From: Microbacterium sp. XT11
Lineage (GTDB): Bacteria; Actinomycetota; Actinomycetes; Actinomycetales; Microbacteriaceae
DNA: 64,000 nucleotides
Direction of reading: 5' to 3'
NCBI RefSeq assembly: GCF_001513675.1
Contig: NZ_CP013859.1
Span: forward strand, 2,729,081-2,793,080
Shown one piece after another: positions 1 through 64,000 of this stretch. The notes under the pieces were generated by a model. That model was not told the DNA's origin. It was given only the letters and a program-made list of their open reading frames with translations, and ran no database searches. The translations under genes were made by a program, and so were the position numbers. How positions within the stretch are numbered: position 1 is the stretch's first letter; every line of letters begins with the position of its first letter.

Positions 1-555
1 GATGGCAGCGCCTGCGGCGTCGGACAGCGCTGCCGCCACGTCGCCGACCGCCGCTGCGGCATCATCTCGGCTCAGGTCGAACGCCGCGATCGCCGCCAGC
101 TCCCGCCGATACGCCACCCGGAGCGCGACCACCGCCGCGTCGTCGCCCGACGAGGCGAAGCCGTCTCTCGCCCCGACGGCGCCGAGCATGCGCTGACGCA
201 ACCCGTCCGATGAGGGCAGGCCGTCGGCGGGCGCGGCGAGCACATCGAGTTCCTCGGGGTGACGCAGGAAGAACCCGGCGAGCCCGGCCGATGCGCCGAA
301 CACGAGCCACAAGCGCCGCCGGATGTCGCGGTCGACGCGGAAGCCGTCGAGTGCCCCCGGTTCCCGTCTGGCGATCCGCAGCAGACCCTGCAGGGCGGAA
401 TCGGGGTCGGCAGCCTCCGCGCCGTCGAGCACCCCGGCACGGTCGCTACGAAGGAGCGATGCGAGCTCGTCGAGCGCGGAGGCGGCATCGCCGAGATCGG
501 TGAAGCCGAGTCTCGCCAGCGCGGACAGGGAGACGGAGTCGTGCGAACGGGCCAC
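1..555 (-). CDS. glnE: Bifunctional glutamine synthetase adenylyltransferase/deadenylase, N-terminal part (cut by window edge)
   Basis: The GTG start lies at 555, 7 nt after the glnA stop, and the frame stays open to base 1, giving the first 185 residues of a protein that is about 1000 residues long in relatives. Visible stretches typical of the GlnE N-terminus include RLGFTDL, LWLVFGASAGLAGFFLRHPE and VALRVAYRRELAAIAAFDL. GlnE attaches or removes AMP on a tyrosine of type I-beta glutamine synthetase according to nitrogen status. It sits directly behind a glutamine synthetase gene, as glnE follows glnA2 in mycobacteria, so co-transcription is likely. The catalytic nucleotidyltransferase residues are beyond the visible part. 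Identification rests on sequence resemblance and gene order. Confidence 0.85.
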   Translation of the reverse strand, partial: MARSHDSVSLSALARLGFTDLGDAASALDELASLLRSDRAGVLDGAEAADPDSALQGLLRIARREPGALDGFRVDRDIRRRLWLVFGASAGLAGFFLRHPEELDVLAAPADGLPSSDGLRQRMLGAVGARDGFASSGDDAAVVALRVAYRRELAAIAAFDLSRDDAAAAVGDVAAALSDAAGAAI

Positions 556-562
556 ACAGACC

Positions 563-1900
563 TCAGAGGAGCTCGAGGTTGTTCTTCAGCTCCAGCGGCG
601 TCACCTGACCGCGGTACGACTCCCACTCCTTGCGCTTGTTGAGAAGGACGTAGTTGAACACCGACTCGCCGAGAGTCTCGGCAACCAGCTCGGAGCCCTC
701 CATGTACTCCAGGGCGTGGTCGAGGCTCGCCGGCAGCGCCGAGTACCCCAGGGCGCGACGCTCGGCGTCGCTGAGCGACCAGACGTTGTCCTCCGCCTCC
801 GGCGGGAGCTCGTAGCCCTCCTCGATGCCCTTCAGCCCGGCGGCGAGCATGAGCGCGTATGCCAGGTAGGGGTTCGCCGCAGAGTCGAGGGCCCGGTACT
901 CGACTCGTGTCGAGCCGCCCTTGTTGGGCTTGTACATCGGCACGCGGACGAGCGCAGAGCGGTTGTTGTGACCCCACGTGATGAAGCTGGGCGCCTCGTC
1001 ACCGCCCCACAGGCGCTTGTACGAGTTCACGAACTGGTTGGTCACGGCCGCGATCTCGTTCGCGTGACGGAGAAGCCCCGCGATGAAGTGACGCCCCGTC
1101 TTGGAGAGCTGGTACTTGGCACCCTCCTCGAAGAAGGCGTTGCGCTCCCCCTCGAAGAGCGACATGTGGGTGTGCATGCCGCTGCCTGGCTGCCCGCTGA
1201 GCGGCTTCGGCATGAAGGTCGCGTAGACGCCCTGCTCGATGGCCACCTCCTTGATGACCGTGCGGAACGTCATGACGTTGTCCGCCATGGTGAGCGCATC
1301 GGCGTAGCGGAGGTCGATCTCGTTCTGACCGGGACCGCCCTCGTGGTGGCTGAACTCGACCGAGATCCCGAGATCCTCGAGCATCCGCACCGAACGCCGA
1401 CGGAAGTCGTGCGCCGTGCCGCCCGGGACATTGTCGAAGTAGCCCGCGGAGTCCACCGGAACCGGCCCCTCCGGACCGTACGACGATGACTTGAGGAGAT
1501 AGAACTCGATCTCGGGGTGCGTGTAGAACGTGAACCCCGCGTCGGCGGCCTTCGCGAGCGCGCGCTTGAGCACGTGGCGGGGATCGGAGACCGCGGGGCG
1601 GCCGTCGGGCGTCGTGATGTCGCAGAACATGCGCGCCGTCGGATCGATCTCGCCCCGCCACGGAAGGATCTGGAACGTGGTCGGGTCGGGCTGAGCGAGC
1701 AGATCGGACTCGTAGGTCCGAGTGAGACCCTCGATCGCCGACCCGTCGAAGCCGATGCCCTCGGCAAAGGCTCCCTCGACCTCAGCCGGTGCGATCGCCA
1801 CAGACTTGAGGGTTCCGATGACGTCGGTGAACCACAACCGGACGAACTTGACGCCGCGTTCCTCGATGGTGCGGAGGACGAAATCGCGCTGCTTGTCCAT
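563..1900 (-). CDS. glnA2: Glutamine synthetase, type I-alpha (GlnA2-like)
   Basis: 445 residues, a full-length cytoplasmic type I glutamine synthetase that condenses ammonia and glutamate using ATP. Visible signatures are the N-terminal GFDGSAIEG loop, PKPLSGQPGSGMHTHMS around residue 230 (the ATP/metal-binding KPLxGxxGSGMH) and the NRSALVRVP-type arginine region. The position equivalent to the adenylylated tyrosine of I-beta enzymes (NLYDL) reads NVWSL here, so this paralogue probably cannot be adenylylated even though glnE follows it. The ATG at 1900 lies 2 nt after the stop of the small upstream gene, with GGAG in front. The three genes probably form one operon. I favour the GlnA2 assignment because of its length, lack of the tyrosine and neighbour glnE. 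Confidence 0.93.
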   Translation of the reverse strand: MDKQRDFVLRTIEERGVKFVRLWFTDVIGTLKSVAIAPAEVEGAFAEGIGFDGSAIEGLTRTYESDLLAQPDPTTFQILPWRGEIDPTARMFCDITTPDGRPAVSDPRHVLKRALAKAADAGFTFYTHPEIEFYLLKSSSYGPEGPVPVDSAGYFDNVPGGTAHDFRRRSVRMLEDLGISVEFSHHEGGPGQNEIDLRYADALTMADNVMTFRTVIKEVAIEQGVYATFMPKPLSGQPGSGMHTHMSLFEGERNAFFEEGAKYQLSKTGRHFIAGLLRHANEIAAVTNQFVNSYKRLWGGDEAPSFITWGHNNRSALVRVPMYKPNKGGSTRVEYRALDSAANPYLAYALMLAAGLKGIEEGYELPPEAEDNVWSLSDAERRALGYSALPASLDHALEYMEGSELVAETLGESVFNYVLLNKRKEWESYRGQVTPLELKNNLELL

Positions 1901-1902
1901 CG

Positions 1903-2109
1903 CTACTCCGCGCCTCCGCTCTTGGCGGCGTCTTCGGCGGCGTCCTCCTCGGCCCAGGACCGCGCCCGTTCCTGGAGCTTCTCCGGAGCGCGTGCGGCCT
2001 CGGCCTCGGTGTCGAACGGCCCCACGCGGTCGACCGACGGGGAGATCATGCCGAACTCGACCTGCCCGGTCTCGAGGTTGTACCAGTACTTCTCATCGCC
2101 GTTGGCCAT
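1903..2109 (-). CDS. Small conserved actinobacterial protein upstream of glnA2 (SPOR-like annotation in relatives)
   Basis: 68 residues, soluble and acidic, with no signal peptide or membrane segment. It starts MANGDEKYWYNLETGQVEFG, and the C-terminal half is a charged, probably helical tail (AAEDAAKSGGAE). Proteins of this look are found before glnA2 in many Microbacteriaceae and are commonly labelled SPOR-domain proteins; I recall this from general knowledge and cannot confirm the domain here. A -10-like TAGGAT (2141-2146) on the minus strand would give a roughly 30-nt leader and makes this the first gene of the operon with glnA2 and glnE. Function is unknown; a role tied to nitrogen metabolism is only suggested by position. 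Confidence 0.75.
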   Translation of the reverse strand: MANGDEKYWYNLETGQVEFGMISPSVDRVGPFDTEAEAARAPEKLQERARSWAEEDAAEDAAKSGGAE

Positions 2110-2178
2110 GGGGCGCCCCCTTCTTCACGTGGTGTCATCGATCCTACTGGCCAGGCGGCTGTCGCTAAGCTATCGCCC

Positions 2179-2925
2179 ATGGCAAAAGCGATCGGCGTCG
2201 ACATCGGCGGCACGGGAATCAAGGCAGGAATCGTCGACCTCGACCACGGTGTCATGGCATCCGACAGGGTGCGCGTACCGACCCCCGAAGGGGCATCCCC
2301 GGAGGACGTGCTCGTCGCCGTCCAGACGGTGCTCACGACCCTCGACGTCCACGACTCGACCCTCCCCCTCGGCGTCGCCTTCCCCGCCATCGTCAAGCGC
2401 GGCAAGACGCTCTCGGCAGCCAACGTGTCGAAGCGATGGCTGGACTTCGAGGCTGAGCGCTTCTTCCGCGACGGCCTCGGTCGCAACATCGTGTTCGTCA
2501 ACGACGCGGACGCGGCCGGAGTCGCCGAAGCGCGTCACGGCGCCGCCCGCGATGTGCGAGGTCTGACGCTCATGACGACCCTCGGCACGGGGATCGGCTC
2601 AGCGTTCCTCTACGACGGCGTGCTCGTCCCGAACACCGAGCTCGGGCACCTGAACTTCCGCGAGTACGAATCGGTCGAGACCTGGGCGGCCACCTCGGCG
2701 CGAGAGCGCGAGGGCCTGAGCTGGGCCGAGTGGGCGGAGCGACTCCAGGCCTTCTACTCGCACATCGAGTTCCTCTTCAGCCCCGACCTCTTCGTCGTGG
2801 GTGGCGGCGTGTCGAAGAACGCGAACGACTTCCTGCCGCTGCTCGAGCTCAAGACGCCCATCGTCCCGGCGATCCACCGCAACAACTCCGGCATCATCGG
2901 TGCCGCGTCGCTCGCCGGCGACTGA
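2179..2925 (+). CDS. ppgK: Polyphosphate glucokinase (ROK family)
   Basis: 248 residues. The protein phosphorylates glucose to glucose-6-phosphate using polyphosphate (and usually ATP) in the cytoplasm. The N-terminal phosphate-binding loop DIGGTGIKAGIVD (residue 8 on), the catalytic aspartate region FVNDADAAGVAEARHG (about 112) and TLGTGIGSAFL (about 137) are all present. The zinc-binding CxC motif of many ROK kinases is absent, as is normal for PpgK. A -10-like TAAGCT at 2166-2171 ends 7 nt before the ATG, so the message is probably leaderless. It is divergent from the glnA2 operon and ends before a strong hairpin terminator shared with rnpB. Confidence 0.93.
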   Translation: MAKAIGVDIGGTGIKAGIVDLDHGVMASDRVRVPTPEGASPEDVLVAVQTVLTTLDVHDSTLPLGVAFPAIVKRGKTLSAANVSKRWLDFEAERFFRDGLGRNIVFVNDADAAGVAEARHGAARDVRGLTLMTTLGTGIGSAFLYDGVLVPNTELGHLNFREYESVETWAATSAREREGLSWAEWAERLQAFYSHIEFLFSPDLFVVGGGVSKNANDFLPLLELKTPIVPAIHRNNSGIIGAASLAGD

Positions 2926-2940
2926 CCGCGCGACATCAGC

Positions 2941-2969
2941 ACGAAGGCCCCGCCATGCGGGGCCTTCGT
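2941..2969. terminator. Bidirectional hairpin terminator between ppgK and rnpB
   Basis: A perfect 13-bp inverted repeat (left arm 2941-2953, right arm 2957-2969) with a 3-nt loop lies 15 nt after the ppgK stop and 11 nt beyond the 3' end of the convergent RNase P RNA. It is GC-rich at the loop side and lacks a clear U tract, which is usual for actinobacterial terminators. It can serve both strands. Confidence 0.85.
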
Positions 2970-2980
2970 CGTGTCTGAGG

Positions 2981-3342
2981 CGAATGGGCCGACCTGTACG
3001 CCGGGTTCTGTTCCGGGGTTCTTCGCCCCTTCGACGGTCATCTCTCTCGGCGACACGTTGCCGTGGCGCTCCAGCGGTCTACCCGAGGACTCGGCGAGCC
3101 GCGTCAACATCCTCTGTCTGACCTTGCTCCGGACGAGGTTTACCTGGCGGGCCGCGTCACCACGGCCCCCGGTGGTCTCTTACACCACCCTTTCACCCTT
3201 ACCCCTTGCGGGGCGGTCTGCTCTCTGTGGCACTGTCTCGCGGATTGCTCCGGGTGGGCGTTACCCACCGTCCTGCCCTGTGGAGCCCGGACGTTCCTCG
3301 GTGCGGTCTCCCGCCACGCGACCGTCCAGTCGACCCATTCGC
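2981..3342 (-). ncRNA. rnpB: RNase P RNA, bacterial class A
   Basis: The minus strand carries the conserved RNase P RNA blocks. Near the 5' end is GAGGAACGTCCGGGCTCCAC followed by CAGGGCAGGACGGTGGGTAA, then AGAGACCACC and GACAGAGGATGTTG, and near the 3' end GAACAGAACCCGGCGTACAG. The 5' and 3' ends pair over about 13 bp (helix P1; one G-U), which fixes the limits at about 3342 and 2981. It is the catalytic RNA that trims tRNA 5' leaders. The length of about 360 nt and GC content fit an actinobacterial type A RNA. Ends may be off by a few bases. Confidence 0.95.
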
Positions 3343-3348
3343 GCCCCC

Positions 3349-3354
3349 AGTCTA
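3349..3354 (-). promoter_or_regulatory. -10 box of rnpB
   Basis: TAGACT on the minus strand ends 6 nt before the inferred 5' end of RNase P RNA, the spacing expected for a SigA-type promoter. No good -35 hexamer is visible 17 nt upstream. It lies in the intergenic gap just after the stop of the polymerase gene. Confidence 0.6.
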
Positions 3355-3360
3355 CCGCCG

Positions 3361-5058
3361 CTACTTCTCCGCCGACTGCGCGATCCGGAGGTCGAGCGGC
3401 ACGTCGATCGGGAAGGAGCCGAACAGTCGCGTCGTCGCGACGGCCGCCGCCTCGCGCACCGCCTCGGCCGCGGCATCGGTCTGCTCCGCCGGCACGTGGA
3501 GCACGACCTCGTCGTGGAGGAAGAACGCCAGGTGGGCGCGATGCGCGAACGGGCCGGATGCCGGCGCAGGGGTGGCGGCATCCGGGAGCTGCCGCAGACG
3601 GTGGCGGATCTCGGCGAGCCAGATGAGCGACCACTCGGCCGCCGTCCCCTGCACGACGAAGTTGCGGGTGAACCTCCCCCAGTCCCGCGCACGCCGACGC
3701 GCGGCCGCGACCTCGGCAGGAGACGCGTCGGCATCCGTCGCCCTGGACTGCAGGCGCGTCCACTCCTCCGACGGGCGGGGAGACGACCGGCCGAGCCAGG
3801 TCGACACCACACCGCCGTCCTCGCCGGTGCGGGCCGCCTCGTCGACCAGCGCCATCGCGCGCGGGTACACCTTGCGGAGCCGCGGCACGAGCCGCCCGCC
3901 CTCTCCGGTGGTGGCACCGTACATGGCGCCGAGCACGGCGTACTTGGCCTCCTGCCGCGTCGACACGGCACCCGACTCGACGATCCCCTCGTACAGGTCG
4001 CGCCCTCGCGCGGCGCGCGCCATCGCCGCGTCCCCCGCCATCGCTGCGAGCATCCGCGGTTCGAGCTGCGCGACGTCGGCGACGACGAGCATCCAGTCGT
4101 CGTCGGCGCGCACCGCCGGCCTCAGGCTCCGCGGAAGCTGGAGGGCCCCGCCGCCCGCCGACGCCCACCGACCGGTCACCACTCCGCCCGGGATGTACAC
4201 GGGACGGAAGCGGTCATCGCGCACCCACTCGGAGAGCCATGCCCATCCGTTCGCGCTGAGAAGACGAGACAGCTTCTTGTACGCCAGCAGCGGCTCGACC
4301 ACCGGATGGTCGTGCTGGGCCAGCTCCCACCTGCTGGTCGACTCGACGTGCACTCCCGCTCGATGCAAGGCGCGAAGCAGCTTGGGCTGGCTGTCGAGAT
4401 GGAGGCCGGGATCACCCAGGATCCCGCGCACCGTCTCGGCGAGCTCGACCATACGGCTGGGCAGTCCGCCCGCGACCGGACGGATGCCCAGCGTCGCCTC
4501 GAGGATCTCGCGATGCACGCGCTCGTTCCACGGGAGACCCGCCGCACGCATCTCCTCGGCGATGAGGCCGCCGGCTGACTCCGCCGAGCAGAGCAGGGAC
4601 AGCCGGCCGTCGCCCGACTGCGCGAGCACGTCTCGCTGCGCCCGGTACTGGTCGAGCACCTCGGCCACAGGGTCGGCCGTGTCGGATGCGCTGTCGACGT
4701 CGAACAGCGCAGGCGCCTCGTCGACGACATCGCGACGCTGCCAGGAGGGCGACGGGTCGAGCGGACGCCGGACGCGCGCGGTGTCCCGCAGGATCGCGTG
4801 GCACAGCAACAGGTCGTGGGCGCGCCGGATCGTCACACCTTCGGCCAGCAGCACCGGGTAGACCTCTCGTGCGCTGCGGATCACCCACCGCGGTGCGTCA
4901 TCGCGCTCCCGTGTGCGCACCCAGTCCGCGAGTCCGCTCGCGGGAAACCGCCACGAGTGAGCCGCGCGGAGGTCGTCGTCGAGTTCGACGGCGGCGAACT
5001 CCCCCGCACGGAGCGCGACGAGCGCGATGCGGAGCTCCGCGCCGGGCGTCGGATTCAC
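3361..5058 (-). CDS. Family A DNA polymerase-like protein (bifunctional 3'-5' exonuclease/polymerase of actinobacteria)
   Basis: About 565 residues from a GTG at 5058; an ATG-type reading further upstream would overlap the preceding gene and is less likely. The C-terminal half carries the three polymerase palm motifs of family A: VVADVAQLEPRMLA (motif A, aspartate present), RQEAKYAVLGAMYG (motif B) and HDEVVLHVP (motif C). There is no 5'-nuclease domain, and the N-terminal third is a diverged exonuclease-like region. It is much shorter than housekeeping Pol I (about 880 residues), so it is probably an accessory repair or lesion-bypass polymerase. The start overlaps nothing but sits only 22 nt after the zinc-ribbon gene stop, suggesting co-transcription. 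Confidence 0.85.
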   Translation of the reverse strand: MNPTPGAELRIALVALRAGEFAAVELDDDLRAAHSWRFPASGLADWVRTRERDDAPRWVIRSAREVYPVLLAEGVTIRRAHDLLLCHAILRDTARVRRPLDPSPSWQRRDVVDEAPALFDVDSASDTADPVAEVLDQYRAQRDVLAQSGDGRLSLLCSAESAGGLIAEEMRAAGLPWNERVHREILEATLGIRPVAGGLPSRMVELAETVRGILGDPGLHLDSQPKLLRALHRAGVHVESTSRWELAQHDHPVVEPLLAYKKLSRLLSANGWAWLSEWVRDDRFRPVYIPGGVVTGRWASAGGGALQLPRSLRPAVRADDDWMLVVADVAQLEPRMLAAMAGDAAMARAARGRDLYEGIVESGAVSTRQEAKYAVLGAMYGATTGEGGRLVPRLRKVYPRAMALVDEAARTGEDGGVVSTWLGRSSPRPSEEWTRLQSRATDADASPAEVAAARRRARDWGRFTRNFVVQGTAAEWSLIWLAEIRHRLRQLPDAATPAPASGPFAHRAHLAFFLHDEVVLHVPAEQTDAAAEAVREAAAVATTRLFGSFPIDVPLDLRIAQSAEK

Positions 5059-5080
5059 CGCTGGCGCTGCGGCGCGCTCA

Positions 5081-5812
5081 TCACAGCCCGGATTCCTCGG
5101 TGCGCACCAGGATGCACCCGCACTCGGGGCAGGACACCACGGCATCCGCCGGCGCACGACGGATCTCGTTCAGATCGGTCCCGGGGAGCACGATGCGGCA
5201 GCCCTCGCACGTCCCCCTGCTGAGCAACGCGGCACCGGCGTTCGTCGCGGCGCGCCGGGTGTAGTCGGCGAGGAGATCGGCCGGGACCCGACCCGCGACA
5301 GCCGCACGGTCGCGTGCCAGCTGCGCGCCGAGCTCGGTCGCCGCAGCCACGTCGGCCTTGGCCTGCACCGTGAGGCGCGTGCCCTCCGCCACCGTCGTGT
5401 CGAGCAGCGCCTGCTGGGCGGCCACCGCGGCTTCGGCTTCTTCGACCCGCCCCATGACCTCGAGCTGGATGTCCTCCAGGTCGCTCTGCCGCTTGGCCAG
5501 GCTCGCCAGCTCGTTCTCGAGCGCCTGCGCCTCCTTGGAGTTCGTCGTCGCGGCAAGGCGCTCCGCGTCGCGGGCACGGCGCTGCTCGACGAGCGTCACG
5601 TCGGACTCGACGCGGGTCAGCTCAGCGCGCGCGTCGTCACGCACCCCGGTCAGCGTCGTCAGCTCTCGCAGCTGTTCCTGCCGCACGGACGCCAGCTCGT
5701 TGATGCGCGCGGCATGCGCCGGATGCGTACGCGCATGCTCCGCCTGCGCGATGCGCCGGTCGAGGTCGGCGAGGTCGAGGAGGATGCGCTGGTCTTCGGG
5801 GCTGGCGTTCAC
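5081..5812 (-). CDS. Zinc-ribbon coiled-coil protein (CT398/DUF164-like)
   Basis: 243 residues from GTG 5812. A long heptad-rich coiled coil fills residues about 10-180 (repeated Leu/Ala with many Glu/Arg), and a C-terminal zinc ribbon has CEGC followed by CPEC about 25 residues later. Such proteins are widespread; related ones have been linked to flagellar export or other membrane processes in some bacteria, but a precise function is not established. The start is supported by TAGATT at 5820-5825, which ends 7 nt before the GTG, so the transcript is probably leaderless. The longer frame to 5890 would include that promoter and is rejected. Confidence 0.85.
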   Translation of the reverse strand: MNASPEDQRILLDLADLDRRIAQAEHARTHPAHAARINELASVRQEQLRELTTLTGVRDDARAELTRVESDVTLVEQRRARDAERLAATTNSKEAQALENELASLAKRQSDLEDIQLEVMGRVEEAEAAVAAQQALLDTTVAEGTRLTVQAKADVAAATELGAQLARDRAAVAGRVPADLLADYTRRAATNAGAALLSRGTCEGCRIVLPGTDLNEIRRAPADAVVSCPECGCILVRTEESGL

Positions 5813-5846
5813 GCAGTCAAATCTAGCCGGTGGCACGTGGAGGGCA

Positions 5847-6230
5847 TCACCGGAGCTCCCCGTCGACGTACAGCCACCGCCGGTCCTCACGCACGAAACG
5901 GCTGCGCTCGCGCAGCGATCCGCGCGCCCCGCCCTCCCGCCAGAAGGCCTCGAACTCCACGATGCCCTCGGTGTCGAAAGGACCTCCGCCTTCGCGATCG
6001 AGCACGACGAGCCGACGCCATTCGAGTGCCGGGTCGAGATCGAGCGCGGCAGGCCTCGTCGACGGGTGCCACGTGGCGCGCAGATGGCGGGCGTCGCCCC
6101 GCGCGAAAGCGGTGTAGCGAGAACGCATCAGCCGCTCAGCGGTCGGCGCCGGCGCACCCGCCAGCAGCGGACCGCAGCAGCCGTCGAACACGTCCCCCGA
6201 CCCGCAGGGGCATCTCACCGGCTGCTCCAT
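5847..6230 (-). CDS. YchJ family protein (UPF0225) with SEC-C-type metal-binding N-terminus
   Basis: 127 residues starting MEQPVRCPCGSG. The N-terminal CPCGSGDVFDGCCG is the SEC-C zinc motif, and the rest matches the YchJ middle and C-terminal parts (LMRSRYTAFARGDARHL, FEAFWREGGARGSLRERSRFV). The biochemical function is unknown. The ATG at 6230 has a TACGCT -10 box 6 nt upstream that overlaps, head to head, the identical box of the divergent aldo/keto reductase, so both transcripts look leaderless. An upstream extension to 6317 would run across that promoter. Confidence 0.88.
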   Translation of the reverse strand: MEQPVRCPCGSGDVFDGCCGPLLAGAPAPTAERLMRSRYTAFARGDARHLRATWHPSTRPAALDLDPALEWRRLVVLDREGGGPFDTEGIVEFEAFWREGGARGSLRERSRFVREDRRWLYVDGELR

Positions 6231-6236
6231 CCTGCC

Positions 6237-6246
6237 AGCGTACGCT
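6237..6246. promoter_or_regulatory. Palindromic shared -10 region of two divergent leaderless genes
   Basis: The perfect palindrome AGCGTACGCT reads TACGCT on both strands. On the plus strand it ends 6 nt before the ATG at 6253; on the minus strand 6 nt before the ATG at 6230. Both spacings match the leaderless arrangement seen at many other genes in this window. The two -10 boxes share their central TA, so simultaneous initiation in both directions should be mutually exclusive. Confidence 0.6.
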
Positions 6247-6252
6247 GAAGAC

Positions 6253-7092
6253 ATGGTCACGGTTCCCCAGTTCTCCGCACACAACGGCTTCTCCCTCCCC
6301 GCCATCGGACTCGGCACCTACCGGTTGCGCGGCGACGCGGGTGCCGCCGCCATCGCCTCCGCCATCGATGCGGGCTACCGGCTCGTCGACTCCGCGTTCA
6401 ACTACGAGAACGAGGGCTCCGTGGGGCGCGGCGTCGCGTCATCCGCGGTGGATCGCAGCGACCTCATCGTCACGTCCAAGCTGCCGGGCCGCCACCACTC
6501 CGCCGCCGCCGCTCCGGCGAGCATCGAGGAGAGCCGCTCGCGATTCGGCCTCGACGCGATCGACCTGCACCTCATCCACTGGCCCAACCCGAGCCAGGGC
6601 GAGTACGTGGAGGCGTGGGAGGCGCTCATCGACGCGCAGCGCAGGGGTGTGGTCCGGCAGGTGGGCGTCTCGAACTTCCTCCCCGAGCACCTCGACCGCA
6701 TCGAGGGCGAGACGGGTGTGCGTCCGGTCGTGAATCAGATCGAGGTGCATCCGTACTTCCCGCAGACGGAGCAGCTTGAGGTGCACAGGGAGAGAGGCAT
6801 CATCACCGAAGCCTGGAGCCCGCTCGGGCGCGCGGATGCCGTGCTCGACGAGCCCGTCATCGTCGAGATCGCCCGTGCGCACGACATCACCCCTGCGCAG
6901 GCCGTGCTCGCCTGGCACGTCGCTCGCGGCGTCGTCGCCATCCCGAAGGCGTCCTCCGCGGAGCACCAGCAGGCGAATCTCGCTGCAGCGGCCGTCGCAC
7001 TCGACGGCGCGGAGGTCGAGGCCATCACCGGTCTCGGGCGACCCGACGGCCGGCTGTTCGACGGCGACCCGCGGACGCACGAGGAGTCCTGA
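6253..7092 (+). CDS. Aldo/keto reductase (2,5-diketogluconate reductase type)
   Basis: 279 residues, an NADPH-dependent carbonyl reductase of the AKR5-like group, cytoplasmic. Visible are the N-terminal LPAIGLGTYRL, the active-site block DAGYRLVDSAFNYENE (Asp and Tyr), IDLHLIHWPNP (His), VGVSNF and the cofactor-binding VVAIPKASSAEHQQANL. The length is normal. The natural substrate cannot be told. The message is probably leaderless (see the palindrome at 6237-6246). The 3' part is overlapped on the other strand by about 360 bp of the open frame of the convergent regulator gene, which is unusual. Confidence 0.92.
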   Translation: MVTVPQFSAHNGFSLPAIGLGTYRLRGDAGAAAIASAIDAGYRLVDSAFNYENEGSVGRGVASSAVDRSDLIVTSKLPGRHHSAAAAPASIEESRSRFGLDAIDLHLIHWPNPSQGEYVEAWEALIDAQRRGVVRQVGVSNFLPEHLDRIEGETGVRPVVNQIEVHPYFPQTEQLEVHRERGIITEAWSPLGRADAVLDEPVIVEIARAHDITPAQAVLAWHVARGVVAIPKASSAEHQQANLAAAAVALDGAEVEAITGLGRPDGRLFDGDPRTHEES

Positions 7093-7910
7093 CGGGGCGG
7101 GGCGCGGTCGAGCTTGCCCGCCGCCTCGCTGCCCGGGGCGGCCGTGAGCACGATGAGGGCGTGCGACTCGTCCGGGGTGATCAGGGCTTGGCAATCGACC
7201 TCGATCTCGCCGAGATCAGGGTGGACGAGCACCTTGTGCTCCTCGAAGCGCCGACGCACCTCGTGGTCCTCCCAGTAGCGCACGAACTCGGGACTCACCG
7301 CGCTCAGCGCGCGATGGATCTCGCCCGCGCGCGATCGCGGACCCCATTCGCCGTAGGCTGCGCGCAGTGAAGCCGCGAGGGTGCGCCCGTGCTTCTCGTG
7401 GTCGCGCTGCGGATAGCGTCGCCTCTCGTCCTCCGGATGCGCGAACCATCGGTAGATGCCGCTGCGTTCCATGCCGGTCAGGTCGCTCGCATCCCCGAGC
7501 AGGGCGCGGGCCGCGTCGTTCTGCACGAGCACTTCGTCGAGCACCGACACGACGAAGGCCGGGGTGTCGGAGAGCCGGTCCAGCACGCGCAGCAGGCTCG
7601 GCGGGAGGTACTCGGTGAACGTGGCGCGGTCGGGCGCGCTGTGCCCGCAGATCCGGTAGAGGTAGTCGCGCTCGTCGGTCGACAGCCGCAAAGCCCTGGC
7701 CAGGGACGACAGCATCTGCACGCTCGGCTGCGGCCCGCGGCGCTGCTCGAGGCGCGCGTAGTAGTCGGTCGACATGGCTGCCAGCATCGCGACCTCCTCA
7801 CGACGCAGGCCGGCGGCGCGACGACGCGGCCCGGCGCTGAGTCCGACATCGGACGGCACCAGCTCCCTGCGTCGGCGCAGCAGGAAGTCGGCGAGTGCAT
7901 CACGATCCAC
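6735..7910 (-). CDS. Helix-turn-helix regulator, MmyB type, with an anomalous C-terminal extension antisense to the aldo/keto reductase gene
   Basis: 391 residues from GTG 7910 (ATG 7943 is also in frame). Residues 1-75 form an XRE-type helix-turn-helix (GLRREEVAMLAAMSTDYYARLEQRRG). Residues about 95-265 form the MmyB-like ligand domain (PAFVVSVLDEVLVQNDAARALLG; YRWFAHPEDERRRYP; ALIVLTAAPGSEA). Members of this family normally end here, near base 7090. This frame has no stop there and runs a further 110-odd residues through the antisense strand of the reductase gene in low-complexity, Ser/Ala/Arg-rich sequence, so the tail is probably not native. The divergent SDR gene at 8012 is the likely target, with a 14-bp inverted repeat between them. 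Confidence 0.8.
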   Translation of the reverse strand: MDRDALADFLLRRRRELVPSDVGLSAGPRRRAAGLRREEVAMLAAMSTDYYARLEQRRGPQPSVQMLSSLARALRLSTDERDYLYRICGHSAPDRATFTEYLPPSLLRVLDRLSDTPAFVVSVLDEVLVQNDAARALLGDASDLTGMERSGIYRWFAHPEDERRRYPQRDHEKHGRTLAASLRAAYGEWGPRSRAGEIHRALSAVSPEFVRYWEDHEVRRRFEEHKVLVHPDLGEIEVDCQALITPDESHALIVLTAAPGSEAAGKLDRAPPRQDSSCVRGSPSNSRPSGRPRPVMASTSAPSSATAAAARFACWCSAEDAFGMATTPRATCQASTACAGVMSCARAISTMTGSSSTASARPSGLQASVMMPLSLCTSSCSVCGKYGCTSI

Positions 7911-7936
7911 CCTGGAAGTATCCCCCGTGGTGCGCA

Positions 7937-7971
7937 CGGTCATCCAGGGACCGCCGATCCCTGGATGACCG
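7937..7971. promoter_or_regulatory. Perfect 14-bp inverted repeat, probable operator of the MmyB-type regulator
   Basis: Left arm 7937-7950 (CGGTCATCCAGGGA) and right arm 7958-7971 are exact reverse complements, 7 nt apart. It lies between the divergent regulator and SDR genes. If the regulator starts at GTG 7910, the repeat covers about -27 to -61 of its transcript and lies 40-75 nt before the SDR start, a classical position for control of both genes. The repeat includes the alternative ATG at 7943, an argument against that start. Confidence 0.65.
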
Positions 7972-8011
7972 CTCCCTGCCGCAGCACACGGGTCGCGAGC
8001 AGGCTGAGAGC

Positions 8012-8776
8012 ATGAACATCACCGGAAACACCGTCTTCATCCCCGGCGCCACCAGCGGCATCGGACTGGCTCTCGCCCGCGCCCTGAGCGCCCGTGGCAA
8101 CACCGTCATCATCGGCGGGCGTCGCCGAGAGCTCCTGCACCAGATCGCGCAGGAGAGCCCGGAGCTCGACACGGTCGAGATCGACACCGCAGACGCCTCG
8201 AGCATCCGTGCGGCCGCACGGACCGTTCTCGACCGGCATCCGGAGCTGAACGTGCTCGTCACGATGGCCGGGATCATGCGGGTCGAGGACTGGCGCTCCC
8301 CCGACGGCTTCCTCGACACCGCCGAGGCGACGGTGACGACCAACCTCCTCGGTCCGATCCGCCTCATCGGCGCCTTCATCGAGCACCTGCAGACCGTGCC
8401 GGACGCGACGGTGATGACCGTGTCGTCGGGGCTCGCGTTCGCGCCGCTGCGCGTGACCCCCACCTACAACGCCACGAAGGCCGCCATCCACATGCTCAGT
8501 GAGAGCCTGCGCCTGCAGCTCGAAGGCACGAGCGTCTCGGTGATCGAGCTCGAACCGCCCGCCGTCAGGACGGCCCTGATGCCCGGTCAGGAGGAGAGCG
8601 AGTGGGCGATGCCCCTGGACGCGTTCATCCAGGAGGTCATCGGACTGCTCGAGTCACAGCCCGACGCCACGGAGATCCAGGTCGAGAACGTCAAGTTCCT
8701 CCGCTACGGCGAGGCCAGGGGTGACTACCCCCAGGTCGTCGCCACCCTGAACCGGCGCGACCCGCACGGGAAGTGA
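8012..8776 (+). CDS. Short-chain dehydrogenase/reductase (DltE-like)
   Basis: 254 residues beginning MNITGNTVFIPGATSGIG. It has the Rossmann glycine motif GATSGIGLALA, NVLVTMAGIM (NNAG equivalent), the catalytic serine in TVSSGLAFAP and YNATKAAIH (the YxxxK active site). The sequence resembles the DltE/oxidoreductase group often controlled by a divergent MmyB-type regulator. It probably reduces or oxidises a small carbonyl or alcohol; the substrate is unknown. The upstream extension to 7895 crosses the operator and is rejected. Confidence 0.9.
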   Translation: MNITGNTVFIPGATSGIGLALARALSARGNTVIIGGRRRELLHQIAQESPELDTVEIDTADASSIRAAARTVLDRHPELNVLVTMAGIMRVEDWRSPDGFLDTAEATVTTNLLGPIRLIGAFIEHLQTVPDATVMTVSSGLAFAPLRVTPTYNATKAAIHMLSESLRLQLEGTSVSVIELEPPAVRTALMPGQEESEWAMPLDAFIQEVIGLLESQPDATEIQVENVKFLRYGEARGDYPQVVATLNRRDPHGK

Positions 8777-8797
8777 GTCGCCGCACCTCGGCCCTGC

Positions 8798-9688
8798 TCA
8801 GACGGCGGCGGCGATGGCCTCCGCGACCGTCGTGTGGGTGAAACCGAAACCCGAATCCTCCAGCGCTCGCGGACGCACGTCGGCGTCCGCGAGCAGGAGC
8901 GAATCGGCCGCCGATCGGCTCAGCGCCCCTCGGAGGGCCCAGGCAGGCGCCGGGAGCCAGAACGGCCGCCGCATCGCCCGTGCCAGGGCCCGCCCCGTGT
9001 CGTTCGCCGTGGCGGAGGCGGGCCCGGCGAGGTTCACGGGGCCGGACAGGCTTCTGTCGATCACGTGGCGGATCGCGCGGACCTCGTCGTCGAGCGAGAT
9101 CCACGGCCAGATCTGCGTCCCCGGACCCAGCGGACCCGCGAGCCCGGCGCGGGTGAGCATGATCAACGGCTTGAGCACACCGCGACGATGGATGACGGGT
9201 GCCGTGCGCAGCAGGGCGACCCGTGCGTCGTCCCCCGCGCGTCGAGCCGCATCCTCCCATCGGACGCAGAGCCGAGCGAGGAATGTGTCCCCGGCCGGCG
9301 AGCTCTCGTCGAGCACGCGCCCAGGAGCCGATCCGTAGTAGCCGACGGCGGATGCCGATACGAAGAAGGGCGCGTCTTCGCCCAGTTCACGGAGCGCGTC
9401 GGCCAGCGTCGTCGTCGCGCGCAGCCGCGAACCGAGCAGCTCCCTGCGGTACTGCGGCGTCCACGGCATCCGCCCCACACTCGCGCCGCCGAGCGCGATC
9501 ACGGCCGACGCCCCCTCGAGCACGCCCGGGTCGAGACATTCCCGCCCCGGATGCCACTGCACCTCATCGGGTGCGCGCGGGTCTCGACGCACAAGCGCCG
9601 TCGTCGGGATGCCGTCGGAGCCGAGCGAGGCGCGCAGCGCCGTTCCGATCAGTCCGGATGCTCCGCTGATGACGATCCTGCCGCTCAT
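8798..9688 (-). CDS. TIGR01777 family sugar-nucleotide epimerase-like protein
   Basis: 296 residues from ATG 9688. The start reads MSGRIVISGASGLIGTALR (Rossmann glycine motif). It continues with the family blocks ALVRRD, ALGGASVGRMPWT, LRATTTLADALRELG, YYGSAPGRVLDESSPAGDTFLA and a C-terminal DUF1731-like end (PAPAWALRGALSRSAADSLLLADADVRPRALEDSGFGF is spread over residues about 230-280). This is an NAD(P)-dependent extended SDR of unknown substrate; relatives include YfcH. It is convergent with the SDR gene, with a 21-nt gap. Confidence 0.9.
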   Translation of the reverse strand: MSGRIVISGASGLIGTALRASLGSDGIPTTALVRRDPRAPDEVQWHPGRECLDPGVLEGASAVIALGGASVGRMPWTPQYRRELLGSRLRATTTLADALRELGEDAPFFVSASAVGYYGSAPGRVLDESSPAGDTFLARLCVRWEDAARRAGDDARVALLRTAPVIHRRGVLKPLIMLTRAGLAGPLGPGTQIWPWISLDDEVRAIRHVIDRSLSGPVNLAGPASATANDTGRALARAMRRPFWLPAPAWALRGALSRSAADSLLLADADVRPRALEDSGFGFTHTTVAEAIAAAV

Positions 9689-9701
9689 GTCGCGCCTCCG
9701 C

Positions 9702-10079
9702 TCAGCGGCCGGCCGCACCGCCGTCCGCGTGCGCCAGCCTCTCCCATTCTGTGCGAAGGAAGGTCGCCTCACCCGACGCCACGATCATGGCGTTGTTGTG
9801 CGGTCCCGGCTCGGGCCACATCATCACTCCCCCGACCTGGAGGCTGGGCAGATCGCGACGGATGCACTCGATGCTCCCCCGGACCAGGAGATCGGCTGTC
9901 TGCTCCGGCGAGGTGGCCGCTCCGATCACCGCGTCATCGTGCGCGAGGAGCTCGGAGCGCCACGACCGCGCCGGACCTTCCGGATCGAGGGTGAACCGCA
10001 CGATGCCCTGCGGCGCCGCCTCCACGTGAATCACGATGAAGCCGGTCACCGGCTGTTCCACCGGCGTGCTGCCGTCCAT
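9702..10079 (-). CDS. Hypothetical protein
   Basis: 125 residues from ATG 10079, with GGGGGA as a good ribosome-binding site 6 nt upstream. No membrane segment or recognised motif. It has a mixed alpha/beta look with a beta-rich start (VTGFIVIHVEAAPQGIVRFTLD) and a tryptophan-containing middle (RSWRSELL; VMMWPEPGPHNNAMIV). The gene is 13 nt upstream of the epimerase gene and probably shares its transcript. I do not recognise the family. Confidence 0.65.
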   Translation of the reverse strand: MDGSTPVEQPVTGFIVIHVEAAPQGIVRFTLDPEGPARSWRSELLAHDDAVIGAATSPEQTADLLVRGSIECIRRDLPSLQVGGVMMWPEPGPHNNAMIVASGEATFLRTEWERLAHADGGAAGR

Positions 10080-10158
10080 GTCCGTCCCCCGATTCGAGCG
10101 GTCCCACACCCCTCATCCGCCAGGATACCGCCGGCCTCCGGCCGCACGGGCTCGATGC

Positions 10159-10187
10159 CTTACGCACATCCCCCGAGCGCCGATATG
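10159..10187 (+). promoter_or_regulatory. Possible flagellar-type promoter of the AAA ATPase gene
   Basis: CTTAC at 10159-10163, 17 nt, then CGATATG at 10181-10187. This resembles the element found before the flagellar operons of this window (GTTAC, 17-18 nt, CGATAGT), with 4 of 5 and 5 of 7 core bases matching. It also contains GCCGATAT, close to the classical sigma-28 -10 sequence. The distance to the start codon is 32 nt. Confidence 0.4.
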
Positions 10188-10219
10188 TAGGTGGGGGAGC
10201 GAATGAACGGAGGAGGATC

Positions 10220-11308
10220 GTGACAAGTACCTACATCGAGACCGGAGGACACGTCCGGGTCTACGACGATGCCGTGCGCACCCACCAGTCCTTCCCGCCG
10301 GGCACCTACCGCGTGCATTTCACCTCGAAGGAGGGGTTCAGCCTCGTGCGCGTCGACGACCTCTCCGTCGGCACTGAACGCGTGTACGGCGATCGGGAGA
10401 AGAAGGTCCGCAAGATCTTCCGTACCTACGAGCTGTCCGACCGCAGCCTCGGCGTGATGCTCTCCGGCGACAAGGGCATCGGAAAGACCCTGTTCCTCCG
10501 GATGGTCGCCGCCGAAGCACGTGCGCAGGGCCTTCCCGTGGTGCTCGTGACCGAGGACAACGACGGCATCGTCGACTTCCTCGACAGCCTCGACGAGTGC
10601 CTCATCGTCCTCGACGAGTTCGAGAAGACGTTCCCGATCGGCCGGCGCGGAAGCGGGGACGGAGCGAACCGTCAGAACCAGTTCCTCTCGCTGTTCGACG
10701 GACTGTCGTCCGTGAAGCGCATCTACTGCGTGACCGTGAACGACATCGCCGACGTCAGCGCGTACCTGGTCAACCGTCCCGGCCGGTTCCACTACCACAT
10801 GCGATTCGAGTACCCAGGGCCGGACGAGGTGCGTCAGTACCTGTCCGACCAAGCGCCCGACGCGCACCCGGACGAGATCGAGAACGTCGCGCTCTTCTCG
10901 CGACGCGCTCGGCTCAACTACGACCATCTGCGCGCGATCGCCTTCGAGCTGCAGCACCAGGACAGCCAGTTCGCCGAGATCGTCGAGGATCTCAACATCA
11001 AATCCGTCGAGCCGGCCGTGTATCGGATCGACGCGAAGTTCCCCGACGGTTCGGTGTGGTCGGCTGAGGTCGAGCTGAACCTCTTCGAACGGGGCGACGT
11101 CGTGCGGACCTTCGAGCTGCGCAACGCCACGCGCTCGCTCTTCGCCTCTTTCACCCCGAAGGATCTGATCTTCGAGCCCGACGGCGGCATCGTCGTGCCG
11201 ATCAGCCGGCTGGAGCTGCTCGACGAGGACGACGAGGAACCCGAGGCGTACCCGGCATCCGTCAGCCTCACCCTCGTCGGCCAGGCGAGCTACGGCTTCG
11301 GCTTCTGA
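10220..11308 (+). CDS. AAA family ATPase of unknown role, next to the flagellar locus
   Basis: 362 residues from GTG 10220, preceded by the strong site GGAGGAGG. The Walker A motif GDKGIGKT is at about residue 82, Walker B LIVLDEFEKTF at about 130, followed by a VTVNDI sensor-1-like segment and RPGRFHYHMRF, an arginine-finger-like region of the AAA type. The N-terminal 60 residues and the acidic C-terminal 90 residues match nothing I recognise. No nuclease, protease or DNA-binding domain is fused. It lies alone on the plus strand, convergent with a sigma-28-like gene 13 nt away. A flagellar-type promoter may precede it. Similar ATPases occur in phages and in other Gram-positive genomes; its partner is unknown. 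Confidence 0.85.
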   Translation: MTSTYIETGGHVRVYDDAVRTHQSFPPGTYRVHFTSKEGFSLVRVDDLSVGTERVYGDREKKVRKIFRTYELSDRSLGVMLSGDKGIGKTLFLRMVAAEARAQGLPVVLVTEDNDGIVDFLDSLDECLIVLDEFEKTFPIGRRGSGDGANRQNQFLSLFDGLSSVKRIYCVTVNDIADVSAYLVNRPGRFHYHMRFEYPGPDEVRQYLSDQAPDAHPDEIENVALFSRRARLNYDHLRAIAFELQHQDSQFAEIVEDLNIKSVEPAVYRIDAKFPDGSVWSAEVELNLFERGDVVRTFELRNATRSLFASFTPKDLIFEPDGGIVVPISRLELLDEDDEEPEAYPASVSLTLVGQASYGFGF

Positions 11309-11321
11309 ACGCGGGGCCCCG

Positions 11322-12134
11322 TCACGCGGGCTGCGGAGCGGATGGGGCCGATGTGGAACGGGCGGTCGCTGCCACGCGGTCGAGATACGCGTCGACCGCG
11401 GACCTCGACGAGCGCGACCCCCGGAGTCCATCGCCGGTCGAGCGCGCCGAGCCCTGACCGTCGGAGTAGTGCAGATCGAGGGCGTCCCGGATCATGCGCA
11501 GCGCCTCGGCCCGCTGCTGCGACACCGCCGCGTGCGAGACGCCGAGCTGAGCGGCGACCTCCTTCACCGAACGCTCCTCGAAGTAGATCTCCTTCACGAT
11601 GAAGCGCTTGCGCTCCGGCAGCGCGTCGACGCAGCGGCGCAGGAAGTCGTCGCGCTCGGAGAGCAGCAGCGCCTCCTCCGGGAGAACCCCGCTCCAAGCG
11701 ATCTCCGCAGGGTCGAACACGTCGAGGCTTGTGACCACCCGGTCGGCGTCGGCCAGCGCCTGCCGCGCGGACGCCACGTCCACGCCTGCGTGCTGGGCGA
11801 TCTCGGCAGTCGTCGGCGTGCGACCGAGCACTGCAGCGAGTCGGTCGCGCACCCCGGCCATCTCCTTGGCGCGCGCACGGACCTCGCGAGGGGCCCAATC
11901 CATCGACCGCAGTTCGTCCTGCAGCGCCCAGGTCACCCTCCCCCGGGCGAAGGCGCCGAACGGCACCCCGAGGGACGCATCGAACCTCTCCGCCGCGCGA
12001 ACGAGGGCGTATGCGCCCGCGGAGGCGAGATCGTCGCGAGACACCTGCGTGAGGCGCGACGCGACGAACGCCGTCGCCGCACTCACGATGTGCAGGTGGT
12101 CGATGACGAGCTGGTTGCGTGCGCGCCTCGGCAT
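11322..12134 (-). CDS. Sigma-70 family factor, FliA/WhiG-like (first of two)
   Basis: 270 residues. Region 2 is visible as DDLASAGAYALVRAAERFDASLGVPFGAFARGRV, followed by WALQDELRSMDW (the FliA-type RGxxxDELR equivalent), a region 3 (GRTPTTAEIAQHAGVD) and region 4 with the helix-turn-helix SVKEVAAQLGVSHAAVSQQRAEAL. Region 1 is absent, as in alternative sigma factors. A Ser/Arg/Ala-rich tail of about 50 residues is unusual. It forms the left edge of the flagellar locus and is about 35% similar by eye to the second factor at 39180. It probably directs RNA polymerase to flagellar promoters. Start ATG 12134 has GAGAGAGG upstream. Confidence 0.88.
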   Translation of the reverse strand: MPRRARNQLVIDHLHIVSAATAFVASRLTQVSRDDLASAGAYALVRAAERFDASLGVPFGAFARGRVTWALQDELRSMDWAPREVRARAKEMAGVRDRLAAVLGRTPTTAEIAQHAGVDVASARQALADADRVVTSLDVFDPAEIAWSGVLPEEALLLSERDDFLRRCVDALPERKRFIVKEIYFEERSVKEVAAQLGVSHAAVSQQRAEALRMIRDALDLHYSDGQGSARSTGDGLRGSRSSRSAVDAYLDRVAATARSTSAPSAPQPA

Positions 12135-12237
12135 GGAGCGGTGCCTCTCTCACTGTCAGTGCAAGTCCCCCAGCGACTCACAGTGCGACCAACCCCATGG
12201 TCGTCCCTCACCCCCATGCTAGGGCCACGGCGCACAC

Positions 12238-12275
12238 GAGAAATCCCCGGGAGGGCTCTCCCGGGGATCTCTCGC
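12238..12275. terminator. Hairpin terminator after the HU-like gene
   Basis: A 17-bp imperfect inverted repeat with core arms CCCCGGGAG/CTCCCGGGG and a 4-nt loop lies 12 nt beyond the stop of the HU-like gene. On the minus strand it is followed by TTTCTC. The 103 nt between it and the sigma gene start contain the short palindrome CACTGTCAGTG (12151-12161) and probably the sigma promoter, but I cannot assign boxes. Confidence 0.8.
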
Positions 12276-12286
12276 AGACGTTCAGC

Positions 12287-12616
12287 TCAGCGCTGGTCGT
12301 CGTTCACCTTCACGCGCCGGTTGACCTCGCGCGTCGCCGAGAACTTCAGCACCGTGTAATCGGTCACCTCGGCCGTGCCGTCATCCTTGGCGAACTGCAC
12401 GCGGTGACCCTTGTGGGATTGCGGATAGAACCGCCCGAAGTTGGTCAGCGTCACCGTGTTGCCCTGGCTGACCAGATCGAGCAGTTCGTCGATCATCGCG
12501 TTGTACGCGGTCTGCGCCACCTGGAGGGAGAGTCCCCCTCGCCGCGCGAACCGCTGCACGAACTCCCTCTTGCTCACGCGTGTGGCGTCGAGCGTCCTGG
12601 ATGTGCTCATGTGCAT
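12287..12616 (-). CDS. HU/IHF-family DNA-binding protein
   Basis: 109 residues from ATG 12616 (an ATG 6 nt further in is also possible); GGGGA lies upstream. HU signatures are VSKREFVQRFARRGGLSLQVAQTAYNAMIDELLDLVSQGNTVTLTNFGRF spread over residues 15-65, and a beta-arm region RVQFAKDDGTAEV. The DNA-binding arm is shorter and more acidic than in housekeeping HupB, so this is a divergent paralogue. It lies between a flagellar sigma gene and fliW. It may act as an architectural factor for nearby promoters or may simply be a neighbour; the sequence does not decide. Confidence 0.85.
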   Translation of the reverse strand: MHMSTSRTLDATRVSKREFVQRFARRGGLSLQVAQTAYNAMIDELLDLVSQGNTVTLTNFGRFYPQSHKGHRVQFAKDDGTAEVTDYTVLKFSATREVNRRVKVNDDQR

Positions 12617-12832
12617 ACCGTCCCCTGTACTCTCGCCCGTCTCCGGGCGTCCTTCCCCCACCCCCGACGCCGCGCACAGCGGACCGTCAGGGGATCCTGC
12701 GTCCGTGGCGGAGCACCACCCCGGCTCGCGTTCCTCAGAGGATAGCCCCACTTCCTTGGTAAATGCGCAGACCGTCCGTTCCGGTTGCTTATCGCGCAGA
12801 TCCGGCAGCATCACGGTGCCGCTCCCGGTGCG
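12617..12832. other. Intergenic region between fliW and the HU-like gene
   Basis: 216 bases without a convincing gene. An open frame continues upstream of the HU-like start to 12814, but its residues are low-complexity and lack any family resemblance. The minus strand holds a possible promoter, TATCCT, about 125 nt before the HU start, without a good -35. No hairpin terminator for the flgN-fliW operon is evident. Confidence 0.5.
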
Positions 12833-13258
12833 TCAGCGACCCCCGGTGCCTTCCAGACGCATCCGCAGCGGAAGGGCTTGGTCGTCCAGGATGACCTGCG
12901 TCGCGAGCCCTGTCCGCGCGTGCATCACCACGGGTGCGCGGAGGTTCACATGCACGCCGTCCTCCGCGGGGTTCGCGACGACGAAGGTCTGCAGCGGCTC
13001 TCCGTCGGCCGCGCCCAGATCCTGCCGCACGACGTCCGGCAGGCTCGGCCGGCACCCCGGCGCGGCGACGGCGGCGTCGACGAGGAACAGCCGCACGTCG
13101 GCATCGACGGCTCGCAGCGCGTACAGCCCCTCGGCGCCGCCGATCGACACGAGGGTGAACTCGGTGTACGGAGCGAGACCCGGCATGGGGACGACGAACC
13201 TCACGGACACGGACTCGGTCCTCTCCTCGCGGGGCGCGGATGCGGTTGGCAGGGTCAT
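12833..13258 (-). CDS. fliW: FliW, flagellar assembly factor and CsrA antagonist
   Basis: 141 residues, the usual FliW length. Family signatures include a beta-rich N-terminus ending in MPGLAPYTEFTLV, the middle VRLFLVDAAVAAPGCRP and the C-terminal block FVVANPAEDGVHVNLRAPVVMHARTGLATQVIL, close to the NLxAPIVIN motif of FliW. In Bacillus FliW binds either flagellin or CsrA; when flagellin is exported, free FliW sequesters CsrA and relieves repression of flagellin translation. The ATG overlaps the flgL stop by 4 nt (ATGA), so it is the last gene of flgN-flgK-flgL-fliW. Its presence with csrA supports the leader hairpins reported here. Confidence 0.92.
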   Translation of the reverse strand: MTLPTASAPREERTESVSVRFVVPMPGLAPYTEFTLVSIGGAEGLYALRAVDADVRLFLVDAAVAAPGCRPSLPDVVRQDLGAADGEPLQTFVVANPAEDGVHVNLRAPVVMHARTGLATQVILDDQALPLRMRLEGTGGR

Positions 13259-14142
13259 CTCAGGAACTCCAGAAGGGTGGTCTGCAGCGACCTCGCCGTC
13301 ACCTGCAGGGCGGATTGGAACACGAGCTCGGCCGACTCGAGCTTCACGAGCACCTCGAGGCTGTCCACGTTCTCGACCGCGGCACGGCGCGCCTCCAGGT
13401 CGGTGGATGCCGCGAGGTTCTGGGACGACGCACGCTCGAGCTGCACCTGTCTGGCGCCTGCCGCGCCCCGCGCCGACACGACGGCCTTGAGCCGTGCGTC
13501 CACATCGTCGAGGCGGCCGCCGATGTCGGCGCCGCTGCGCAACTGCGCCGCGATGTCCTGCAGCAGCGCGAACGCGCTGTCCGCCCCTTCGCCGAACGCG
13601 GCGGAGCCGTCGATGTCGACCCGCACGCTCTCGGCGTCGCCGATACGGCGCAGCACGCCCGCGCCCGCTCCCCCGGCGAAGGCGAAGGTGCCCGCCTCGA
13701 AGGCGGCTCCCGCATCGCTGGTTCCTGCGAACACGTTGCGGCCGAGCATCCGGGTGTTCGCCTGTGCGAGCAGTTCTGCGCTGATCGTCTCGAGCTCCTG
13801 GGCGATCGACTCGCGTGCGGCAGGGCTGAGCGCTCCGGAGTTCGCCCCCTGCACGGTGAGGTCTCGCGCGCGGTTCAGCAGATCGGCGCTCGCGCCGAGC
13901 GCCGCATCGATCGTCGTCACCCAGGCCATGCCGTCGTTGATGTTCCTCGCGTACTGCGCGACGCGCGTCTGCTCGCCGTGGATGCCGAGCGCCGCGGCTG
14001 CCGCCGTCGGGTCTTCGCTGGGCGTGCGGAACGACCGCTGCGATGTGGCCTGGTACTGCAGGCGCTCGCGCTCGGCGAGGTTCGCCTGGAGCGTTCGCAG
14101 GGACTGCTGGGTCATCGTGCTGGTCGTGATGCGGCCGATCAT
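13255..14142 (-). CDS. flgL: FlgL, hook-filament junction protein (HAP3)
   Basis: 295 residues. The N-terminal flagellin-like helix (MIGRITTSTMTQQSLRTLQANLAERERLQYQ) and the C-terminal flagellin-like helix ending LVFQSALQVTARSLQTTLLEFLR are the parts that pack in the D0/D1 coiled coil. The central part is variable. FlgL links the hook to the filament together with FlgK and is secreted through the flagellar export gate. It starts 13 nt after flgK and overlaps fliW by 4 nt. The length matches short Gram-positive FlgL proteins. Confidence 0.93.
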   Translation of the reverse strand: MIGRITTSTMTQQSLRTLQANLAERERLQYQATSQRSFRTPSEDPTAAAAALGIHGEQTRVAQYARNINDGMAWVTTIDAALGASADLLNRARDLTVQGANSGALSPAARESIAQELETISAELLAQANTRMLGRNVFAGTSDAGAAFEAGTFAFAGGAGAGVLRRIGDAESVRVDIDGSAAFGEGADSAFALLQDIAAQLRSGADIGGRLDDVDARLKAVVSARGAAGARQVQLERASSQNLAASTDLEARRAAVENVDSLEVLVKLESAELVFQSALQVTARSLQTTLLEFLR

Positions 14143-14155
14143 GAGACTCCCCTGG

Positions 14156-15562
14156 TCAGCGGCCGACGAGGCCGGTGCGGTTGATGAGCAGATCGAGCGC
14201 CTCGTCCACGGCTGTCAGCACGCGTGCCGCCGCCTGGTATGCGGTCTGATACGAGAGCAGGTTGATGGTCTCCTCGTCACCGTCGACGGACGCGTTCGAC
14301 TGCTGCGCCGTGACGGCGGCGACGGCACCGCGATCGGCGATGTCGGCACGCTGCCGATCGCCTGCGACGCTCACGGCGAAACCGGTGACGAACGCCGACC
14401 ACGCGGTGCTCGGTCCGTCCTGGCTCGTTCCGAGCCGGCTGATCCGATCGGCGATCGACGTGTCCTTCGGCCCCGCGCCGGGTGCGCCGAGAGCGAGATC
14501 GCCGAGCTCTCGGGGCACGACCCGGAGACCGAGAGCGGCCGGCGCGGACGGATCGAGTGCGAAGAAGTCTCCGCCCTGGGCACCAGACGAGGTCACTCCT
14601 GCGCGATGCAGATCGTTGACCCGAACCGCCAGCGTCCGCGCGGTGTGGTCGTAGGCGGCGGCCAGCGCTGCGAGCGGTCCGCCGTCGGACGCCGGCGCCA
14701 GCGCCCCGATGACGCCGCCGAGCGTGCCTGCGGTCACCGAGACCGCGCTCCCCGGCCGATCGGCCCAGGACACCGTGACCCGTCCTCCGTCGGCGACTCC
14801 CGCCGGTCCGGATGCGGTGAGCGGCCGGGAGGCGTCACCCGACACGAGCGCGTTCCCGTCCACCCGCAGAGTCATCGTTCCGTCGGCTTCGAGCGTTCCC
14901 TTCGCACCGATCGCCGTCGACAGCTGCTGCGCCAGCACGCTGCGCTGATCGACGAGCTCGTTGGCCTGACGTCCGGATTGCAGTGCTTCGCGGATGCGCC
15001 CGTTGAGCACGGCCACCTGCTCGGCTGCGGCGTTGACGTCGGCCACCTGGCGGTCGACCTGTCCGCGCAGGTCGCCCCACTGTCCTGCCACCGCCTGGTA
15101 CCCCGCGGCTATCTGACCGACCAGCACCTGGGCGTCGGTCAGCACGACCTGTGCGGCCGCAGGTTCCGGGGTCGTGGCGAGGTCGGCCCACGACGACCAG
15201 AACCTGTCGAGATTGGCCGCCAATCCCTCTGCGGTCGGTTCGGCCATGATGGCCTCGGCCTGACTCGCTGCCGTGGCTCGCGCCGACCAGAATCCGGAGG
15301 TCGCCAGCGCGTCACGCACGCGGGCGTCGAGGATCTCGTCGCCGAGGCGGGCGATTCCCGTGACGGCGACGCCTCCGCCCGCGGTGGCCCCTTGGACTCG
15401 CAGGCCGCCCTGCACGGGCGCCGCGACGGAAGTCTGTTCGACCCGCTGGCGTGTGTAGCCGGTCGTCGTCTGGTTGGCGATGTTCTGGCCCGTGACCGTC
15501 ATCCCGGCGCGGGCGGCGGCGAGGGCGGATTCAGCGAGCCGAAGCCCTGCGAAGGACGACAT
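14156..15562 (-). CDS. flgK: FlgK, hook-associated protein 1
   Basis: 468 residues. The N-terminus (FAGLRLAESALAAARAGMTVTGQNIANQTTTGYTRQRV) has the rod/hook-family motif with NIAN, and the C-terminus NLLSYQTAYQAAARVLTAVDEALDLLINRTGLVG is the typical FlgK end. The middle shows FWSSWADLATTPE and the LVDQRSVLAQQLS segment found in FlgK. It joins hook and filament. FlgN, encoded 3 nt upstream, is its export chaperone. Position and length are standard. Confidence 0.95.
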   Translation of the reverse strand: MSSFAGLRLAESALAAARAGMTVTGQNIANQTTTGYTRQRVEQTSVAAPVQGGLRVQGATAGGGVAVTGIARLGDEILDARVRDALATSGFWSARATAASQAEAIMAEPTAEGLAANLDRFWSSWADLATTPEPAAAQVVLTDAQVLVGQIAAGYQAVAGQWGDLRGQVDRQVADVNAAAEQVAVLNGRIREALQSGRQANELVDQRSVLAQQLSTAIGAKGTLEADGTMTLRVDGNALVSGDASRPLTASGPAGVADGGRVTVSWADRPGSAVSVTAGTLGGVIGALAPASDGGPLAALAAAYDHTARTLAVRVNDLHRAGVTSSGAQGGDFFALDPSAPAALGLRVVPRELGDLALGAPGAGPKDTSIADRISRLGTSQDGPSTAWSAFVTGFAVSVAGDRQRADIADRGAVAAVTAQQSNASVDGDEETINLLSYQTAYQAAARVLTAVDEALDLLINRTGLVGR

Positions 15563-15565
15563 GCC

Positions 15566-16048
15566 TCATGCCCTCGTGTCGAGCAGCTGCGCATCCGAGG
15601 AGTGGACCACTCCGCCGGATTGGTCGTATTCGCCGATCTCGCCGCCGAGGCCCGCGATCGTCTCCTGCGTGACCCGGATCGCGGCGCGCAGCCGCTGTTC
15701 GTTGACCTGCTTGAGCTGCTCGATCTCGTCGGCCAGCGCCGTCATCGCGGTGAGGTGGCCGGTGAGCACGTCGCGCCACGCGTCGGTCGGCGCGGCGTCG
15801 ATCAGCTCGCGAAGCGTGGCCGCCTCTGGCGCGCCCCACTCCTCGGCGACGGAGACGACGAGCGTGTCGCGCGCGAGGGCCGCCGTCGGCATCGCCCCGG
15901 TGATCCGCTCGATCTCGCTCACCGAGTGGGCGATCCAGCGGTTGCGTCCGCTCGCGAGGAGCATCTGCTGCACATCCAGCTTGAACAGGAGCAGTTCCAG
16001 CAGATCGCGCTCCCGCATCAGCTGCATGCTCAGGTCGTGTGCGGCCAC
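15566..16048 (-). CDS. flgN: FlgN-like export chaperone for FlgK/FlgL
   Basis: 160 residues from GTG 16048. It is almost entirely alpha-helical, with leucine-rich helices such as RERDLLELLLFKLDVQQMLLASGRNRWIA, then a second long helix ending EIEQLKQVNEQRLRAAIRVTQETI. This is the layout of FlgN chaperones, which hold unassembled FlgK and FlgL. It is the first gene of flgN-flgK-flgL-fliW, with a flagellar-type promoter 57 nt upstream and GAGG before the start. The assignment rests mainly on helical character and gene order, since FlgN sequences diverge strongly. Confidence 0.85.
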   Translation of the reverse strand: MAAHDLSMQLMRERDLLELLLFKLDVQQMLLASGRNRWIAHSVSEIERITGAMPTAALARDTLVVSVAEEWGAPEAATLRELIDAAPTDAWRDVLTGHLTAMTALADEIEQLKQVNEQRLRAAIRVTQETIAGLGGEIGEYDQSGGVVHSSDAQLLDTRA

Positions 16049-16104
16049 GGTCGGTCACCTCGTCAAGTCGGTTCAGCGCGACGGCGACGACCGTCACACT
16101 CACG

Positions 16105-16133
16105 ACTATCGCGACACCGCGCGCGGGAGTAAC
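16105..16133 (-). promoter_or_regulatory. Flagellar-class promoter of flgN-flgK-flgL-fliW
   Basis: On the minus strand AGTTAC (16134-16129), a 17-nt spacer and CGATAGT (16111-16105). Five other copies with an 18-nt spacer precede other flagellar operons in this window. The -10-like CGATAGT lies 57 nt before the flgN start. This leader has no ACGGA hairpin, unlike those of fliP, fliH, flgB and fliC. Confidence 0.75.
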
Positions 16134-16142
16134 TCGCTCCGC

Positions 16143-16160
16143 ATGGGGAGAACTCCCCAT
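16143..16160. terminator. Short hairpin after csrA
   Basis: The perfect palindrome ATGGGGAGAACTCCCCAT (7-bp stem, 4-nt loop) lies 10 nt after the csrA stop on the minus strand and just upstream of the flgN promoter. It probably ends the fliP-csrA transcript, but lacks a U tract. Confidence 0.55.
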
Positions 16161-16169
16161 CGACAGGCG

Positions 16170-16421
16170 TCAGGACGACGTGGTAACGGGCCGCAGAGCG
16201 TCGAGGAGCGCGTTCTCGGCGGCGTCGCCGGACGCAGCCGACTGCGCGGCCTCCTGGTTCGCATCGCTGACCGCCAGCACGATCTCCGCGCGGTGGATGC
16301 GCTGGTCGCGCGGGGCTTCGATCCCCACCCGAACCCCGCCAGGGGTGACCGCGAGGATGGTGACCGTGATGTCGTCGCCGATCTTGATGCTCTCGTTCGC
16401 GCGCCGTGTCAGCACCAGCAT
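16170..16421 (-). CDS. csrA: CsrA, carbon storage/flagellin translational regulator
   Basis: 83 residues from ATG 16421. The start [18 protein letters not shown] and the block [18 protein letters not shown] are nearly canonical CsrA, including the RNA-binding arginine in LTRR and the IHR-E motif. Residues beyond about 55 form an Ala/Asp/Glu-rich tail longer than usual (61-75 residues is typical). CsrA dimers bind ANGGA in hairpin loops and block ribosome access. The gene is last in fliP-fliQ-fliR-flhB-flhA-csrA. Its own leader has a GCC/GGC hairpin with loop ACGGAA just before the ribosome-binding site, suggesting autoregulation. Confidence 0.95.
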
Positions 16422-16428
16422 GAGTTCC

Positions 16429-16440
16429 GCCTTCCGTGGC
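16429..16440 (-). promoter_or_regulatory. Putative CsrA-binding hairpin in the csrA leader
   Basis: On the minus strand a 3-bp GCC/GGC stem encloses ACGGAA, and the 3' arm runs directly into the purine-rich GGCGGA ahead of the csrA ATG (8 nt further). ANGGA in a loop next to the ribosome-binding site is the standard CsrA target. The stem is short, so on its own this site is modest evidence. Confidence 0.5.
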
Positions 16441-16492
16441 TTGTGCGCCTCTGCGCCGTCCCGAGCATCAATGTAGCGTCTTTCGCTCGTAT

Positions 16493-18607
16493 TCAAGGAG
16501 AACTTGCAGATGGCGCGCCTGATCGGACGGGGTCGCCCGGCGACGCCGCGGTCACGGGAAGCGCGGGGTGAGCCAGCCGGATCACGCCGATCACGTCGGC
16601 GGCGTGACCACCGGCGGCGGCCTCGTCGTAGGAGAGCACGGGGAGACCGCCCACCTGCGAGGAGAGCAGTCGGCGCACCGCCGGCCGCAACGACGGAGCG
16701 CACACGAGCACGGGCTCCGCTCCGGTCCGGTCGAGGTCGGCGACCATCCGCCGCGCGCTCTCGAGCAGCTGCGCGGTGGTGTCCGGCGGCAGCACGATCT
16801 GCGCGTCGCCGTCGATCACGCGCAGGCCCTCGAGCATCTGCTGTTCGAGAAGAGGGTCGATCATGAGGACCCGCAGCCTGCCGTCCTCGGCGAACCGCGA
16901 CGCGATCGCGGGCCCCAGAGCCGATCTCGCCGCCTCGATCAGCCCCGCGGTGTCGGTGGACACCCGGCCGCGCAGCGCCAGCGCCTCGTAGATGCGCGCG
17001 AGGTCGTTGATCGGCACCCGCTCGGCGAGCAGACCGGACAGCACCCGCTGGATAGCCGAGAGGGAGAGCACGCCGGGGGTCAGCTCCTCGACCGTCGCCG
17101 GGCTGGACTGTGCGAGGTGCTCTGTGAGCTGCCGCACGTCTTCGAGCGAGAGCAGCCGGTCGGCGTGCCCCTGCACGAGGTCGGAGAGGTGGGTGATGAT
17201 GACGCTCACGCGGTCGATGACCGTGGCACCGGCGATATCCGCCGCGTGCGTGAGCTCGGCGGGTATCCATCGTCCTGGGAGCCCGAAGACGGGATCGACC
17301 GCCTCTATGCCGGGGAGGTCGTCCAAGCCCGTGCCCAGCGCGAGCACGTGACCGCGTGGCACGGACCCTCGGCCTGCCTCGACGCCCGCGATGAGGATCG
17401 CGTACGTCTGTGGAGGGAGCTCGACGTTGTCGCGCGTGCGCACGGGCGGCATCAGGATGCCGAGATCGAGGGCGAGCTTGCGTCGGAGCGCCTTGACGCG
17501 CACCAGCAGATCCCCCTCTCCCCCGGAGGCCAGATCGAGGATGTCGGGCGACAGCGAGATCTCGAGCGCGTGCACGCGCATGCGGTCCATGAGCTCGTCT
17601 GGTCCCTCTGCGGCCGCATCGGCCGCCCGAGTCCTCGCCGCTTCCGCATCGATCGCCGCCTCCCCCGCCTCGCGGGCACGTACGCGCGACGCCGCGAACA
17701 GGAGCACGATGCCGATCGCGACGAAGACGAGGAGGGGCATCCCCGGGATGAAGCCCATGGCGACCGCGGCCGCTCCGGTGATCATCAGCGCCGTCCTCGA
17801 CTGCATCAGCTGCCGGCCGGCGGCCTCGCCCATCTCGGCCTCGGCGTTCTCGCGTGTCACGATCATCCCGGTCGAGACCGCCATGAGGAGCGCCGGGATC
17901 TGCGTGACGAGACCGTCGCCGATCGTCAGGATGCTGTACGTCTGCAGGGCGTCGGTGACCTCCATGCCGTGCTGGACCATGCCGATGACGATGCCGCCGA
18001 CGAAGTTGATGACGACGATCACGATGCCCGCTATCGCGTCTCCCTTGACGAACTTCGATGCCCCGTCCATCGCACCGTAGAAGTCCGCTTCCGCAGCGAC
18101 CTCTGCGCGGCGCTGGCGCGCCTCCGTGTCGGTGATGAGCCCCGCGTTCAGGTCGGCGTCGATCGCCATCTGCTTCCCCGGCATCGCATCGAGGGTGAAT
18201 CGAGCTCCCACCTCTGCGACGCGTTCGGCGCCCTTGGTGACGACGACGAACTGGATCACGGTCAGGATGAGGAAGATCACCGCACCGATCACGAGCGAAC
18301 CGCTGATGGTGATCTGCCCGAACGCCTGGATGACCTGACCGGCGTGGGCCTCGCTGAGCACGAGGCGCGTCGAGGCGACGTTCAGACCGAGCCGGAAGAG
18401 GGTCGCGACGAGCAGCAGGCTGGGGAAGACCGAGAAGTCGAGCGGCTTCTTCACGAACATCGCCGTGAGCAGGATCAAGAGCGCGAACGAGATGTTCGTC
18501 ACGATCAGGACGTCGAGCAGAGGGGTCGGGATCGGCACGATCAGCAGCAGGATGATCCCGACCACTCCGACTGGAACGGCCGCCTTGGACAGCAGCGGGG
18601 CGAACAT
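16493..18607 (-). CDS. flhA: FlhA, flagellar export gate protein
   Basis: 704 residues from ATG 18607, chosen for GAAGGAG upstream; an in-frame GTG at 18640 is less likely. The N-terminal half has about eight hydrophobic segments and the FHIPEP-family blocks ([36 protein letters not shown], the cytoplasmic loop after residue 145, and [16 protein letters not shown]). The C-terminal half is the cytoplasmic substrate- and chaperone-binding domain. FlhA is the nonameric ring of the type III export apparatus. It lies 29 nt downstream of flhB and 71 nt upstream of csrA. The length is normal. Confidence 0.96.
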
Positions 18608-18636
18608 GCGTGCGATCTCCTTCGTCGGTGTCCTGG

Positions 18637-19737
18637 TCACAGTCCGCGGTCACGGGTCGCGGCGAACGGCATGGTGTGCACTCCACGCGCAGAACCGCGC
18701 CGTGCAAGGTGGTCGATGAATGCGAGCACCTGCGCGACCGCGGTGTAGAGGTGCTCGGGGATCTCGTGGCCGATCTCGCACGCGGCGTGCAGGGCCCGGG
18801 CGAGCGGCACGTCCCGGATCATCGGCACTCCCGCCTCTGCGGCACGCTCGCGGATCTTCTGCGCGACCACGCCTTTGCCCTTGGCGACGACGCGCGGCGC
18901 GGACTTGCCCGGCTCGTACCGGAGCGCCACGGCCACGTGGGTGGGATTGAGCAGCACGACGTCGCTGTCGCCGACCGCCGCGATCATGCGGTTGCGGCTG
19001 AGCGCGAGCTGGCGTGACCGTCGCTGGGAGCGCACGAGCGGATCGCCCTCGGTCTTCTTGTGCTCGTCCTTCGCCTCCTGCTTCGTCATGTGCGTGTGCA
19101 TGCGGTTGCGACGCACGACGACCGCGACGTCGAGCGCCGCGAGCACCACGCCGACGACCACGGCGACCTGCAGCAGTGCCGCGGCTCCGCCCGCCGCCTG
19201 CTCCAGCAGCCACGTCACGTCATGACTCCCGCTGGCGATCAGCACGGGGACGAGCCCGGAGATCACCGCCCACAGCGCGCCTCCGATCGCGGCCGTCTTG
19301 AGCAGCGCCTTCGCCCCCTCCCACAGAGCGTGTGTCCCGAAGACGCGCTTGAGTCCCGCGACGAGGTCGAACTGCTCGGTGCGCACGGTCAGCCCTCGCA
19401 GGTGGATGCCGCCCTGCAGCACCGCCGTCCCGACCGTCGCGAGCAGCACGACGACGAGCAGCGGGATCAGCACCGGGCCCAGCGCCGCCACGCCCGCATC
19501 GAGCGCCTGGAGCGCCTCTGCCGCGGATGGGTGCGCGGACACGCGCACCACGCGCAAGGAGAGCTCCGTCGCGGCACGCGCCGCGGCGTCGATCGTCGGC
19601 GCCGCCATGACACCGGCCGCGCCGATGCATACCCAGGCAGTGAAGTCCTGGCTGCGCCCGATGCGACCCTTCCTCCTGGCCTCGCGAAGGCGCCGCTCGG
19701 TGGCCCGTTCGGTGCGCTCCCCGCCTCCTCCGCTCAT
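18637..19737 (-). CDS. flhB: FlhB, flagellar export switch protein
   Basis: 366 residues from ATG 19737, which overlaps the fliR stop (ATGA). The N-terminus is Ser/Gly-rich and basic ([25 protein letters not shown]), then come four hydrophobic segments and the cytoplasmic domain with the self-cleaving NPTH motif ([18 protein letters not shown]) at about residue 272. Autocleavage between N and P switches export from hook to filament substrates. FliK, the ruler that triggers the switch, is encoded at 28142. The C-terminal extension past HLA is short. Confidence 0.96.
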
Positions 19738-20495
19738 CGGACGACTCCGACGAGCAGCCGGACGGCGTCCTCGGCCAGCGCCGCGACGACACCGGGGTGC
19801 GCCGCGAAGACGAAACCGACGAGCAGGAGTGTGAGCCCGATCTTCACAGGGAAGCCCAGGGCGAAGGCGTTCAGCGCAGGAGCGACCCGTGTCACGAGAC
19901 CGAGCCCGATGTCGGCGAGGACGAGGACGATGAGCAGCGGCCCGGCGATCTGGACGGCGCTGAGCATCATCTGCCCCGCCGTGACCGCGAGGGCCTCCGC
20001 AGGCCGCTCGAGCGTGACGGCGCCGGAGACGGGGATCGCGTCGAACGAGCGGAACAGTCCGGCGAGCACGAGCTGGTACCCGTCTGAGGCGAACAGCAGC
20101 AGCAGCGCTGTGAGCTGGAAGAGCCGCGTGAACTGCGCGCCGTTGACGGCCATGCCGGGGTCGAAGGCCTGCGCGAGCTGGAAACCGCCGAACGAGTCGA
20201 CGAGGTGTCCGGCGCCCTGCACCGCGCTGAAGAGCACGAGCACGAGGAACCCGAGCAGCAGACCGGTGAGCGCCTGGCCTGCGAGCGCGAGGAGGAAGCC
20301 GCCCGTGTCCAGCCGGGTGTACCCCGGCGTCACGACGGGCGACACGGCGAGGGCCAGTGCCGCGCCCAGCATGGCGCGCACGCGCATCGGGATCGAGGCG
20401 TGGCTGAACGGCGGCGCCACGACGAGGAAGGCCGTGATGCGCACGCACGCGAGAGCCGTGGCCTCGAGCCACACGAAGTCGATCGGGATGTGCAT
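19734..20495 (-). CDS. fliR: FliR, flagellar export gate protein
   Basis: 253 residues from ATG 20495. Six or so hydrophobic segments cover the whole length. Family features are RITAFLVVAPPFSHASIPMRVRAMLG, the LDSFGGFQLAQAFDPGMAVNGAQ region and the C-terminal DIGLGLVTRVAPALNAFALGFPVKIGLTLLL. FliR closes the FliP5-FliQ4-FliR1 export channel. Its ATG overlaps the fliQ stop by 1 nt and its stop overlaps flhB by 4 nt, so it is translationally coupled on both sides. Confidence 0.96.
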   Translation of the reverse strand: MHIPIDFVWLEATALACVRITAFLVVAPPFSHASIPMRVRAMLGAALALAVSPVVTPGYTRLDTGGFLLALAGQALTGLLLGFLVLVLFSAVQGAGHLVDSFGGFQLAQAFDPGMAVNGAQFTRLFQLTALLLLFASDGYQLVLAGLFRSFDAIPVSGAVTLERPAEALAVTAGQMMLSAVQIAGPLLIVLVLADIGLGLVTRVAPALNAFALGFPVKIGLTLLLVGFVFAAHPGVVAALAEDAVRLLVGVVR

Positions 20496-20770
20496 CAGCC
20501 GCCGTCCAGCAGCGATGGGATGCGCGCGAACAGCTCGTTCGTGAAGGCGACGGTCTCCGAGATCATCCAGTGCCCGCACACGAGGAGCGCGATGCCGACG
20601 GCGACGAGCTTCGGGACGAACGAGATCGTCATCTCCTGCACCTGAGTGACCGATTGCAGCAGCGAGATCGCGAAGCCGACCGCGAGCGCGGTGAGAAGCA
20701 GTGGTGCGCAGAGCTTCGCCGCGAGCAGCAGCGCCGACTGTCCGATGTCGATGACGGCCTCTGGGCTCAT
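20495..20770 (-). CDS. fliQ: FliQ, flagellar export gate protein
   Basis: 91 residues from ATG 20770, the exact FliQ length. Two hydrophobic hairpin helices (LLLAAKLCAPLLLTALAVGFAISLLQ and LVAVGIALLVCGHWMI) flank the conserved VTQVQEMTISFVPK. It is part of the export channel. It overlaps fliP by 4 nt and fliR by 1 nt. A longer open frame upstream of the ATG is antisense-like sequence inside fliP and is ignored. Confidence 0.96.
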   Translation of the reverse strand: MSPEAVIDIGQSALLLAAKLCAPLLLTALAVGFAISLLQSVTQVQEMTISFVPKLVAVGIALLVCGHWMISETVAFTNELFARIPSLLDGG

Positions 20771-21606
20771 CCCGTACCCCCGTCGTACGACTGCACGAGA
20801 GCCGTGATGACCATGCCCCAGCCGTCGATCAGGAGGAACAGCAGGATCTTGAAGGGCAGCGAGATCATGACCGGCGGGAGCATCATCATGCCCATCGACA
20901 TCAGCGCACTGGCGACCACGAGGTCGATAACGAGGAAGGGCACGAAGATCACGAAGCCGATGAGGAAGGCCGCGCGCAGTTCGCTGAGCATGAACGCCGG
21001 CACGAGGGTCTGCAGGGGGATGTCCGACGGGTCGGCGGGGTTCTCCAGCTGCGCGGCCCTGTGCATCAGGGCGATGTCCTCCTCGCGCGTGTACGACAGC
21101 ATCCAGTGACGCAGCGGCTCCTGCGCCAGCTCGAAGGCGCGCCCGAAGTCGACCTGGCCCGCCGTGAAGGGGCTCACCGCCACCGTGTTGATGTCGGTGA
21201 GCACGGGCCACATGATGAACAGCGTCAGGAACAGGCTCAGGCCCGCCAGCACCTGGTTCGGCGGGATCGACGGCAACGACAGGGCGTTGCGGGTGAGCGC
21301 GAGCACGACGAAGATCTTGGTGAAGCTCGACATCATCAACAGCAGCGCAGGCGCGACGCTGAGCACCGTGATGCCCAGCAGCGTCATGATGCTGTCGGAC
21401 GGCGTTCCGTTGATCCCGTTGATCGTCACGCCGCCGTCTCCGCCTTCGGCGTGGACGGCGAGCCGGGTGCTCGCGTGTGCGGCGCCGGCCTGCAGGAGGA
21501 CCGCCGCGGCGGCGATCGTCCCGGCGGCGCCGGCGAGCACCGATGCCCTGCGCCGTGCACCGCTCGGACGGCGAGGCGGCACGGCTCTCGCGGCGGTTTC
21601 GGGCAC
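20767..21606 (-). CDS. fliP: FliP, flagellar export gate protein
   Basis: 279 residues from GTG 21606, with GGGAG upstream. An N-terminal signal-like hydrophobic segment (VLAGAAGTIAAAAVLLQAGAAHA) precedes the core, as usual for cleaved FliP. The core has MMSSFTKIFVVLALTRNALSLPSIPPNQVLAGLSLFLTLFIMWP and the C-terminal FVIFVPFLVIDLVVASALMSMGMMMLPPVMISLPFKILLFLLIDGW spread over residues 85-265. It is the first gene of fliP-fliQ-fliR-flhB-flhA-csrA, behind a flagellar-class promoter and a leader with a conserved ACGGATC hairpin. Confidence 0.96.
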   Translation of the reverse strand: MPETAARAVPPRRPSGARRRASVLAGAAGTIAAAAVLLQAGAAHASTRLAVHAEGGDGGVTINGINGTPSDSIMTLLGITVLSVAPALLLMMSSFTKIFVVLALTRNALSLPSIPPNQVLAGLSLFLTLFIMWPVLTDINTVAVSPFTAGQVDFGRAFELAQEPLRHWMLSYTREEDIALMHRAAQLENPADPSDIPLQTLVPAFMLSELRAAFLIGFVIFVPFLVIDLVVASALMSMGMMMLPPVMISLPFKILLFLLIDGWGMVITALVQSYDGGTG

Positions 21607-21633
21607 GGTGGCGCTCCCAGGAAGGTGACATGG

Positions 21634-21672
21634 CCTATCCGTAGCCGTGGGGGCGAGCGATCCGTGCTCGCC
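21634..21672 (-). promoter_or_regulatory. fliP leader with putative CsrA-binding hairpins
   Basis: On the minus strand a perfect 7-bp stem (arms GGCGAGC and GCTCGCC) encloses loop ACGGATC (21652-21672), 4 nt downstream of the -10 box. A second site CTACGGATAGG (21634-21644) can form a short GGC/GCC stem and resembles the selected CsrA consensus. The first hairpin recurs with the same loop in the fliH and flgB leaders. Confidence 0.65.
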
Positions 21673-21676
21673 GTCG

Positions 21677-21707
21677 ACTATCGCGACGCGGCGGGCCCGC
21701 GGTAACC
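21677..21707 (-). promoter_or_regulatory. Flagellar-class promoter of the fliP operon
   Basis: Minus-strand GGTTAC (21707-21702), 18-nt spacer, CGATAGT (21683-21677). It is preceded by GTCG at the -10 as in four other copies. The start codon of fliP is 71 nt downstream. This is one of the six copies that define the element. Confidence 0.8.
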
Positions 21708-21719
21708 GCGCCGTACGCG

Positions 21720-22172
21720 TCAGGCCACGGGGCGCAGGACCTGCTCTCCGTCGGGGTCGGTGCCTGCCCGTGCGGCATCCGCGTCGTCGCCGGCATCCGC
21801 ATCTGCGCCGGTACCGAGTTCGTCCGGCCCGACCTCGGCGAGCGTCTCCTGCGTGTCCACCACGCTCACTCCGTGCTCCGTCACTCCGAGGACGTAGCGG
21901 ATGCCGCCGAACTCCGCCACCACCAGCTGTGCCCGACCTCCGAGGCCGGCACGCGCCACCACGGAGATGCGTTCAGCTCGCGGGCGTCGCGCAGATCCGC
22001 TGCGCGGGGCGCGCCGTCGAGCCCAGCCGGCCAGACGAGAGGGGACGAGTTCCGACAGCGGGCTGGTTCCCTTCGCCTGGCTCTTCTGCAGACGCCGGCT
22101 GAGGAACACCAGCAGCGCGAGCACCGCGCCGAGAGCCACGACCGCGCGCAGGGCGATGAGCACGTCCTCCAC
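21720..22172 (-). CDS. fliO: FliO-like flagellar export protein
   Basis: 150 residues from GTG 22172. One N-terminal hydrophobic segment (VLIALRAVVALGAVLALLVFLSRRLQ) is followed by a cytoplasmic domain with the short beta-sheet core typical of FliO (ERISVVARAGLGGRAQLVVAEFGGIRYVLGVTEHGVSVV) and an acidic Ala/Asp tail. FliO helps assemble the FliP-FliR complex. It ends the flbD-motA-motB-fliM-fliN-fliO operon, and fliP follows behind its own promoter. FliO sequences are weakly conserved, so context carries much of the call. Confidence 0.88.
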   Translation of the reverse strand: MEDVLIALRAVVALGAVLALLVFLSRRLQKSQAKGTSPLSELVPSRLAGWARRRAPRSGSARRPRAERISVVARAGLGGRAQLVVAEFGGIRYVLGVTEHGVSVVDTQETLAEVGPDELGTGADADAGDDADAARAGTDPDGEQVLRPVA

Positions 22173-22173
22173 G

Positions 22174-22830
22174 TCAGGCGACCTCCGCGCCGTCGAGGAT
22201 GCGGTCGACGCGGATCGCGAAGTCCCCCTCCGCCACGACGACCGTGCCGTGCCCGATGAGACGCCCGTTGAGTCTGATGTCCGCCGGCGATCCGGCCGCG
22301 CGGTCGAGCTCGACCACGCGGCCGGGCTCCAAGGCGAGCACATCGCGCACGGGCATCCGCGTGCGCCCGATCTCCACGACGAGCTCCATCTCGACACCGG
22401 CGATGCGGCTCAAGCGCTGCGGGGCTCGCGCGACGGCCCCGTCGGCACCGTCGATGCGCACGGCAGCACGCGCCACGACAGCCCCATCGGCGTCGACCAG
22501 ATCGAACACCTGAGTGCCCGCGTCGGTGAACACGTCGGCGGCGTCGACCAGGACGGCCTCGCCCAGCGCACCGGGCCCGAGCACGGCGACGGCGGAGTCG
22601 AGGACCGGATGCAGCCGGTCGACGAGTGGCGCGGCGTCCGATCCGTCCTCGAGACGCGACGGTTCGACGATCTGGAGCGCGATGCGCGCCCCGGGGGTGC
22701 CCGCGAACGTCGCGACCACGGCGTCTCCCGCCGCACCGGGATCGGTCGACGGTTCGGGGATCACGGGGAATCCGAAGGGCAGCCTGCCTGCGATGGCCGC
22801 GGCGACCGCCGTCTCGTGGAACGTGCTCAT
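22174..22830 (-). CDS. fliN: FliN, flagellar motor switch protein
   Basis: 218 residues from ATG 22830. The C-terminal SpoA domain (residues 135-215) has the FliN core: LVVEIGRTRMPVRDVLALEPGRVVELDRAAGSPADIRLNGRLIGHGTVVVAEGDFAIRV. The N-terminal 130 residues resemble the CheC-like part of FliY-type proteins only weakly and lack recognisable CheC phosphatase motifs. FliN forms the bottom of the C-ring with FliM and binds FliH. It overlaps fliM by 1 nt (TGATG). Confidence 0.93.
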   Translation of the reverse strand: MSTFHETAVAAAIAGRLPFGFPVIPEPSTDPGAAGDAVVATFAGTPGARIALQIVEPSRLEDGSDAAPLVDRLHPVLDSAVAVLGPGALGEAVLVDAADVFTDAGTQVFDLVDADGAVVARAAVRIDGADGAVARAPQRLSRIAGVEMELVVEIGRTRMPVRDVLALEPGRVVELDRAAGSPADIRLNGRLIGHGTVVVAEGDFAIRVDRILDGAEVA

Positions 22831-23756
22831 CAGTGGGTGTCCTCCAGTGTGGTCGTGATGCGGCAGGTCAGTCGGGAGCCCCGCACTCCCGGGGTCGCCC
22901 GTGCGACGGTCGTCGCCCCCGCGACGAGTTCGAACGGGAGCGTCTCGGGGTGCGGGAGGCGCAGCAGGTCGCCGGGCGCGAGGTCGAGGACCTCTCCTGC
23001 GCCGATCGTCATCGGTTCGAGCCTGAGCGTGAGTTCGAGCGGGGCGCCGTGCACCTGCGCGAGCGTGTGTGACGGCTCGTGCGCCGGTGCCGCATCAGGA
23101 GCGGTCGCCGCCAGGCGGTCGACGACCGCGGACGCCGGGAGCATCACCGTCGCGCGGGTCTCCGTCTCGCCCAGACGCATCGCGTACCGGGCGACGATCA
23201 CCGCCGCCGATGCCGAGACCACCTGCATGTACTGGGGGTTGTAGTGCACGGCCGCGAATCGCGGCGCGCCCGGAAGCACCGCGGCGAGGCTGGCATGCAG
23301 GTGCTCGAACGTGCCCTCCATGAGATGACGCACGAGAGCCAGTTCGATGGGCGTGAACGTCCGCGCCTCGGGAAGCGCCGAGGTTCGCCCGCCCATCATC
23401 TGCACGACCCACAGGAGCGCGCTGTCGAGGGCGAACTGCACGATGCAGGGCTCCTCGCGATCGTCGAAGGCACCGGCGACCAGGGCGGTCGTCGCCGGCA
23501 GGCTCTCGGCGTACTCCTCGTACGTCACCACCTCGACGCGATCGAGCGAGAGGTGAGTGCGCACCCGGATCTTCGCGGTGAGCTGCGATGACCAGAGCCG
23601 GGCGAACGACTCGAAGGCGGCCTCCAGATGACGGATGCTCTCGCGTCCGAGCTGGGCCGGACGCGAGAAGTCGTACTCCGGGTACCGCGCCGACGCGTCC
23701 TGCGCGGCGGCTTCCCTGGCATCGGCGGTCGCCGTCTTGGCTGTCATGTCCCTCAT
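22830..23756 (-). CDS. fliM: FliM, flagellar motor switch protein
   Basis: 308 residues. EYDFSRPAQLGRESIRHLEAAFESFARLWSSQL matches the FliM middle-domain start, followed by VEVVTYEEYAESLP and FAVHYNPQYMQVVSASAAV, and a C-terminal SpoA domain. The N-terminus before YDF is Ala-rich and lacks a clear CheY-binding LSQxEID motif. No che genes are present in the window, so switching may use another input or genes elsewhere. ATG 23756 overlaps the motB stop by 4 nt. Confidence 0.93.
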   Translation of the reverse strand: MRDMTAKTATADAREAAAQDASARYPEYDFSRPAQLGRESIRHLEAAFESFARLWSSQLTAKIRVRTHLSLDRVEVVTYEEYAESLPATTALVAGAFDDREEPCIVQFALDSALLWVVQMMGGRTSALPEARTFTPIELALVRHLMEGTFEHLHASLAAVLPGAPRFAAVHYNPQYMQVVSASAAVIVARYAMRLGETETRATVMLPASAVVDRLAATAPDAAPAHEPSHTLAQVHGAPLELTLRLEPMTIGAGEVLDLAPGDLLRLPHPETLPFELVAGATTVARATPGVRGSRLTCRITTTLEDTH

Positions 23757-24565
23757 CTCTGCTCGGCCGCGGCTGCGAGCGCCGGGATCAGAGCCCGCAC
23801 CTGCTCCTCTTCCGCCGACTCCACGACGATGTCGACGCGGCGATTGCTCGCCAGCGCTTCCGGTGTGTCGCCCGGGGCGAGCGGGCGGGTGTCCGAGAAC
23901 GCGGTGGCGCGCACGCGCGGCCCCGCGACCCCCTCGTGTTCGACGAGGAACCGTGCGACCTGCGTCGCACGCCCGCCGGACAGCTCCCAGTTGCTGGGGA
24001 ACGGATCCGCGGCGATGCGGTGATCGGCGTGGCCCTCGACGCTGACCTGGTTGCTCACGCTCGTGAGCACGTCGCCGATCGCGTCCAGCACGGCATCCGC
24101 GCGCGCGGAGAGCGCCGTGCTGTTGTCGGCGAAGAACGTCTCGGCCCCCACGAGACCGACCTTGAGCCCGCGGTCGTCGATCACGAACTCGACCGTGTTC
24201 TCCAGTCCCTGGGCCGCGAGGGCGGCCCGCATCCGCTCACGGAGCTCCTCGAGCGACTCGAACTCCGCGGCGGCGCGGCTGGACAGGTCGATCACGCCGT
24301 CGTCATCGGCGAGCTCGGGAGGGATCACCGGCCCTTCCGTGGTGTCGGCGCCGCCCTCGGTGCTCTCCTGCCCGAAGCCCGTGGCGAGGCTGTTGGCGAG
24401 GAGCTCGAACTTCGTCTTGTCGACGTTCGAGACGGCGAACAGCACGATGAACAGGCACATCAGCACTGTGACCATATCGGCGTAGGAGACCGCCCAGCGC
24501 TCGTCCGGTTCGTCGTGCGCGTCGTCGACGTGTCCGCGCGACGACGCGCGCCGCACGGCGGTCAC
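23753..24565 (-). CDS. motB: MotB, flagellar stator protein
   Basis: 270 residues. A basic/acidic N-terminus leads into a single membrane helix (WAVSYADMVTVLMCLFIVLFAVSNV), in which the Asp of YAD is the proton-carrying residue of MotB. A plug-like Glu/Asp-rich segment follows, then an OmpA-type peptidoglycan-binding domain (VSVEGHADHRIAADPFPSNWELSGGRATQVARFLV, RVRATAFSDTRPLAPGDTPEALASNRRVDIVV). It pairs with MotA, encoded just upstream with a 4-nt overlap. The tyrosine before Ala-Asp is typical of proton-driven rather than sodium-driven stators, but this is weak evidence. Confidence 0.95.
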   Translation of the reverse strand: MTAVRRASSRGHVDDAHDEPDERWAVSYADMVTVLMCLFIVLFAVSNVDKTKFELLANSLATGFGQESTEGGADTTEGPVIPPELADDDGVIDLSSRAAAEFESLEELRERMRAALAAQGLENTVEFVIDDRGLKVGLVGAETFFADNSTALSARADAVLDAIGDVLTSVSNQVSVEGHADHRIAADPFPSNWELSGGRATQVARFLVEHEGVAGPRVRATAFSDTRPLAPGDTPEALASNRRVDIVVESAEEEQVRALIPALAAAAEQR

Positions 24566-25359
24566 GGCGCATCCTCGACGGCGTGCTTCTTCGGGGCGCG
24601 TTCACGAGGGGTCACCGTCGAGAGCGCGCGAAGGCGCTCCTGCACGACGTGCGGCGCGCTGCCCGCGTGGATCGCGAGCACGCCCTCGGTGACCAGCGTC
24701 ATGCGCTCCAGCTCGATCGCCCCGATGCGGTGGAGGCGACCGGCGATGGGATTCCAGATGAAGTTCGCCGACAGCAGGCCCCACAGCGTGGCCACGAACG
24801 CCGCCGCGATCATGGGGCCGAGATGATCCGGCTCGTCGAGCTTCTCGAGCACATGCGTGAGGGAGACGACGGTCCCGACGATGCCGATGGTGGGCGCGTA
24901 GCCGCCGATCGACGAGAAGAACCGCGCCGCGACGCGGTTGCGAGAGGCCGTGGCGGCGACCTCGTCGTCCATGATCTGCCGCATGTCCTCGGCATCCGCG
25001 CCGTCGGCCAGAGCCTGGAGCGCCTGGCGCGTGAAGTCGTCGGGGGCCGAGTCCAGCTCCTGCTCGAGCGCGAGGAGGCCGTCGCTGCGCGCCTTCTCGG
25101 CATAGCCCACGAGATGTGGGATGACCGCCTCCGGCGTCGAGCGAGGTCCGCGCACCATGCGGCCGAGGCTCTTCACCGCCAGCACGGTGTCGCGGAGCGT
25201 GTGGCTCGCGATGCCGACGCCGATCGAGGCGCCGAGCACGAGGATCATCGGCGCGGGTATGAGGAGCGCCTGGAAGCTCGCGCCCTCCATCGTGATCATC
25301 GCGACGAGCGCGCCGAAGGCGAGGACGACGCCGACGAGGAATGCGGGGTCCATCGTCAC
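24562..25359 (-). CDS. motA: MotA, flagellar stator protein
   Basis: 265 residues from GTG 25359 (overlapping the flbD stop by 4 nt); an ATG 6 nt later is also possible. Four membrane segments are visible, including MDPAFLVGVVLAFGALVAMITM at the start and the paired GGYAPTIGIVGTVVSLTHVLEKL and IAAAFVATLWGLLSANFIWNPIA near residues 160-220. Both carry the proline/threonine positions that surround the MotB aspartate. The cytoplasmic loop contains charged residues (EKARSDGLLALEQEL) for FliG contact. It is a typical MotA/PomA-family protein. Confidence 0.95.
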   Translation of the reverse strand: MTMDPAFLVGVVLAFGALVAMITMEGASFQALLIPAPMILVLGASIGVGIASHTLRDTVLAVKSLGRMVRGPRSTPEAVIPHLVGYAEKARSDGLLALEQELDSAPDDFTRQALQALADGADAEDMRQIMDDEVAATASRNRVAARFFSSIGGYAPTIGIVGTVVSLTHVLEKLDEPDHLGPMIAAAFVATLWGLLSANFIWNPIAGRLHRIGAIELERMTLVTEGVLAIHAGSAPHVVQERLRALSTVTPRERAPKKHAVEDAP

Positions 25360-25571
25360 TCCCCCGCGTTCCGGATGAGGGCGTCCGCGGCACCGAGCAC
25401 TCGCGCGCGGTAGGCGACGATCAGGTCGACCAGGCGCTCCAGGGGCTCGGCGATCACATAGACATGCCCGTCGACCATGTGCAGCGTGGTGTCCGGAGAA
25501 GCGTGCACGCGCTCGATCAGGTCGGGATTGACCCCGAACCGCGTACGGTCGAGGCGGGTGACGATGATCAT
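25356..25571 (-). CDS. flbD: FlbD/SwrD family flagellar protein
   Basis: 71 residues starting MIIVTRLDRTRFGVNPDLIERVHASPDTTLHMVDG. This is the FlbD family signature (VTRLDG..N.DLIE...TPDTVITL.DG) found between flgE and motA in Gram-positive flagellar operons. The Bacillus homologue SwrD raises stator torque. It is first in the operon with motA, motB, fliM, fliN and fliO, 39 nt behind a flagellar-class -10 box, with GGAGAA before the ATG. Confidence 0.93.
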   Translation of the reverse strand: MIIVTRLDRTRFGVNPDLIERVHASPDTTLHMVDGHVYVIAEPLERLVDLIVAYRARVLGAADALIRNAGE

Positions 25572-25610
25572 CGGGTTCTCCGGGCGTCGGAAGAGCGGAA
25601 GGCTCCCCGG

Positions 25611-25641
25611 ACTATCGCGACGGGGCCTGTGCCTGGTAACC
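25611..25641 (-). promoter_or_regulatory. Flagellar-class promoter of the flbD-motA operon
   Basis: Minus-strand GGTTAC (25641-25636), 18-nt spacer, CGATAGT (25617-25611). The flbD start codon is 39 nt further, giving a short leader without an ACGGA site. The next upstream gene, a GNAT acetyltransferase on the same strand, ends 46 nt before the -35 box, so this promoter isolates the operon from it. Confidence 0.8.
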
Positions 25642-25687
25642 GCTGCCCCGTGCGGGAGTCAGGCACACCGGAGCGCCGCTCCCGGCG

Positions 25688-26149
25688 TCAGCGCAGAGGT
25701 TTGCGCATGAACACCTGGGCGGTGCCGTCGCCCTGATCGATGCGCTCGGCCTCGCGGTACCCGCACGCGGTGTACAGGTCGATGTTCGCCTGGCTGAGGC
25801 TTCCGGTGAAGAGCTCGGCCGTGGCGCACTCGGTGTCGCCCTCGATCGCGTCGAGCAGGCGCCGGCCGATGCCCTCGCCCTGCATATCGGGCGCCACCGC
25901 GATCCTGCCGATCTGCAGCACGTCGTCGCGCTCGGTCGCCCGGATGGCTCCGACGATCCGGTCGTCGACGAGCGCGACGAAGCCCTTGGCCCCCTGCAGC
26001 TCGGCTTCGATCTGGGCGAGGGTCTGGGTGAGAGCCGGTTGGTCGGGATCTCCATAGATGGCGGCCTCCGAGACGAAGGCCGCACGCTGCACCGTCAGCA
26101 CCTCCCCGGCATCCGCGGGCGAAATGGGTCTGATCACCACGTCTGCCAC
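25688..26149 (-). CDS. GNAT family N-acetyltransferase
   Basis: 153 residues. Acetyl-CoA-binding motif A is visible as LQIGRIAVAPDMQGEGIGRRLLDAIE at about residues 80-105 (Q/RxxGxG/A), and motif B as NIDLYTACGYREAERI, typical of RimI-like GNATs. It would transfer acetyl from acetyl-CoA to an amine; the substrate is unknown. It sits inside the flagellar locus on the same strand, but lies after the flgE-operon terminator and before the flbD promoter. It is therefore probably not a flagellar gene but an inserted neighbour. Confidence 0.88.
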   Translation of the reverse strand: MADVVIRPISPADAGEVLTVQRAAFVSEAAIYGDPDQPALTQTLAQIEAELQGAKGFVALVDDRIVGAIRATERDDVLQIGRIAVAPDMQGEGIGRRLLDAIEGDTECATAELFTGSLSQANIDLYTACGYREAERIDQGDGTAQVFMRKPLR

Positions 26150-26224
26150 GGCTCTCCTTCTGCTGTCACGTCCGCCTCGGGCTCGCTGCCGCGCCCCTGC
26201 TCCGCACCGTCGCTTCGGCCCTCG

Positions 26225-26431
26225 CTACGCACCGCTCGTCGGCGGCTTGTCGAGACCGTGGCGTCCTGGCGCTTCCGGCTCAGCCGCGGTGGCGGGCGTG
26301 ATGCGGGAGGGGCCCCCGGGGTCCTCGGTGCCAGGGTACGCCGGCTCTTCGGTCTCGATCGCCTTGTCGCGCTCCTCCCGGGGCGGCAGGTGGTCCAGAG
26401 GCTGTCTGATGTCGTCGGGGTGGTGGCTCAT
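26225..26431 (-). CDS. Small hypothetical protein, probably disordered
   Basis: 68 residues, very hydrophilic and rich in Pro, Glu, Asp, Arg and Gly (DDIRQPLDHLPPREERDKA, EEPAYPGTEDPGGPSRITP). There is no hydrophobic core, membrane segment or motif. A strong purine-rich site (GGGAGGGAGGG) lies before ATG 26431, but it is the 3' arm of the hairpin at 26441-26471. It is likely expressed with the GNAT gene 75 nt downstream. No function can be assigned. Confidence 0.6.
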   Translation of the reverse strand: MSHHPDDIRQPLDHLPPREERDKAIETEEPAYPGTEDPGGPSRITPATAAEPEAPGRHGLDKPPTSGA

Positions 26432-26440
26432 GCTCCGACC

Positions 26441-26471
26441 CTCCCTCCCGCATCCGGCGTGCGGGAGGGGG
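26441..26471 (-). terminator. Hairpin after flgE that also holds the ribosome-binding site of the next small gene
   Basis: A 12-bp stem (26441-26452 with 26460-26471; one G-U pair) and a 7-nt loop lie 24 nt after the flgE stop on the minus strand. It should end the fliH-flgE transcript. The 3' arm is the purine-rich stretch just before the ATG of the 68-residue gene, so when the hairpin forms in read-through RNA that site is masked. Confidence 0.7.
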
Positions 26472-26494
26472 TTGCATTCGCCGCCACGTCATGA

Positions 26495-27661
26495 TCAGCG
26501 CTTGAGCTGGGTCAGCTCCTGCAGGACCTCATCGCTCGTGGTGATGATGCGCGCGTTCGCCTGGAATCCGCGTTGCGCGACGATGAGGTTCGTGAACTCC
26601 TGCGAGAGGTCGACGTTGCTCATCTCCAGCGATCCGGAGACGAGGGAGCCGAAGCCCGGCTGCCCTGCGCCGCCCAGGCGCGGAGCACCGGAGTTCACCG
26701 ATGCTCTATACGCGCTGCCGCCCGCCTTCTCGAGCCCCTCCGGGTTGGCGAAGGTGGCCATGGCGATCTTCGCCAGCGTCTGCGTCGCGCCGTTGCTGAA
26801 GGTCCCGACGATGGAGCCGTCGCTCGTGATGCTGTACGACTTCAGCGTGCCCGCCGCGGCACCGTTCTGCTCCGTCACCGCGACCGTCGACAGGGTGGCG
26901 AACCCCGTCACCGCCGTGAGGTCGATGGCGATGCCGTCAGCCGCGAGCGTGAGTCCGGGAGCGGGCTGGGCACCGTCGACGAACGTCAACGAGCCGGTCG
27001 CGCCGCTGCGCGGTTCCGACACGTCCCACCCCGCCGCCGTGCGGGTGAAGGTGAGGCTGAGCGTCGACGGCGTGCCTTGCGCGTCGTAGACCGTGATGTC
27101 ACGGACGAGCGTGTCGCCGGCCGCCGCGGTCGACGGCAGGTTGCCGGTGACGGCGGCTGCGGTGGTAGCACGGGCGGGTGCGACCGCATCGAGCGGCAAC
27201 ACGATGTTCCCTGCGGCCTGGCCGGTGTTGACGACGCCGTTCTGCGCCGTCCACCCTTGAACGATCGCGCCGTCGGCGGTCACCATCTTTCCCGTGAGGT
27301 CGAACGTGAAGCCGCCCGCGCGGGTGTAGAGGGTCTCCCCTCCCGACCGGACGGCGAAGAAGCCGTCGCCCGAGATCATGAGGTCCCCGCCGCGACCAGT
27401 CGCTTGCGCGGATCCCTGCGCGAAGTTCGTGCGCACGCCGGCGACCTGAACGCCCAGCCCGACCTGGGCGGGGTTGCGCCCGCCGACCTCGTCCTCAGGG
27501 ATGCCCGGAGTGCCGATGAGCTGCGACAGCGAGTCCTGGAACAGCACGGACGAGGCCTTGAACCCCGCCGTGTTGACGTTGGCGATGTTGTTGCCCGTGA
27601 CGTCGAGCATGGTCTGGTGCGAGCGGAGTCCGGAGATGCCGGAGTAGAGCGAGCGGAGCAT
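26495..27661 (-). CDS. flgE: FlgE, flagellar hook protein
   Basis: 388 residues. The N-terminus MLRSLYSGISGLRSHQTMLDVTGNNIANVNTAGFKASSVLFQDSL and C-terminus SNVDLSQEFTNLIVAQRGFQANARIITTSDEVLQELTQLKR (both over more than one block) are the conserved rod/hook-family ends. DGFFAVRSGGETLYTRAGGF marks the FlgE D1 region. The central part (Ala/Thr-rich) is the exposed hook domain. It is the only hook/distal-rod type gene in the window; flgF and flgG are not found. It lies 24 nt after flgD. Confidence 0.95.
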   Translation of the reverse strand: MLRSLYSGISGLRSHQTMLDVTGNNIANVNTAGFKASSVLFQDSLSQLIGTPGIPEDEVGGRNPAQVGLGVQVAGVRTNFAQGSAQATGRGGDLMISGDGFFAVRSGGETLYTRAGGFTFDLTGKMVTADGAIVQGWTAQNGVVNTGQAAGNIVLPLDAVAPARATTAAAVTGNLPSTAAAGDTLVRDITVYDAQGTPSTLSLTFTRTAAGWDVSEPRSGATGSLTFVDGAQPAPGLTLAADGIAIDLTAVTGFATLSTVAVTEQNGAAAGTLKSYSITSDGSIVGTFSNGATQTLAKIAMATFANPEGLEKAGGSAYRASVNSGAPRLGGAGQPGFGSLVSGSLEMSNVDLSQEFTNLIVAQRGFQANARIITTSDEVLQELTQLKR

Positions 27662-27685
27662 GGGGTTCTCTCTTCCTGGGGGTGG

Positions 27686-28129
27686 TCAGGCCGCGGTGGC
27701 GTCAGCCGGTCGTTCTGCGTGGGTGATCCCGGTGATGGCGTCGAGCGGGATCCGGTCATCGCCGATCGTGACGCTCGGCACCGTGCCGTCGAACGACACG
27801 GCGCTCACGATCCCGGTCACGGTCTTCCCGTCGGCATCCGCATAGGTCGCCTGCCGGCCGATCAGGGCGGCGGCCGCCTGGCGCATGCTGAGCGCGAAGG
27901 CCTCGGTGCCGTTGTCTGCGAGCGTCGTGAGCTGCTCCATCATGGCCAGCTGCGTGGTCTGCGCGATCATGTCGTTGGTATCCATCGGGTTCGACGGGTC
28001 CTGATGCGTGAGCTGGGTGACGAGCAGCCGCAGGAACACCTCGCCGTCCATGGTCTGCTTCCGCGACGCGGGGTCGGTGGTCGCCGTCGCGTACAGCGAG
28101 GTCGCGCCACTCACGGGGTCGATCGTCAT
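27686..28129 (-). CDS. flgD: FlgD, hook-capping protein
   Basis: 147 residues. The conserved N-terminal block is complete (FLRLLVTQLTHQDPSNPMDTNDMIAQTTQLAMMEQLTTL), and a short C-terminal part resembles the FlgD tudor-like region (LIGRQATYADADGKTVTGIVSAVSFDGTVPSVTIGDDRIPLDAI). The C-terminal FNIII-like domain of enterobacterial FlgD is lacking, as usual in Gram-positives. It guides polymerisation of FlgE. It sits between fliK and flgE with 12- and 24-nt gaps. Confidence 0.95.
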   Translation of the reverse strand: MTIDPVSGATSLYATATTDPASRKQTMDGEVFLRLLVTQLTHQDPSNPMDTNDMIAQTTQLAMMEQLTTLADNGTEAFALSMRQAAAALIGRQATYADADGKTVTGIVSAVSFDGTVPSVTIGDDRIPLDAITGITHAERPADATAA

Positions 28130-28141
28130 GGGGATGTCCTC

Positions 28142-29614
28142 TCAGGCGAAGGTGTCGAAGGCTGCGGTCGGATCGGCGATGCGGATGCCGCGCACGACAT
28201 CCGCATCGTGCAGGCGAGCCGTCCGTCGGCCGGTCTCGTCCCCGGCAGGGGCGTGACCGTGCTGCCCGTGGTCCGGCGCTGCCCCGCCGTCGCCGGGTTG
28301 AGGGCTCCGATCGCCGCCGGGAGCGCCCCCTGCGCCGGATCCGAGACTGAGCGTGGCGTGCGGGCTGACGGAGGCGAGATCGCGCCGGAGGTCGGCGACG
28401 ATCGCGCGAAGAGCGTCTCGGCCGGCATCGGATGCACCGAGCAGCTCGATGCGCAGCTCCCCCGACGCGCTGACATGAGCCCGCACCGTCACAGGACCGA
28501 GCGCCTCCGGGTCGACGGTGAGCGTCATCTGGTGGGCTCCCCCCGGCCGCTGGGCGATGGCGATGACGCTCGGCGCCAGCTGGGCAGACAGCGGACGGGG
28601 CTGCGTGGCCTCGGAGGTCGCGCGCGTGTCGGCCTCTCCCGAGGGCGTCATGCCAAGGGGAACGGGGACGACGGGACCGACGGATGCCGGCTGCTCGCGG
28701 CCGTACGCAGCCGAGCGCACCGGGGCGTCCATGCCGGCGGGGACGAGCGACCGCGGACCATGCTCACCGGGCACGGAGGCCGCATCGACGGATCCGGTCT
28801 GCGCGCCGGACGCCGCCGCGACCGTGGCGCCGGGGTCCCCCGCGCGCGGCACAGCCGAGTCGGCCGCTTCGCCGGATGCCTCGAGGACCGACTGCGCTGC
28901 ATCGGCGCTCGGCGGACGATTCGCGCTCACAGGGCGATCCGTGCTCGCGGCACTGTACGACGATGGTCGGTCGTCGCTGCCTCCGTGGACGGCAGCGGCG
29001 ACGATCGACATCGGGCTCGAGGGAGAGGCGCCACCGGGAGCGCGGTCGCCGAGCGCGGGGTCGAGGGACCTGCCAAGAGCTGCCCCGTCGCTCGCTGCAA
29101 CGTCGGACTGCGGCCCGTTCCGCGCCGTGTCAGCGGGCAGCGCTCCGTCGCTCGCGTGTGCGGTCTGCAGAGCGATGGCGTCGCCGGAGGTCGAACGGGG
29201 GCTCCTGTGCTGCCCGCCGTCCGCGTCCCCGCCGGGGACGACGGTCGCGGCCCGTACAGGCAGCCCGTCCGTCGCGGGCGATGCGGGGACGGAGGGGTCG
29301 AGAGTCGCGGGACCTGTCGCCGCGGCGTCCGCGGGGACGTGCACAGGCCACGCGCCCCTGTTCTGCAACGCGAGGAGGGCGACCACGTCCGCGGGTGTCG
29401 CGGCGGCATCCGTGGTGTCCACTGCGGCTGTCGCCGCCTCGGCTGCCGCACCACCGCCGGGGCGACGCGCCGGTTCCTCGGCTCCGCCCGCGGCAAGGGT
29501 GAGCACGGCGTCCCCGAGCGCAGCCGCGAAGTCGTCGTCCGGTGCCGCCCCAGAGGCGGACGCCGCGCGGCCTCCGCTGGTCGTCGACGCCGCCGTCGCG
29601 ATGATCATGCTCAT
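28142..29614 (-). CDS. fliK: FliK, hook-length control protein
   Basis: 490 residues. The long N-terminal and central part is low-complexity, rich in Ala, Asp, Pro and Ser, as expected for the molecular ruler. The C-terminal Flg_hook domain shows AQRPGGAHQMTLTVDPEALGPVTVRAHVSASGELRIELLGASDAGRDALRAIVADLRRDL over residues about 365-430, including the LxPEELGxVxV-like motif. It measures hook length and triggers the FlhB switch. It overlaps fliJ by 4 nt. The extended disordered part is longer than in Salmonella (405 residues). Confidence 0.92.
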   Translation of the reverse strand: MSMIIATAASTTSGGRAASASGAAPDDDFAAALGDAVLTLAAGGAEEPARRPGGGAAAEAATAAVDTTDAAATPADVVALLALQNRGAWPVHVPADAAATGPATLDPSVPASPATDGLPVRAATVVPGGDADGGQHRSPRSTSGDAIALQTAHASDGALPADTARNGPQSDVAASDGAALGRSLDPALGDRAPGGASPSSPMSIVAAAVHGGSDDRPSSYSAASTDRPVSANRPPSADAAQSVLEASGEAADSAVPRAGDPGATVAAASGAQTGSVDAASVPGEHGPRSLVPAGMDAPVRSAAYGREQPASVGPVVPVPLGMTPSGEADTRATSEATQPRPLSAQLAPSVIAIAQRPGGAHQMTLTVDPEALGPVTVRAHVSASGELRIELLGASDAGRDALRAIVADLRRDLASVSPHATLSLGSGAGGAPGGDRSPQPGDGGAAPDHGQHGHAPAGDETGRRTARLHDADVVRGIRIADPTAAFDTFA

Positions 29615-30057
29615 GCCGCGCTCCCCTCATCGCTCGTCCCGTGCGCGGTTCGGCCCGCGGCGCGCACGGCGGCGACCTCGTCGAGGGCGGACTGCTCGGC
29701 AGCGAGCTCGGCGCGCGCCGCCTGCGCGCGGTGGGCGGTCTCGAGTCGCTCGAGCCCGCGAAGCTCCCGTCTGGCCTCGATGTGGGCGGTCCTGGCCTCC
29801 GCCTCGGCCGCGAGACGCAGCTGCGCCAGGGCGCGCAGGTCGCTGAGCGCGCTGTGACCTGCCGCGCGTGCTGCGGCCATCGCCTGCAGCGTACGGGCAT
29901 CGTGCACCGCTGAGCCGACGCCGTCGAGGCCCGACATCGCATTCTGCACGGCGGTGTCGGCGTCGGCGCGCGCGGCCGACGCGCGTGACAGCCGCTCGGC
30001 AGCGACGCGCTCCTGCGCGCCCCGCACACGCAGAAGGCCGGAGAGCGAGAACGTCAT
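29611..30057 (-). CDS. fliJ: FliJ, flagellar export chaperone-escort protein
   Basis: 148 residues from ATG 30057, overlapping the fliI stop by 4 nt. It is nearly all coiled coil with heptads of Ala, Leu, Glu and Arg (SGLLRVRGAQERVAAERLSRA, then a long helix to ALDEVAAVRAAG). FliJ inserts into the FliI hexamer and recycles chaperones to the export gate. The sequence is poorly conserved, and the call rests on N-terminus, coiled coil and position between fliI and fliK. An upstream frame extension inside fliI is rejected. Confidence 0.88.
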   Translation of the reverse strand: MTFSLSGLLRVRGAQERVAAERLSRASAARADADTAVQNAMSGLDGVGSAVHDARTLQAMAAARAAGHSALSDLRALAQLRLAAEAEARTAHIEARRELRGLERLETAHRAQAARAELAAEQSALDEVAAVRAAGRTAHGTSDEGSAA

Positions 30058-31397
30058 GCGGCGGCACCTCCGAGGTCTCCGGTGAGAGCGGCGACGAGAG
30101 CAGCGAGACGCGCCCACGACTCGCCCGCCGGTGTGTGGTCGTCCATGGTCTGCGTGAGGAATGCCGCGATCTCCTTGTCGTGGGCGAGCGCGGCGTCCAC
30201 GAGGGGATCGGCGCCGGTGCGGTAGGCGCCGATGTCGATGAGGTCCCGTGCGTCGTGCCGTGCGGCGAGCACACCGCGCAGGGCCGCCGCATCGCGTCGC
30301 TGTACGGGCGTGGTGATCTTCGTGGCGAGGCGGGAGACGGAGACGAGCGGATCCACCGCCGGATAGCGCCCGCGCACCGCCAGACCGCGGTCGAGCACGA
30401 TGTGCCCGTCGAGGATGCCCCGCGCGGCATCCGCGATGGGCTCATTGTGGTCGTCGCCGTCGACGAGCACGGTGTAGAGCCCCGTGATCGACCCCGGCCT
30501 GCTCGTCCCCGCCCGCTCAAGCAGGCGGGCGAGCACCGAGAACGTCGACGGCGGGTATCCGCGGGTCGCCGGGGGCTCCCCCGCGCTCAGACCGATCTCG
30601 CGCTGCGCCATGGCGACCCTCGTGAGCGAGTCCATCATGAGCACGACGTCGAGCCCGTCGTCGCGGAACTGCTCGGCGATGCGGGTGGCGACGAACGCCG
30701 CGCGCAGGCGCGCCATCGCCGGCTGATCCGAGGTCGCGACGACGACGACCGACCGGGCGAGCCCGTCGGGCCCGAGGTCGTCCTCCAGGAACTCCCGCAC
30801 CTCGCGGCCGCGCTCTCCGATGAGCGCGATGACGGACACGTCGGCCGTGGAGCCGCGCGCGATCATCGACAGCAGCGAGGACTTCCCGACTCCCGACCCG
30901 GCGAACATCCCGAGGCGCTGGCCGACGCCCACCGGCGTCAGCGTGTCGAGCACGCGGATGCCGAGGCTCAGCTGCCTCTCGATGCGGCGCCGATCCAGCA
31001 CATCCGGCGCGTCGTGGTGAAGCCCGACACGCGGCACGTCGGCACCGATCGGGCCGAGTCCGTCGAGAGGACGACCGAGGGCGTCGACGACGCGACCGAG
31101 GAGAGCCTTGCCGACAGGCACCTGCACGGACGCGCCGGCGTGCTCGGCGCGCGCGCCCACGGTGATCCCGTCGAGGGAACCCAGCGGCATGCAGCGCGCA
31201 GTGGCTCCGTCGATGGACACGACCTCCGCGTCGACCACGCTGCGCTCCGCGCTCGCGATGCGGAGACGGTCGCCGACGGCGGCGTCGACGCCGCCCACCT
31301 CGACGGCGAGTCCTCGTACCGATCGCACCGTGCCGGAGCGCACCGGGCGCACCGCCTCGAGGGCCCGTCGCCACGCGACGCTCGTGGTCGTCGTCAT
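30054..31397 (-). CDS. fliI: FliI, flagellum-specific ATPase
   Basis: 447 residues. The Walker A motif GSGVGKSSLL (about residue 170), SVIALIGERGREVREFLEDDLG, Walker B-like LDVVLMMDSLTRVAMAQREIGL and the ERAGTSRPGSITGLYTVLVDGDDHNEPIADAARGILDGHIVLDR region (several blocks) are diagnostic of FliI/SctN ATPases. It hydrolyses ATP to unfold and feed export substrates. It overlaps fliH and fliJ by 4 nt each. The length and all catalytic motifs are normal. Confidence 0.97.
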   Translation of the reverse strand: MTTTTSVAWRRALEAVRPVRSGTVRSVRGLAVEVGGVDAAVGDRLRIASAERSVVDAEVVSIDGATARCMPLGSLDGITVGARAEHAGASVQVPVGKALLGRVVDALGRPLDGLGPIGADVPRVGLHHDAPDVLDRRRIERQLSLGIRVLDTLTPVGVGQRLGMFAGSGVGKSSLLSMIARGSTADVSVIALIGERGREVREFLEDDLGPDGLARSVVVVATSDQPAMARLRAAFVATRIAEQFRDDGLDVVLMMDSLTRVAMAQREIGLSAGEPPATRGYPPSTFSVLARLLERAGTSRPGSITGLYTVLVDGDDHNEPIADAARGILDGHIVLDRGLAVRGRYPAVDPLVSVSRLATKITTPVQRRDAAALRGVLAARHDARDLIDIGAYRTGADPLVDAALAHDKEIAAFLTQTMDDHTPAGESWARLAALVAALTGDLGGAAA

Positions 31398-32026
31398 GGC
31401 ACGACCTCGCCGTCGTCCCCCCGGAGGGCCGCGGCGGCGCGTGCGAAGGCTCGTCCGATCCGGGTGTCGACCGCCCCCTGATCGATGTCGACGATCGCCC
31501 CACCGGGGTCGACGTCCGGCGACGCGATGACGTCGATCCCTGCGAGCAGCGGCGCCGCCACCGGATCATCGAGGATCAGCCGGTGCTCCCGTTCGGCGAA
31601 CGCGACGCGGGTCCACCGCTCGACCGGCATGGCGTCCAGCGCGCGCCGGAGTGCGTGCGCCGCCGCGCGCGCCGGATCGGAGAGCTCGGCGCCGACGACG
31701 CAGGAGGCGAGCTCCAGAGCCAGCTCCTCGATCCGAGCGGCCGACGGCCCGGTCAGCTCGTCGATCCGCCGGGCGACCGCGTCGTGGGCAGCACGCAGCG
31801 CTGTCGCGGCATCCGCCAGGGCGCGAGCCTGAAGATCGAGGACCCGCCGCCGCTCCGCCTCCTCGGCCGACGCACGCCGCCGCGCCTCCTCGAGTCCGAT
31901 CCGCCGGCCTTCCGCGTAGCCCTCCGCGTATCCGCGCGTGCGCGCGCGGTCCGCCTCGCCGCGCAGATCGATCGGCACCGCGCCGACGCGAGGGACGGCG
32001 AGCGGCGTGAAGGCGGGTTCGTGCAC
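31394..32026 (-). CDS. fliH: FliH, export ATPase regulator
   Basis: 210 residues from GTG 32026, selected because CCGGAGAAC lies just upstream; the longer frame to 32095 would begin in the promoter leader. A helical, Ala/Arg/Glu-rich N-terminal half contains the YAEGYAEGRRIGLEEARRRA repeat typical of FliH GxxxG-like stretches. The C-terminal part (ARAAAHALRRALDAMPVERWTRVAFAEREHRLIL, DPGGAIVDIDQGAVDTRIGRAF) is FliH/YscL-like. FliH dimers hold FliI and link it to FliN. It is the first gene of fliH-fliI-fliJ-fliK-flgD-flgE. Confidence 0.92.
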   Translation of the reverse strand: MHEPAFTPLAVPRVGAVPIDLRGEADRARTRGYAEGYAEGRRIGLEEARRRASAEEAERRRVLDLQARALADAATALRAAHDAVARRIDELTGPSAARIEELALELASCVVGAELSDPARAAAHALRRALDAMPVERWTRVAFAEREHRLILDDPVAAPLLAGIDVIASPDVDPGGAIVDIDQGAVDTRIGRAFARAAAALRGDDGEVVP

Positions 32027-32055
32027 GACCTCGGTTCTCCGGAGTTCTCGGGGGC

Positions 32056-32096
32056 GGCCTGTCCGTGGCCCGAAGGGCGAGCGATCCGTGCTCACC
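32056..32096 (-). promoter_or_regulatory. fliH leader with two putative CsrA-binding hairpins
   Basis: On the minus strand, 4 nt after the -10 box, a 7-bp stem (one G-U) encloses loop ACGGATC (32076-32096), nearly identical to the fliP leader hairpin. Five nt further, a perfect 4-bp GGCC/GGCC stem encloses ACGGACA (32056-32070). The fliH ribosome-binding site follows about 20 nt later. Two ANGGA loops at this spacing suit one CsrA dimer. Confidence 0.65.
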
Positions 32097-32100
32097 GGGG

Positions 32101-32131
32101 ACTATCGCGACGACCGGTCGAGGGCGTAACC
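32101..32131 (-). promoter_or_regulatory. Flagellar-class promoter of the fliH operon
   Basis: Minus-strand GGTTAC (32131-32126), 18-nt spacer, CGATAGT (32107-32101). It occupies the 121-nt gap between fliG and fliH and shows that fliH starts a new transcript although it follows fliG closely. The leader to GTG 32026 is about 70 nt. Confidence 0.8.
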
Positions 32132-32147
32132 GGACGACCGATCGTGA

Positions 32148-33230
32148 TCATTCGACGAGCTCGTCGTCGTCCTCGCGTGAGATGGTGATCTCCTCGGCCG
32201 CCTCCAGCTCGCGGATGATGCGCACGACCTCGGCCCGCGCCTCGTCGACCTGGCGCATCCGCACAGGGCCGAGCACCCGTGCCTCTTCTGCGAGGTTCTC
32301 CTGGTTGCGCTCGGTCATGTTGGCTCGGACCTTGTCCGCGATCTGCTCGTCTGCACCTTTGAGGGCCAGGGCGAGCATCCGCAGATCGATCCCGCGCAGC
32401 ACGCGCTGCACGTCCCGATCCTCGAGCCGTGCGATGTCCGCGAAGGTGACCATCCTGCTGCGGATGTCCTCGGCCAGAGCCAGGTCCCTTCCCTCGAGGC
32501 TCGCCAGCAGCGACTTCTCCAGCGCCGTGTCCGACCGGTTGATGATCTCCACGAGCGGCTGCACGCCGCCGATCGCCTCCTGGTTCTCCCTGATGGCGAA
32601 GACGCCCGTGCGCGAACGCAGAGACTCCGCGACGATCGTGATCGCCTCCTGCGATGCCGTGCCCATCGTGGCGATGGCCTGCGCGACATCCGTGCGCAGC
32701 GGATCCTGGAGCGCGGCAAGCACAGCGGCTGCCCGATCCGCGCGCAGATTGGCGAGCACGACGGCGACGGTGGTCGGCAGCTCCCCCTCGAGGATCGTCG
32801 CGAGTTGCGCGGGGTCCGCGGCGTTCAGAAAGTCGAACGACACCGCGCCCTGCGACATCACGCGACCGACCATGCCCACGGCCTTCTCTCGGCCGAACGC
32901 GGTCTCCAAGAGGCCGGTGGCGAGCTCCTGTCCGCCACGGGACGGGATGCCGCCGCCTGAGGCGATGCGCCGGAACTCCGTCAGCGCCCTCGCCGTCGAC
33001 GCGACGTCCACACCGCCCAGCTGCGTGAGCTCGGCGGCGATCAGCTCGGATCTCTCCTCACCCAGATGCCGCAGCACCTCGGCCCCTGCCGCCCGGTCCA
33101 TGTTCATCAGCACGATCGCGGCCTTGCGCAGCCCGGACATGTTCTCGGGCGGCGCGGCCGGCTGCGCACCCTGCGTCGCGGTTTCGACGGTGTCGTACTG
33201 CGCGTCCAGCAGCTCATCGAGCCCGTTCAC
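32148..33230 (-). CDS. fliG: FliG, flagellar motor switch protein
   Basis: 360 residues. The N-terminal MSGLRKAAIVLMNMDRAAGAEVLRHLGEERSELIA matches FliG. The middle domain has the EHPQ-equivalent region altered to ILEGELPTTVAVVLANLRADRAAAVL. The C-terminal torque helix region shows RMVTFADIARLEDRDVQRVLRGIDLRMLALALKGADEQIADKVRANMTERNQENLAEE, with the charged Arg/Asp residues that contact MotA. It bridges the MS ring and C ring. It overlaps fliF by 4 nt and ends the flgB-flgC-fliE-fliF-fliG unit. Confidence 0.96.
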   Translation of the reverse strand: MNGLDELLDAQYDTVETATQGAQPAAPPENMSGLRKAAIVLMNMDRAAGAEVLRHLGEERSELIAAELTQLGGVDVASTARALTEFRRIASGGGIPSRGGQELATGLLETAFGREKAVGMVGRVMSQGAVSFDFLNAADPAQLATILEGELPTTVAVVLANLRADRAAAVLAALQDPLRTDVAQAIATMGTASQEAITIVAESLRSRTGVFAIRENQEAIGGVQPLVEIINRSDTALEKSLLASLEGRDLALAEDIRSRMVTFADIARLEDRDVQRVLRGIDLRMLALALKGADEQIADKVRANMTERNQENLAEEARVLGPVRMRQVDEARAEVVRIIRELEAAEEITISREDDDELVE

Positions 33231-34867
33231 GCCGTCGCCTCATCCATCAGGCTGGCGAGCGCACCCGCGACGGCGGCCGGCTCACGTCGGGCGAGCTCGT
33301 CGATCTCCCGCCGCCTCCGCTCGATCAGCACCTGATCCGGCTCCGGCTCGTCATCGGCAGCGACGGACGTTGCGGGCAACGGCGTGGCGGGCGGCGTGAG
33401 CGGCTTGGTGTCGGGTTCGGCGAGTCCTCGCAGCGACTTCAGCTTCTCCTCCTCGCTCTCGGTCACGGTCGCGAAGTACTCAATCGGCCCGTCGTCGGTG
33501 TAGAGGATGCGCCGCTTCATCCGGCGGCGGATGGCGAGATAGGTCACCAGCACGATCGCGGCGAGCAGGACGGCTCCGCCGATGATCGCCGAGCGGATGA
33601 GCTCCTGCTGGAACTCCGCGGCGCGATCTGCCTCGGCCGCCGACAGGGCGGTCTGCGCAGCCGCGGCGCCCGCATCGCTGAACTCGACGAACTCGACGGC
33701 GATCGTGTCGCCTCTCTCGACGTCGATGCCTGCCGCGGAGGCGACGAGAGCCTCCACCTGCTCCGCCGTCACACCGGATACGGCGCTCCTGTTCACGGCG
33801 ACGCTGACCGTCTGGCGCCTGACCTCGCCCGCCGGCGTCACCGTCTTCTCCGTCGACTTGTTGACGGCGTTGCTGCGTGTCGTCTCCTCCAGCTCGTACG
33901 CGCCGCTTCCCTGGGCGTTGTCGGGCACCGCGATGTTGTCGGGACCGAGCACGCCGGTACCTGTCCCCGCACCGCCGTTGTACGTCTCGGTCTTCGTCTG
34001 CTCGGACGCGCTCAGCTCCCCTTCGGGTGCCGAGTACGTCTCGTCCATCCGCTCCGACGTCGAGTTCGCCACGTCGGCGGCGACGGTGACGGTCGCGTTG
34101 CCCGCGCCGAGGATGGTCTCGAGCATCCGCGTGACGGATGCCGCCACCCTCGCCTCGTGCTCGGTCGCCTGGGCCGAGGCGCTTCCGGCGGGTCCGGTGC
34201 CGACGGCGGAGAGCACGGCGCCGTTCTGGTCGGTGACGGCGACGTCTTCGGGGGTCATGCCCGGCACGGCCGCGCTCGTGAGGTGCACGATCGCCTCGAC
34301 CTTCTCCTCGCTGAGCGTCGAGCCGTTGCGCGTCTTGACGAACACGGATGCCGTCGGGCTCTGGCGTTCGGAGACGAACACGCTCTCCTCCGGGATCGCC
34401 AGCTGCACGGAAGCCGATGTGATGCCGTCCATGGCGCCGATCGTGTTGGCGAGCTCGCCCTCGATCGCGCGCTTGTAGGTGACGGACTGCTGGAACTCGC
34501 TCGCGGTGACGCCCATCTTGTCGAGGAGCGTGTAGCCGTCGGTGGTGTCGCTCGGCAGGCCGGCTGAGGCCGCGGCGAGCCGCTGCGCGTAGACCTGGTC
34601 ATCTGGCACGAGCACGGTCGCGCCGCCCTCGGCGAGCTCGTACGGCACGCCGGATGACTTCAGCTGCTCGACGACCGCCGACGCATCGCCGGCACTGAGC
34701 CCGGTGAAGAGCGGACTCATCTGCGGACGGGTGAGCCACGCGCCGAGCGCGACGGCCCCCATCACGAGCACGGCGATCCCGATGACGGCGATCGTGCGCT
34801 GAGCGAGCGTGAAGCCGGCAATCGCCGACCTCGCCCGGCCGAGGTAGGTGGTGAGCATCGGGGGCAT
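33227..34867 (-). CDS. fliF: FliF, flagellar MS-ring protein
   Basis: 546 residues. The first membrane helix lies near residues 25-46 (IAVIGIAVLVMGAVALGAWL) and the second near 440-460 (IGGAVLLAAIVLVTYLAI). Between them is the YscJ-like ring domain with LSAGDASAVVEQLKSSGVPYELAEGGATVLVP and the FliF blocks LLDKMGVTASEFQQSVTYKRAIEGELANTI and VQLAIPEESVFV. The C-terminal tail (EIDELARREPAAVAGAL) is the FliG-binding segment. It is the base on which the motor assembles. Either the ATG at 34867 or that at 34858 could be the start. Confidence 0.96.
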   Translation of the reverse strand: MPPMLTTYLGRARSAIAGFTLAQRTIAVIGIAVLVMGAVALGAWLTRPQMSPLFTGLSAGDASAVVEQLKSSGVPYELAEGGATVLVPDDQVYAQRLAAASAGLPSDTTDGYTLLDKMGVTASEFQQSVTYKRAIEGELANTIGAMDGITSASVQLAIPEESVFVSERQSPTASVFVKTRNGSTLSEEKVEAIVHLTSAAVPGMTPEDVAVTDQNGAVLSAVGTGPAGSASAQATEHEARVAASVTRMLETILGAGNATVTVAADVANSTSERMDETYSAPEGELSASEQTKTETYNGGAGTGTGVLGPDNIAVPDNAQGSGAYELEETTRSNAVNKSTEKTVTPAGEVRRQTVSVAVNRSAVSGVTAEQVEALVASAAGIDVERGDTIAVEFVEFSDAGAAAAQTALSAAEADRAAEFQQELIRSAIIGGAVLLAAIVLVTYLAIRRRMKRRILYTDDGPIEYFATVTESEEEKLKSLRGLAEPDTKPLTPPATPLPATSVAADDEPEPDQVLIERRRREIDELARREPAAVAGALASLMDEATA

Positions 34868-34868
34868 G

Positions 34869-35183
34869 TCAGGCCTGCATCCTCATGATCTCGGTGAACG
34901 CCGAGACTCCGCGGTCGCGGACGGCGACCATGAGGTCGAGCGTGACGGAGGCGCGCGCCGACGCGATCATCGCCTTGTGGATGTCCTGCAGGTCTCCCGT
35001 CACCGCCTGCACGGCCAGCTCGTTCGACGTCGACTGCAGGCGCTGCAGCTCCTCCACCGCCCCGGTGAGGGACGAACCGAACGCCGCGGCGCCCGTCGTC
35101 GACGGGGAGGCGTCGGATTCGAAGCTCAACGGCGTGAGCCCCCCGACTCCGGTCGGCGGCACCGGTCCGATCGCGGCGGCCAT
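34869..35183 (-). CDS. fliE: FliE, MS ring-rod junction protein
   Basis: 104 residues from ATG 35183, overlapping the flgC stop by 1 nt (TGATG). The C-terminal part has the FliE signature: AVTGDLQDIHKAMIASARASVTLDLMVAVRDRGVSAFTEIMRMQ, close to the LHDVMIAxEKAxLSLxLTVQVRNKxVEAYQEIMRMQV pattern. FliE connects the MS ring to the proximal rod. The N-terminal 35 residues are Gly/Pro/Ser-rich. The long upstream reading to 35522 is antisense-like sequence within flgC and is not used. Confidence 0.95.
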   Translation of the reverse strand: MAAAIGPVPPTGVGGLTPLSFESDASPSTTGAAAFGSSLTGAVEELQRLQSTSNELAVQAVTGDLQDIHKAMIASARASVTLDLMVAVRDRGVSAFTEIMRMQA

Positions 35184-35575
35184 CAGGCGCGCCCGATCTG
35201 CAGCGCGGCCTCGTAAGTCGCCTTCGCCCTGTCGACGACAGCCGCGTTCGCCTCGTAGCCGCGCTGGGCGACGATGAGCATGCTCATCTGATCGCCGAGA
35301 TCGATGTCGGGGTACTGCACGTAGCCGTCGGCGTCGGCGTACGGATGGTCCGGGTCGTACACCCGCTTGGCTTCGGCCTGCGACTCGACCACACCGGCGA
35401 CATAGACGCCGGGACTCTCCGTTCCGGCACGCACGGTGACGAGCTTCTCGCGGAAGGGTTCGTCCCCTGCGGGAGTCGCCGTGTTCACGTTGGCGATGTT
35501 GTCGCTGAGGGCGTCGAGCCACTTGCGGTGCGCGGTGAGGCCGGTCGCGGCGATGCCGATGGCGTCGAAGGTCAT
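35183..35575 (-). CDS. flgC: FlgC, proximal rod protein
   Basis: 130 residues from ATG 35575. The N-terminal motif FDAIGIAATGLTAHRKWLDALSDNIANVNTATPAGDEPFREKL and the C-terminal block YPDIDLGDQMSMLIVAQRGYEANAAVVDRAKATYEAALQIGRA are both typical rod-family ends. VRAGTESPGVYVAGVVES is the FlgC middle. It overlaps flgB by 4 nt. With FlgB and FliE it builds the proximal rod. Confidence 0.96.
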   Translation of the reverse strand: MTFDAIGIAATGLTAHRKWLDALSDNIANVNTATPAGDEPFREKLVTVRAGTESPGVYVAGVVESQAEAKRVYDPDHPYADADGYVQYPDIDLGDQMSMLIVAQRGYEANAAVVDRAKATYEAALQIGRA

Positions 35576-35919
35576 GCGGACGCCTGCCCGATCGCCTTGG
35601 TGATCGATGCGGCCTGGCCGCCGATGGCCTGGCTCGCGAACTGGAACCGCAGCACGGTGTCGATGTTCGACAGCGTCTCCGTGTCGAGGTTGACGTTGTT
35701 CCCGTTCAGCCGGGTGGGCTCCAGCGAGCGGTGCACGGTCGGCTCGACGACTCCCGTCCCGTCGGCTACTGCCGCGCGGAGCGCGTCCTCGAAGCGCACC
35801 CGCTTGGCGTGGTAGCCGGGGGTGTTGACGTTCGCGATGTTCTCGGCGATGGAGCGCTGGCGCAGTGCCAGCCCATCGAGGGCGCTGACCAGCGCCGTGG
35901 CGGTGACGGAATCGAGCAC
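35572..35919 (-). CDS. flgB: FlgB, proximal rod protein
   Basis: 115 residues from GTG 35919, with GGAG upstream. ALRQRSIAENIANVNTPGYHAKRVRFEDAL and the NGNNVNLDTETLSNIDTVLRFQFASQAIG end are diagnostic of FlgB. A longer frame to 35991 would begin inside the promoter and is not used. It is the first gene of flgB-flgC-fliE-fliF-fliG, behind a flagellar-class promoter and a leader with two ACGGATC hairpins. Confidence 0.95.
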   Translation of the reverse strand: MLDSVTATALVSALDGLALRQRSIAENIANVNTPGYHAKRVRFEDALRAAVADGTGVVEPTVHRSLEPTRLNGNNVNLDTETLSNIDTVLRFQFASQAIGGQAASITKAIGQASA

Positions 35920-35945
35920 GGGACACTCCGGAGAAGGGGAGGAAG

Positions 35946-35983
35946 AGCCGATCCGTGGCCTGTCGTCGAGCGATCCGTGCTCA
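35946..35983 (-). promoter_or_regulatory. flgB leader with two putative CsrA-binding hairpins
   Basis: On the minus strand, hairpin one (35967-35983) has GAGC/GCTC plus a G-U pair around loop ACGGATC, and starts 7 nt after the -10 box. Hairpin two (35946-35960) has GCC/GGC plus a U-G pair around the same loop ACGGATC. About 27 nt later comes the flgB start. The two identical 7-nt loops on different stems argue that the loop, not the stem sequence, is conserved. Confidence 0.65.
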
Positions 35984-35989
35984 GCGCCC

Positions 35990-36020
35990 ACTATCGCGAC
36001 GTCTCACCTCGCCCGTAACC
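35990..36020 (-). promoter_or_regulatory. Flagellar-class promoter of the flgB-fliG operon
   Basis: Minus-strand GGTTAC (36020-36015), 18-nt spacer, CGATAGT (35996-35990). It lies 3 nt beyond the stop of the preceding fliT-like gene on the same strand. The leader to GTG 35919 is about 65 nt. Confidence 0.8.
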
Positions 36021-36022
36021 GC

Positions 36023-36295
36023 TCACCCCTCGATGTCGAGGTACGCAGGCACGTCGCCGCGCGCGCCCGGCACCCGTCGGATCAGCGCGATGTCGCGCGC
36101 CACGCCGGCTCGCGCTGCGACGAGGGCGTCGATCGCCCGCTGCTGGCGCTCGAGCAGAGCCAGCGCACGCGCCCGCAGCCGGGCGGGGAGTGCGCCGACG
36201 GGCGGCTCGGCCCACGTCGCCGCATCCGGCATGTCGTCGACCGCGCGCTCGAGCCGATCGAGCACCGCCGTCCAGCGGGCGAGGTCGTCGGTCAT
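36023..36295 (-). CDS. FliT-like small flagellar protein (putative chaperone)
   Basis: 90 residues from ATG 36295, which follows the fliS stop by 1 nt. It is helical, with MTDDLARWTAVLDRLERAVDDMP and a long Arg/Ala/Leu-rich helix (RLRARALALLERQQRAIDALVAARAGVARDIALI). Its position after fliD-fliS and its size match FliT, the FliD chaperone, but the sequence is too diverged to be sure. It could also be a general assembly chaperone. Confidence 0.7.
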   Translation of the reverse strand: MTDDLARWTAVLDRLERAVDDMPDAATWAEPPVGALPARLRARALALLERQQRAIDALVAARAGVARDIALIRRVPGARGDVPAYLDIEG

Positions 36296-36296
36296 C

Positions 36297-36713
36297 TCAG
36301 GCGGTCCCGGAGAGCTGAGGCGCCCGAAGCTGCGATGTCTCGGCCGCCGCGCTGCGCCACGCGTCACGCAGCGGTGCCACGAGCCGCCTGCACTCGGCGG
36401 TCACGGCCGCGTCCTTCGCGATGTTCGCGGTGATGAGACGACCCTGCAGATAGGTGTAGATGCCGCGCAGGTCGGCAGCGCCGTCCCAGACGTCGTCCGC
36501 GAGCGTGGCGCTCAGCTCCGCGACGATCCGCTGTGCGTGGGTCAGGTGCGTGCCAGCCCCGCCCCAGTCGGCTGCCTCCTGCGCCGCGGCCGCACGGTCG
36601 ATGTCGACGAGCAGCCGGTCATACAGCATCACGAGCAGTCGTTCGGGCGAAGCCGACGCGACCTGCTGCGCGAGGTACTGCTGCGCGGCGCGCTCCGGTG
36701 AGGTGATCGTCAT
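36297..36713 (-). CDS. fliS: FliS, flagellin export chaperone
   Basis: 138 residues from ATG 36713. The N-terminal RAAQQYLAQQVASASPERLLVMLYDRLLVDIDRAA matches the FliS signature (YxxNxVxTASPExLLxMLYDGLIRxLxxA), and LRGIYTYLQGRLITANIAKDA matches the LxxLYxYMxxRLxxAN segment. It caps the C-terminus of flagellin before export. It lies 35 nt after fliD. Confidence 0.94.
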   Translation of the reverse strand: MTITSPERAAQQYLAQQVASASPERLLVMLYDRLLVDIDRAAAAQEAADWGGAGTHLTHAQRIVAELSATLADDVWDGAADLRGIYTYLQGRLITANIAKDAAVTAECRRLVAPLRDAWRSAAAETSQLRAPQLSGTA

Positions 36714-36748
36714 GGTCGTGTCTCCAATGCGGTCGGAGTCGTGCGGGT

Positions 36749-38116
36749 TCAGGACGACGACGACGGCGGGGTGAGGGTCTGCAGCTGCGAGCTCAACCAC
36801 GAGGACTGCTTCTGCAGCGTGGAGAGCTTGATCTCCAGCTGCGAATACGTCCGCTCCAGCGTCGCCCGGCGCTGTTCGAGGCGGGTGTCCCACCGCTGGA
36901 CCTCGGTCTGCAGCGACTTCACCTCGGTCTCCTGCCCGGTGATGCGCTGGGTGAGCAGTCCCTCGTACTTGTCGGAATAGGTGCCGGCCACCTCGTCGAG
37001 TCGCGAGGCGATCGCGGAGAACAGCTCCTGCGTCTGGCCACGGTCGTCGGCGAGAGCCTTCGCGAACGCCTCCTTGTCGAACGAGAGCACGCCCTTCTCG
37101 TTCATGGAGATTCCGATCGTCGACGGAGAGACGCCGCCCACCGGATGCTGCACCGCCTGCGCGAGGGCCGTACGGAGGTTGCGCACGACGCTGTCACCGG
37201 TGAAGACGCCCAGGGTGGTCTGCTCTCCCGGCTTGCCGACCGTGGCCTTCGAACCGTTGTCGATGCGGGTGAGGAGAGCGGCGACCTCCTTCACGAAGCC
37301 CTCGGCGGCGGCGGACTGTGCTGCCGCGTCGAGTGCGACGACGACGGTCACGGGTTCGGCGCTCACGGCCGAAACGGTCACGTCGATGTCCTCGCCGATG
37401 CGGAACGTGTTCGTCGAGCTCGTCAGGGTCTGCTCTGCCGCAGTGCCCGCGAACAGCCGGATCAGCGCGTCGCGTCCGGTCTGCAGCACAGCGGCGCCGG
37501 TCTCGGCGACGACGTCGGTGGAAGTGCCGGCCGCGACGTCCGCCTCGGTCCCTCGGTGCAGCGCGAACCGCCCCTTCTCCCCCGTCTCCACCGCCGTGAT
37601 CTGCAGGCGCGACAGGGGCGTGCCGTCGGCGGCGACGCCTGCCAGAACGACGGTCGCCGTGACGCCGGCCTTGGCGCCGTTGATGGCGGCGGCGAGGTCG
37701 TGCGCGCTGCTCCCTGGCGGGGTGATCTCGGTTCGGGTTCCGTCGGCGGCGACGAGGGTGAACGCACCGCCCCAGGCTCCAGCGCCGCCGGCGGCCGTCA
37801 CGACGGAGTGCGCGGCTGCCGTCGCGTCGACGACGACCTCGGTCGAGAACGCGCTCGCGCGGGGTCCGGCGGCGACCGTGACGCTCTCCGCCGAGGCCGT
37901 CGCGGTGAAGGCGGCGAGAGAACGTGCGGCAGCGGCCTCGGCCGCCTTGGCCGCGAGGTCCTGAAGGCTCTTGTTGAGCGACTGCAGGTTCGTGATCACC
38001 GAGGTGCGATCGGCGATCTTGTTCGTGATCAGCATCTTGGGGATCGCCGACACGTCCATGAGCGCGTCGATCAGCTCGCTGGTCTTCAGACCGGAGACCA
38101 GTCCGTCGAGTTTCAT
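36749..38116 (-). CDS. fliD: FliD, filament cap protein (HAP2)
   Basis: 455 residues from ATG 38116. The N-terminus MKLDGLVSGLKTSELIDALM has the FliD GLxSGLDxxxLI motif, and the C-terminus is a long coiled coil (KSLQTEVQRWDTRLEQRRATLERTYSQLEIKLSTLQKQSSWLSSQL). FliD_N and FliD_C domains flank a variable middle. It caps the growing filament. The upstream ribosome-binding site GGAAGG is preceded by AC, making another ACGGA. No own flagellar-class promoter is seen, so it may depend on read-through past the fliC terminator. Confidence 0.94.
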   Translation of the reverse strand: MKLDGLVSGLKTSELIDALMDVSAIPKMLITNKIADRTSVITNLQSLNKSLQDLAAKAAEAAAARSLAAFTATASAESVTVAAGPRASAFSTEVVVDATAAAHSVVTAAGGAGAWGGAFTLVAADGTRTEITPPGSSAHDLAAAINGAKAGVTATVVLAGVAADGTPLSRLQITAVETGEKGRFALHRGTEADVAAGTSTDVVAETGAAVLQTGRDALIRLFAGTAAEQTLTSSTNTFRIGEDIDVTVSAVSAEPVTVVVALDAAAQSAAAEGFVKEVAALLTRIDNGSKATVGKPGEQTTLGVFTGDSVVRNLRTALAQAVQHPVGGVSPSTIGISMNEKGVLSFDKEAFAKALADDRGQTQELFSAIASRLDEVAGTYSDKYEGLLTQRITGQETEVKSLQTEVQRWDTRLEQRRATLERTYSQLEIKLSTLQKQSSWLSSQLQTLTPPSSSS

Positions 38117-38156
38117 CCGCGGTGCCTTCCGTGTGAGCCGGGCGGGGGTGCTCTGC

Positions 38157-38193
38157 CCGGCGGCCGGACGGGATGGTCCCATCCGGCCGCCGG
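38157..38193 (-). terminator. Hairpin terminator after fliC
   Basis: A perfect 12-bp inverted repeat (38157-38168 with 38182-38193) with a 13-nt loop that can itself pair (GGGA/TCCC). It lies 22 nt after the fliC stop and 41 nt before fliD. No U tract follows, so some read-through into fliD-fliS is plausible. Confidence 0.75.
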
Positions 38194-38214
38194 TCGCGCG
38201 TCAGGGTCGCGAGA

Positions 38215-39075
38215 TCAGCGGAGCAGCTGCAGGACGCCCTGGCCCGACTGGTTCGCCTGCGCCAGCATGGCCGTGCCCGCCTGCTGCAGGATGTTCGCCG
38301 CGGTGTACTTGACCATCTCCGCAGCCATGTCGGTGTCGGCGATGCGGCTCTTGGCCGCCGAGAGGTTCTCGGCCGAGACCTGCAGCGAGTTGATGGTCGA
38401 CTCGAAGCGGTTCTGCACGGCACCGAGGTCGGCGCGGGCGGACGAGACGCTCTTGATCGCGGCGTCGACCGTGGTGATGGTCGCGGCGGCGAGCGTGGGC
38501 GTGGCGAAGCCGTCGGTCGTGACGATGTCCGCCTTCAGGTCGGCGGCCAGCGTCTTGATGTCGGCCGAGCCGAGGTTCACCGTGATCTGGCTCGACGCGG
38601 AGCCGTCCGCACCGACCTGGAAGCTCAGCACCCCGTCGCCGGCGGCGCCCGCCGATGCATCGAGCAGCTTGATGCCGTTGAAGTTGGTGTTGTCGGAGAT
38701 GCGGGTGAGCTCGTCGACGAGCTGCGTCACCTCGGTGGTGATCGCCTTGCGGGAGTCGACGTTGTTCGAGTCGGATCCTGCCTGCACCGCGAGGTCGCGG
38801 ATGCGCTGCAGGATGGAGTGGACCTCGGTCAGCGCGCCTTCCGCGGTCTGGATGACCGAGATGCCGTCCTGCGCGTTGCGGGCTGCGACGTTCAGGCCGT
38901 TGACCTGCGAGCGCAGGCCCTCGGAGATGGCGAGACCGGCGGCGTCGTCGGCTGCGCGGTTGATGCGCAGACCGCTCGAGAGCTTCTCGAGCGACTTCGA
39001 GACGTCGGTCTGGTTCGCCGACAGGTTGCGGTAGGCGTTGAGAGCGCTGACGTTGGTGGCGATCTGAAGACCCAT
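38215..39075 (-). CDS. fliC: FliC, flagellin
   Basis: 286 residues. The conserved N-terminal ([57 protein letters not shown], several blocks) and C-terminal ([44 protein letters not shown]) helices form the D0/D1 core. The central variable domain is only about 90 residues, so the filament surface is simple. It is the only flagellin gene in the window. A flagellar-class promoter lies 59 nt upstream, and the leader carries two ACGGA sites, one overlapping the ribosome-binding site, as in the FliW-CsrA control of Bacillus hag. Confidence 0.97.
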
Positions 39076-39080
39076 GATGT

Positions 39081-39123
39081 TCCTCCGTGGTTATGGGTGT
39101 GGTCGCGGACCCGTCCGTGGGCC
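39081..39123 (-). promoter_or_regulatory. fliC leader with putative CsrA-binding sites
   Basis: On the minus strand a 5-bp stem (GGCCC/GGGTC, one G-U) encloses ACGGAC (39108-39123). Downstream, CCACGGAGGA (39081-39090) includes the ribosome-binding site itself, 6 nt before the ATG. A hairpin site followed by a site on the Shine-Dalgarno is the layout known for CsrA repression of hag in Bacillus subtilis. Confidence 0.7.
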
Positions 39124-39133
39124 TGCACACCTC

Positions 39134-39164
39134 ACTGTCGCGACGGAGGGCTCTCCCCGTAACC
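39134..39164 (-). promoter_or_regulatory. Flagellar-class promoter of fliC
   Basis: Minus-strand GGTTAC (39164-39159), 18-nt spacer, CGACAGT (39140-39134). One base differs from the CGATAGT of the other five copies. It lies between the second sigma gene (stop at 39180) and fliC. The leader is about 52 nt. Confidence 0.8.
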
Positions 39165-39179
39165 GTGATCGTCCGGCGG

Positions 39180-40037
39180 TCATCGCACGGTCGCGAGCTC
39201 CTCGGTCCGCGAGGCCCGCCGTGTCGCGTCTGCACCGAAGACCGCGTCGAAGAAGTCCGCTCTGGTGCGGGTCGACCGGTCGGTCGCCGCTCCGCGCTCC
39301 CACGCGTCCATGGCCTCCCGCATGAGGGCGAGCCCGCGCGTGCGCAGCTTCGAGACGTAGGCGTGACTGACGTCGAGCTCGTCCGCGATGTCCTTCACCA
39401 TGCGGTCCTCGAGGTAGATCCCGCGGATCACGCGACGCATGGCGTCCGGGAGCGCGTCGATCACACGGTGCAGCATGGCCCTGGTCTCCGACCGCTCGGC
39501 GGCGTGCTCCGGAAGCACGATGCTGTCCGTGAGGTCGGCCGCCTGCCGCCCGCTCTCGATGTCGAAGTGCTCCTCGAAGCTCGTGGCGGTGCGGACCATC
39601 TCGTCGAGCTGAAGGGCCTCGGCGACCACGCCGACCGCGAGCCCTGACTCGGCGGCCAGCTCGGCCACGGTGCCTGCCCGTCCGGTGCGCGACTGGACGA
39701 GTTCCGCGGCCGCCCGCACCCTCTCGATGCGCTCCCGGCTGCGTTCGCCCGCAGGGTCGGCCCTGCGCATCTCCGAGAGCATCGCCCACGTGATCTGGCT
39801 GCTGGCGAAAGCGCCGAACGGGATGCCGCGCGACGGATCGTACGCGAGTGCGGCGCGGGCGAGTCCGAAGCGCGCGGCCGAAAGGAGGTCATCGAGGTCG
39901 ACGTGCGCGGCCGTGCGGGCCTTCTCCACGGCGAGGAAGGTCGCGAGCGGCATGTTGTCCCTCGCGAGCTTCTCGGCGGTGGCGCTCGGTCGGGTCTTCA
40001 GTGCAGAATCAGGAGAAACATCAGAAGTGTTCGACAA
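39180..40037 (-). CDS. Sigma-70 family factor, FliA/WhiG-like (second of two)
   Basis: 285 residues from a TTG start with GGAG upstream. Region 2 is visible as VDLDDLLSAARFGLARAALAYDPSRGIPFGAFASSQITWAMLSEMRRADP. Region 3 (GRAGTVAELAAESGL) and region 4 with helix-turn-helix MVKDIADELDVSHAYVSKLRTRGLALM follow. The N-terminal 30 residues are Ser/Thr-rich, and a 40-residue tail follows region 4. It resembles the factor at 11322 in length and in the VSHAxVS helix, and both lack region 1. It probably reads the flagellar-class promoters, but which of the two does so cannot be told. Confidence 0.88.
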   Translation of the reverse strand: MSNTSDVSPDSALKTRPSATAEKLARDNMPLATFLAVEKARTAAHVDLDDLLSAARFGLARAALAYDPSRGIPFGAFASSQITWAMLSEMRRADPAGERSRERIERVRAAAELVQSRTGRAGTVAELAAESGLAVGVVAEALQLDEMVRTATSFEEHFDIESGRQAADLTDSIVLPEHAAERSETRAMLHRVIDALPDAMRRVIRGIYLEDRMVKDIADELDVSHAYVSKLRTRGLALMREAMDAWERGAATDRSTRTRADFFDAVFGADATRRASRTEELATVR

Positions 40038-40048
40038 CGTGACTCCAT

Positions 40049-40105
40049 CACTCGAATTACTTGCTTACGAGTGAAGATAGCAGTATCTACTCGTTTCCAA
40101 GTAGA
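40049..40105. promoter_or_regulatory. Two inverted repeats upstream of the sigma gene
   Basis: CACTCG (40049-40054) and CGAGTG (40068-40073) are 13 nt apart; TCTACT (40086-40091) and AGTAGA (40100-40105) are 8 nt apart. The stretch is clearly less GC-rich than its surroundings and lies 12-68 nt before the sigma start. On the minus strand TAGATAC within it could be a -10 box. It is probably the promoter and a regulator-binding region for the sigma gene. Confidence 0.45.
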
Positions 40106-40181
40106 AAACGAAGCCACGTTGAAGCCTCGCCTATGCGACGCCCGACCGAGGAGGCGGCGAAGCGGCCTGCACGCACCCGGA

Positions 40182-40187
40182 TAGACT
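40182..40187 (+). promoter_or_regulatory. -10 box of the tRNA-Val gene
   Basis: TAGACT ends 10 nt before the mature tRNA 5' end, leaving a short 5' leader for RNase P. It has the same hexamer as the rnpB and acpP boxes. Confidence 0.55.
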
Positions 40188-40197
40188 GTGTCGTCCA

Positions 40198-40270
40198 GGG
40201 CCTTTAGCTCAGCTGGTAGAGCAACGGTTTTACACACCGTAGGTCGTCGGTTCGATCCCGGCAGGGCCCA
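40198..40270 (+). tRNA. tRNA-Val (anticodon UAC)
   Basis: A 73-nt cloverleaf. The acceptor stem GGGCCTT pairs with AGGGCCC (one G-U), the D-arm contains AGCTCAGCTGGTAGAGC, the anticodon stem ACGGT/ACCGT encloses loop TTTACAC with anticodon TAC, and the T-arm has GTTCGATC. The discriminator base is A. CCA is not encoded (CCC follows), so it is added after transcription. It decodes GUA and, by wobble, other valine codons. Confidence 0.96.
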
Positions 40271-40285
40271 CCCCGTTCCCGGCCC

Positions 40286-40351
40286 GCCGTCCCGCCCGCG
40301 GATCACCGCCGTCCCGCCCGCGGATCTCCGCCGTCCCGCCCGCGGATCTCG
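40286..40351. repeat. Three tandem copies of a 22-bp GC-rich repeat
   Basis: Copies start at 40286, 40308 and 40330 and share GCCGTCCCGCCCGCGGATC, differing by one or two bases at the end of each unit. They fill the gap between tRNA-Val and the end of the convergent oxidoreductase gene. No hairpin terminator is otherwise visible for either gene. Confidence 0.85.
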
Positions 40352-40358
40352 GCGCCGC

Positions 40359-41240
40359 TCAGACGGTGCGCGGGCGCTCCCGGCGCCGCAGCTCGGCGAT
40401 CGACGCCCAGTCGTCGTCGCCGAGTCCTTGTTCCATGGCCTGCTCGAACACCGAGCGCAGCACCTCGCCGAACGGCAGGTCGAAGCCGACGGTATCCGCC
40501 GCATCCAGCGCCAGGTGCACGTCCTTGCGCCCGAGCCGGGTGGTGAATCCGGCCGGCCGATAGCGCCGCTCGGCGATCAGCGAACCGTATGACGTGTACA
40601 CAGGGCCGGGGAACAGCGTCGATGTGAGGAGCTCGACAAGCTGGGCCGGGTCGACGCCGACCTCCTCCGCCACGCCGACGGCCTCGCCCATCGACTGGAT
40701 GGCGCAGGCGATGAGGTAGTTGCCGATGATCTTGACGACGTTCGCCTGCTCGGGTCGTCGACCGAGGTTCCACGTGCGCACCCCGATGACGTCGAAGAAC
40801 GGCTGCACGCGCTCGACGAGCTCAGGTGAACCGGCCGCCAGGACGTTGAGGGCCCCGGCCTCCGCGACCGCGACGCGTCCGAACACGGGGGCCGCGACGT
40901 AGCCGACCCCGTGACCGGCATGCGCGTCGGCGGCGCGGCGCGCGAGTCCTGGACTCACCGTGGCGAGGTTGACATGCACGCTTCCCGCGGGAGCCGCCGA
41001 GAGCACCCCTGAGTCGAGGAAGGCCTCGGCGAAGGCCCGATCGTCGGAGAGCATCGAGAGCACGACGCCGGACGCCCATACCTCCTCGAGGCTGCCTGCG
41101 GCGCGCATCCCCTCTCCCGCGAGCGTCTCGGCCGGCCCGGCCGAACGGTTCCAGACCGTGACGTCGTGGCCTGCGGCGTGGAGGTTGCGGGCGATGGGCG
41201 TTCCCATCGCACCGAGTCCGATGACGGCGACCGTGCTCAT
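40359..41240 (-). CDS. NAD(P)-dependent oxidoreductase, 3-hydroxyisobutyrate dehydrogenase family
   Basis: 293 residues. The N-terminal Rossmann motif VAVIGLGAMGTPIARNLHAAGHDVTVWNRS is typical of beta-hydroxyacid dehydrogenases. VHVNLATVSPGLARR holds the substrate-binding TxxP-like segment, and VKIIGNYLIACAIQSMGEAVGVAEEVG contains the catalytic lysine region (here AxVVKIIGN). It reduces or oxidises a small 3-hydroxy acid or acts as an imine/succinate semialdehyde reductase; the substrate is unknown. It is divergent from a CGNR regulator with two matching inverted repeats between them, so it is the probable regulatory target. Confidence 0.9.
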   Translation of the reverse strand: MSTVAVIGLGAMGTPIARNLHAAGHDVTVWNRSAGPAETLAGEGMRAAGSLEEVWASGVVLSMLSDDRAFAEAFLDSGVLSAAPAGSVHVNLATVSPGLARRAADAHAGHGVGYVAAPVFGRVAVAEAGALNVLAAGSPELVERVQPFFDVIGVRTWNLGRRPEQANVVKIIGNYLIACAIQSMGEAVGVAEEVGVDPAQLVELLTSTLFPGPVYTSYGSLIAERRYRPAGFTTRLGRKDVHLALDAADTVGFDLPFGEVLRSVFEQAMEQGLGDDDWASIAELRRRERPRTV

Positions 41241-41310
41241 GTGCGTGCGCTCCTTCGAAAGGCGTTGCGACCACCCGCGCCGACGGCGCCGACGAGACCG
41301 GGAGGCAGAT

Positions 41311-41377
41311 GAACCACCTCAGCCGGTTCACACTGTAGCGGTCGGGTAGCATCATTGCGAACCAGGTGAGCTGGTTC
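41311..41377. promoter_or_regulatory. Pair of GAACC-N9-GGTTC inverted repeats, probable CGNR operators
   Basis: Site one spans 41311-41329 and site two 41359-41377; both are GAACC, 9 nt, GGTTC, and site two extends to a 7-bp perfect repeat. Their starts are 48 nt apart and they lie between the divergent oxidoreductase and CGNR genes, one closer to each. Site two ends 18 nt before the CGNR start, overlapping the region where RNA polymerase would bind. Confidence 0.65.
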
Positions 41378-41395
41378 TTCGAGGAGGTGGAACGG

Positions 41396-42001
41396 ATGCC
41401 GACGACGACGGCCGCGCGAGAGGCAGCGGCCGCAGCAGACTCCCGCGCCGAGGCTGCGCGGATCTTCCGGCTCGACAACGAGCATCTCGCCTTCCGCTAC
41501 ACCGCCACGCTCAGCGATCGTGCGGGAACGGAACCGTTCGAGCGCCTGTCCGACCCCGACCGTCTTCGCCTCTGGCTCGCCGTGAACGGGATCGATCCTG
41601 GTCGGCGCCCGACTCGCCCGCAGCTGGCCGATGCGATCGCACTCCGCGAGGCCGTCTATCGGCTGGGGGTCGCCGTCGCGCATGCGCTCCCCGTGGCCGC
41701 GCGCGACAGAGCACTCGTCAACGAAGCAGCGGCCGCGACCGGCGCGGTGCCGGAGCTGGCTGATGACGGCATCCGCTGGCGGCTCGCGAGCCTTGACACC
41801 GTGGCTGCAGCTCTCGGCGTGATCGCCCGCGACGCGATCGCCCTGCTCGGCGGTGAGCGCCCTGGGCGGATCGCGACGTGCGACGGCCCCGACTGCGCCG
41901 GGCTGTATCTCGACGCCAGTCGTGGCAGCACCCGCCGGTGGTGCTCGATGAGCACGTGCGGCAACAGGAACAAGAAGTCACGGATGCGCGCACGCGCATA
42001 G
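41396..42001 (+). CDS. CGNR zinc-finger transcriptional regulator
   Basis: 201 residues from ATG 41396, chosen for the strong GAGGAGG upstream. The N-terminal two thirds is the ABATE-like ligand-sensing part (ADAIALREAVYRLGVAVAHA). The C-terminus carries the CGNR zinc finger: CDGPDCAGLYLDASRGSTRRWCSMSTCGNRNKKSR, with all four cysteines and the CGNR tetrad. These proteins bind DNA through this finger. It is divergent from the oxidoreductase gene and presumably autoregulated through the twin inverted repeats. Confidence 0.92.
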   Translation: MPTTTAAREAAAAADSRAEAARIFRLDNEHLAFRYTATLSDRAGTEPFERLSDPDRLRLWLAVNGIDPGRRPTRPQLADAIALREAVYRLGVAVAHALPVAARDRALVNEAAAATGAVPELADDGIRWRLASLDTVAAALGVIARDAIALLGGERPGRIATCDGPDCAGLYLDASRGSTRRWCSMSTCGNRNKKSRMRARA

Positions 42002-42136
42002 ACGACCCCTGTTGTGCACCCCTGTCCTCCAAGAGGGATAGGCTGAATCCGGCGCGCGTTGTGCACAGCCGACAAGGCTGCCCGCGTCGCTTCCCGTTCC
42101 TTGGCGAGACCCGCCAGCTCGACGAAAGGTTCCCCC

Positions 42137-44863
42137 GTGACCGTGCACGACCAGGATCCGTACTCCCAGGGCCCCCTCGACAGCGATCCCGAAGAGACCG
42201 GAGAGTGGCAGCAGTCCCTCGACGAGCTCGTCGCCGCGAAGGGCCACGGCCGCGGTCGGGAGATCATGCTCAGCCTGCTCAAGCGCTCGAAGGAGCTGCA
42301 CCTGGGCGTGCCGATGGTCCCGACCACTGACTACATCAACACCATCGCTCCCGAGAACGAGCCCGAGTTCCCCGGCGATGAGGAGATCGAGCGCCGCTAC
42401 CGCGCGTGGATCCGCTGGAACGCGGCCGTGACCGTGCACCGCGCCCAGCGCCCCGGCATCGGCGTCGGCGGCCACATCTCGACCTACGCCTCCTCGGCCG
42501 CGCTGTACGAGGTGGGCTTCAACCACTTCTTCCGCGGCGCCGACCACCCCGGCGGGGGCGACCAGATCTTCATCCAGGGGCACGCCTCCCCCGGCATCTA
42601 CGCGCGGTCGTTCCTCGAGGGCCGTCTCACCGAGCAGCACCTCGACGGCTTCCGGCAGGAGCAGTCGCGCGCACCGTTCGGCATCCCGTCCTACCCGCAC
42701 CCCCGTCAGATGCCGGAGTACTGGCAGTTCCCGACGGTGTCGATGGGTCTCGGCCCGATCAACGCGATTTACCAGGCGATGGCGAACAAGTACCTGGAGA
42801 ACCGCGGCATCAAGGACACCTCGTCCTCGCACGTGTGGGCCTTCCTCGGCGACGGCGAGATGGACGAGATCGAGAGCCGCGGCCAGCTGCAGGTGGCGGC
42901 CAACGAGGGCCTCGACAACCTCACGTTCGTGATCAACTGCAACCTGCAGCGTCTCGACGGCCCGGTCCGAGGCAACGGCAAGATCATCCAGGAGCTGGAA
43001 TCGTACTTCCGCGGAGCGGGCTGGAACGTCATCAAGGTCATCTGGGGCCGCGAGTGGGACGATCTGCTCGCCCGCGACACCGAGGGCGCGCTGCTCAACA
43101 TCATGAACACGACCCCCGACGGCGACTACCAGACCTACAAGGCGGAGTCTGGTGCGTACGTGCGCGAGCACTTCTTCGGCAAGGACGAGCGCGCCGCCGC
43201 CCTCGTCGCCGACTACACCGACGACCAGATCTGGAGCCTCAAGCGCGGAGGCCACGACTACCGCAAGGTCTATGCCGCGTTCAAGGCCGCGTCCGAGCAC
43301 AAGGGCCAGCCGACCGTCATCCTCGCGAAGACGGTCAAGGGCTACGGCCTTGGTCCGCACTTCGAGGGCCGCAACGCGACCCACCAGATGAAGAAGATGA
43401 CGCTGGACAACCTCAAGACGTTCCGTGACACGATGCACATCCCGATCACGGATGCGCAGCTCGAGGAGAACCCGTACCTGCCCCCGTACTACAACCCTGG
43501 CCCGCAGGACGAGACCATCCAGTACATGCTCGAGCGCCGTCGCAGCCTCGGCGGCTTCCTCCCGGAGCGCCGCTCCACGCATGTCGGGCTCTCCCTACCC
43601 GACGACTCGGCGTACGCGCTCCCCAAGAAGGGATCGGGCACCCAGGAGATCGCCACGACCATGGCATTCGTCCGGCTGCTCAAAGACCTGCTGCGCTCGA
43701 AGGACTTCGGACACCGCATCGTGCCGATCATCCCCGACGAGGCGCGTACGTTCGGTATGGACGCCTACTTCCCGACGGCGAAGATCTACAACCCGAACGG
43801 CCAGCACTACACGTCGGTCGACCGCGAGCTCCTCCTCGCCTACAAGGAGAGCCCGCAGGGCCAGATCGTGCACGTCGGCATCAACGAGGCCGGAGCACTC
43901 GCGGCCTTCACCGCCGCGGGAACGTCGTACGCCACGCACGGCGAGCCGCTGATCCCGATCTACATCTTCTACTCGATGTTCGGCTTCCAGCGCACGGGCG
44001 ACGCCCAGTGGGCCGCCGGCGACCAGATGGCCCGAGGGTTCATCATCGGCGCCACGGCCGGTCGCACGACGCTCACCGGCGAAGGCCTGCAGCACGCCGA
44101 CGGCCACTCGCACCTGCTGGCGTCGACGAACCCCGCGACGGTGTCGTACGACCCCGCCTACGGCTACGAGATCGCGCACATCGTGCGTGACGGCCTGGAG
44201 CGCATGTACGGCGGCAACCACCCCGACCCCAACGTCATGTACTACCTCACGGTGTACAACGAGCCGCTCGTGCAGCCTGCCGAGCCGGAGGACGTCGACG
44301 TCGAGGGCATCGTCCGCGGCATCCACCGCGTGTCCGTCGGCGAGGGCGAGGGTCCTCGCGCTCAGCTGTTCGCCTCCGGCGTCGGCCTGCCGTGGGCCAT
44401 GGAGGCGCAGGAGCTGCTGAAGAACGACTGGGGTGTCATCGCCGACGTGTGGTCGGTGACCTCGTGGACCGAGCTGCGCCGCGACGGCCTCGCCGCCGAC
44501 GAGCACAACTTCCTGCACCCGGATGAGGAGCCGCGCACGGCATACCTCACCCAGAAGCTGCAGGGCGCGGAGGGACCGGTCGTCGCGGTGAGCGACTTCA
44601 TGCACGCCGTGCAGGACCAGATCCGGCCGTGGGTGCCAAACCGCTACGCCACGCTCGGCGCCGACGACTTCGGCTTCTCCGACACGCGCGCCGCTGCTCG
44701 TCGCTACTTCAAGATCGACGGGCCGTCGATCGTGGTGCGCACGCTGCAGGCTCTTGCCGAGGACGGAGTCGTCGACCGCTCGCTCGCCGCGCAGGCCATC
44801 CAGAAGTACAGCCTGCACGACGTGAACGCGGGCACGAGCGGCAACGCGGGCGGCGAAAGCTGA
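42137..44863 (+). CDS. aceE: Pyruvate dehydrogenase E1 component, homodimeric type
   Basis: 908 residues from GTG 42137 with AAAGG upstream. The thiamine diphosphate motif [12 protein letters not shown] ends with the expected FVINCN about 25 residues on (residues about 238-268). [22 protein letters not shown] and [18 protein letters not shown] are typical of AceE, and [40 protein letters not shown] marks the second TPP-binding domain. It decarboxylates pyruvate and acetylates lipoyl-E2 for acetyl-CoA synthesis. It directly precedes the fatty-acid synthesis genes, linking acetyl-CoA supply with its use. An in-frame extension to 42059 is unlikely. Confidence 0.96.
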
Positions 44864-44870
44864 GCCATCG

Positions 44871-46094
44871 GTGACAGACTCGTCGCCCGCGGGCATGGAC
44901 AAGGCCGCGACGCTCACCTGGCTGCGCCGGATCTCCGGCGAGATCGCCTCGGTGACGATCAAGCGCCTGGAGGACACCCTCCCGTGGTACGCCGACATGC
45001 CACCGGCCCGACGCTCAGCGGTCGGGCTGGTGGCGCAGGCGGGGATCACGTCGTTCATCCAGTGGTACGACGACCCGTCGACGACTCCGTGGATCGCGGC
45101 GGACATCTTCGCGGCAGCGCCGCGTGAGCTGTTGCGCAGCGTCAGCCTGCAGCAGACGCTGCAGCTCATCCGCGTGACCGTCGAGGTCACTGAGGAGAGG
45201 GTCGCCGGCAAGGGCGAGCACCTGCGGGAGGCCATCCTGCTGTACTCGCGGGATGTCGCGTTCGCCGCTGCCGACGTCTACGCGCGGGCGGCCGAGGCCC
45301 GCGGGCTGTGGGATGCTCGCCTCGAAGCGCTCGTCGTCGACTCGATCCTCACCGGCGAGGCCGACGAGGAGCTCCCGAGCCGCATCGCCGCCTTGGGGTG
45401 GCACGGACACGGCGAGGTCGCGGTGCTCGTCGGCACGACTCCCCCGCAGTTCGACGTTGATCAGGTCAGGCGCACGGCGCGCAAGCTCGGCGTCGACGTG
45501 CTCATCGGCGTACAGGGCTCGCGTCTGGTGCTCGTGCTCGGGCGCGCCAGGGCGAGCGGACAGGAGGGAGACGAGGAGGAGCTCGGCTTCCAGGAGATCG
45601 CCGCGCGGCTGGAGCCCTCATTCGGTCCCGGGTACGTCGTCCTCGGCCCCGCCGTGGCCGCCCTGGTCGACGCGAGTCAGAGCGCACGCGCCGCTCTCGC
45701 CGGATTCGCCGTGGCGCGTGCCTGGCGCAGCGCGCCGCGCCCGGTCGACGCCGACGACCTGCTGCCGGAACGCGCCCTCGCGGGCGACCCGCTCGCCAAG
45801 CTCACGCTGATCGAGCGGATCTACCGCCCGCTCCAGGCGCACTCGACCGATCTCGTCACGACGCTGTGGAGCTACCTCGACAACGGACGCTCGCTCGAGG
45901 CGACGGCACGCGAGCTGTTCGTGCACCCGAACACGGTGCGCTACCGCCTCAAGCGCGTGAGCGAAGTCATCGGTTGGGATGCCACGGGCCCGCGTGAGGC
46001 GCTCATCCTCCAGACGGCTCTGATCCTCGGCTCCATCGGCGCCGCGGAGCAGCAGGTCCGGCGGCGCCCTCCGGCACGTCGTCCGCTCCGCTGA
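44871..46094 (+). CDS. fasR: PucR-type transcriptional regulator of fatty acid synthesis (FasR-like)
   Basis: 407 residues from GTG 44871 (an ATG 24 nt further in is possible). The C-terminus has the PucR helix-turn-helix LDNGRSLEATARELFVHPNTVRYRLKRVSEVIGWDATGPREAL; the N-terminal 300 residues form the sensing part (MPPARRSAVGLVAQAGITSFIQWYDD). In Streptomyces the PucR-type FasR upstream of fabD activates the fabD-fabH-acpP-fabF operon, and the same order is seen here. It starts 7 nt after aceE. A 25-nt imperfect inverted repeat lies between it and fabD. Confidence 0.88.
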   Translation: MTDSSPAGMDKAATLTWLRRISGEIASVTIKRLEDTLPWYADMPPARRSAVGLVAQAGITSFIQWYDDPSTTPWIAADIFAAAPRELLRSVSLQQTLQLIRVTVEVTEERVAGKGEHLREAILLYSRDVAFAAADVYARAAEARGLWDARLEALVVDSILTGEADEELPSRIAALGWHGHGEVAVLVGTTPPQFDVDQVRRTARKLGVDVLIGVQGSRLVLVLGRARASGQEGDEEELGFQEIAARLEPSFGPGYVVLGPAVAALVDASQSARAALAGFAVARAWRSAPRPVDADDLLPERALAGDPLAKLTLIERIYRPLQAHSTDLVTTLWSYLDNGRSLEATARELFVHPNTVRYRLKRVSEVIGWDATGPREALILQTALILGSIGAAEQQVRRRPPARRPLR

Positions 46095-46115
46095 GCCCTC
46101 GCGCTGTACGCCACA

Positions 46116-46140
46116 CACAAGGGTTTCCGCGAATCTTGTG
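46116..46140. promoter_or_regulatory. Inverted repeat before fabD, possible FasR site
   Basis: CACAAG at 46116-46121 and CTTGTG at 46135-46140 are exact reverse complements 13 nt apart. The repeat is 21 nt after the fasR stop and about 45 nt before the fabD start, in the region where an activator would contact RNA polymerase. The -10-like CAGACT (46174-46179) ends 6 nt before the GTG of fabD. Confidence 0.5.
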
Positions 46141-46185
46141 ATGGATCATCCACCGCTGTCGCCCGATCGTTGGCAGACTGGTGAG

Positions 46186-47106
46186 GTGATTGTCGTCGTC
46201 TGCCCTGGACAGGGCTCACAGACCCCCGGTTTCCTCTCCCCCTGGCTTGAGCTCGACGGAGTGGCTGAGCGGCTCGCCGGCTACTCCGATGCCGCAGAGG
46301 TCGACCTGCGGCTGCACGGCACGGAGTCCGATGCCGACACCATCCGTGACACCCGCGTCGCACAGCCGCTGATCGTCGCCGCCTCGCTCATCGCGGCCGA
46401 GCAGCTCGCGGCGCGCGCCGGACGCCGGCCCGACGGCGTGGCCGGCCATTCAGTGGGCGAGATCGCAGCCCTCGTGACGAGCGGGGTCATCGACGAGAGC
46501 ACCGGGATGCGTCTCGTCGGCATACGCGGTCGCGCCATGGCCGACGCCGCCGCTCAGACGCCGACCGGCATGAGCGCCGTGCTCGGCGGTGACGAGCAGG
46601 CCGTGCTGGCACGAGTCGCCGAGCTCGACCTCTCCCCCGCCAACTACAACGGCGGCGGTCAGCTGGTCGTCGCCGGCGCGCTGCCCGCCCTCGCGGCTCT
46701 GGCCGAGGAGCCGGTGAAGGGCACGCGCGTGATCCCCCTGCAGGTCGCCGGCGCGTTCCACACCTCGTACATGGCGTCCGCCGTCGCGGCCCTGCGCGAG
46801 GCCGTCTCCTCCGTCAGCCCCGCCGACCCCTCGATCACGCTGTGGACCAACCGCGACGGCTCTGTCGTCGACGACGGTGTGACGGCGCTCACCTATCTGG
46901 TCGACCAGGTCTCCTCGCCCGTGCGGTGGGACCTCTGCATGACGTCGTTCGCCGACCACGGCATCACCGGGCTCATCGAGCTCGCCCCGGCCGGTGCGCT
47001 CGTCGGCCTCGCCAAGCGCGCTCTGCGCGGCGTGCCGTCCGTTGCCGTCAAGACCCCCGAAGACCTCGATGCAGCGGTCGAGCTGCTGAACGGAGCTGCC
47101 GCATGA
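46186..47106 (+). CDS. fabD: Malonyl-CoA:ACP transacylase
   Basis: 306 residues from GTG 46186. VVVCPGQGSQTPGF, the nucleophile motif GHSVGEIAALVTSG (Ser near 88) and GAFHTSYM (His near 190) are the FabD active-site motifs, with ANYNGGGQLVVAGA in between. It loads malonate from CoA onto ACP. The CAGACT box 6 nt before GTG suggests a leaderless message, and the ORF extension to 46138 would include that promoter. It overlaps fabH by 4 nt. Confidence 0.95.
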   Translation: MIVVVCPGQGSQTPGFLSPWLELDGVAERLAGYSDAAEVDLRLHGTESDADTIRDTRVAQPLIVAASLIAAEQLAARAGRRPDGVAGHSVGEIAALVTSGVIDESTGMRLVGIRGRAMADAAAQTPTGMSAVLGGDEQAVLARVAELDLSPANYNGGGQLVVAGALPALAALAEEPVKGTRVIPLQVAGAFHTSYMASAVAALREAVSSVSPADPSITLWTNRDGSVVDDGVTALTYLVDQVSSPVRWDLCMTSFADHGITGLIELAPAGALVGLAKRALRGVPSVAVKTPEDLDAAVELLNGAAA

Positions 47107-48104
47107 GCGCCACCCTGTCGCAGATCACCGGTCCCGCGTACACCCGCATCTACTCCTACGGTGCGGCGCGCGGCGAGAACGCGGTCCCGAACGACGACCT
47201 CGTCGGTCCCATCGACTCGAGCGACGAGTGGATCCGCCAGCGCACGGGCATCGTCACGCGCGTGCGCGCCGACAAGGACACCGACGCGATCGACCTTGCG
47301 ACGGCCGCGGCCGCGGAGGCGATCGAGAAGGCGGGCATCCCCGCCGACCAGGTGGACCTCGTGATCGTCGCGACCATCAGCAACCCGAAGCAGACGCCGT
47401 CCGTGTCGGCGATCGTCGCCGACCGGGTCGGAGCCAATCCAGCGGCCGCCTACGACATCAACGCCGCGTGCGCGGGCTACGCCTACGCCGTCGCCCAGGC
47501 CGACGCCCTCATCAAGGCCGGAACGGCACGCTACGCGCTGGTGATCGGCACGGAGAAGCTGTCCGACATCGTCGACCCCACCGATCGCAGCATCTCGTTC
47601 CTCCTCGGTGACGGAGCGGGTGCCGCGCTGATCGGCCCGAGCGACACGCCGGGCATCGCACCGGCGGTGTGGGGTTCCGACGGCTCCAAGGCGGATGCCG
47701 TGGGCATGAACCACACGCTCACGGAGTTCCGAGACGGCGAGGTGCCGTGGCCCACCTTGCGGCAGGAGGGCCCCACGGTCTTCCGCTGGGCGGTGTGGGA
47801 GATGGCGAAGGTCGCGCGGGAAGCGCTCGAGAAGGCCGGCATCGAGGCCTCCGATCTGGCGGCCTTCATCCCGCATCAGGCGAACATGCGCATCATCGAC
47901 GAGTTCGCCAAGCAGCTGAAGCTGCCGGAGACCACGGTGATCGCGCGCGACATCGAGACGACGGGCAACACCTCGGCCGCGTCGATCCCGCTCGCCAGCC
48001 ACCGGCTGATGGCGGAGCACCCCGAGCTGTCTGGTGGCCTCGCCCTGCAGATCGGCTTCGGTGCCGGGCTCGTCTTCGCCGCCCAGGTGGTCGTCCTCCC
48101 CTGA
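47103..48104 (+). CDS. fabH: Beta-ketoacyl-ACP synthase III
   Basis: 333 residues from ATG 47103. The catalytic triad is present: Cys near 123 in DINAACAGYAYA, His near 258 in FIPHQANMRI and Asn near 289 in ETTGNTSAASIP. SSDEWIRQRTGIVTR is the FabH N-terminal signature. It starts fatty acid synthesis by condensing an acyl-CoA starter (often branched in this group) with malonyl-ACP. It overlaps fabD by 4 nt. Confidence 0.96.
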   Translation: MSATLSQITGPAYTRIYSYGAARGENAVPNDDLVGPIDSSDEWIRQRTGIVTRVRADKDTDAIDLATAAAAEAIEKAGIPADQVDLVIVATISNPKQTPSVSAIVADRVGANPAAAYDINAACAGYAYAVAQADALIKAGTARYALVIGTEKLSDIVDPTDRSISFLLGDGAGAALIGPSDTPGIAPAVWGSDGSKADAVGMNHTLTEFRDGEVPWPTLRQEGPTVFRWAVWEMAKVAREALEKAGIEASDLAAFIPHQANMRIIDEFAKQLKLPETTVIARDIETTGNTSAASIPLASHRLMAEHPELSGGLALQIGFGAGLVFAAQVVVLP

Positions 48105-48122
48105 GAACGCTCCGACGTTCCC

Positions 48123-48128
48123 TAGACT
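48123..48128 (+). promoter_or_regulatory. -10-like box upstream of acpP
   Basis: TAGACT lies 18 nt after the fabH stop and 45 nt before the acpP start. It is preceded by the inverted repeat GAACG-N6-CGTTC (48104-48119 region). An extra promoter for acpP would be sensible because ACP is needed in larger amounts than the enzymes. Confidence 0.45.
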
Positions 48129-48172
48129 GTTCCACGGTTCCGACAACAACCCGCAAGAAAGAGGAATACCAC

Positions 48173-48421
48173 ATGGCTTTCACCAACGACGAGGTCCTGG
48201 CCGGCCTTGCAGAGCTCATCACCGACGAGACCGGCATCAACGCCTCCGAGGTCGCCCTCGAGAAGTCGTTCACGGACGACCTCGACATCGACTCGATTTC
48301 GATGATGACGATCGTCGTCAACGCTGAGGAGAAGTTCGGCGTCACCATCCCCGACGACGAGGTCAAGAACCTGAAGACCGTCGGCGACGCCGTCAACTTC
48401 ATCGTCGCCGGCCAGGAGTAA
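48173..48421 (+). CDS. acpP: Acyl carrier protein
   Basis: 82 residues, acidic and helical. The phosphopantetheine-attachment serine lies in DLDIDSISMMTIV (Ser near 41), an allowed variant of the DSL motif with Ile after Ser. NAEEKFGVTIPDDEVKNLKTVGDAVNFI completes the ACP fold. It carries the growing acyl chain. The ribosome-binding site AAAGAGG precedes the ATG. Confidence 0.97.
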   Translation: MAFTNDEVLAGLAELITDETGINASEVALEKSFTDDLDIDSISMMTIVVNAEEKFGVTIPDDEVKNLKTVGDAVNFIVAGQE

Positions 48422-48515
48422 TCCACCGCACGGATGCCACCCCCGCCACCGCGGGGCGTGGCATCCTCCATCCTGCCTCCGTCTCGCACGAACCCCGTTC
48501 GACAAGGAACCACAC

Positions 48516-49751
48516 ATGACCAAGCGCATCGTCGTCACCGGCATCGGCGCCACCTCCGCCATCGGCGGCACTGCTCCGGACAACTGGACCAACCTGCTCG
48601 CCGGCATGTCCGGAGGTCGCACCCTCGAGCACGAGTGGGTCGCCGAGATGGAGCTTCCCGTGACCTTCGCCGCCGAGGCGATGGTCCGACCGGACGAGGT
48701 GCTCGCCCGGCCCGTGGCGAAGCGTCTCGATCCATCGTCGCAGTTCGCCCTCGTCGCGGCGATGGAGGCGTGGGAGGATGCCGGTTCACCCGACGTCGAT
48801 CCCGATCGCCTCGGCGTCGACTTCGCGACTGGCATCGGCGGCGTGTGGACCCTGCTCGACGCCTGGGACACGCTGCGCGAGAAGGGGCCTCGGCGCGTCA
48901 TGCCCATGACGGTCCCGATGCTCATGCCCAACTCCGCCGCCGGCAACCTGTCGCTCCACTTCGGCGCCCGCGCGTTCGCCCGCACCGTCGCATCTGCGTG
49001 CGCCTCGAGCACCGAGTCGCTCGTGAACGCCTACGAGCACCTGCAGGCCGGCCTCGCCGACGTCGTCATCACGGGCGGCACCGAGTCGGCCATCCACCCG
49101 ATCACGGTTGCCGCGTTCTCGTCGATGCAGGCCCTGTCGCGCCGGAACGACGATCCGGCCGGTGCGTCGCGGCCGTACTCCGTCGACCGCGACGGCTTCG
49201 TCATGGGTGAGGGCGCAGCCGTGCTGATCCTCGAGACGGAGGAGCACGCGAAGGCGCGCGGGGCGAAGATCTATGCCGAACTCGTCGGCGGCGGTGTGAC
49301 AGCCGACGCCTACCACATCACCGCCAACGCCCCGGAGGGAGCCGCACGCGCGGTGCGCCTCGCCCTGGCCGCCGCCGGTCGCACGCCCGACGACATCACC
49401 CACGTCAACGCGCACGCGACGTCGACCCCCGTGGGCGACCCCAACGAGTACACCGCTCTCAAAGACGTGATCGGCGACCGCGTGCACGAGATCCCGGTGT
49501 CCGCGACCAAGGCGTCGACCGGTCACCTGCTCGGCGGCACCGGCGCCCTGGAGGCCATCTTCACCGTCCTGGCCGTGAAGAACCGCATCGCTCCGCCGAC
49601 CATCAACATCTCCACGCAGGACCCAGAGATCCCACTGCGCGTCTCGGGCGATCCGCAGCCGCTCGGCGACGGACCCCAGCTGGCCATCAGCAACTCCTTC
49701 GGCTTCGGCGGACACAACGCCGTCATCGCCATCGCCAGCGTCGACGACTGA
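48516..49751 (+). CDS. fabF: Beta-ketoacyl-ACP synthase II
   Basis: 411 residues. The catalytic Cys is near 162 in VASACASSTES; the two His are in HVNAHATSTPVGD (about 300) and STGHLLGGTGALEAIF (about 335); the C-terminal NSFGFGGHNAVI is present. It elongates acyl-ACP chains. It ends the fabD-fabH-acpP-fabF cluster and is followed by a strong terminator. In actinobacteria this synthase may also influence membrane fluidity. Confidence 0.96.
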   Translation: MTKRIVVTGIGATSAIGGTAPDNWTNLLAGMSGGRTLEHEWVAEMELPVTFAAEAMVRPDEVLARPVAKRLDPSSQFALVAAMEAWEDAGSPDVDPDRLGVDFATGIGGVWTLLDAWDTLREKGPRRVMPMTVPMLMPNSAAGNLSLHFGARAFARTVASACASSTESLVNAYEHLQAGLADVVITGGTESAIHPITVAAFSSMQALSRRNDDPAGASRPYSVDRDGFVMGEGAAVLILETEEHAKARGAKIYAELVGGGVTADAYHITANAPEGAARAVRLALAAAGRTPDDITHVNAHATSTPVGDPNEYTALKDVIGDRVHEIPVSATKASTGHLLGGTGALEAIFTVLAVKNRIAPPTINISTQDPEIPLRVSGDPQPLGDGPQLAISNSFGFGGHNAVIAIASVDD

Positions 49752-49766
49752 GCTCGCGCACGCACG

Positions 49767-49805
49767 CCGAGAAGGCCCGGGGATCGGCTCCCCGGGCCCT
49801 CTCGG
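49767..49805. terminator. Hairpin terminator after fabF, bidirectional
   Basis: A 17-bp inverted repeat with one mismatch (49767-49783 with 49789-49805) and a 5-nt loop lies 15 nt after the fabF stop and 11 nt before the stop of the convergent membrane-protein gene. It can terminate both. Confidence 0.85.
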
Positions 49806-49815
49806 TCGTCTGGTG

Positions 49816-50484
49816 TCACAGGTCGCGCGGCACACGCGCGAGCTGCGCGGACCGCGCACGTCGGCGCTCGGCGATCCGCGGGAGGAACCACCCGATCAGA
49901 GGCCCGACGCCGAACGCGAAGAGCACCGTGCCCACCCCCACCGGGCCGCCGAGCAGGAATCCGACGACGAGCACGCTGCCCTCGATGAGGGTCCGCACCA
50001 CCCACACCGGCCATCCCGTGCGCGCCACCAGCCCGGTCATGAGACCGTCTCGAGGCCCGGGGCCGAAGTCCGCCGCGATGTAGAGACCCGTCGCGAACGC
50101 GAGAAGCAGCAGGCCGAGCAGGAACAGCGGCGCTCCGATCCAGGTCGACTCCGGTACGGGGACGATGGCGAGCGTGAGATCGGCGCTGGGTCCGATGAGC
50201 AGCGCGTTGAGCACGGTCCCGAGGCCCAGACGCTGGCGGAGCGGGATCCACAGCAGCAGCACCGCCACGGCCACGAGGTTCGTGACGATGCCATAGCCGA
50301 TGCCGCTCTGTCCGGAGATGCCGAGGGCGAGCACGTCCCATGGGGCAACGCCGATCCCGCCGCGCACCATGAAGCCGAGTGCAACCCCGTACAGCACCAG
50401 CCCGATGAGCAGCTGGACGATGCGTTCGGCGGCGTCGCGCGGCGAGGATGCGCGGATGGGGAGGAACACGGAACCCAGGGACAT
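49816..50484 (-). CDS. YczE/YitT-like membrane protein
   Basis: 222 residues from ATG 50484 (50493 is an alternative). Five to six hydrophobic segments are visible, beginning VQLLIGLVLYGVALGFMVRGGIGVAPWDVLALGIS, a YczE family hallmark (GxGVAPWDVL). It ends with a short Arg-rich tail (RIAERRRARSAQLARV). YczE-type proteins are thought to be transporters and are often divergent from MocR-type regulators, as here. The substrate is unknown. Confidence 0.88.
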   Translation of the reverse strand: MSLGSVFLPIRASSPRDAAERIVQLLIGLVLYGVALGFMVRGGIGVAPWDVLALGISGQSGIGYGIVTNLVAVAVLLLWIPLRQRLGLGTVLNALLIGPSADLTLAIVPVPESTWIGAPLFLLGLLLLAFATGLYIAADFGPGPRDGLMTGLVARTGWPVWVVRTLIEGSVLVVGFLLGGPVGVGTVLFAFGVGPLIGWFLPRIAERRRARSAQLARVPRDL

Positions 50485-50517
50485 GACCTCCATGGTGGCG
50501 TGCGGACCGCCCGCCAC

Positions 50518-50562
50518 CGTGAGACCACTGACCGAGAAGTGGCCTCACGATCGAAGTCCACT
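50518..50562. promoter_or_regulatory. Imperfect inverted repeat between the MocR and YczE genes
   Basis: Arms 50518-50530 and 50537-50549 match at 11 of 13 positions (outer CGTGAG/CTCACG perfect). A further copy of the CCACT half-site follows at 50558-50562. The element lies 20-65 nt before the regulator and 35-80 nt before the transporter gene, where a MocR protein controlling both would bind. MocR proteins often use repeated half-sites. Confidence 0.5.
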
Positions 50563-50580
50563 TTGCGGCATGCTGATCGT

Positions 50581-51984
50581 ATGGGCTCACGTCTCGTCAC
50601 CCAGCTCGGACCCGAGAACCTCACAGGAGCATCGGCGGTCGCGCTCGCGAACCGCATCCGCGCGCTCATCCTCGACGGCCGTCTCACGGTCGGCGAACGT
50701 CTTCCGAGCGAGCGGGCGCTCGCGCTCGAACTCGGCCGCTCGCGTTCGACGGTGACGCGGGTGTACGGCAGCCTCGAGGCGGACGGCTACGTGACACGCC
50801 TGCACGGCGGCAGCACGAGAGTCGCCCTTCCGCACGCAGCCATGCCGTCGCAGGCGCACGAGGAGAGCGGCGCGATCGATCTGTCCATCGCCTCGATGGA
50901 CTCGACTCCGGGTCTCTATGACGCCACCGTGCGCTCGCTTCCCCGCCTCGCGGCCATGCGGGGCACCAGCGGCTACTCTCTGCGCGGGCTGCCGGAGCTC
51001 CGCGAGGCCGTAGCCGCCCGCTTCACCGCGCGCGGCGCGGACACCGACCCCGACGAGATCATCATCACGTCGGGCGCGCTCAACGCCGTGAACCTCGTGC
51101 TCTCGACGATCGGACGCCGCGGCGAACGGGCCCTCGTCGAGCAGCCGACATTCCCGCACGCCCTCGAGGCGCTTCACCGGCACGCGTACCGGCTGCTCGC
51201 GACACCCGTCGACGCCGAAGGCTGGGATGCGCGCCACGTCACCGACACACTCCTCCGCTCTCGGCCGCACCTCGCCTACCTCATTCCCGACTTCCACAAC
51301 CCGACGGGCGCGACGCTCCCCGACGCCGACCGTGCGCGCATCGCGACGACGGCGCGCAGCACGGGCACACGACTCATCGTGGACGAGACGACGGCGGAGC
51401 TCGACATCGACCGAGGCTGGACCCCGCTGCCCATGGCGGCGTACAGCCCCGAGGTGATCACCGTCGGCTCGATGTCCAAGATCGCGTGGGGCGGCATGCG
51501 TCTCGGCTGGATCAGGGCGGATCGTTCGCTGATCAGCCGACTGCTCGCCGTTCGCCCGTCGTTCGAACTGGGCACCGCGCTGCTGGAGCAGTGCATCGCC
51601 GTCGAGCTGCTCTCCGACATGCCGGCGCTGACGGAGCACGTGCGTCGGCGTCTGCGGGCGGGGAGGGAGGCCGTGAGGGAAGGCGTCGCGGCGATGCCCG
51701 GCATCCGCATGCCGCACACGCTCGGCGGCCTGTCGGCCTGGCTCGACCTCGGCGCCCCCGTCTCCACGGCGGTGTCCCTGGCAGCACGGGCACGAGGGCT
51801 CATCCTCCCTCCGGGGCCCCGCTTCTCGACGGGCGGGGTCCTCGAGCGAGGCCTGCGCGTGCCCATCACGCTTCCGCCAGAACGCACGCGCGACGCCATG
51901 CAGCGCCTGCGCGCCGCATGGGACGACGCCCGGCACGGCGAGGTGGGCGCCGCCGGGGAGATGCCGCGCGATGCCGTGGTCTGA
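50581..51984 (+). CDS. MocR-family regulator (GntR helix-turn-helix fused to aminotransferase fold)
   Basis: 467 residues from ATG 50581. The N-terminus is a GntR winged helix-turn-helix (ALANRIRALILDGRLTVGERLPSERALALELGRSRSTVTRVYGSLEADGYV). From about residue 115 there is a type I aminotransferase domain with GYSLRGLPELREAVAARF, LIPDFHNPTGATL and the PLP-lysine region VGSMSKIAWGGMRLGWIRAD. MocR proteins sense PLP adducts or amines. It is divergent from the YczE-like transporter and probably controls it. A perfect hairpin terminator follows. Confidence 0.93.
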   Translation: MGSRLVTQLGPENLTGASAVALANRIRALILDGRLTVGERLPSERALALELGRSRSTVTRVYGSLEADGYVTRLHGGSTRVALPHAAMPSQAHEESGAIDLSIASMDSTPGLYDATVRSLPRLAAMRGTSGYSLRGLPELREAVAARFTARGADTDPDEIIITSGALNAVNLVLSTIGRRGERALVEQPTFPHALEALHRHAYRLLATPVDAEGWDARHVTDTLLRSRPHLAYLIPDFHNPTGATLPDADRARIATTARSTGTRLIVDETTAELDIDRGWTPLPMAAYSPEVITVGSMSKIAWGGMRLGWIRADRSLISRLLAVRPSFELGTALLEQCIAVELLSDMPALTEHVRRRLRAGREAVREGVAAMPGIRMPHTLGGLSAWLDLGAPVSTAVSLAARARGLILPPGPRFSTGGVLERGLRVPITLPPERTRDAMQRLRAAWDDARHGEVGAAGEMPRDAVV

Positions 51985-51995
51985 GACGGAGACGG

Positions 51996-52031
51996 ACGAG
52001 GACCCCATCCCTCACGGGACGGGGTCCTCGT
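51996..52031 (+). terminator. Hairpin terminator after the MocR gene
   Basis: A perfect 11-bp inverted repeat (51996-52006 with 52021-52031) with a 14-nt loop, 11 nt after the stop codon, followed by CTTGT. Confidence 0.8.
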
Positions 52032-52123
52032 CTTGTCGGAGCAGGGATACGTCTTCTCAGCGCCCGGGATGACTCACCGGCCCCCGATACTCACGCCTCC
52101 CCGCTCCATGCCTCCGGTCGCCG

Positions 52124-52627
52124 TCAGCCGACCTTGTGGAGCCAGACGACGCGGGCGTCGTCGCTCGCGTGCCGGAACGGCTCCAGCTCTTCGTCCCAGG
52201 CCGAGCCGAGCGCGATGTCGAGTTCGCGCTGCAGCTCGGCCGCGTTTCCTGCGGCGATCTCCATCGCATAGCGGATGCGATCCTCGCCGATGACCACGTT
52301 TCCGGCGGCATCCGTCTGCGCGTAGTGGATGCCGAGATCCGGGGTGTGCATCCAGCGGCCCCCGTCGCTGCGCGGCGTCGGGTCCTCGGTGACCTCGAAG
52401 CGGAGGTGCTCCCAGCCGCGGATGGCCGTGGCGAGCGCCGCACCCGTGCCGACGGGGCCGTCCCAGTAGAACTCCGCGCGTCGCGCGCCGTCGAGCACGG
52501 GCTGATCGGTCCAGTCGAAGTTCACCGCACGCCCGATAGCGCGCCCGACCGCCCATTCCAGGTGCGGGCAGAGCGCGCGAGGCGCGGAGTGGATGAACAC
52601 CACTCCGCGTGCGTAAGCCGTCGCCAT
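52124..52627 (-). CDS. DUF3145 domain protein
   Basis: 167 residues. ARGVVFIHSAPRALCPHLEWAVGRAIGRAVNFDWTDQPVLDG is the typical DUF3145 start, with RAEFYWDGPVGTGAALATAIRGW and LGSAWDEELEPFRHASDDARVVWLHKVG at the end. It is conserved almost only in actinobacteria, often near the fatty-acid cluster, and its function is unknown. The upstream region has TTGTGA and GAGAAT 17 nt apart on the minus strand (about 52710-52740), a plausible SigA promoter. Confidence 0.92.
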   Translation of the reverse strand: MATAYARGVVFIHSAPRALCPHLEWAVGRAIGRAVNFDWTDQPVLDGARRAEFYWDGPVGTGAALATAIRGWEHLRFEVTEDPTPRSDGGRWMHTPDLGIHYAQTDAAGNVVIGEDRIRYAMEIAAGNAAELQRELDIALGSAWDEELEPFRHASDDARVVWLHKVG

Positions 52628-52754
52628 GATCTTCTCCGTTTCATCAGGTGCGTCTTCCCCTACGACCTGACACCGGAGATCCGGCGGATGTATGCGGTTA
52701 TGCGCCCATTCTCACCCAGACCCGGTGAAATCACAAGCATGTGATTCACAGCGA

Positions 52755-52785
52755 AGGGCCTCGGTCGTGAGACGACCGAGGCCCT
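52755..52785 (-). terminator. Hairpin terminator after the dioxygenase-like gene
   Basis: A perfect 14-bp stem (52755-52768 with 52772-52785) with a 3-nt loop lies 13 nt after the stop at 52799 on the minus strand. It separates that gene from the DUF3145 gene and its promoter. Confidence 0.85.
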
Positions 52786-52798
52786 GTGGACGAGCTGC

Positions 52799-53572
52799 TT
52801 ACGCCTCGCTCATCGCCTGCTTGACCTGCTGGCCCTTGGCGGCGTAGTAGGCGGCGCGGGCGGCGTCACGACGCGCCTGCTCGGCGTAGCCCGCCTCGAG
52901 GACGTCCTGCGGCACCTCGACCTGCTCGTGCTGGTCGGTGCCGTGGTACTTCTCGATGTAGGCGTCGAGCTCGGGGCCCGACTCCCACGAGGTGATCAGG
53001 CAGTAGCGCGGCTCGGTGCCGTTGTGCGTGGTGGCGTGCCAGAGGCGCTGGGTGTCGACGATCAGCTGAGCGCCGGCCGGAAGGGCGATGCGGTACTCGA
53101 TGCTCGGGTCGGTACGGTTCTCACGCAGGACGAAGTAGCTGTCCTTGTCGTCGGTGAGGTTGAAGAAGCCCCGGACCACCCAGCCGGTGCCGTCGGGGTT
53201 CAGTCGGTTGTTGTCGTCCTGGTGGAGGTTGTACAGGCACTCGCCGTACGGGGTCGGCTGCAGTTCGATGATGCGGCAGCGGCCGACGTTCGCACCCGGC
53301 TCCTGGGCGCGCGCGGTGAGCGTCGGCGCGATCTTCGTCTGCGACTCGATCCAGACGCCGTCCTTGTCGGTGCGCGGCGGCTTGTGGTTCCAGAAGCCGT
53401 TGCACTCGATGTCGCCCTTGGCGCTGGCGAGCGGAGCGAAGCGCGTGTCGCCCGAGGACTTCCAGTCGACATACTCGACGTCGAGCCACTCCCGGGGGTC
53501 CATTTCCTTGTCGTAGCGGTCAAGGACGACGAAGCCCTTGTCCTCCAGCGCGGCGGACTTGATGTATCCCAT
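52799..53572 (-). CDS. Putative 2-oxoglutarate/Fe(II)-dependent oxygenase-like protein
   Basis: 257 residues, soluble. It contains LHQDDNNRL (His117, Asp119), RLWHATTH (His179) and an Arg at 189 in TEPRYCLITSW. This is the HxD...H facial triad plus the 2-oxoglutarate-binding Arg about 10 residues later, with jelly-roll-like beta strands around it (AGAQLIVDTQRLWHA). The C-terminal 60 residues are helical and Ala/Lys-rich. I know similar unnamed proteins in actinobacteria; a substrate is not known. The gene stands alone, ends at a strong terminator and has an iron-box-like palindrome 53 nt upstream, suggesting DtxR control. Confidence 0.75.
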   Translation of the reverse strand: MGYIKSAALEDKGFVVLDRYDKEMDPREWLDVEYVDWKSSGDTRFAPLASAKGDIECNGFWNHKPPRTDKDGVWIESQTKIAPTLTARAQEPGANVGRCRIIELQPTPYGECLYNLHQDDNNRLNPDGTGWVVRGFFNLTDDKDSYFVLRENRTDPSIEYRIALPAGAQLIVDTQRLWHATTHNGTEPRYCLITSWESGPELDAYIEKYHGTDQHEQVEVPQDVLEAGYAEQARRDAARAAYYAAKGQQVKQAMSEA

Positions 53573-53624
53573 GATCTGAGCCAGATCCTTTCATCGGGGG
53601 CCAGCACGTTTTAACAGGCCCTGA

Positions 53625-53639
53625 TTAGGCAAGCCTAAC
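53625..53639. promoter_or_regulatory. DtxR/IdeR-like iron box
   Basis: TTAGGCAAGCCTAAC contains the 14-nt palindrome TTAGGC-AA-GCCTAA and matches the DtxR/IdeR consensus (TTAGGTTAGCCTAACCTAA) in both half-sites. It lies 53 nt before the dioxygenase-like gene on one side and 110 nt before the DUF262 gene on the other. The distance suggests control of the former. Confidence 0.65.
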
Positions 53640-53748
53640 AGGGGGCGCCGAGAGCGCCTCGGAGGCCCGCCGTGAATAAGTGCATAGACTGGTCCGGGCG
53701 CCCCGCGATGCCCCGGCGCCCGGCATTACGGGAGGACGACACACGAGC

Positions 53749-55749
53749 ATGAGCACTGCGACCAACGTCGAGGCGACGGCAGTCAACACGATCGAATGGC
53801 TCGCAGCGGGTTCCACCGCCATCGTCGTCCCCGTGTACCAGCGCCAGTACCGGTGGGACATCGGCGCGTGCGAGCAGCTGCTCTCCGATGTGCGCGCCGT
53901 CGCAGCAGAAGACGCGTCGCACCGCCATTTCATCGGGTCGATCCTGTCGGCCGAGGACTCGGCCTCCGGTGACGAACTGATCCTCATCGACGGGCAGCAG
54001 CGCATCACGACGCTCATGCTCCTCATCGCCGCGCTGCACCACTCGGTGCGCGACAGCGACCCACAGCTGGCCGCTCAGCTGCACCGCGTCCTCGTGCGCG
54101 GGGACGACCCGAGCCGTACCAAGCTCCGACCGCACGACGCCTGGGCGCACCTGTATGAGTCCGTGATCTTCGAGCGCGGAGACCTCGCCGAACGCGAGTC
54201 GCGCTTCGACGACAACTACGCCTTCTTCCGCAGCCAGGTGCACGCCGACGAGGCCGTCTCGATCTGGCGAGGACTCCAGCGGCTCGAGCACGTGTCGATC
54301 ACGCTCGGCGCCGCGGCGAACGCCCAGCAGATCTTCGAGAGCCTCAACTCGACCGGCGAGCCGCTGCGCGACCACGAGCTCATCCACAACTACATCCTCA
54401 TGGGCCTCACGCATCAGGAGCAGCTCGACGTCGAGGCGCGATTCTGGCTGCCCATCGAGAAGCACACCGGAGAGGCGGTCGGGGCCTTCTGGCGGCACTA
54501 CCTGGTGATGACCACGGGCCGCGAGGTCGCCGCCGGCGGCGAGCACGGGGTCTACAGCGCGTTCCGCCAGTCGTTCCCCCGGGTCGACGTCGCGCGGCTC
54601 GAGGCGGATGCGGAGGTCTGGCGCCACTACGCCGAGATCTACGGCATCCTTCTCGATCCGTCACGCGAGGGCGACGAGGAGATCCGCCGTCAGCTCCAGT
54701 ACGTGAACACGTTCGGCCGCGCCGCGTACCCGCTCGTGATGAGCGTCTACAGCGACCATGCACGGGGCAGGATCGACCGGGCCGAGCTGATCCAGGTTCT
54801 CGAGTGGATCCAGGCGCTCTATCTGCGCCGCACCCTGGTCAACCTGCCGAACGAGAGGCTCGTCGCGCGGCTGTGCCGTGCGCGCGCGCTCGGCCCGGAT
54901 GCGCTCGCGCGCGCCTTCGCCCGCATCACGCCGTCAGACGAGCGCGTCAGCGCCGTGCTGAAGTACAGCGAACTGCCGCACGCCGCGTACGTGCTCGGGC
55001 GCCTGGAGGGTGTCGACGACCCCACCGGGTACGACGTCGAACACGTCGTCCCCGCGGTTCCGGCCGACACCTGGTCTGGCGACGGCGTACGCACCTGGAG
55101 CGAGTACACGGAGGACGAGCAGAACAGCCACCGCGCGCTCGCGCCCACCCTCGGCAACCTCACCCTGCTCGAGCCGCAGCTCGCGGAGCGCGTGTTCGGA
55201 GCCTCCTTCCCGGTCAAGCGCGACGAGGCGTATACGCGCAGCGCTGTGGCCGAGACGCGGGCCATCGCCGACGAGGACTCCTGGGGGACGGCGGCGATCA
55301 CACGGCGCACGATCGCCCTGACGGCCCGGCTCCTGCGGATCTGGGCGAGGCCTGCCCTTCCCGAGATCGACGACGACGGCCTCACGCCGATCCTGGACGC
55401 CGTGCGGCGCCGCGGATGGCCGGCCGGCTGGGAGCGCGAGTTCGACTACGTCGAGTACCGCGGAGAGCGGTGGGAGGTCCCCGACGTCAAGTACCTCTTC
55501 AACCGCGTCATGCGCCGCGCATGGACGGACACGCGCGAGGCCGCCCTCTCGTACTGCGCGAAGCACGGCGGCCCCATCTACGCCGAGATGGCATGGAAGG
55601 GCCAGTGGGACCGCCTCGACGACTCGCACTTCCTCTACATGGGCTGGGACTCGAACTACATGATGAGCGCCGTGCAGGGCGTGCTGGACGAGGCGGGCAT
55701 CGCGTCGGAGGTCTTCGTCAAGTACTCCTACATCGGCAACGTGATGTAG
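53749..55749 (+). CDS. DUF262/DUF1524 protein, GmrSD-like putative anti-phage nuclease
   Basis: 666 residues from ATG 53749 with GGAGG upstream. The N-terminal DUF262 (GmrS/ParB-like) domain has VPVYQRQYRWDIGACEQLLSD (residue about 28) and ELILIDGQQRITTLMLL with the DGQQR nucleotide motif (about 82). The middle holds NAQQIFESLNSTGEPL. The C-terminal DUF1524 HNH-like nuclease motif is YDVEHVVP (His near 431) with ALAPTLGNLTLLE after it. A further 190 residues (YRGERWEVPDVKYLFNRVM) are of unknown type. Such fused proteins act as type IV restriction enzymes against modified phage DNA. No other defence gene is adjacent. Confidence 0.88.
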   Translation: MSTATNVEATAVNTIEWLAAGSTAIVVPVYQRQYRWDIGACEQLLSDVRAVAAEDASHRHFIGSILSAEDSASGDELILIDGQQRITTLMLLIAALHHSVRDSDPQLAAQLHRVLVRGDDPSRTKLRPHDAWAHLYESVIFERGDLAERESRFDDNYAFFRSQVHADEAVSIWRGLQRLEHVSITLGAAANAQQIFESLNSTGEPLRDHELIHNYILMGLTHQEQLDVEARFWLPIEKHTGEAVGAFWRHYLVMTTGREVAAGGEHGVYSAFRQSFPRVDVARLEADAEVWRHYAEIYGILLDPSREGDEEIRRQLQYVNTFGRAAYPLVMSVYSDHARGRIDRAELIQVLEWIQALYLRRTLVNLPNERLVARLCRARALGPDALARAFARITPSDERVSAVLKYSELPHAAYVLGRLEGVDDPTGYDVEHVVPAVPADTWSGDGVRTWSEYTEDEQNSHRALAPTLGNLTLLEPQLAERVFGASFPVKRDEAYTRSAVAETRAIADEDSWGTAAITRRTIALTARLLRIWARPALPEIDDDGLTPILDAVRRRGWPAGWEREFDYVEYRGERWEVPDVKYLFNRVMRRAWTDTREAALSYCAKHGGPIYAEMAWKGQWDRLDDSHFLYMGWDSNYMMSAVQGVLDEAGIASEVFVKYSYIGNVM

Positions 55750-55784
55750 CTCAGGCGCTCCACGCCTGCGGATAGGCTCGTCGG

Positions 55785-57032
55785 ATGAGCACCACCGTCC
55801 GTCGCCTGCTGGATCTGACCCTCGAAGAGCACACGATCACCGTGCCGCTCGTGTGGGCGGATCCCACGGATCGGCGCACCATCGACGTGTTCGCCCGTGT
55901 CGTCTCGCGAGAAGGCGGTGACGAGCTCCCATATCTCGTCTTCCTCCAGGGCGGGCCCGGGCACGAGGCGCCCCGCCCGTTCCACTCGTCGACCTCGCCC
56001 GCGTGGCTCGACGAGGCGCTCGCGCACTACCGCGTCGTGCTGCTCGACCAGCGCGGCACCGGACGGTCGACGCCCGTCGGCGACGACGATCTGTCACGCG
56101 GCGCCTCGGCCGTGGCAGAGCACCTCACGCATCTGCGCGCCGACTCCATCGTGCGCGACTGCGAGGCGCTGCGCGAGCACCTGGGGGCCACCACGTGGAG
56201 CGTGCTCGGACAGTCGTTCGGCGGGTTCACCACGCTCGCGTACCTCTCCACGCACGCCGGCTCGCTCGACCGGGTGTTCATCACCGGCGGACTGAGCACC
56301 ATCACTCGACCGGCGGACGAGGTGTACGCGCTCTGCTACGACAAGATGCGCTCCGCATCGGAGCGGTACTACCGCCGCTTCCCCGAGCATCGCGATGTCA
56401 TGCGCAGGCTCGTCGACCTCGCGGATGCCGGACGCATCGTGCTCCCCGACGGCGAGGTCGTGTCGCGTTCGCGCCTGCGGTCGGTGGGGTCGGCGCTCGG
56501 CACGAACGACGGCTGGCAGACGCTGTGGTCGCTGCTCGAGAGCGATCCTTCGTCGAACGCCTTCCGCCACGATCTGCAGCACGCCATGCCGTTCACCGGC
56601 CGCAATCCGCTGTACTTCGTGTTCCACGAGTCGAGTTACGCGAGCGGGCAGGCGACGCGGTGGTCCGCCGAGCGTGTGGAGCCCGCGGACTTCGCCGACG
56701 ACGTCACGCTCTTCACGGGCGAGCACATCCGGCGGGAATGGGCGGAGACCGTTCCCGCGTTCCGCCCGTGGCGGGAGGTCGCACTCGAGCTCGCCGAGTT
56801 CGAATGGCCGCGGATCTACGACCCCGACGCGATCGCCTCATCCGACGCCCGTGGGGCCGCCGCCGTGTACGCGAACGACGTCTACGTGCCCCTCGAGTTC
56901 TCACTCGAAACCGCGAGGCTCCTCCCCGACGTGCATCTCTGGGTCACCAGCGAGCACGAGCACAACGGACTGCGCTCCGGCCCGGTCCTGTCGCGGCTGA
57001 TCGACCTCGCGCACGGCCGCCGCATCCGTTGA
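55785..57032 (+). CDS. Alpha/beta-hydrolase, proline iminopeptidase-like
   Basis: 415 residues. LVFLQGGPGHEAPRP contains the HGGPG-like oxyanion motif, LLDQRGTGRSTPV is the DQRGxGxS signature of proline iminopeptidases, and the nucleophile elbow is GQSFGGFTTLAYL (Ser near 145). The C-terminal EHEHNGLR holds the likely catalytic His. The family (S33) cleaves N-terminal proline or other residues from peptides, in the cytoplasm here since no signal is seen. TAGGCT ends 6 nt before the ATG, so the message is probably leaderless. Confidence 0.9.
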   Translation: MSTTVRRLLDLTLEEHTITVPLVWADPTDRRTIDVFARVVSREGGDELPYLVFLQGGPGHEAPRPFHSSTSPAWLDEALAHYRVVLLDQRGTGRSTPVGDDDLSRGASAVAEHLTHLRADSIVRDCEALREHLGATTWSVLGQSFGGFTTLAYLSTHAGSLDRVFITGGLSTITRPADEVYALCYDKMRSASERYYRRFPEHRDVMRRLVDLADAGRIVLPDGEVVSRSRLRSVGSALGTNDGWQTLWSLLESDPSSNAFRHDLQHAMPFTGRNPLYFVFHESSYASGQATRWSAERVEPADFADDVTLFTGEHIRREWAETVPAFRPWREVALELAEFEWPRIYDPDAIASSDARGAAAVYANDVYVPLEFSLETARLLPDVHLWVTSEHEHNGLRSGPVLSRLIDLAHGRRIR

Positions 57033-57121
57033 CGAGGCTGCGGCACAGACGCACGGGCACGGGTACGGAGATCATCCGTCCGGTGGATGCCCTCATCGGC
57101 GGCACCGCGTAGCCTGGGCGC

Positions 57122-57406
57122 ATGAGGGATGTGATGGCGTGGGCCGCCGTCGCCCTCGTGCTCGGCACCGGGCCCGTGCTGTTCGTGATCGGCATGATGC
57201 ACATGTTCTCGCGCAAACCCGTGGAGAAGAAGTACGAGCACGCGGCGAACGGCGGCCTGGTCGGCGTGTTCGACGCGGTGTGGTCGCCCTCCGCGCACGA
57301 GGCGGCTGTCGAGCGCGATCGGCAGACGAAGCGCGCGGGACCGGCGCCGACGCCGGGCGACCCGCCGTGGACCATCGAACGCGGTCGCATCACCCTGGAC
57401 CTCTGA
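57122..57406 (+). CDS. Small membrane protein, hypothetical
   Basis: 94 residues. One N-terminal membrane helix (VMAWAAVALVLGTGPVLFVIGMMHMF) is followed by a cytoplasmic basic stretch (SRKPVEKKYEH) and a soluble part with Trp residues (GVFDAVWSPSAHEAA). TAGCCT ends 6 nt before the ATG (leaderless type). The stop codon is within the first copy of a 17-bp tandem duplication. No family is recognised. Confidence 0.7.
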   Translation: MRDVMAWAAVALVLGTGPVLFVIGMMHMFSRKPVEKKYEHAANGGLVGVFDAVWSPSAHEAAVERDRQTKRAGPAPTPGDPPWTIERGRITLDL

Positions 57407-57437
57407 CACGCGGTGTCTGCTGACACGCGGTGTCTGC
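57404..57437. repeat. Exact tandem duplication of a 17-bp palindromic unit
   Basis: TGACACGCGGTGTCTGC occurs twice without a gap (57404-57420 and 57421-57437). Each unit contains the palindrome GACAC-GCG-GTGTC. The first unit begins with the TGA stop of the small membrane protein gene. Confidence 0.9.
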
Positions 57438-57455
57438 GCTGCGGCCGGAAACGCA

Positions 57456-57493
57456 GAAGGCCCCGCCCCTCGGGAACGAGAAGCGGGGCCTTC
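57456..57493. terminator. Hairpin terminator shared by the small membrane gene and rpmE2
   Basis: GAAGGCCCCGC at 57456-57466 and its exact complement at 57483-57493 form an 11-bp stem with a 16-nt loop between two convergent genes. It lies 10 nt after the rpmE2 stop on the minus strand. Confidence 0.8.
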
Positions 57494-57503
57494 GGCGCAT
57501 GGC

Positions 57504-57755
57504 TTACTTGGAGCCGAAATTCTTGAAGCGCTGGTTGAACTTCTCGACGCGACCAGCCGAGTCCATGATGCGCTGCTTGCCCGTGTAGAACGGGTGAGAC
57601 GCCGAGGAGATCTCGACATCGATGACGGGGTACTCCACGCCGTCCAGCTCGATGGTCTTGTCGCTGGTGACGGTCGAACGGGTGAGGAACGTCTCGCCCG
57701 AGCCGAGGTCGCGGAACACGACGGGCTGGTAGTCGGGGTGAATGTCAGTCTTCAT
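57504..57755 (-). CDS. rpmE2: 50S ribosomal protein L31, type B
   Basis: 83 residues. [44 protein letters not shown] are the type B L31 signatures. There is no CxxC pair, so it is the zinc-independent form, which in many bacteria replaces the zinc-binding L31 when zinc is scarce. The minus strand shows TAGAAT (57830-57835) about 75 nt upstream as a possible -10 box. I see no clear Zur box. It is monocistronic. Confidence 0.95.
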
Positions 57756-57845
57756 GGGATTCCTTACGTGGCGCCCTGGATTCTGCCAGGGACGAGGGAA
57801 GTCTGCGGTGCAGAGAGCACCAAGGATCGATTCTAGCAGACCCGA

Positions 57846-58631
57846 TCAGGATGCCGCGCGTGCGGCGAAGCGCCCGCCGTCCGACGTCAGGCTGATCGGC
57901 AGGCCGAAGGTCTCGCTCAGCGACTCCGACGTCAGGCTCTCCTCGATCGGCCCAGCGGAGACGACGGCGCCGTCGCGCAGCAGCATGACGTGCGTGAAGC
58001 CGACGGGGATCTCTTCGACGTGGTGCGTGACCATGACCATGGCCGGCGTCGTCGGCGAGGACGCATAGCCGCTGAGCAGCGCCAGCAGCTCTTCTCGCGA
58101 GCCGAGGTCGAGCGAGGCCGTCGGCTCGTCGAGCAGCAGCAGCTCGGGATCGGTCATGACCGCGCGGGCGATCTGCACGCGCTTCTGCTCGCCGTCGCTG
58201 AGCGTTCCGAACGTACGCTCCGCGAGGTGCTCCAGGCGCCACTCGGCGAGCACGCGGAGGGCGCGGCGCTCGTCGATGTCCTCGTAATCCTCGTTCCAGC
58301 GTCCCAGCACCGAGTACGCGGCGGTCAGCACGGCGTTCAGCACGGTCTCGTCTCGCGGCACGCGCTTCGCCATGGCCGACGACGCGAAGCCGATGCGGGG
58401 GCGCACCTCGAAGACGTCGGTGCGGCCGAGCGTCTCGCCGAGCACGGCGACAGTGCCGGTTGTCGGATGCATGAGCGTGTCGGCGAGCTGCAGGAGCGTG
58501 GTCTTCCCGGCCCCGTTCGGTCCGAGGATCACCCACCGCTGGTCGTCCGCGACCTGCCAGGTCACGTGATCGATGATGTTGCGCCCCTCACGGCGCACGA
58601 CGACGTCGGTGAATTCCAGAGCGCTCGACAT
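57846..58631 (-). CDS. ABC transporter ATP-binding protein
   Basis: 261 residues. Walker A GPNGAGKTTLLQL (near 37), signature LSDGEQKRVQIARAVM (the usual LSGGQ is LSDGE), Walker B ELLLLDEPTASLDLG and the switch His in VMVTHHVEEIP are present. The pattern resembles the ModF/YlmA-type ATPases that have no obvious permease partner, and no permease is adjacent here. TAGGCT (58638-58643) ends 6 nt before the ATG, so the message is probably leaderless. Role unknown; it may act in transport or as a soluble ATPase. Confidence 0.9.
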   Translation of the reverse strand: MSSALEFTDVVVRREGRNIIDHVTWQVADDQRWVILGPNGAGKTTLLQLADTLMHPTTGTVAVLGETLGRTDVFEVRPRIGFASSAMAKRVPRDETVLNAVLTAAYSVLGRWNEDYEDIDERRALRVLAEWRLEHLAERTFGTLSDGEQKRVQIARAVMTDPELLLLDEPTASLDLGSREELLALLSGYASSPTTPAMVMVTHHVEEIPVGFTHVMLLRDGAVVSAGPIEESLTSESLSETFGLPISLTSDGGRFAARAAS

Positions 58632-58648
58632 GCAGCCAGCCTATCGGC

Positions 58649-59833
58649 TCAGGCGGTGAGCTCCGCGTAGAGCGCGCGGGTGGTGTCGGCGATCGACGCC
58701 CAGCTGAACTGCTCCGTCGCCCTGGCCCTTCCCGCCTCGCCGTACTGACGCGCGCGCTCCGGGTCGGACACGACCTCGGTGAGCACCGCGGCGAGGTCGG
58801 CGACATACCGCTCGGGGTCGACCGGAGTGCCCGTTCCGTCCTGCACCTGCTCGATGGGCACGAGCCTGCCGGTCACGCCGTCGTCGACGACCTCGGGGAT
58901 GCCGCCGGTCGCGGTCCCCACGACGGCCGCGCCGCAGGCCATCGCCTCCAGGTTGACGATGCCGAGGGGCTCGTAGACCGAGGGACACACGAAGGCGGTC
59001 GCGGCGGTGAGGATCGCCGAGAGCTCATCGCGCGGCAGCATGCGTTCGATCCAGACGACGCCCTCCCGCGTCTGCTGCAGAACGCGCACCCCTTCTTGCA
59101 CTTCGGACATGATCTCCGGCGTATCGGGAGCGCCGGCGCAGAGGATCAGCTGCACGTCGGCAGGCAGCATCCTCGCCGCCTGCAGCAAATATGGCAGCCC
59201 CTTCTGTCGCGTGATCCTCCCCACGAACACCACCGACGGACGCTCCGGATCCATGCCGACCGACTGCAGGAAGGCGCGGTCGTGCACGGGACGCCATCTG
59301 TCGACGTCGATGCCGTTGTGGATCACGCGGACCTTCGCCGGATCGACCTCGGGATAGCTGCGGAGGATGTCGGCGCGCATCCCCGCGCTCACGGCGATGA
59401 CGGCGGCCGCGTTCTCATACGCGAGCTTCTCGATACCGCTCGACACCGCGTAGCCGCCGCCGAGCTGCTCGGCCTTCCACGGACGGAGCGGCTCCAGGCT
59501 GTGAGCGGTGAGCACGTGCGGGATGCCGTGCAGCTGCGAGGCGAGGTGCCCGGCGAAGTTCGCGTACCACGTGTGGCTGTGCACGATGTCGGCATCCGAG
59601 ATGGCCGCGACGATCTCGAGATCCGTCCCCAGGGTCTGCAGAGCGGCGTTCGCGCCCTCGAGGCCGGACGGCGTCCGATAGGCGAAGGTCCCGCCCTCGT
59701 CGCGCGGCGCGCCGAAGGCTCTCACCCGCACGTCGATGCTGTCGCGCAAGGCTGCGACGAGCTCCGCGACGTGCACCCCGGCACCCCCGTAGATCTCCGG
59801 CGGGTACTCCTTGGTGACCATTTCGACTCGCAT
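58649..59833 (-). CDS. glgA: Glycogen synthase / maltose-1-phosphate synthase (actinobacterial GlgA/GlgM type)
   Basis: 394 residues from ATG 59833. MRVEMVTKEYPPEIYGGAGVHVAELVAAL is the GT4-type start with the ADP-glucose-binding KEYPPxxYGG. VFVGRITRQKGLPYLLQAA and CPSVYEPLGIVNLEAMACGAAVVGTATGGIPEVVDDG hold the nucleotide-sugar motif (E-x7-E). In actinobacteria this GT4 enzyme makes maltose-1-phosphate or elongates glycogen from ADP-glucose. It is divergent from glgC. TAGCGT lies 7 nt before the ATG. Confidence 0.93.
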   Translation of the reverse strand: MRVEMVTKEYPPEIYGGAGVHVAELVAALRDSIDVRVRAFGAPRDEGGTFAYRTPSGLEGANAALQTLGTDLEIVAAISDADIVHSHTWYANFAGHLASQLHGIPHVLTAHSLEPLRPWKAEQLGGGYAVSSGIEKLAYENAAAVIAVSAGMRADILRSYPEVDPAKVRVIHNGIDVDRWRPVHDRAFLQSVGMDPERPSVVFVGRITRQKGLPYLLQAARMLPADVQLILCAGAPDTPEIMSEVQEGVRVLQQTREGVVWIERMLPRDELSAILTAATAFVCPSVYEPLGIVNLEAMACGAAVVGTATGGIPEVVDDGVTGRLVPIEQVQDGTGTPVDPERYVADLAAVLTEVVSDPERARQYGEAGRARATEQFSWASIADTTRALYAELTA

Positions 59834-59880
59834 GTGCGAAACGCTAGTACACGGCGGGACAGGCGCTCTAGGGTGGAGCC

Positions 59881-61122
<1,242 letters not shown>

Positions 61123-61167
61123 CGTCATGCGGCGCAGTGCTGCCTCGCGGGTCGCTAGGCTCGAACA

Positions 61168-61806
61168 GTGACCTCAGCGCGCTTCCTCGTCGTCCTCGAT
61201 GCCGATTCCACGCTCATTCGGAACGAAGTGATCGAGCTGCTGGCCGATGAGGCCGGACGCCGCGCCGAGGTGCAGGCCGCCACCGAGGCCGCGATGCGCG
61301 GGGAGGTCGACTTCGCGACGAGCCTGCGTTCGCGCGTGGCGGCCCTCGAAGGCGTCCCGGTGGCAGCGTTCGAGCGCGTGATCGCCCGTATCGAGCCGAC
61401 GCCCGGGGTCCGCGAGCTGACCGCCGCCGTGCATGCGCGCGGAGGCGTCGTCGCCGTGGTCTCCGGCGGATTCCATGAGATCCTCGACCACGTCGCACCA
61501 GGCCTCGGCGTCGACCGTTGGAAGGCCAACCGGCTCGTCGTGGCCGAAGGAGCGCTGGCCGGACGGGTCGACGGCGCCATCGTCGACGCCGAGGCCAAGG
61601 CGGCGGCGCTGACCCAGTGGGCCGCAGAGCTCGGCATCTCCCCCACCGCCACGATCGCCATCGGCGACGGCGCCAACGACCTGCGCATGATGGCTGTCGC
61701 CGGCCTCGGGCTCGCGTTCAACGCGAAGCCTGCGGTCCGCGAAGCGGCCAACCTCGTCGTGGGTCCGCACGACCTCTCCGAGGTGATTCCGCTTCTCCCC
61801 GCGTGA
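61168..61806 (+). CDS. serB: Phosphoserine phosphatase
   Basis: 212 residues from GTG 61168. The HAD motifs are LVVLDADSTLIRNEV (nucleophile Asp in DADST), VAVVSGGFHEILD (motif II) and GDGANDLRMMAVAGLGLAFNAKPAVREAA (motifs III/IV). It releases serine from phosphoserine in the last step of serine synthesis. There is no ACT domain, unlike some SerB proteins. TAGGCT ends 6 nt before the GTG (leaderless). Confidence 0.93.
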   Translation: MTSARFLVVLDADSTLIRNEVIELLADEAGRRAEVQAATEAAMRGEVDFATSLRSRVAALEGVPVAAFERVIARIEPTPGVRELTAAVHARGGVVAVVSGGFHEILDHVAPGLGVDRWKANRLVVAEGALAGRVDGAIVDAEAKAAALTQWAAELGISPTATIAIGDGANDLRMMAVAGLGLAFNAKPAVREAANLVVGPHDLSEVIPLLPA

Positions 61807-61835
61807 TGTCGGAGGCCGTCGCTAACGTCGACCCC

Positions 61836-62531
61836 ATGGACATCATTCTCATCCCCGGACTCTGGCTCGACGCATCCAGTTGGAACGACGTGAGCCGTCT
61901 ACTGGAGCAGAAGGGGCACCGCCCACGGCCGCTCACCCTGCCGGGCCTCGGCGGCTCGGGCGCGGAGACCGCCGGGATCAGCATCGCCGAGTGGGTCGAC
62001 GCCGCCTCGTCCGCGGTCGACGCCGTCGACGGTCCCGTCGTTGTCGTCGGCCACAGCGGCGGCGGAAACGTGGCCTGGGGCGTCGCCGATGCGCGACCCG
62101 AACGCGTGGCGCGGGTCATCTTCGTCGACACGGTGCCGCCCGCACCGGGGTTCGGCATCAACGAGTTCGAGCTCACCGACGGTGTGGTGCCCTTCCCCGG
62201 GTGGGACTTCTTCCCGAGCGGCGACGTGTACGACCTCGACGCCGCCACGCGCGCACGCACCGCGTCGCTCACGGCGAGCGTTCCCGGTCGGGTTCCCGCC
62301 GACCCGATCGAACTGAGCGATACCGCACGGCACCGAGTGCCGGTGACGCTCCTCATGGGCAGCATGGATCGCGACGAGCTCGAGAAGGAGCTCGAGAACT
62401 GGGGCCCGTTCGCCCACGAGTTCCACGCGATCGCAGATGCCGAGGTCGCGCGCATCGGCTCCGGCCACTGGCCTCAGTTCTCCGCTCCGCAGCGCCTCGC
62501 CCAGTTGATCGACGAGGCCGTCAGACGCTGA
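61836..62531 (+). CDS. Alpha/beta-hydrolase of unknown substrate
   Basis: 231 residues from ATG 61836. MDIILIPGLWLDASSW starts the fold, the nucleophile elbow is VVVGHSGGGNVAWGV (Ser near 72), and SGHWPQFSAPQRLA provides the catalytic His near the C-terminus. TAACGT lies 7 nt before this ATG; an ATG at 61806 overlapping the serB stop is the alternative. No substrate-specific motif is seen. Similar proteins are annotated as esterases. Confidence 0.88.
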   Translation: MDIILIPGLWLDASSWNDVSRLLEQKGHRPRPLTLPGLGGSGAETAGISIAEWVDAASSAVDAVDGPVVVVGHSGGGNVAWGVADARPERVARVIFVDTVPPAPGFGINEFELTDGVVPFPGWDFFPSGDVYDLDAATRARTASLTASVPGRVPADPIELSDTARHRVPVTLLMGSMDRDELEKELENWGPFAHEFHAIADAEVARIGSGHWPQFSAPQRLAQLIDEAVRR

Positions 62532-62534
62532 GCG

Positions 62535-63245
62535 TCAGTGCCCCATGCCGAGTCCGCCGTCGACGGGGATCACCGCACCCGAGATGTACGCCGCGTCGTC
62601 TCCCGCGAGCCAGGTCACGACGCCGGCGACCTCGTCTGGAGTCGCGAATCGTCCCGCGGGGATGCTGGCCTTGTACTGCTTCTGGGTGTCCTCGGGAAGC
62701 TCCGCCGTCATGTCGGTCTCGATGAAGCCCGGTGCGACGACGTTGGCGGTGATGCCCCGTCCGCCGAGCTCCCGGGTGAGCGAGCGGGCGAAGCCGACGA
62801 GGGCGCTCTTCGACGCCGCGTAGTTGACCTGCCCTGCAGACCCGTAGAGGCCCACCACGCTGGAGATGAGGATGACACGTCCGAAGCGTGCCCGGAGCAT
62901 CCCCTTCGAGGCGCGCTTGACGACCCGGAAGGTACCGCCGAGGTTCGTCGCCACGACACTGTCGAAGTCGTCTTCCGTCATGCGCAGCAGGAGCGTGTCC
63001 TTGGTGATGCCGGCGTTGGCGACGACGATCTCGACAGGACCGAGCTGCTGCTCCACCTCGGTGAAGGCGGCATCGAGGGCCGCGGCATCCGTGACGTCCG
63101 CACGCACCGTGAGCGTTCCCTCCGGTCCTTCGCCGCTGCGCGCGGTGACGGCGACGCGGTATCCGTCGCGGACGAACCGCTCGGCGATGGCCCTGCCGAT
63201 CCCTCGGTTGCCTCCGGTGACGAGCACGACGCGCTGAGAACTCAT
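62535..63245 (-). CDS. fabG: FabG-type 3-oxoacyl-ACP reductase (SDR)
   Basis: 236 residues from ATG 63245 with GGAG upstream. VVLVTGGNRGIGRAIAERF (Rossmann), VANAGITKD, the catalytic SSVVGLYGSAGQVNYAASKSALVG (Ser, Tyr, Lys) and NVVAPGFIETDM identify a FabG/MabA-like enzyme. It likely reduces 3-oxoacyl-ACP to the 3-hydroxy form with NADPH. It lies 13 kb from the fabD-fabF cluster and is convergent with the hydrolase gene (3-nt gap). Fatty-acid synthase II normally needs such a reductase, and this is the best candidate in the window. Confidence 0.88.
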   Translation of the reverse strand: MSSQRVVLVTGGNRGIGRAIAERFVRDGYRVAVTARSGEGPEGTLTVRADVTDAAALDAAFTEVEQQLGPVEIVVANAGITKDTLLLRMTEDDFDSVVATNLGGTFRVVKRASKGMLRARFGRVILISSVVGLYGSAGQVNYAASKSALVGFARSLTRELGGRGITANVVAPGFIETDMTAELPEDTQKQYKASIPAGRFATPDEVAGVVTWLAGDDAAYISGAVIPVDGGLGMGH

Positions 63246-63393
63246 TTCCACTCCTGATCTGGCCGCCGAGGTGCAGTGACGGGTCCTAACGATCCTAGCG
63301 ATGCGCCGTTCGACACCCCATGCCGACGCGTGTGCCGACGTTTGACAGATGCCGCCACGGACTGGAAGCCTGAAGGCGAAGAAAGGCGACATC

Positions 63394-63996
63394 GTGAGCG
63401 ACAACAACACCCCCGGCCCCGCAGGCGACCAGCCCGACGCTTCCTTCCCGGCCGGCCTGACGCCTCCCCCCGCCGCGTCGGCGGCGCCGTCTGTCCCGCC
63501 TGTCCCTGCTGCGCCTGCGCCGCCCTTCGCCTCCTACCCCGGTGCGGCGCCGTCTTCGCCCGCACCGTCCGTGCACGCCCCTGCCGCACCCCCAGCCGCC
63601 TACGCGCGCCCCGCCACGCCTCCCGCCTACCCCGCTCCGGCCGGATACTCCGCCGCGCCGGGGTACCCGGCGACGTCCGCCTATCCCGCAGCGGCGTATG
63701 CGCCCGTCCGGCCCAACAGCGGCCTCGCCATCGCCTCGCTCATCTGCGGTATCGGCGGCATCGTCCTGTTCTGGCTCTGGGTGCCCGTGATCGCGTCGAT
63801 CGTCGCCGTCGTCACCGGTCACATGGCGATGAAGCAGACCAAGAACAACCCCGCCATCGGCGGCCGCGGCATGGCCATCGCAGGACTCATCACCGGATAC
63901 TTCGGCATCGGGCTGCTGCTGGCGCTGATCCTCATCGTGGTGGTCACGTTCCTGTTCATCGGGGCGGTCAGCGTCCCGTTCCTGTTCACCAGCTGA
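63394..63996 (+). CDS. DUF4190 membrane protein with long Pro/Ala-rich N-terminus
   Basis: 200 residues from GTG 63394 with AAAGG upstream (a frame extension to 63349 is possible). Residues 1-105 are low-complexity, dominated by Ala, Pro, Ser and Tyr with repeated AYPA/GYPA-like units. Then come two membrane helices (GLAIASLICGIGGIVLFWLWVPVIASIVAVVTGH and GMAIAGLITGYFGIGLLLALILIVVVTFLFI) matching the DUF4190 pattern. Such proteins are common in actinobacterial envelopes; the function is unknown. The stop is 4 bases before the window end. Confidence 0.85.
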   Translation: MSDNNTPGPAGDQPDASFPAGLTPPPAASAAPSVPPVPAAPAPPFASYPGAAPSSPAPSVHAPAAPPAAYARPATPPAYPAPAGYSAAPGYPATSAYPAAAYAPVRPNSGLAIASLICGIGGIVLFWLWVPVIASIVAVVTGHMAMKQTKNNPAIGGRGMAIAGLITGYFGIGLLLALILIVVVTFLFIGAVSVPFLFTS

Positions 63997-64000
63997 GCGG

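Follow-up and report, generated by a model that had tools for sequence, protein, structure and literature searches.

The window analysed here, the whole 64,000-nucleotide stretch of Microbacterium sp. XT11 DNA, carries a flagellar gene cluster on the minus strand. The fliP leader lies between the end of fliO (about 21720) and the fliP GTG codon (21606), with the following features.

20767..21606, minus strand: fliP (Pfam FliP, 4.6e-74)
21677..21707, minus strand: fliP promoter GGTTAC-N18-CGATAGT (FliA/sigma28-like), one of five copies in the genome and kept in relatives
21652..21672, minus strand: fliP hairpin 1, GGCGAGC-ACGGATC-GCTCGCC, a perfect 7-bp stem 45 nt upstream of the fliP GTG
21669..21655, minus strand: conserved core of fliP hairpin 1, GAGC-ACGGATC-GCTC
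21642..21638, minus strand: second ACGGA of the fliP leader
21632..21646, minus strand: fliP hairpin 2, GGCT-ACGGATA-GGCC, four pairs including one U-G
21604..21618, minus strand: fliP ribosome site GGGAG (21618..21614) and GTG start (21606), with partial complementarity to hairpin 1

A first-pass annotation of this DNA had reported a perfect 7-bp hairpin with ACGGATC in its loop and a second ACGGA farther on, and both are exactly as described (21672..21652 and 21642..21638, minus strand); that the second ACGGA sits in a hairpin of its own, GGCT-ACGGATA-GGCC, had been missed. The heptamer ACGGATC is unremarkable alone, with 16 occurrences in the window against 18.85 expected, and the fliP leader taken whole shows no excess stability over shuffled sequences (z +0.60). 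Among the 199 ANGGA motifs on the minus strand of the window, only those at fliP hairpin 1 and at 49183 combine a loop of 5-9 nt with a stem score of at least 7.

There are exactly five matches to the promoter pattern GGTTAC-N18-CGAYAGT in the 3.48-Mb genome, all of them in the flagellar cluster (before fliC, flgB, fliH, flbD, and fliP), and the reversed pattern, searched as a control, had 0 matches in the genome. The hairpin core GAGCACGGATCGCTC occurs exactly three times in the same 3.48 Mb, directly behind the promoters of flgB, fliH, and fliP. The corresponding features elsewhere in the cluster are these.

35945..36020, minus strand: flgB leader, with promoter 36020..35990, hairpin 1 core 35982..35968, and hairpin 2 35960..35946
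35572..35919, minus strand: flgB, GTG start (Pfam Flg_bb_rod, 1.6e-5)
35569..35183, minus strand: flgC-like gene downstream of flgB (Flg_bbr_C, 1.1e-7)
35174..34869, minus strand: fliE, downstream of the flgC-like gene (FliE, 1.4e-22)
32056..32131, minus strand: fliH leader, with promoter 32131..32101, hairpin 1 32096..32076, and hairpin 2 GGCC-ACGGACA-GGCC 32070..32056
31394..32026, minus strand: fliH, GTG start (Pfam FliH, 1.6e-4; 22.0 bits, slightly below the 24.1-bit cut-off)
25554..25641, minus strand: flbD promoter and leader without ANGGA hairpins, an internal negative control
16105..16134, minus strand: variant promoter AGTTAC-N17-CGATAGT before the gene at the flgN position, whose leader has no ANGGA hairpins
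39180..40037, minus strand: FliA-like sigma factor (Pfam Sigma70_r4, 1.6e-7; r2, 6.3e-6)

The sigma28 consensus is of the type CTAA-N-GCCGATA, which the shared promoter resembles, and the FliA-like sigma factor is its probable reader. The flgB, fliH, and fliP units are alike from the promoter to about codon 5, with first codons like GTG-YYC-GAA-TCC (window positions 36020-35902, 32131-32012, and 21707-21592, minus strand), and it seems that, within the genus, fliH and fliP received a copy of the entire flgB initiation module. A one-mismatch copy of the core, GAGCACGGATCGCCC, lies at 28932-28946 (minus strand) inside the fliK region, where the conserved stem cannot fully form. The gene at the flgN position matched no Pfam family; its leaders in seven loci (L175-L181; 16134-16000, minus strand, in the window) follow the same promoter and contain other inverted repeats without ANGGA, such as GTGGCGGTCGCCTCCGCCAC in L177 and L181. 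In one relative (L182, G011:C1:847231), GGTTAC-N18-CGATAGT stands outside the flagellar cluster, before a short gene starting MDHQPTTDDCG, and that genome has another match at C13:362444. The window also contains clear Rfam matches to a class A RNase P RNA (2981-3337, minus strand) and a tRNA gene (40198-40270, plus strand).

FliP was present in 23 of 99 sampled genomes of the genus and the GGTTAC promoter in 57 of 366. Compared by eye, clade-B FliP starts from the genus are similar to that of a locus named Microbacterium sp. MYb62. Leaders were collected from stretches of at most 20 kb in 22 other FliP-bearing and 29 further promoter-bearing genomes, leaving out near-identical, single-hit, and unlisted cases, and the resulting set of 110 comprises 45 flgB leaders (37 from clade A with GGTTAC promoters and 8 from clade B with CTAAC-N-GCCGATAG promoters), 36 fliP leaders, and 29 fliH leaders, leaders that resembled fliP but had no GGCTA being counted under fliH. 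The A and the GGA are constant at both sites in all 110, a constancy that is partly made by the method since extraction required ANGGA, and no classified leader was without a site. The N and loop positions 6 and 7 vary: N is C, G, or T in 98, 11, and 1 leaders at site 1, and C, G, T, or A in 81, 15, 8, and 6 at site 2. The two hairpins have the same loop on different arms, the sites are 21-24 nt apart (23 nt at fliP), and the element always lies 7-9 nt downstream of the -10 box (110/110). The inner four pairs of hairpin 1 are kept in every leader, whereas pairs 5, 6, and 7 form in 65, 40, and 30 of the 110; the perfect 7-bp stem emphasized at first is real at fliP in this genome, but as a functional unit it is ruled out by conservation limited to four pairs. 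The expectation that close relatives would retain the loop did hold, in all 36 fliP leaders extracted from the genus.

In a search with FlgB by tblastn, independent of the promoter, both hairpins were recovered in 46 of 47 flgB leaders of the genus. The exception (L129) has an insertion in hairpin 1, and a GGA remains there in another small hairpin, GAGTG-AGGAT-CACTC. When fliH genes are located by protein, only those with a promoter of their own turn out to have the leader; in clade B neither fliP nor fliH has the leader, and these genes lie close to or overlap the preceding gene. The leader is also missing at fliP in L092 and L128. Of the 34 flbD leaders downstream of the shared promoter, not one contains an ANGGA hairpin of at least four pairs, a promoter-independent search found one ANGGA hairpin within 100 nt at 2 of 49 flbD-like starts, and seven flgN-position leaders read by eye had none. 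In Curtobacterium (L018, 5376, plus strand), the leader of a flbD-like gene has GGCCC-ACGGAC-GGGCC and a second ACGGA, from which it appears that sites may have moved between operons.

The flagellin and csrA genes in the same cluster carry related motifs, placed differently.

39073..39164, minus strand: fliC leader, with promoter 39164..39134 and hexaloop hairpin GGCCC-ACGGAC-GGGTC 39123..39108
within 39090..39073, minus strand: second fliC ACGGA, over the Shine-Dalgarno (SD) sequence (ACGGAGGA)
38215..39075, minus strand: fliC, flagellin (Pfam Flagellin_N, 8.5e-48)
16429..16440, minus strand: csrA hairpin GCC-ACGGAA-GGC, with only three pairs, which overlaps the ribosome site of csrA
16170..16421, minus strand: csrA, 83 aa (Pfam CsrA, 1.1e-21)
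12833..13258, minus strand: fliW, predicted CsrA antagonist (Pfam FliW, 1e-15)

The genome contains both csrA and fliW as well as CsrA-type sites in its flagellin leader, csrA being located in the flagellar cluster behind flhA. The CsrA protein aligns without gaps over residues 1-51 with the RsmE of 2jpp, including the RNA-binding residues L4 and R44, and also with the 83-residue CsrA of 5dmb, a FliW complex. The fliC hairpin covaries strongly: across 31 distinct sequences of the genus it has 33 two-sided cells against 9.6 after shuffling (0 of 500 shuffles reach 33) and is 91.5% paired against 22.6-48.4% when slid. Starts of fliC located independently of the promoter have an ANGGA hairpin in 36 of 39 cases and none in 3. 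An ANGGAN hairpin is present in all 11 clade-A csrA leaders found (that of this genome, nine relatives, and L195), with N being T in 7, C in 3, and G in 1; of 8 csrA leaders read outside clade A, in clade B and in other genera, 7 are without it and one, that of L006 (CCC-ACGGAA-GGG), has it. A motif search of 13 downstream loci located csrA in 12 of them, and in L185 it was not among the matches listed. Upstream of clade-B csrA (L193, L194, L013) there is no ANGGAN hairpin, and a TAGGCT box stands a few nucleotides before the ATG; the mRNA may be leaderless there. In the present genome csrA, read by eye, seems to have its own promoter. Feedback on csrA, which had been supposed to run through the fliP operon, need not do so, because csrA seems to have this promoter and an ANGGAN hairpin of its own.

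To follow the element beyond the genus, a covariance model of the hairpin pair (R1, 44 nt) was built. In its own genome R1 scored the three leaders at about 1e-12 (2.8e-12 for fliP) and the next match at 0.004, with 150 of 9565 candidates scored. In the family, about 80 of 299 genomes (counted by hand) have a match at E<=1e-6. Most of the weaker matches, which at E<=0.1 occur in 234 genomes, are noise. In the order, 48 of 297 genomes match at E<=1e-5, in 22 of 94 genera and ten families besides its own. Loci from eight of these ten families were read, and by eye the element is more alike among them than the promoters that precede it. A match to the FliE region lies downstream in 29 of 29 family loci and 25 of 27 order loci read. 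Among 55 loci of the family and the order, a set that omits the fliP locus L245 of the own genus, a FlgB-like start stands directly downstream of the leader in 53 by a wider pattern and in 31 by a stricter one. The two misses are L252, where the leader pattern was unmatched, and L259 (G820:C32:95813-95855), where another strong leader copy (5.3e-11) precedes a gene that begins MTSITAMPSIQARIAEI and is not flgB. Since the pair is found order-wide before flgB, it is the leader of flgB that seems to be ancestral, and those of fliH and fliP, including the one with which this analysis began, look like later copies. A chance hairpin is ruled out by the repetition at three operons and the recurrence across the order.

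The distribution has limits. By R1, 41 of the 88 FliP genomes of the order are without the leader, and in 22 named loci, mostly of other actinobacterial genera and with flgB expected to lie outside most of them, the best match outside the window reached 21.7 bits (E 0.0014). Rfam returned only RNase P and tRNA for the window at the gathering threshold, and only tRNA for five leader loci at E<=1. In the order sample of 297 genomes, CsrA was found in 87, FliP in 88, and FliW in 88; CsrA and FliP occur together in 84, CsrA alone in 3, FliP alone in 4, and neither in 206. Of the 48 genomes with the leader, 47 have CsrA, and the exception is 76% complete. Because CsrA and flagella coincide almost totally, this co-occurrence cannot test the leader. 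Since CsrA is nearly confined to genomes with flagella (FliP is present in 84 of the 87 that have CsrA, and 206 of 297 genomes have neither), its targets are likely flagellar, with the leader the obvious candidate.

Compensatory changes in the stem around a constant loop had been proposed as a sign of CsrA control. They are plain in the flagellin hairpin, as described above, and scarce in the fliP hairpin, in which the core pairs are invariant. The four core pairs of hairpin 1 never vary in the 110 leaders and hardly vary in other families, an invariance that binding of CsrA to ANGGA does not by itself explain. In 40 diverse flgB, fliH, and fliP leaders the stems of the pair are 94.2% paired, against 25-40% when slid and 93.4% when shuffled (59/500); the covariation score is 0.119 against 0.099 in shuffles (4/500), with 4 two-sided cells against 1.6 (22/500). 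Across other genera the pair has no excess of covariation (183/500 shuffles). With stems almost invariant, the argument for the hairpin pair rests on the pairing, on the shared loop with different arms, and on the analogy with flagellin, and not on covariation. Energy-based folding often favours other pairings: hairpin 1 has a probability above 0.5 in 4 of 45 flgB, 13 of 29 fliH, and 24 of 35 fliP leaders, and hairpin 2 in 12 of 45, 1 of 29, and 1 of 35, respectively. The loops are 7 nt long in flgB, fliH, and fliP and 6 nt in fliC and csrA, and 7-nt loops may lower the affinity for CsrA.

Neither hairpin covers the ribosome site at flgB, fliH, or fliP. The segment GAGCACGG of hairpin 1 is, however, complementary to the start region CCGUGCUC. 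Among the 45 flgB genes of the genus, the start has CCGTGCTC in 28, and all eight letters pair in 24, where CCGTG meets an N that is C. The predicted duplex between hairpin 1 and the start comes to -16.05 kcal/mol for flgB, -14.12 for fliH, and -13.73 for fliP, against -6.52, -7.49, and -8.25 with shuffled starts, and is better than shuffled starts at p<=0.05 in 43 of 45, 25 of 29, and 25 of 36 cases, which are related sequences and not independent trials. In 44 flgB leaders of other genera the mean is -12.3 against -6.5 kcal/mol. Pairing of site 2 with the start, tried as an alternative, reached p<=0.05 only in 2 of 45 flgB, 12 of 29 fliH, and 5 of 36 fliP leaders. All 45 flgB genes of the genus start with GTG, and fliC and flbD with ATG (67/67). 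The starts assigned to fliH (29 GTG) and fliP (33 GTG and 3 TTG) follow partly by construction, as the choice allowed mainly GTG or TTG, which was not so for flgB. Of 53 FlgB-like frames in other genera, 41 have GTG as their first in-frame start, 11 have ATG, and 1 has TTG. In six loci of one other genus flgB starts ATG-CCS and cannot form the start helix, and no sign was seen that the N of site 1 covaries with the bases immediately upstream of the start codon.

The folding models bear on the direction of control. In flgB of the genus, folding predicts a concealed start and a displaced hairpin 1, whose probability is 0.18 compared with 0.50 when the downstream sequence is shuffled, with 6.6 expected long-range pairs compared with 1.3; forcing both hairpins costs about 8.5 kcal/mol. 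With the hairpins forced, the ribosome site of flgB becomes more open by over 0.1 in 20 of the 45 leaders of the genus and in 29 of the 44 others, and it closes in none. The mean opening in the genus, from 0.32 to 0.42, is no larger than in the control with shuffled downstream sequence (0.42 to 0.55), whereas that in other genera, from 0.29 to 0.45, exceeds its control (0.42 to 0.47). At fliP the site closes in 13 of 35 and opens in 8, and at fliH it opens in 8 of 29 and closes in 5, starts being imprecise in both. On these models, activation of flgB, fliH, and fliP by CsrA is the favoured direction, although rated slightly below an even chance.

Taken together, the elements are best read as a two-site CsrA leader on the flgB, fliH, and fliP operons, with FliW-CsrA control of the main flagellar operons, and this reading is considered likely. 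Binding of CsrA to the leaders, judged from sequence, is rated somewhat more probable still, and very probably the FliW-CsrA switch controls the main flagellar operons here, csrA included. The suggestion of a CsrA-type site outside flagellin thus seems sound, as the A and GGA are constant, the N varies, and CsrA and FliW accompany flagella; its scope appears wider than had been claimed. The 5' end of the fliP-fliQ-fliR-flhB-flhA mRNA would be a two-site CsrA target in which the 23-nt spacing of the ANGGA motifs suits one CsrA dimer; the flgB and fliH operons would have the same leader, and fliC and csrA would present ANGGA over their ribosome sites. CsrA would bridge both sites and be released by FliW. 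Without CsrA, GAGCACGG of hairpin 1 would pair with the start region CCGUGCYC and hide the start, and CsrA on the nascent hairpin 1 would prevent this pairing, so that CsrA would favour early gene expression and restrain flagellin until hook completion frees FliW. One FliA-type promoter is common to the six transcription units found, and the leaders are therefore the only feature found that separates early from late genes. In its widest form, an order-wide RNA switch would set the order of assembly after transcription, free CsrA keeping the early operons on and flagellin and csrA off, and FliW reversing both; in that form the proposal is somewhat unlikely, but if true, CsrA and its antagonist FliW would replace the class II/III transcription cascade.

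CsrA may instead bind the same two sites and repress the early operons, through ribosome hindrance or faster decay, so that FliW would turn on all of them together; this is a serious alternative, though rated as less likely than activation. Repression is the common mode of CsrA (PMC7652899; this and the other papers are cited from excerpts), several flagellar mRNAs are repressed by the Campylobacter jejuni protein (PMC4894983), the distance from the end of hairpin 2 to the ribosome site is roughly 12-20 nt, within reach of an initiating ribosome, and forced hairpins close the fliP ribosome site (13/35) more often than they open it (8/35). Against this, the SD sequence of flgB, fliH, and fliP is overlapped by neither site, unlike that of fliC and csrA, and binding of CsrA to hairpin 1 and start-codon pairing are mutually exclusive, which favours opening.

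The palindromes GAGC-N7-GCTC and GGCC-N7-GGCC downstream of the promoter could be a DNA operator bound by a transcription factor, and the arms of hairpin 1, invariant in 110 leaders and nearly so in other families, do behave like an operator half-site, and the element lies 7-9 nt after the -10 box in all of the 110. A symmetric site nonetheless leaves unexplained the constant off-centre A-GGA around a free N, the recurrence of one loop in two palindromes whose arms differ, and the related ANGGA hairpins over the fliC and csrA ribosome sites, and an operator is improbable. A structured 5' terminus, shielding mRNA ends or recognized by some protein besides CsrA, would suit the probable position of hairpin 1 within a few nucleotides of the inferred transcript start. 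Protection and CsrA are also compatible, as in Escherichia coli flhDC, where two CsrA sites near the 5' end protect from RNase E (PMC7652899). Protection alone requires no A-GGA in both loops, however, and the flbD and flgN-position leaders on the same promoter type do without the element, which makes this reading decidedly improbable. That the fliP and fliH leaders are simply a copied flgB block from promoter to codon 5, similar by descent and without function, would agree with the likeness of the three over just that span; it is very improbable given that linkers, outer pairs, and promoter spacers have diverged and loops and core stems have not (35 distinct fliP leaders).

The two-site CsrA leader proposed here can be set beside several known systems. 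The view that control of the export-gate operon, csrA included, would be an undescribed feedback loop is too strong, given csrA autoregulation in E. coli (PMC7652899), the many flagellar mRNAs on which CsrA acts in C. jejuni (PMC4894983), and the flagellin prediction for Kineococcus (PMC2587704). In the literature found, the predicted Kineococcus flagellin site (PMC2587704) is the only actinobacterial CsrA target, as far as the excerpts go, and more may exist; no description of this two-hairpin leader was seen in the literature searched. In Kineococcus radiotolerans csrA lies in a flagellar island, and the SD region of flagellin was predicted to match the hag CsrA site; the excerpted text considers flagellin only, with no two-hairpin leader for early operons, and notes csrA beside flagellar genes in three other actinobacteria (PMC2587704). 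The name csrA also appears in a Microbacterium strain, in the part of that paper seen without a flagellar target (PMC10384088).

In C. jejuni the flaA leader forms a pair of ANGGA stem-loops that show compensatory changes, and the second of them lies over the ribosome site (PMC4894983); the fliC leader here follows the same plan. CsrA in that species binds many flagellar mRNAs with FliW as antagonist, but in the enrichment data excerpted fliP is not enriched (1.2x, 0.5x), flgB hardly (1.6x), and fliH in one column (4.8x, the other 1.3x) (PMC4894983); in the present case a single type of leader stands before several operons and is found again throughout an order. In Bacillus subtilis hag, as in fliC here, a CsrA site lies over the flagellin SD and the leader has two sites (PMC2587704, PMC7652899), with csrA and fliW in the genome, whereas flgB, fliH, and fliP here have a two-site 5' leader off the SD and the csrA site overlaps it. 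CsrA of E. coli inhibits its own translation (PMC7652899), which the csrA hairpin over the SD fits, although here csrA is in the flagellar cluster behind flhA and its stem has three pairs only. CsrA targets present ANGGA, of which the GGA is essential, in hairpin loops. They prefer a six-nt loop, and the site spacing of 21-24 nt falls in the 10-63 nt range for bridging (PMC7652899). In E. coli flhDC two CsrA sites lie near the 5' end of a flagellar mRNA, as here (PMC7652899), but flhDC encodes the master regulator, whereas in this cluster structural operons are individually marked and hairpin 1 can pair with the start codon.

Should CsrA open the early operons and at the same time close flagellin, FliW-CsrA would be a two-way assembly switch and not a flagellin thermostat. 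CsrA targets beyond flagellin, binding at the 5' end of flhDC, and csrA autoregulation are already known in other phyla, from the excerpts cited; what appears to be new is a conserved two-hairpin leader of the CsrA type for early flagellar operons, and as a conserved element without an Rfam match it offers a testable handle on the order of flagellar assembly.
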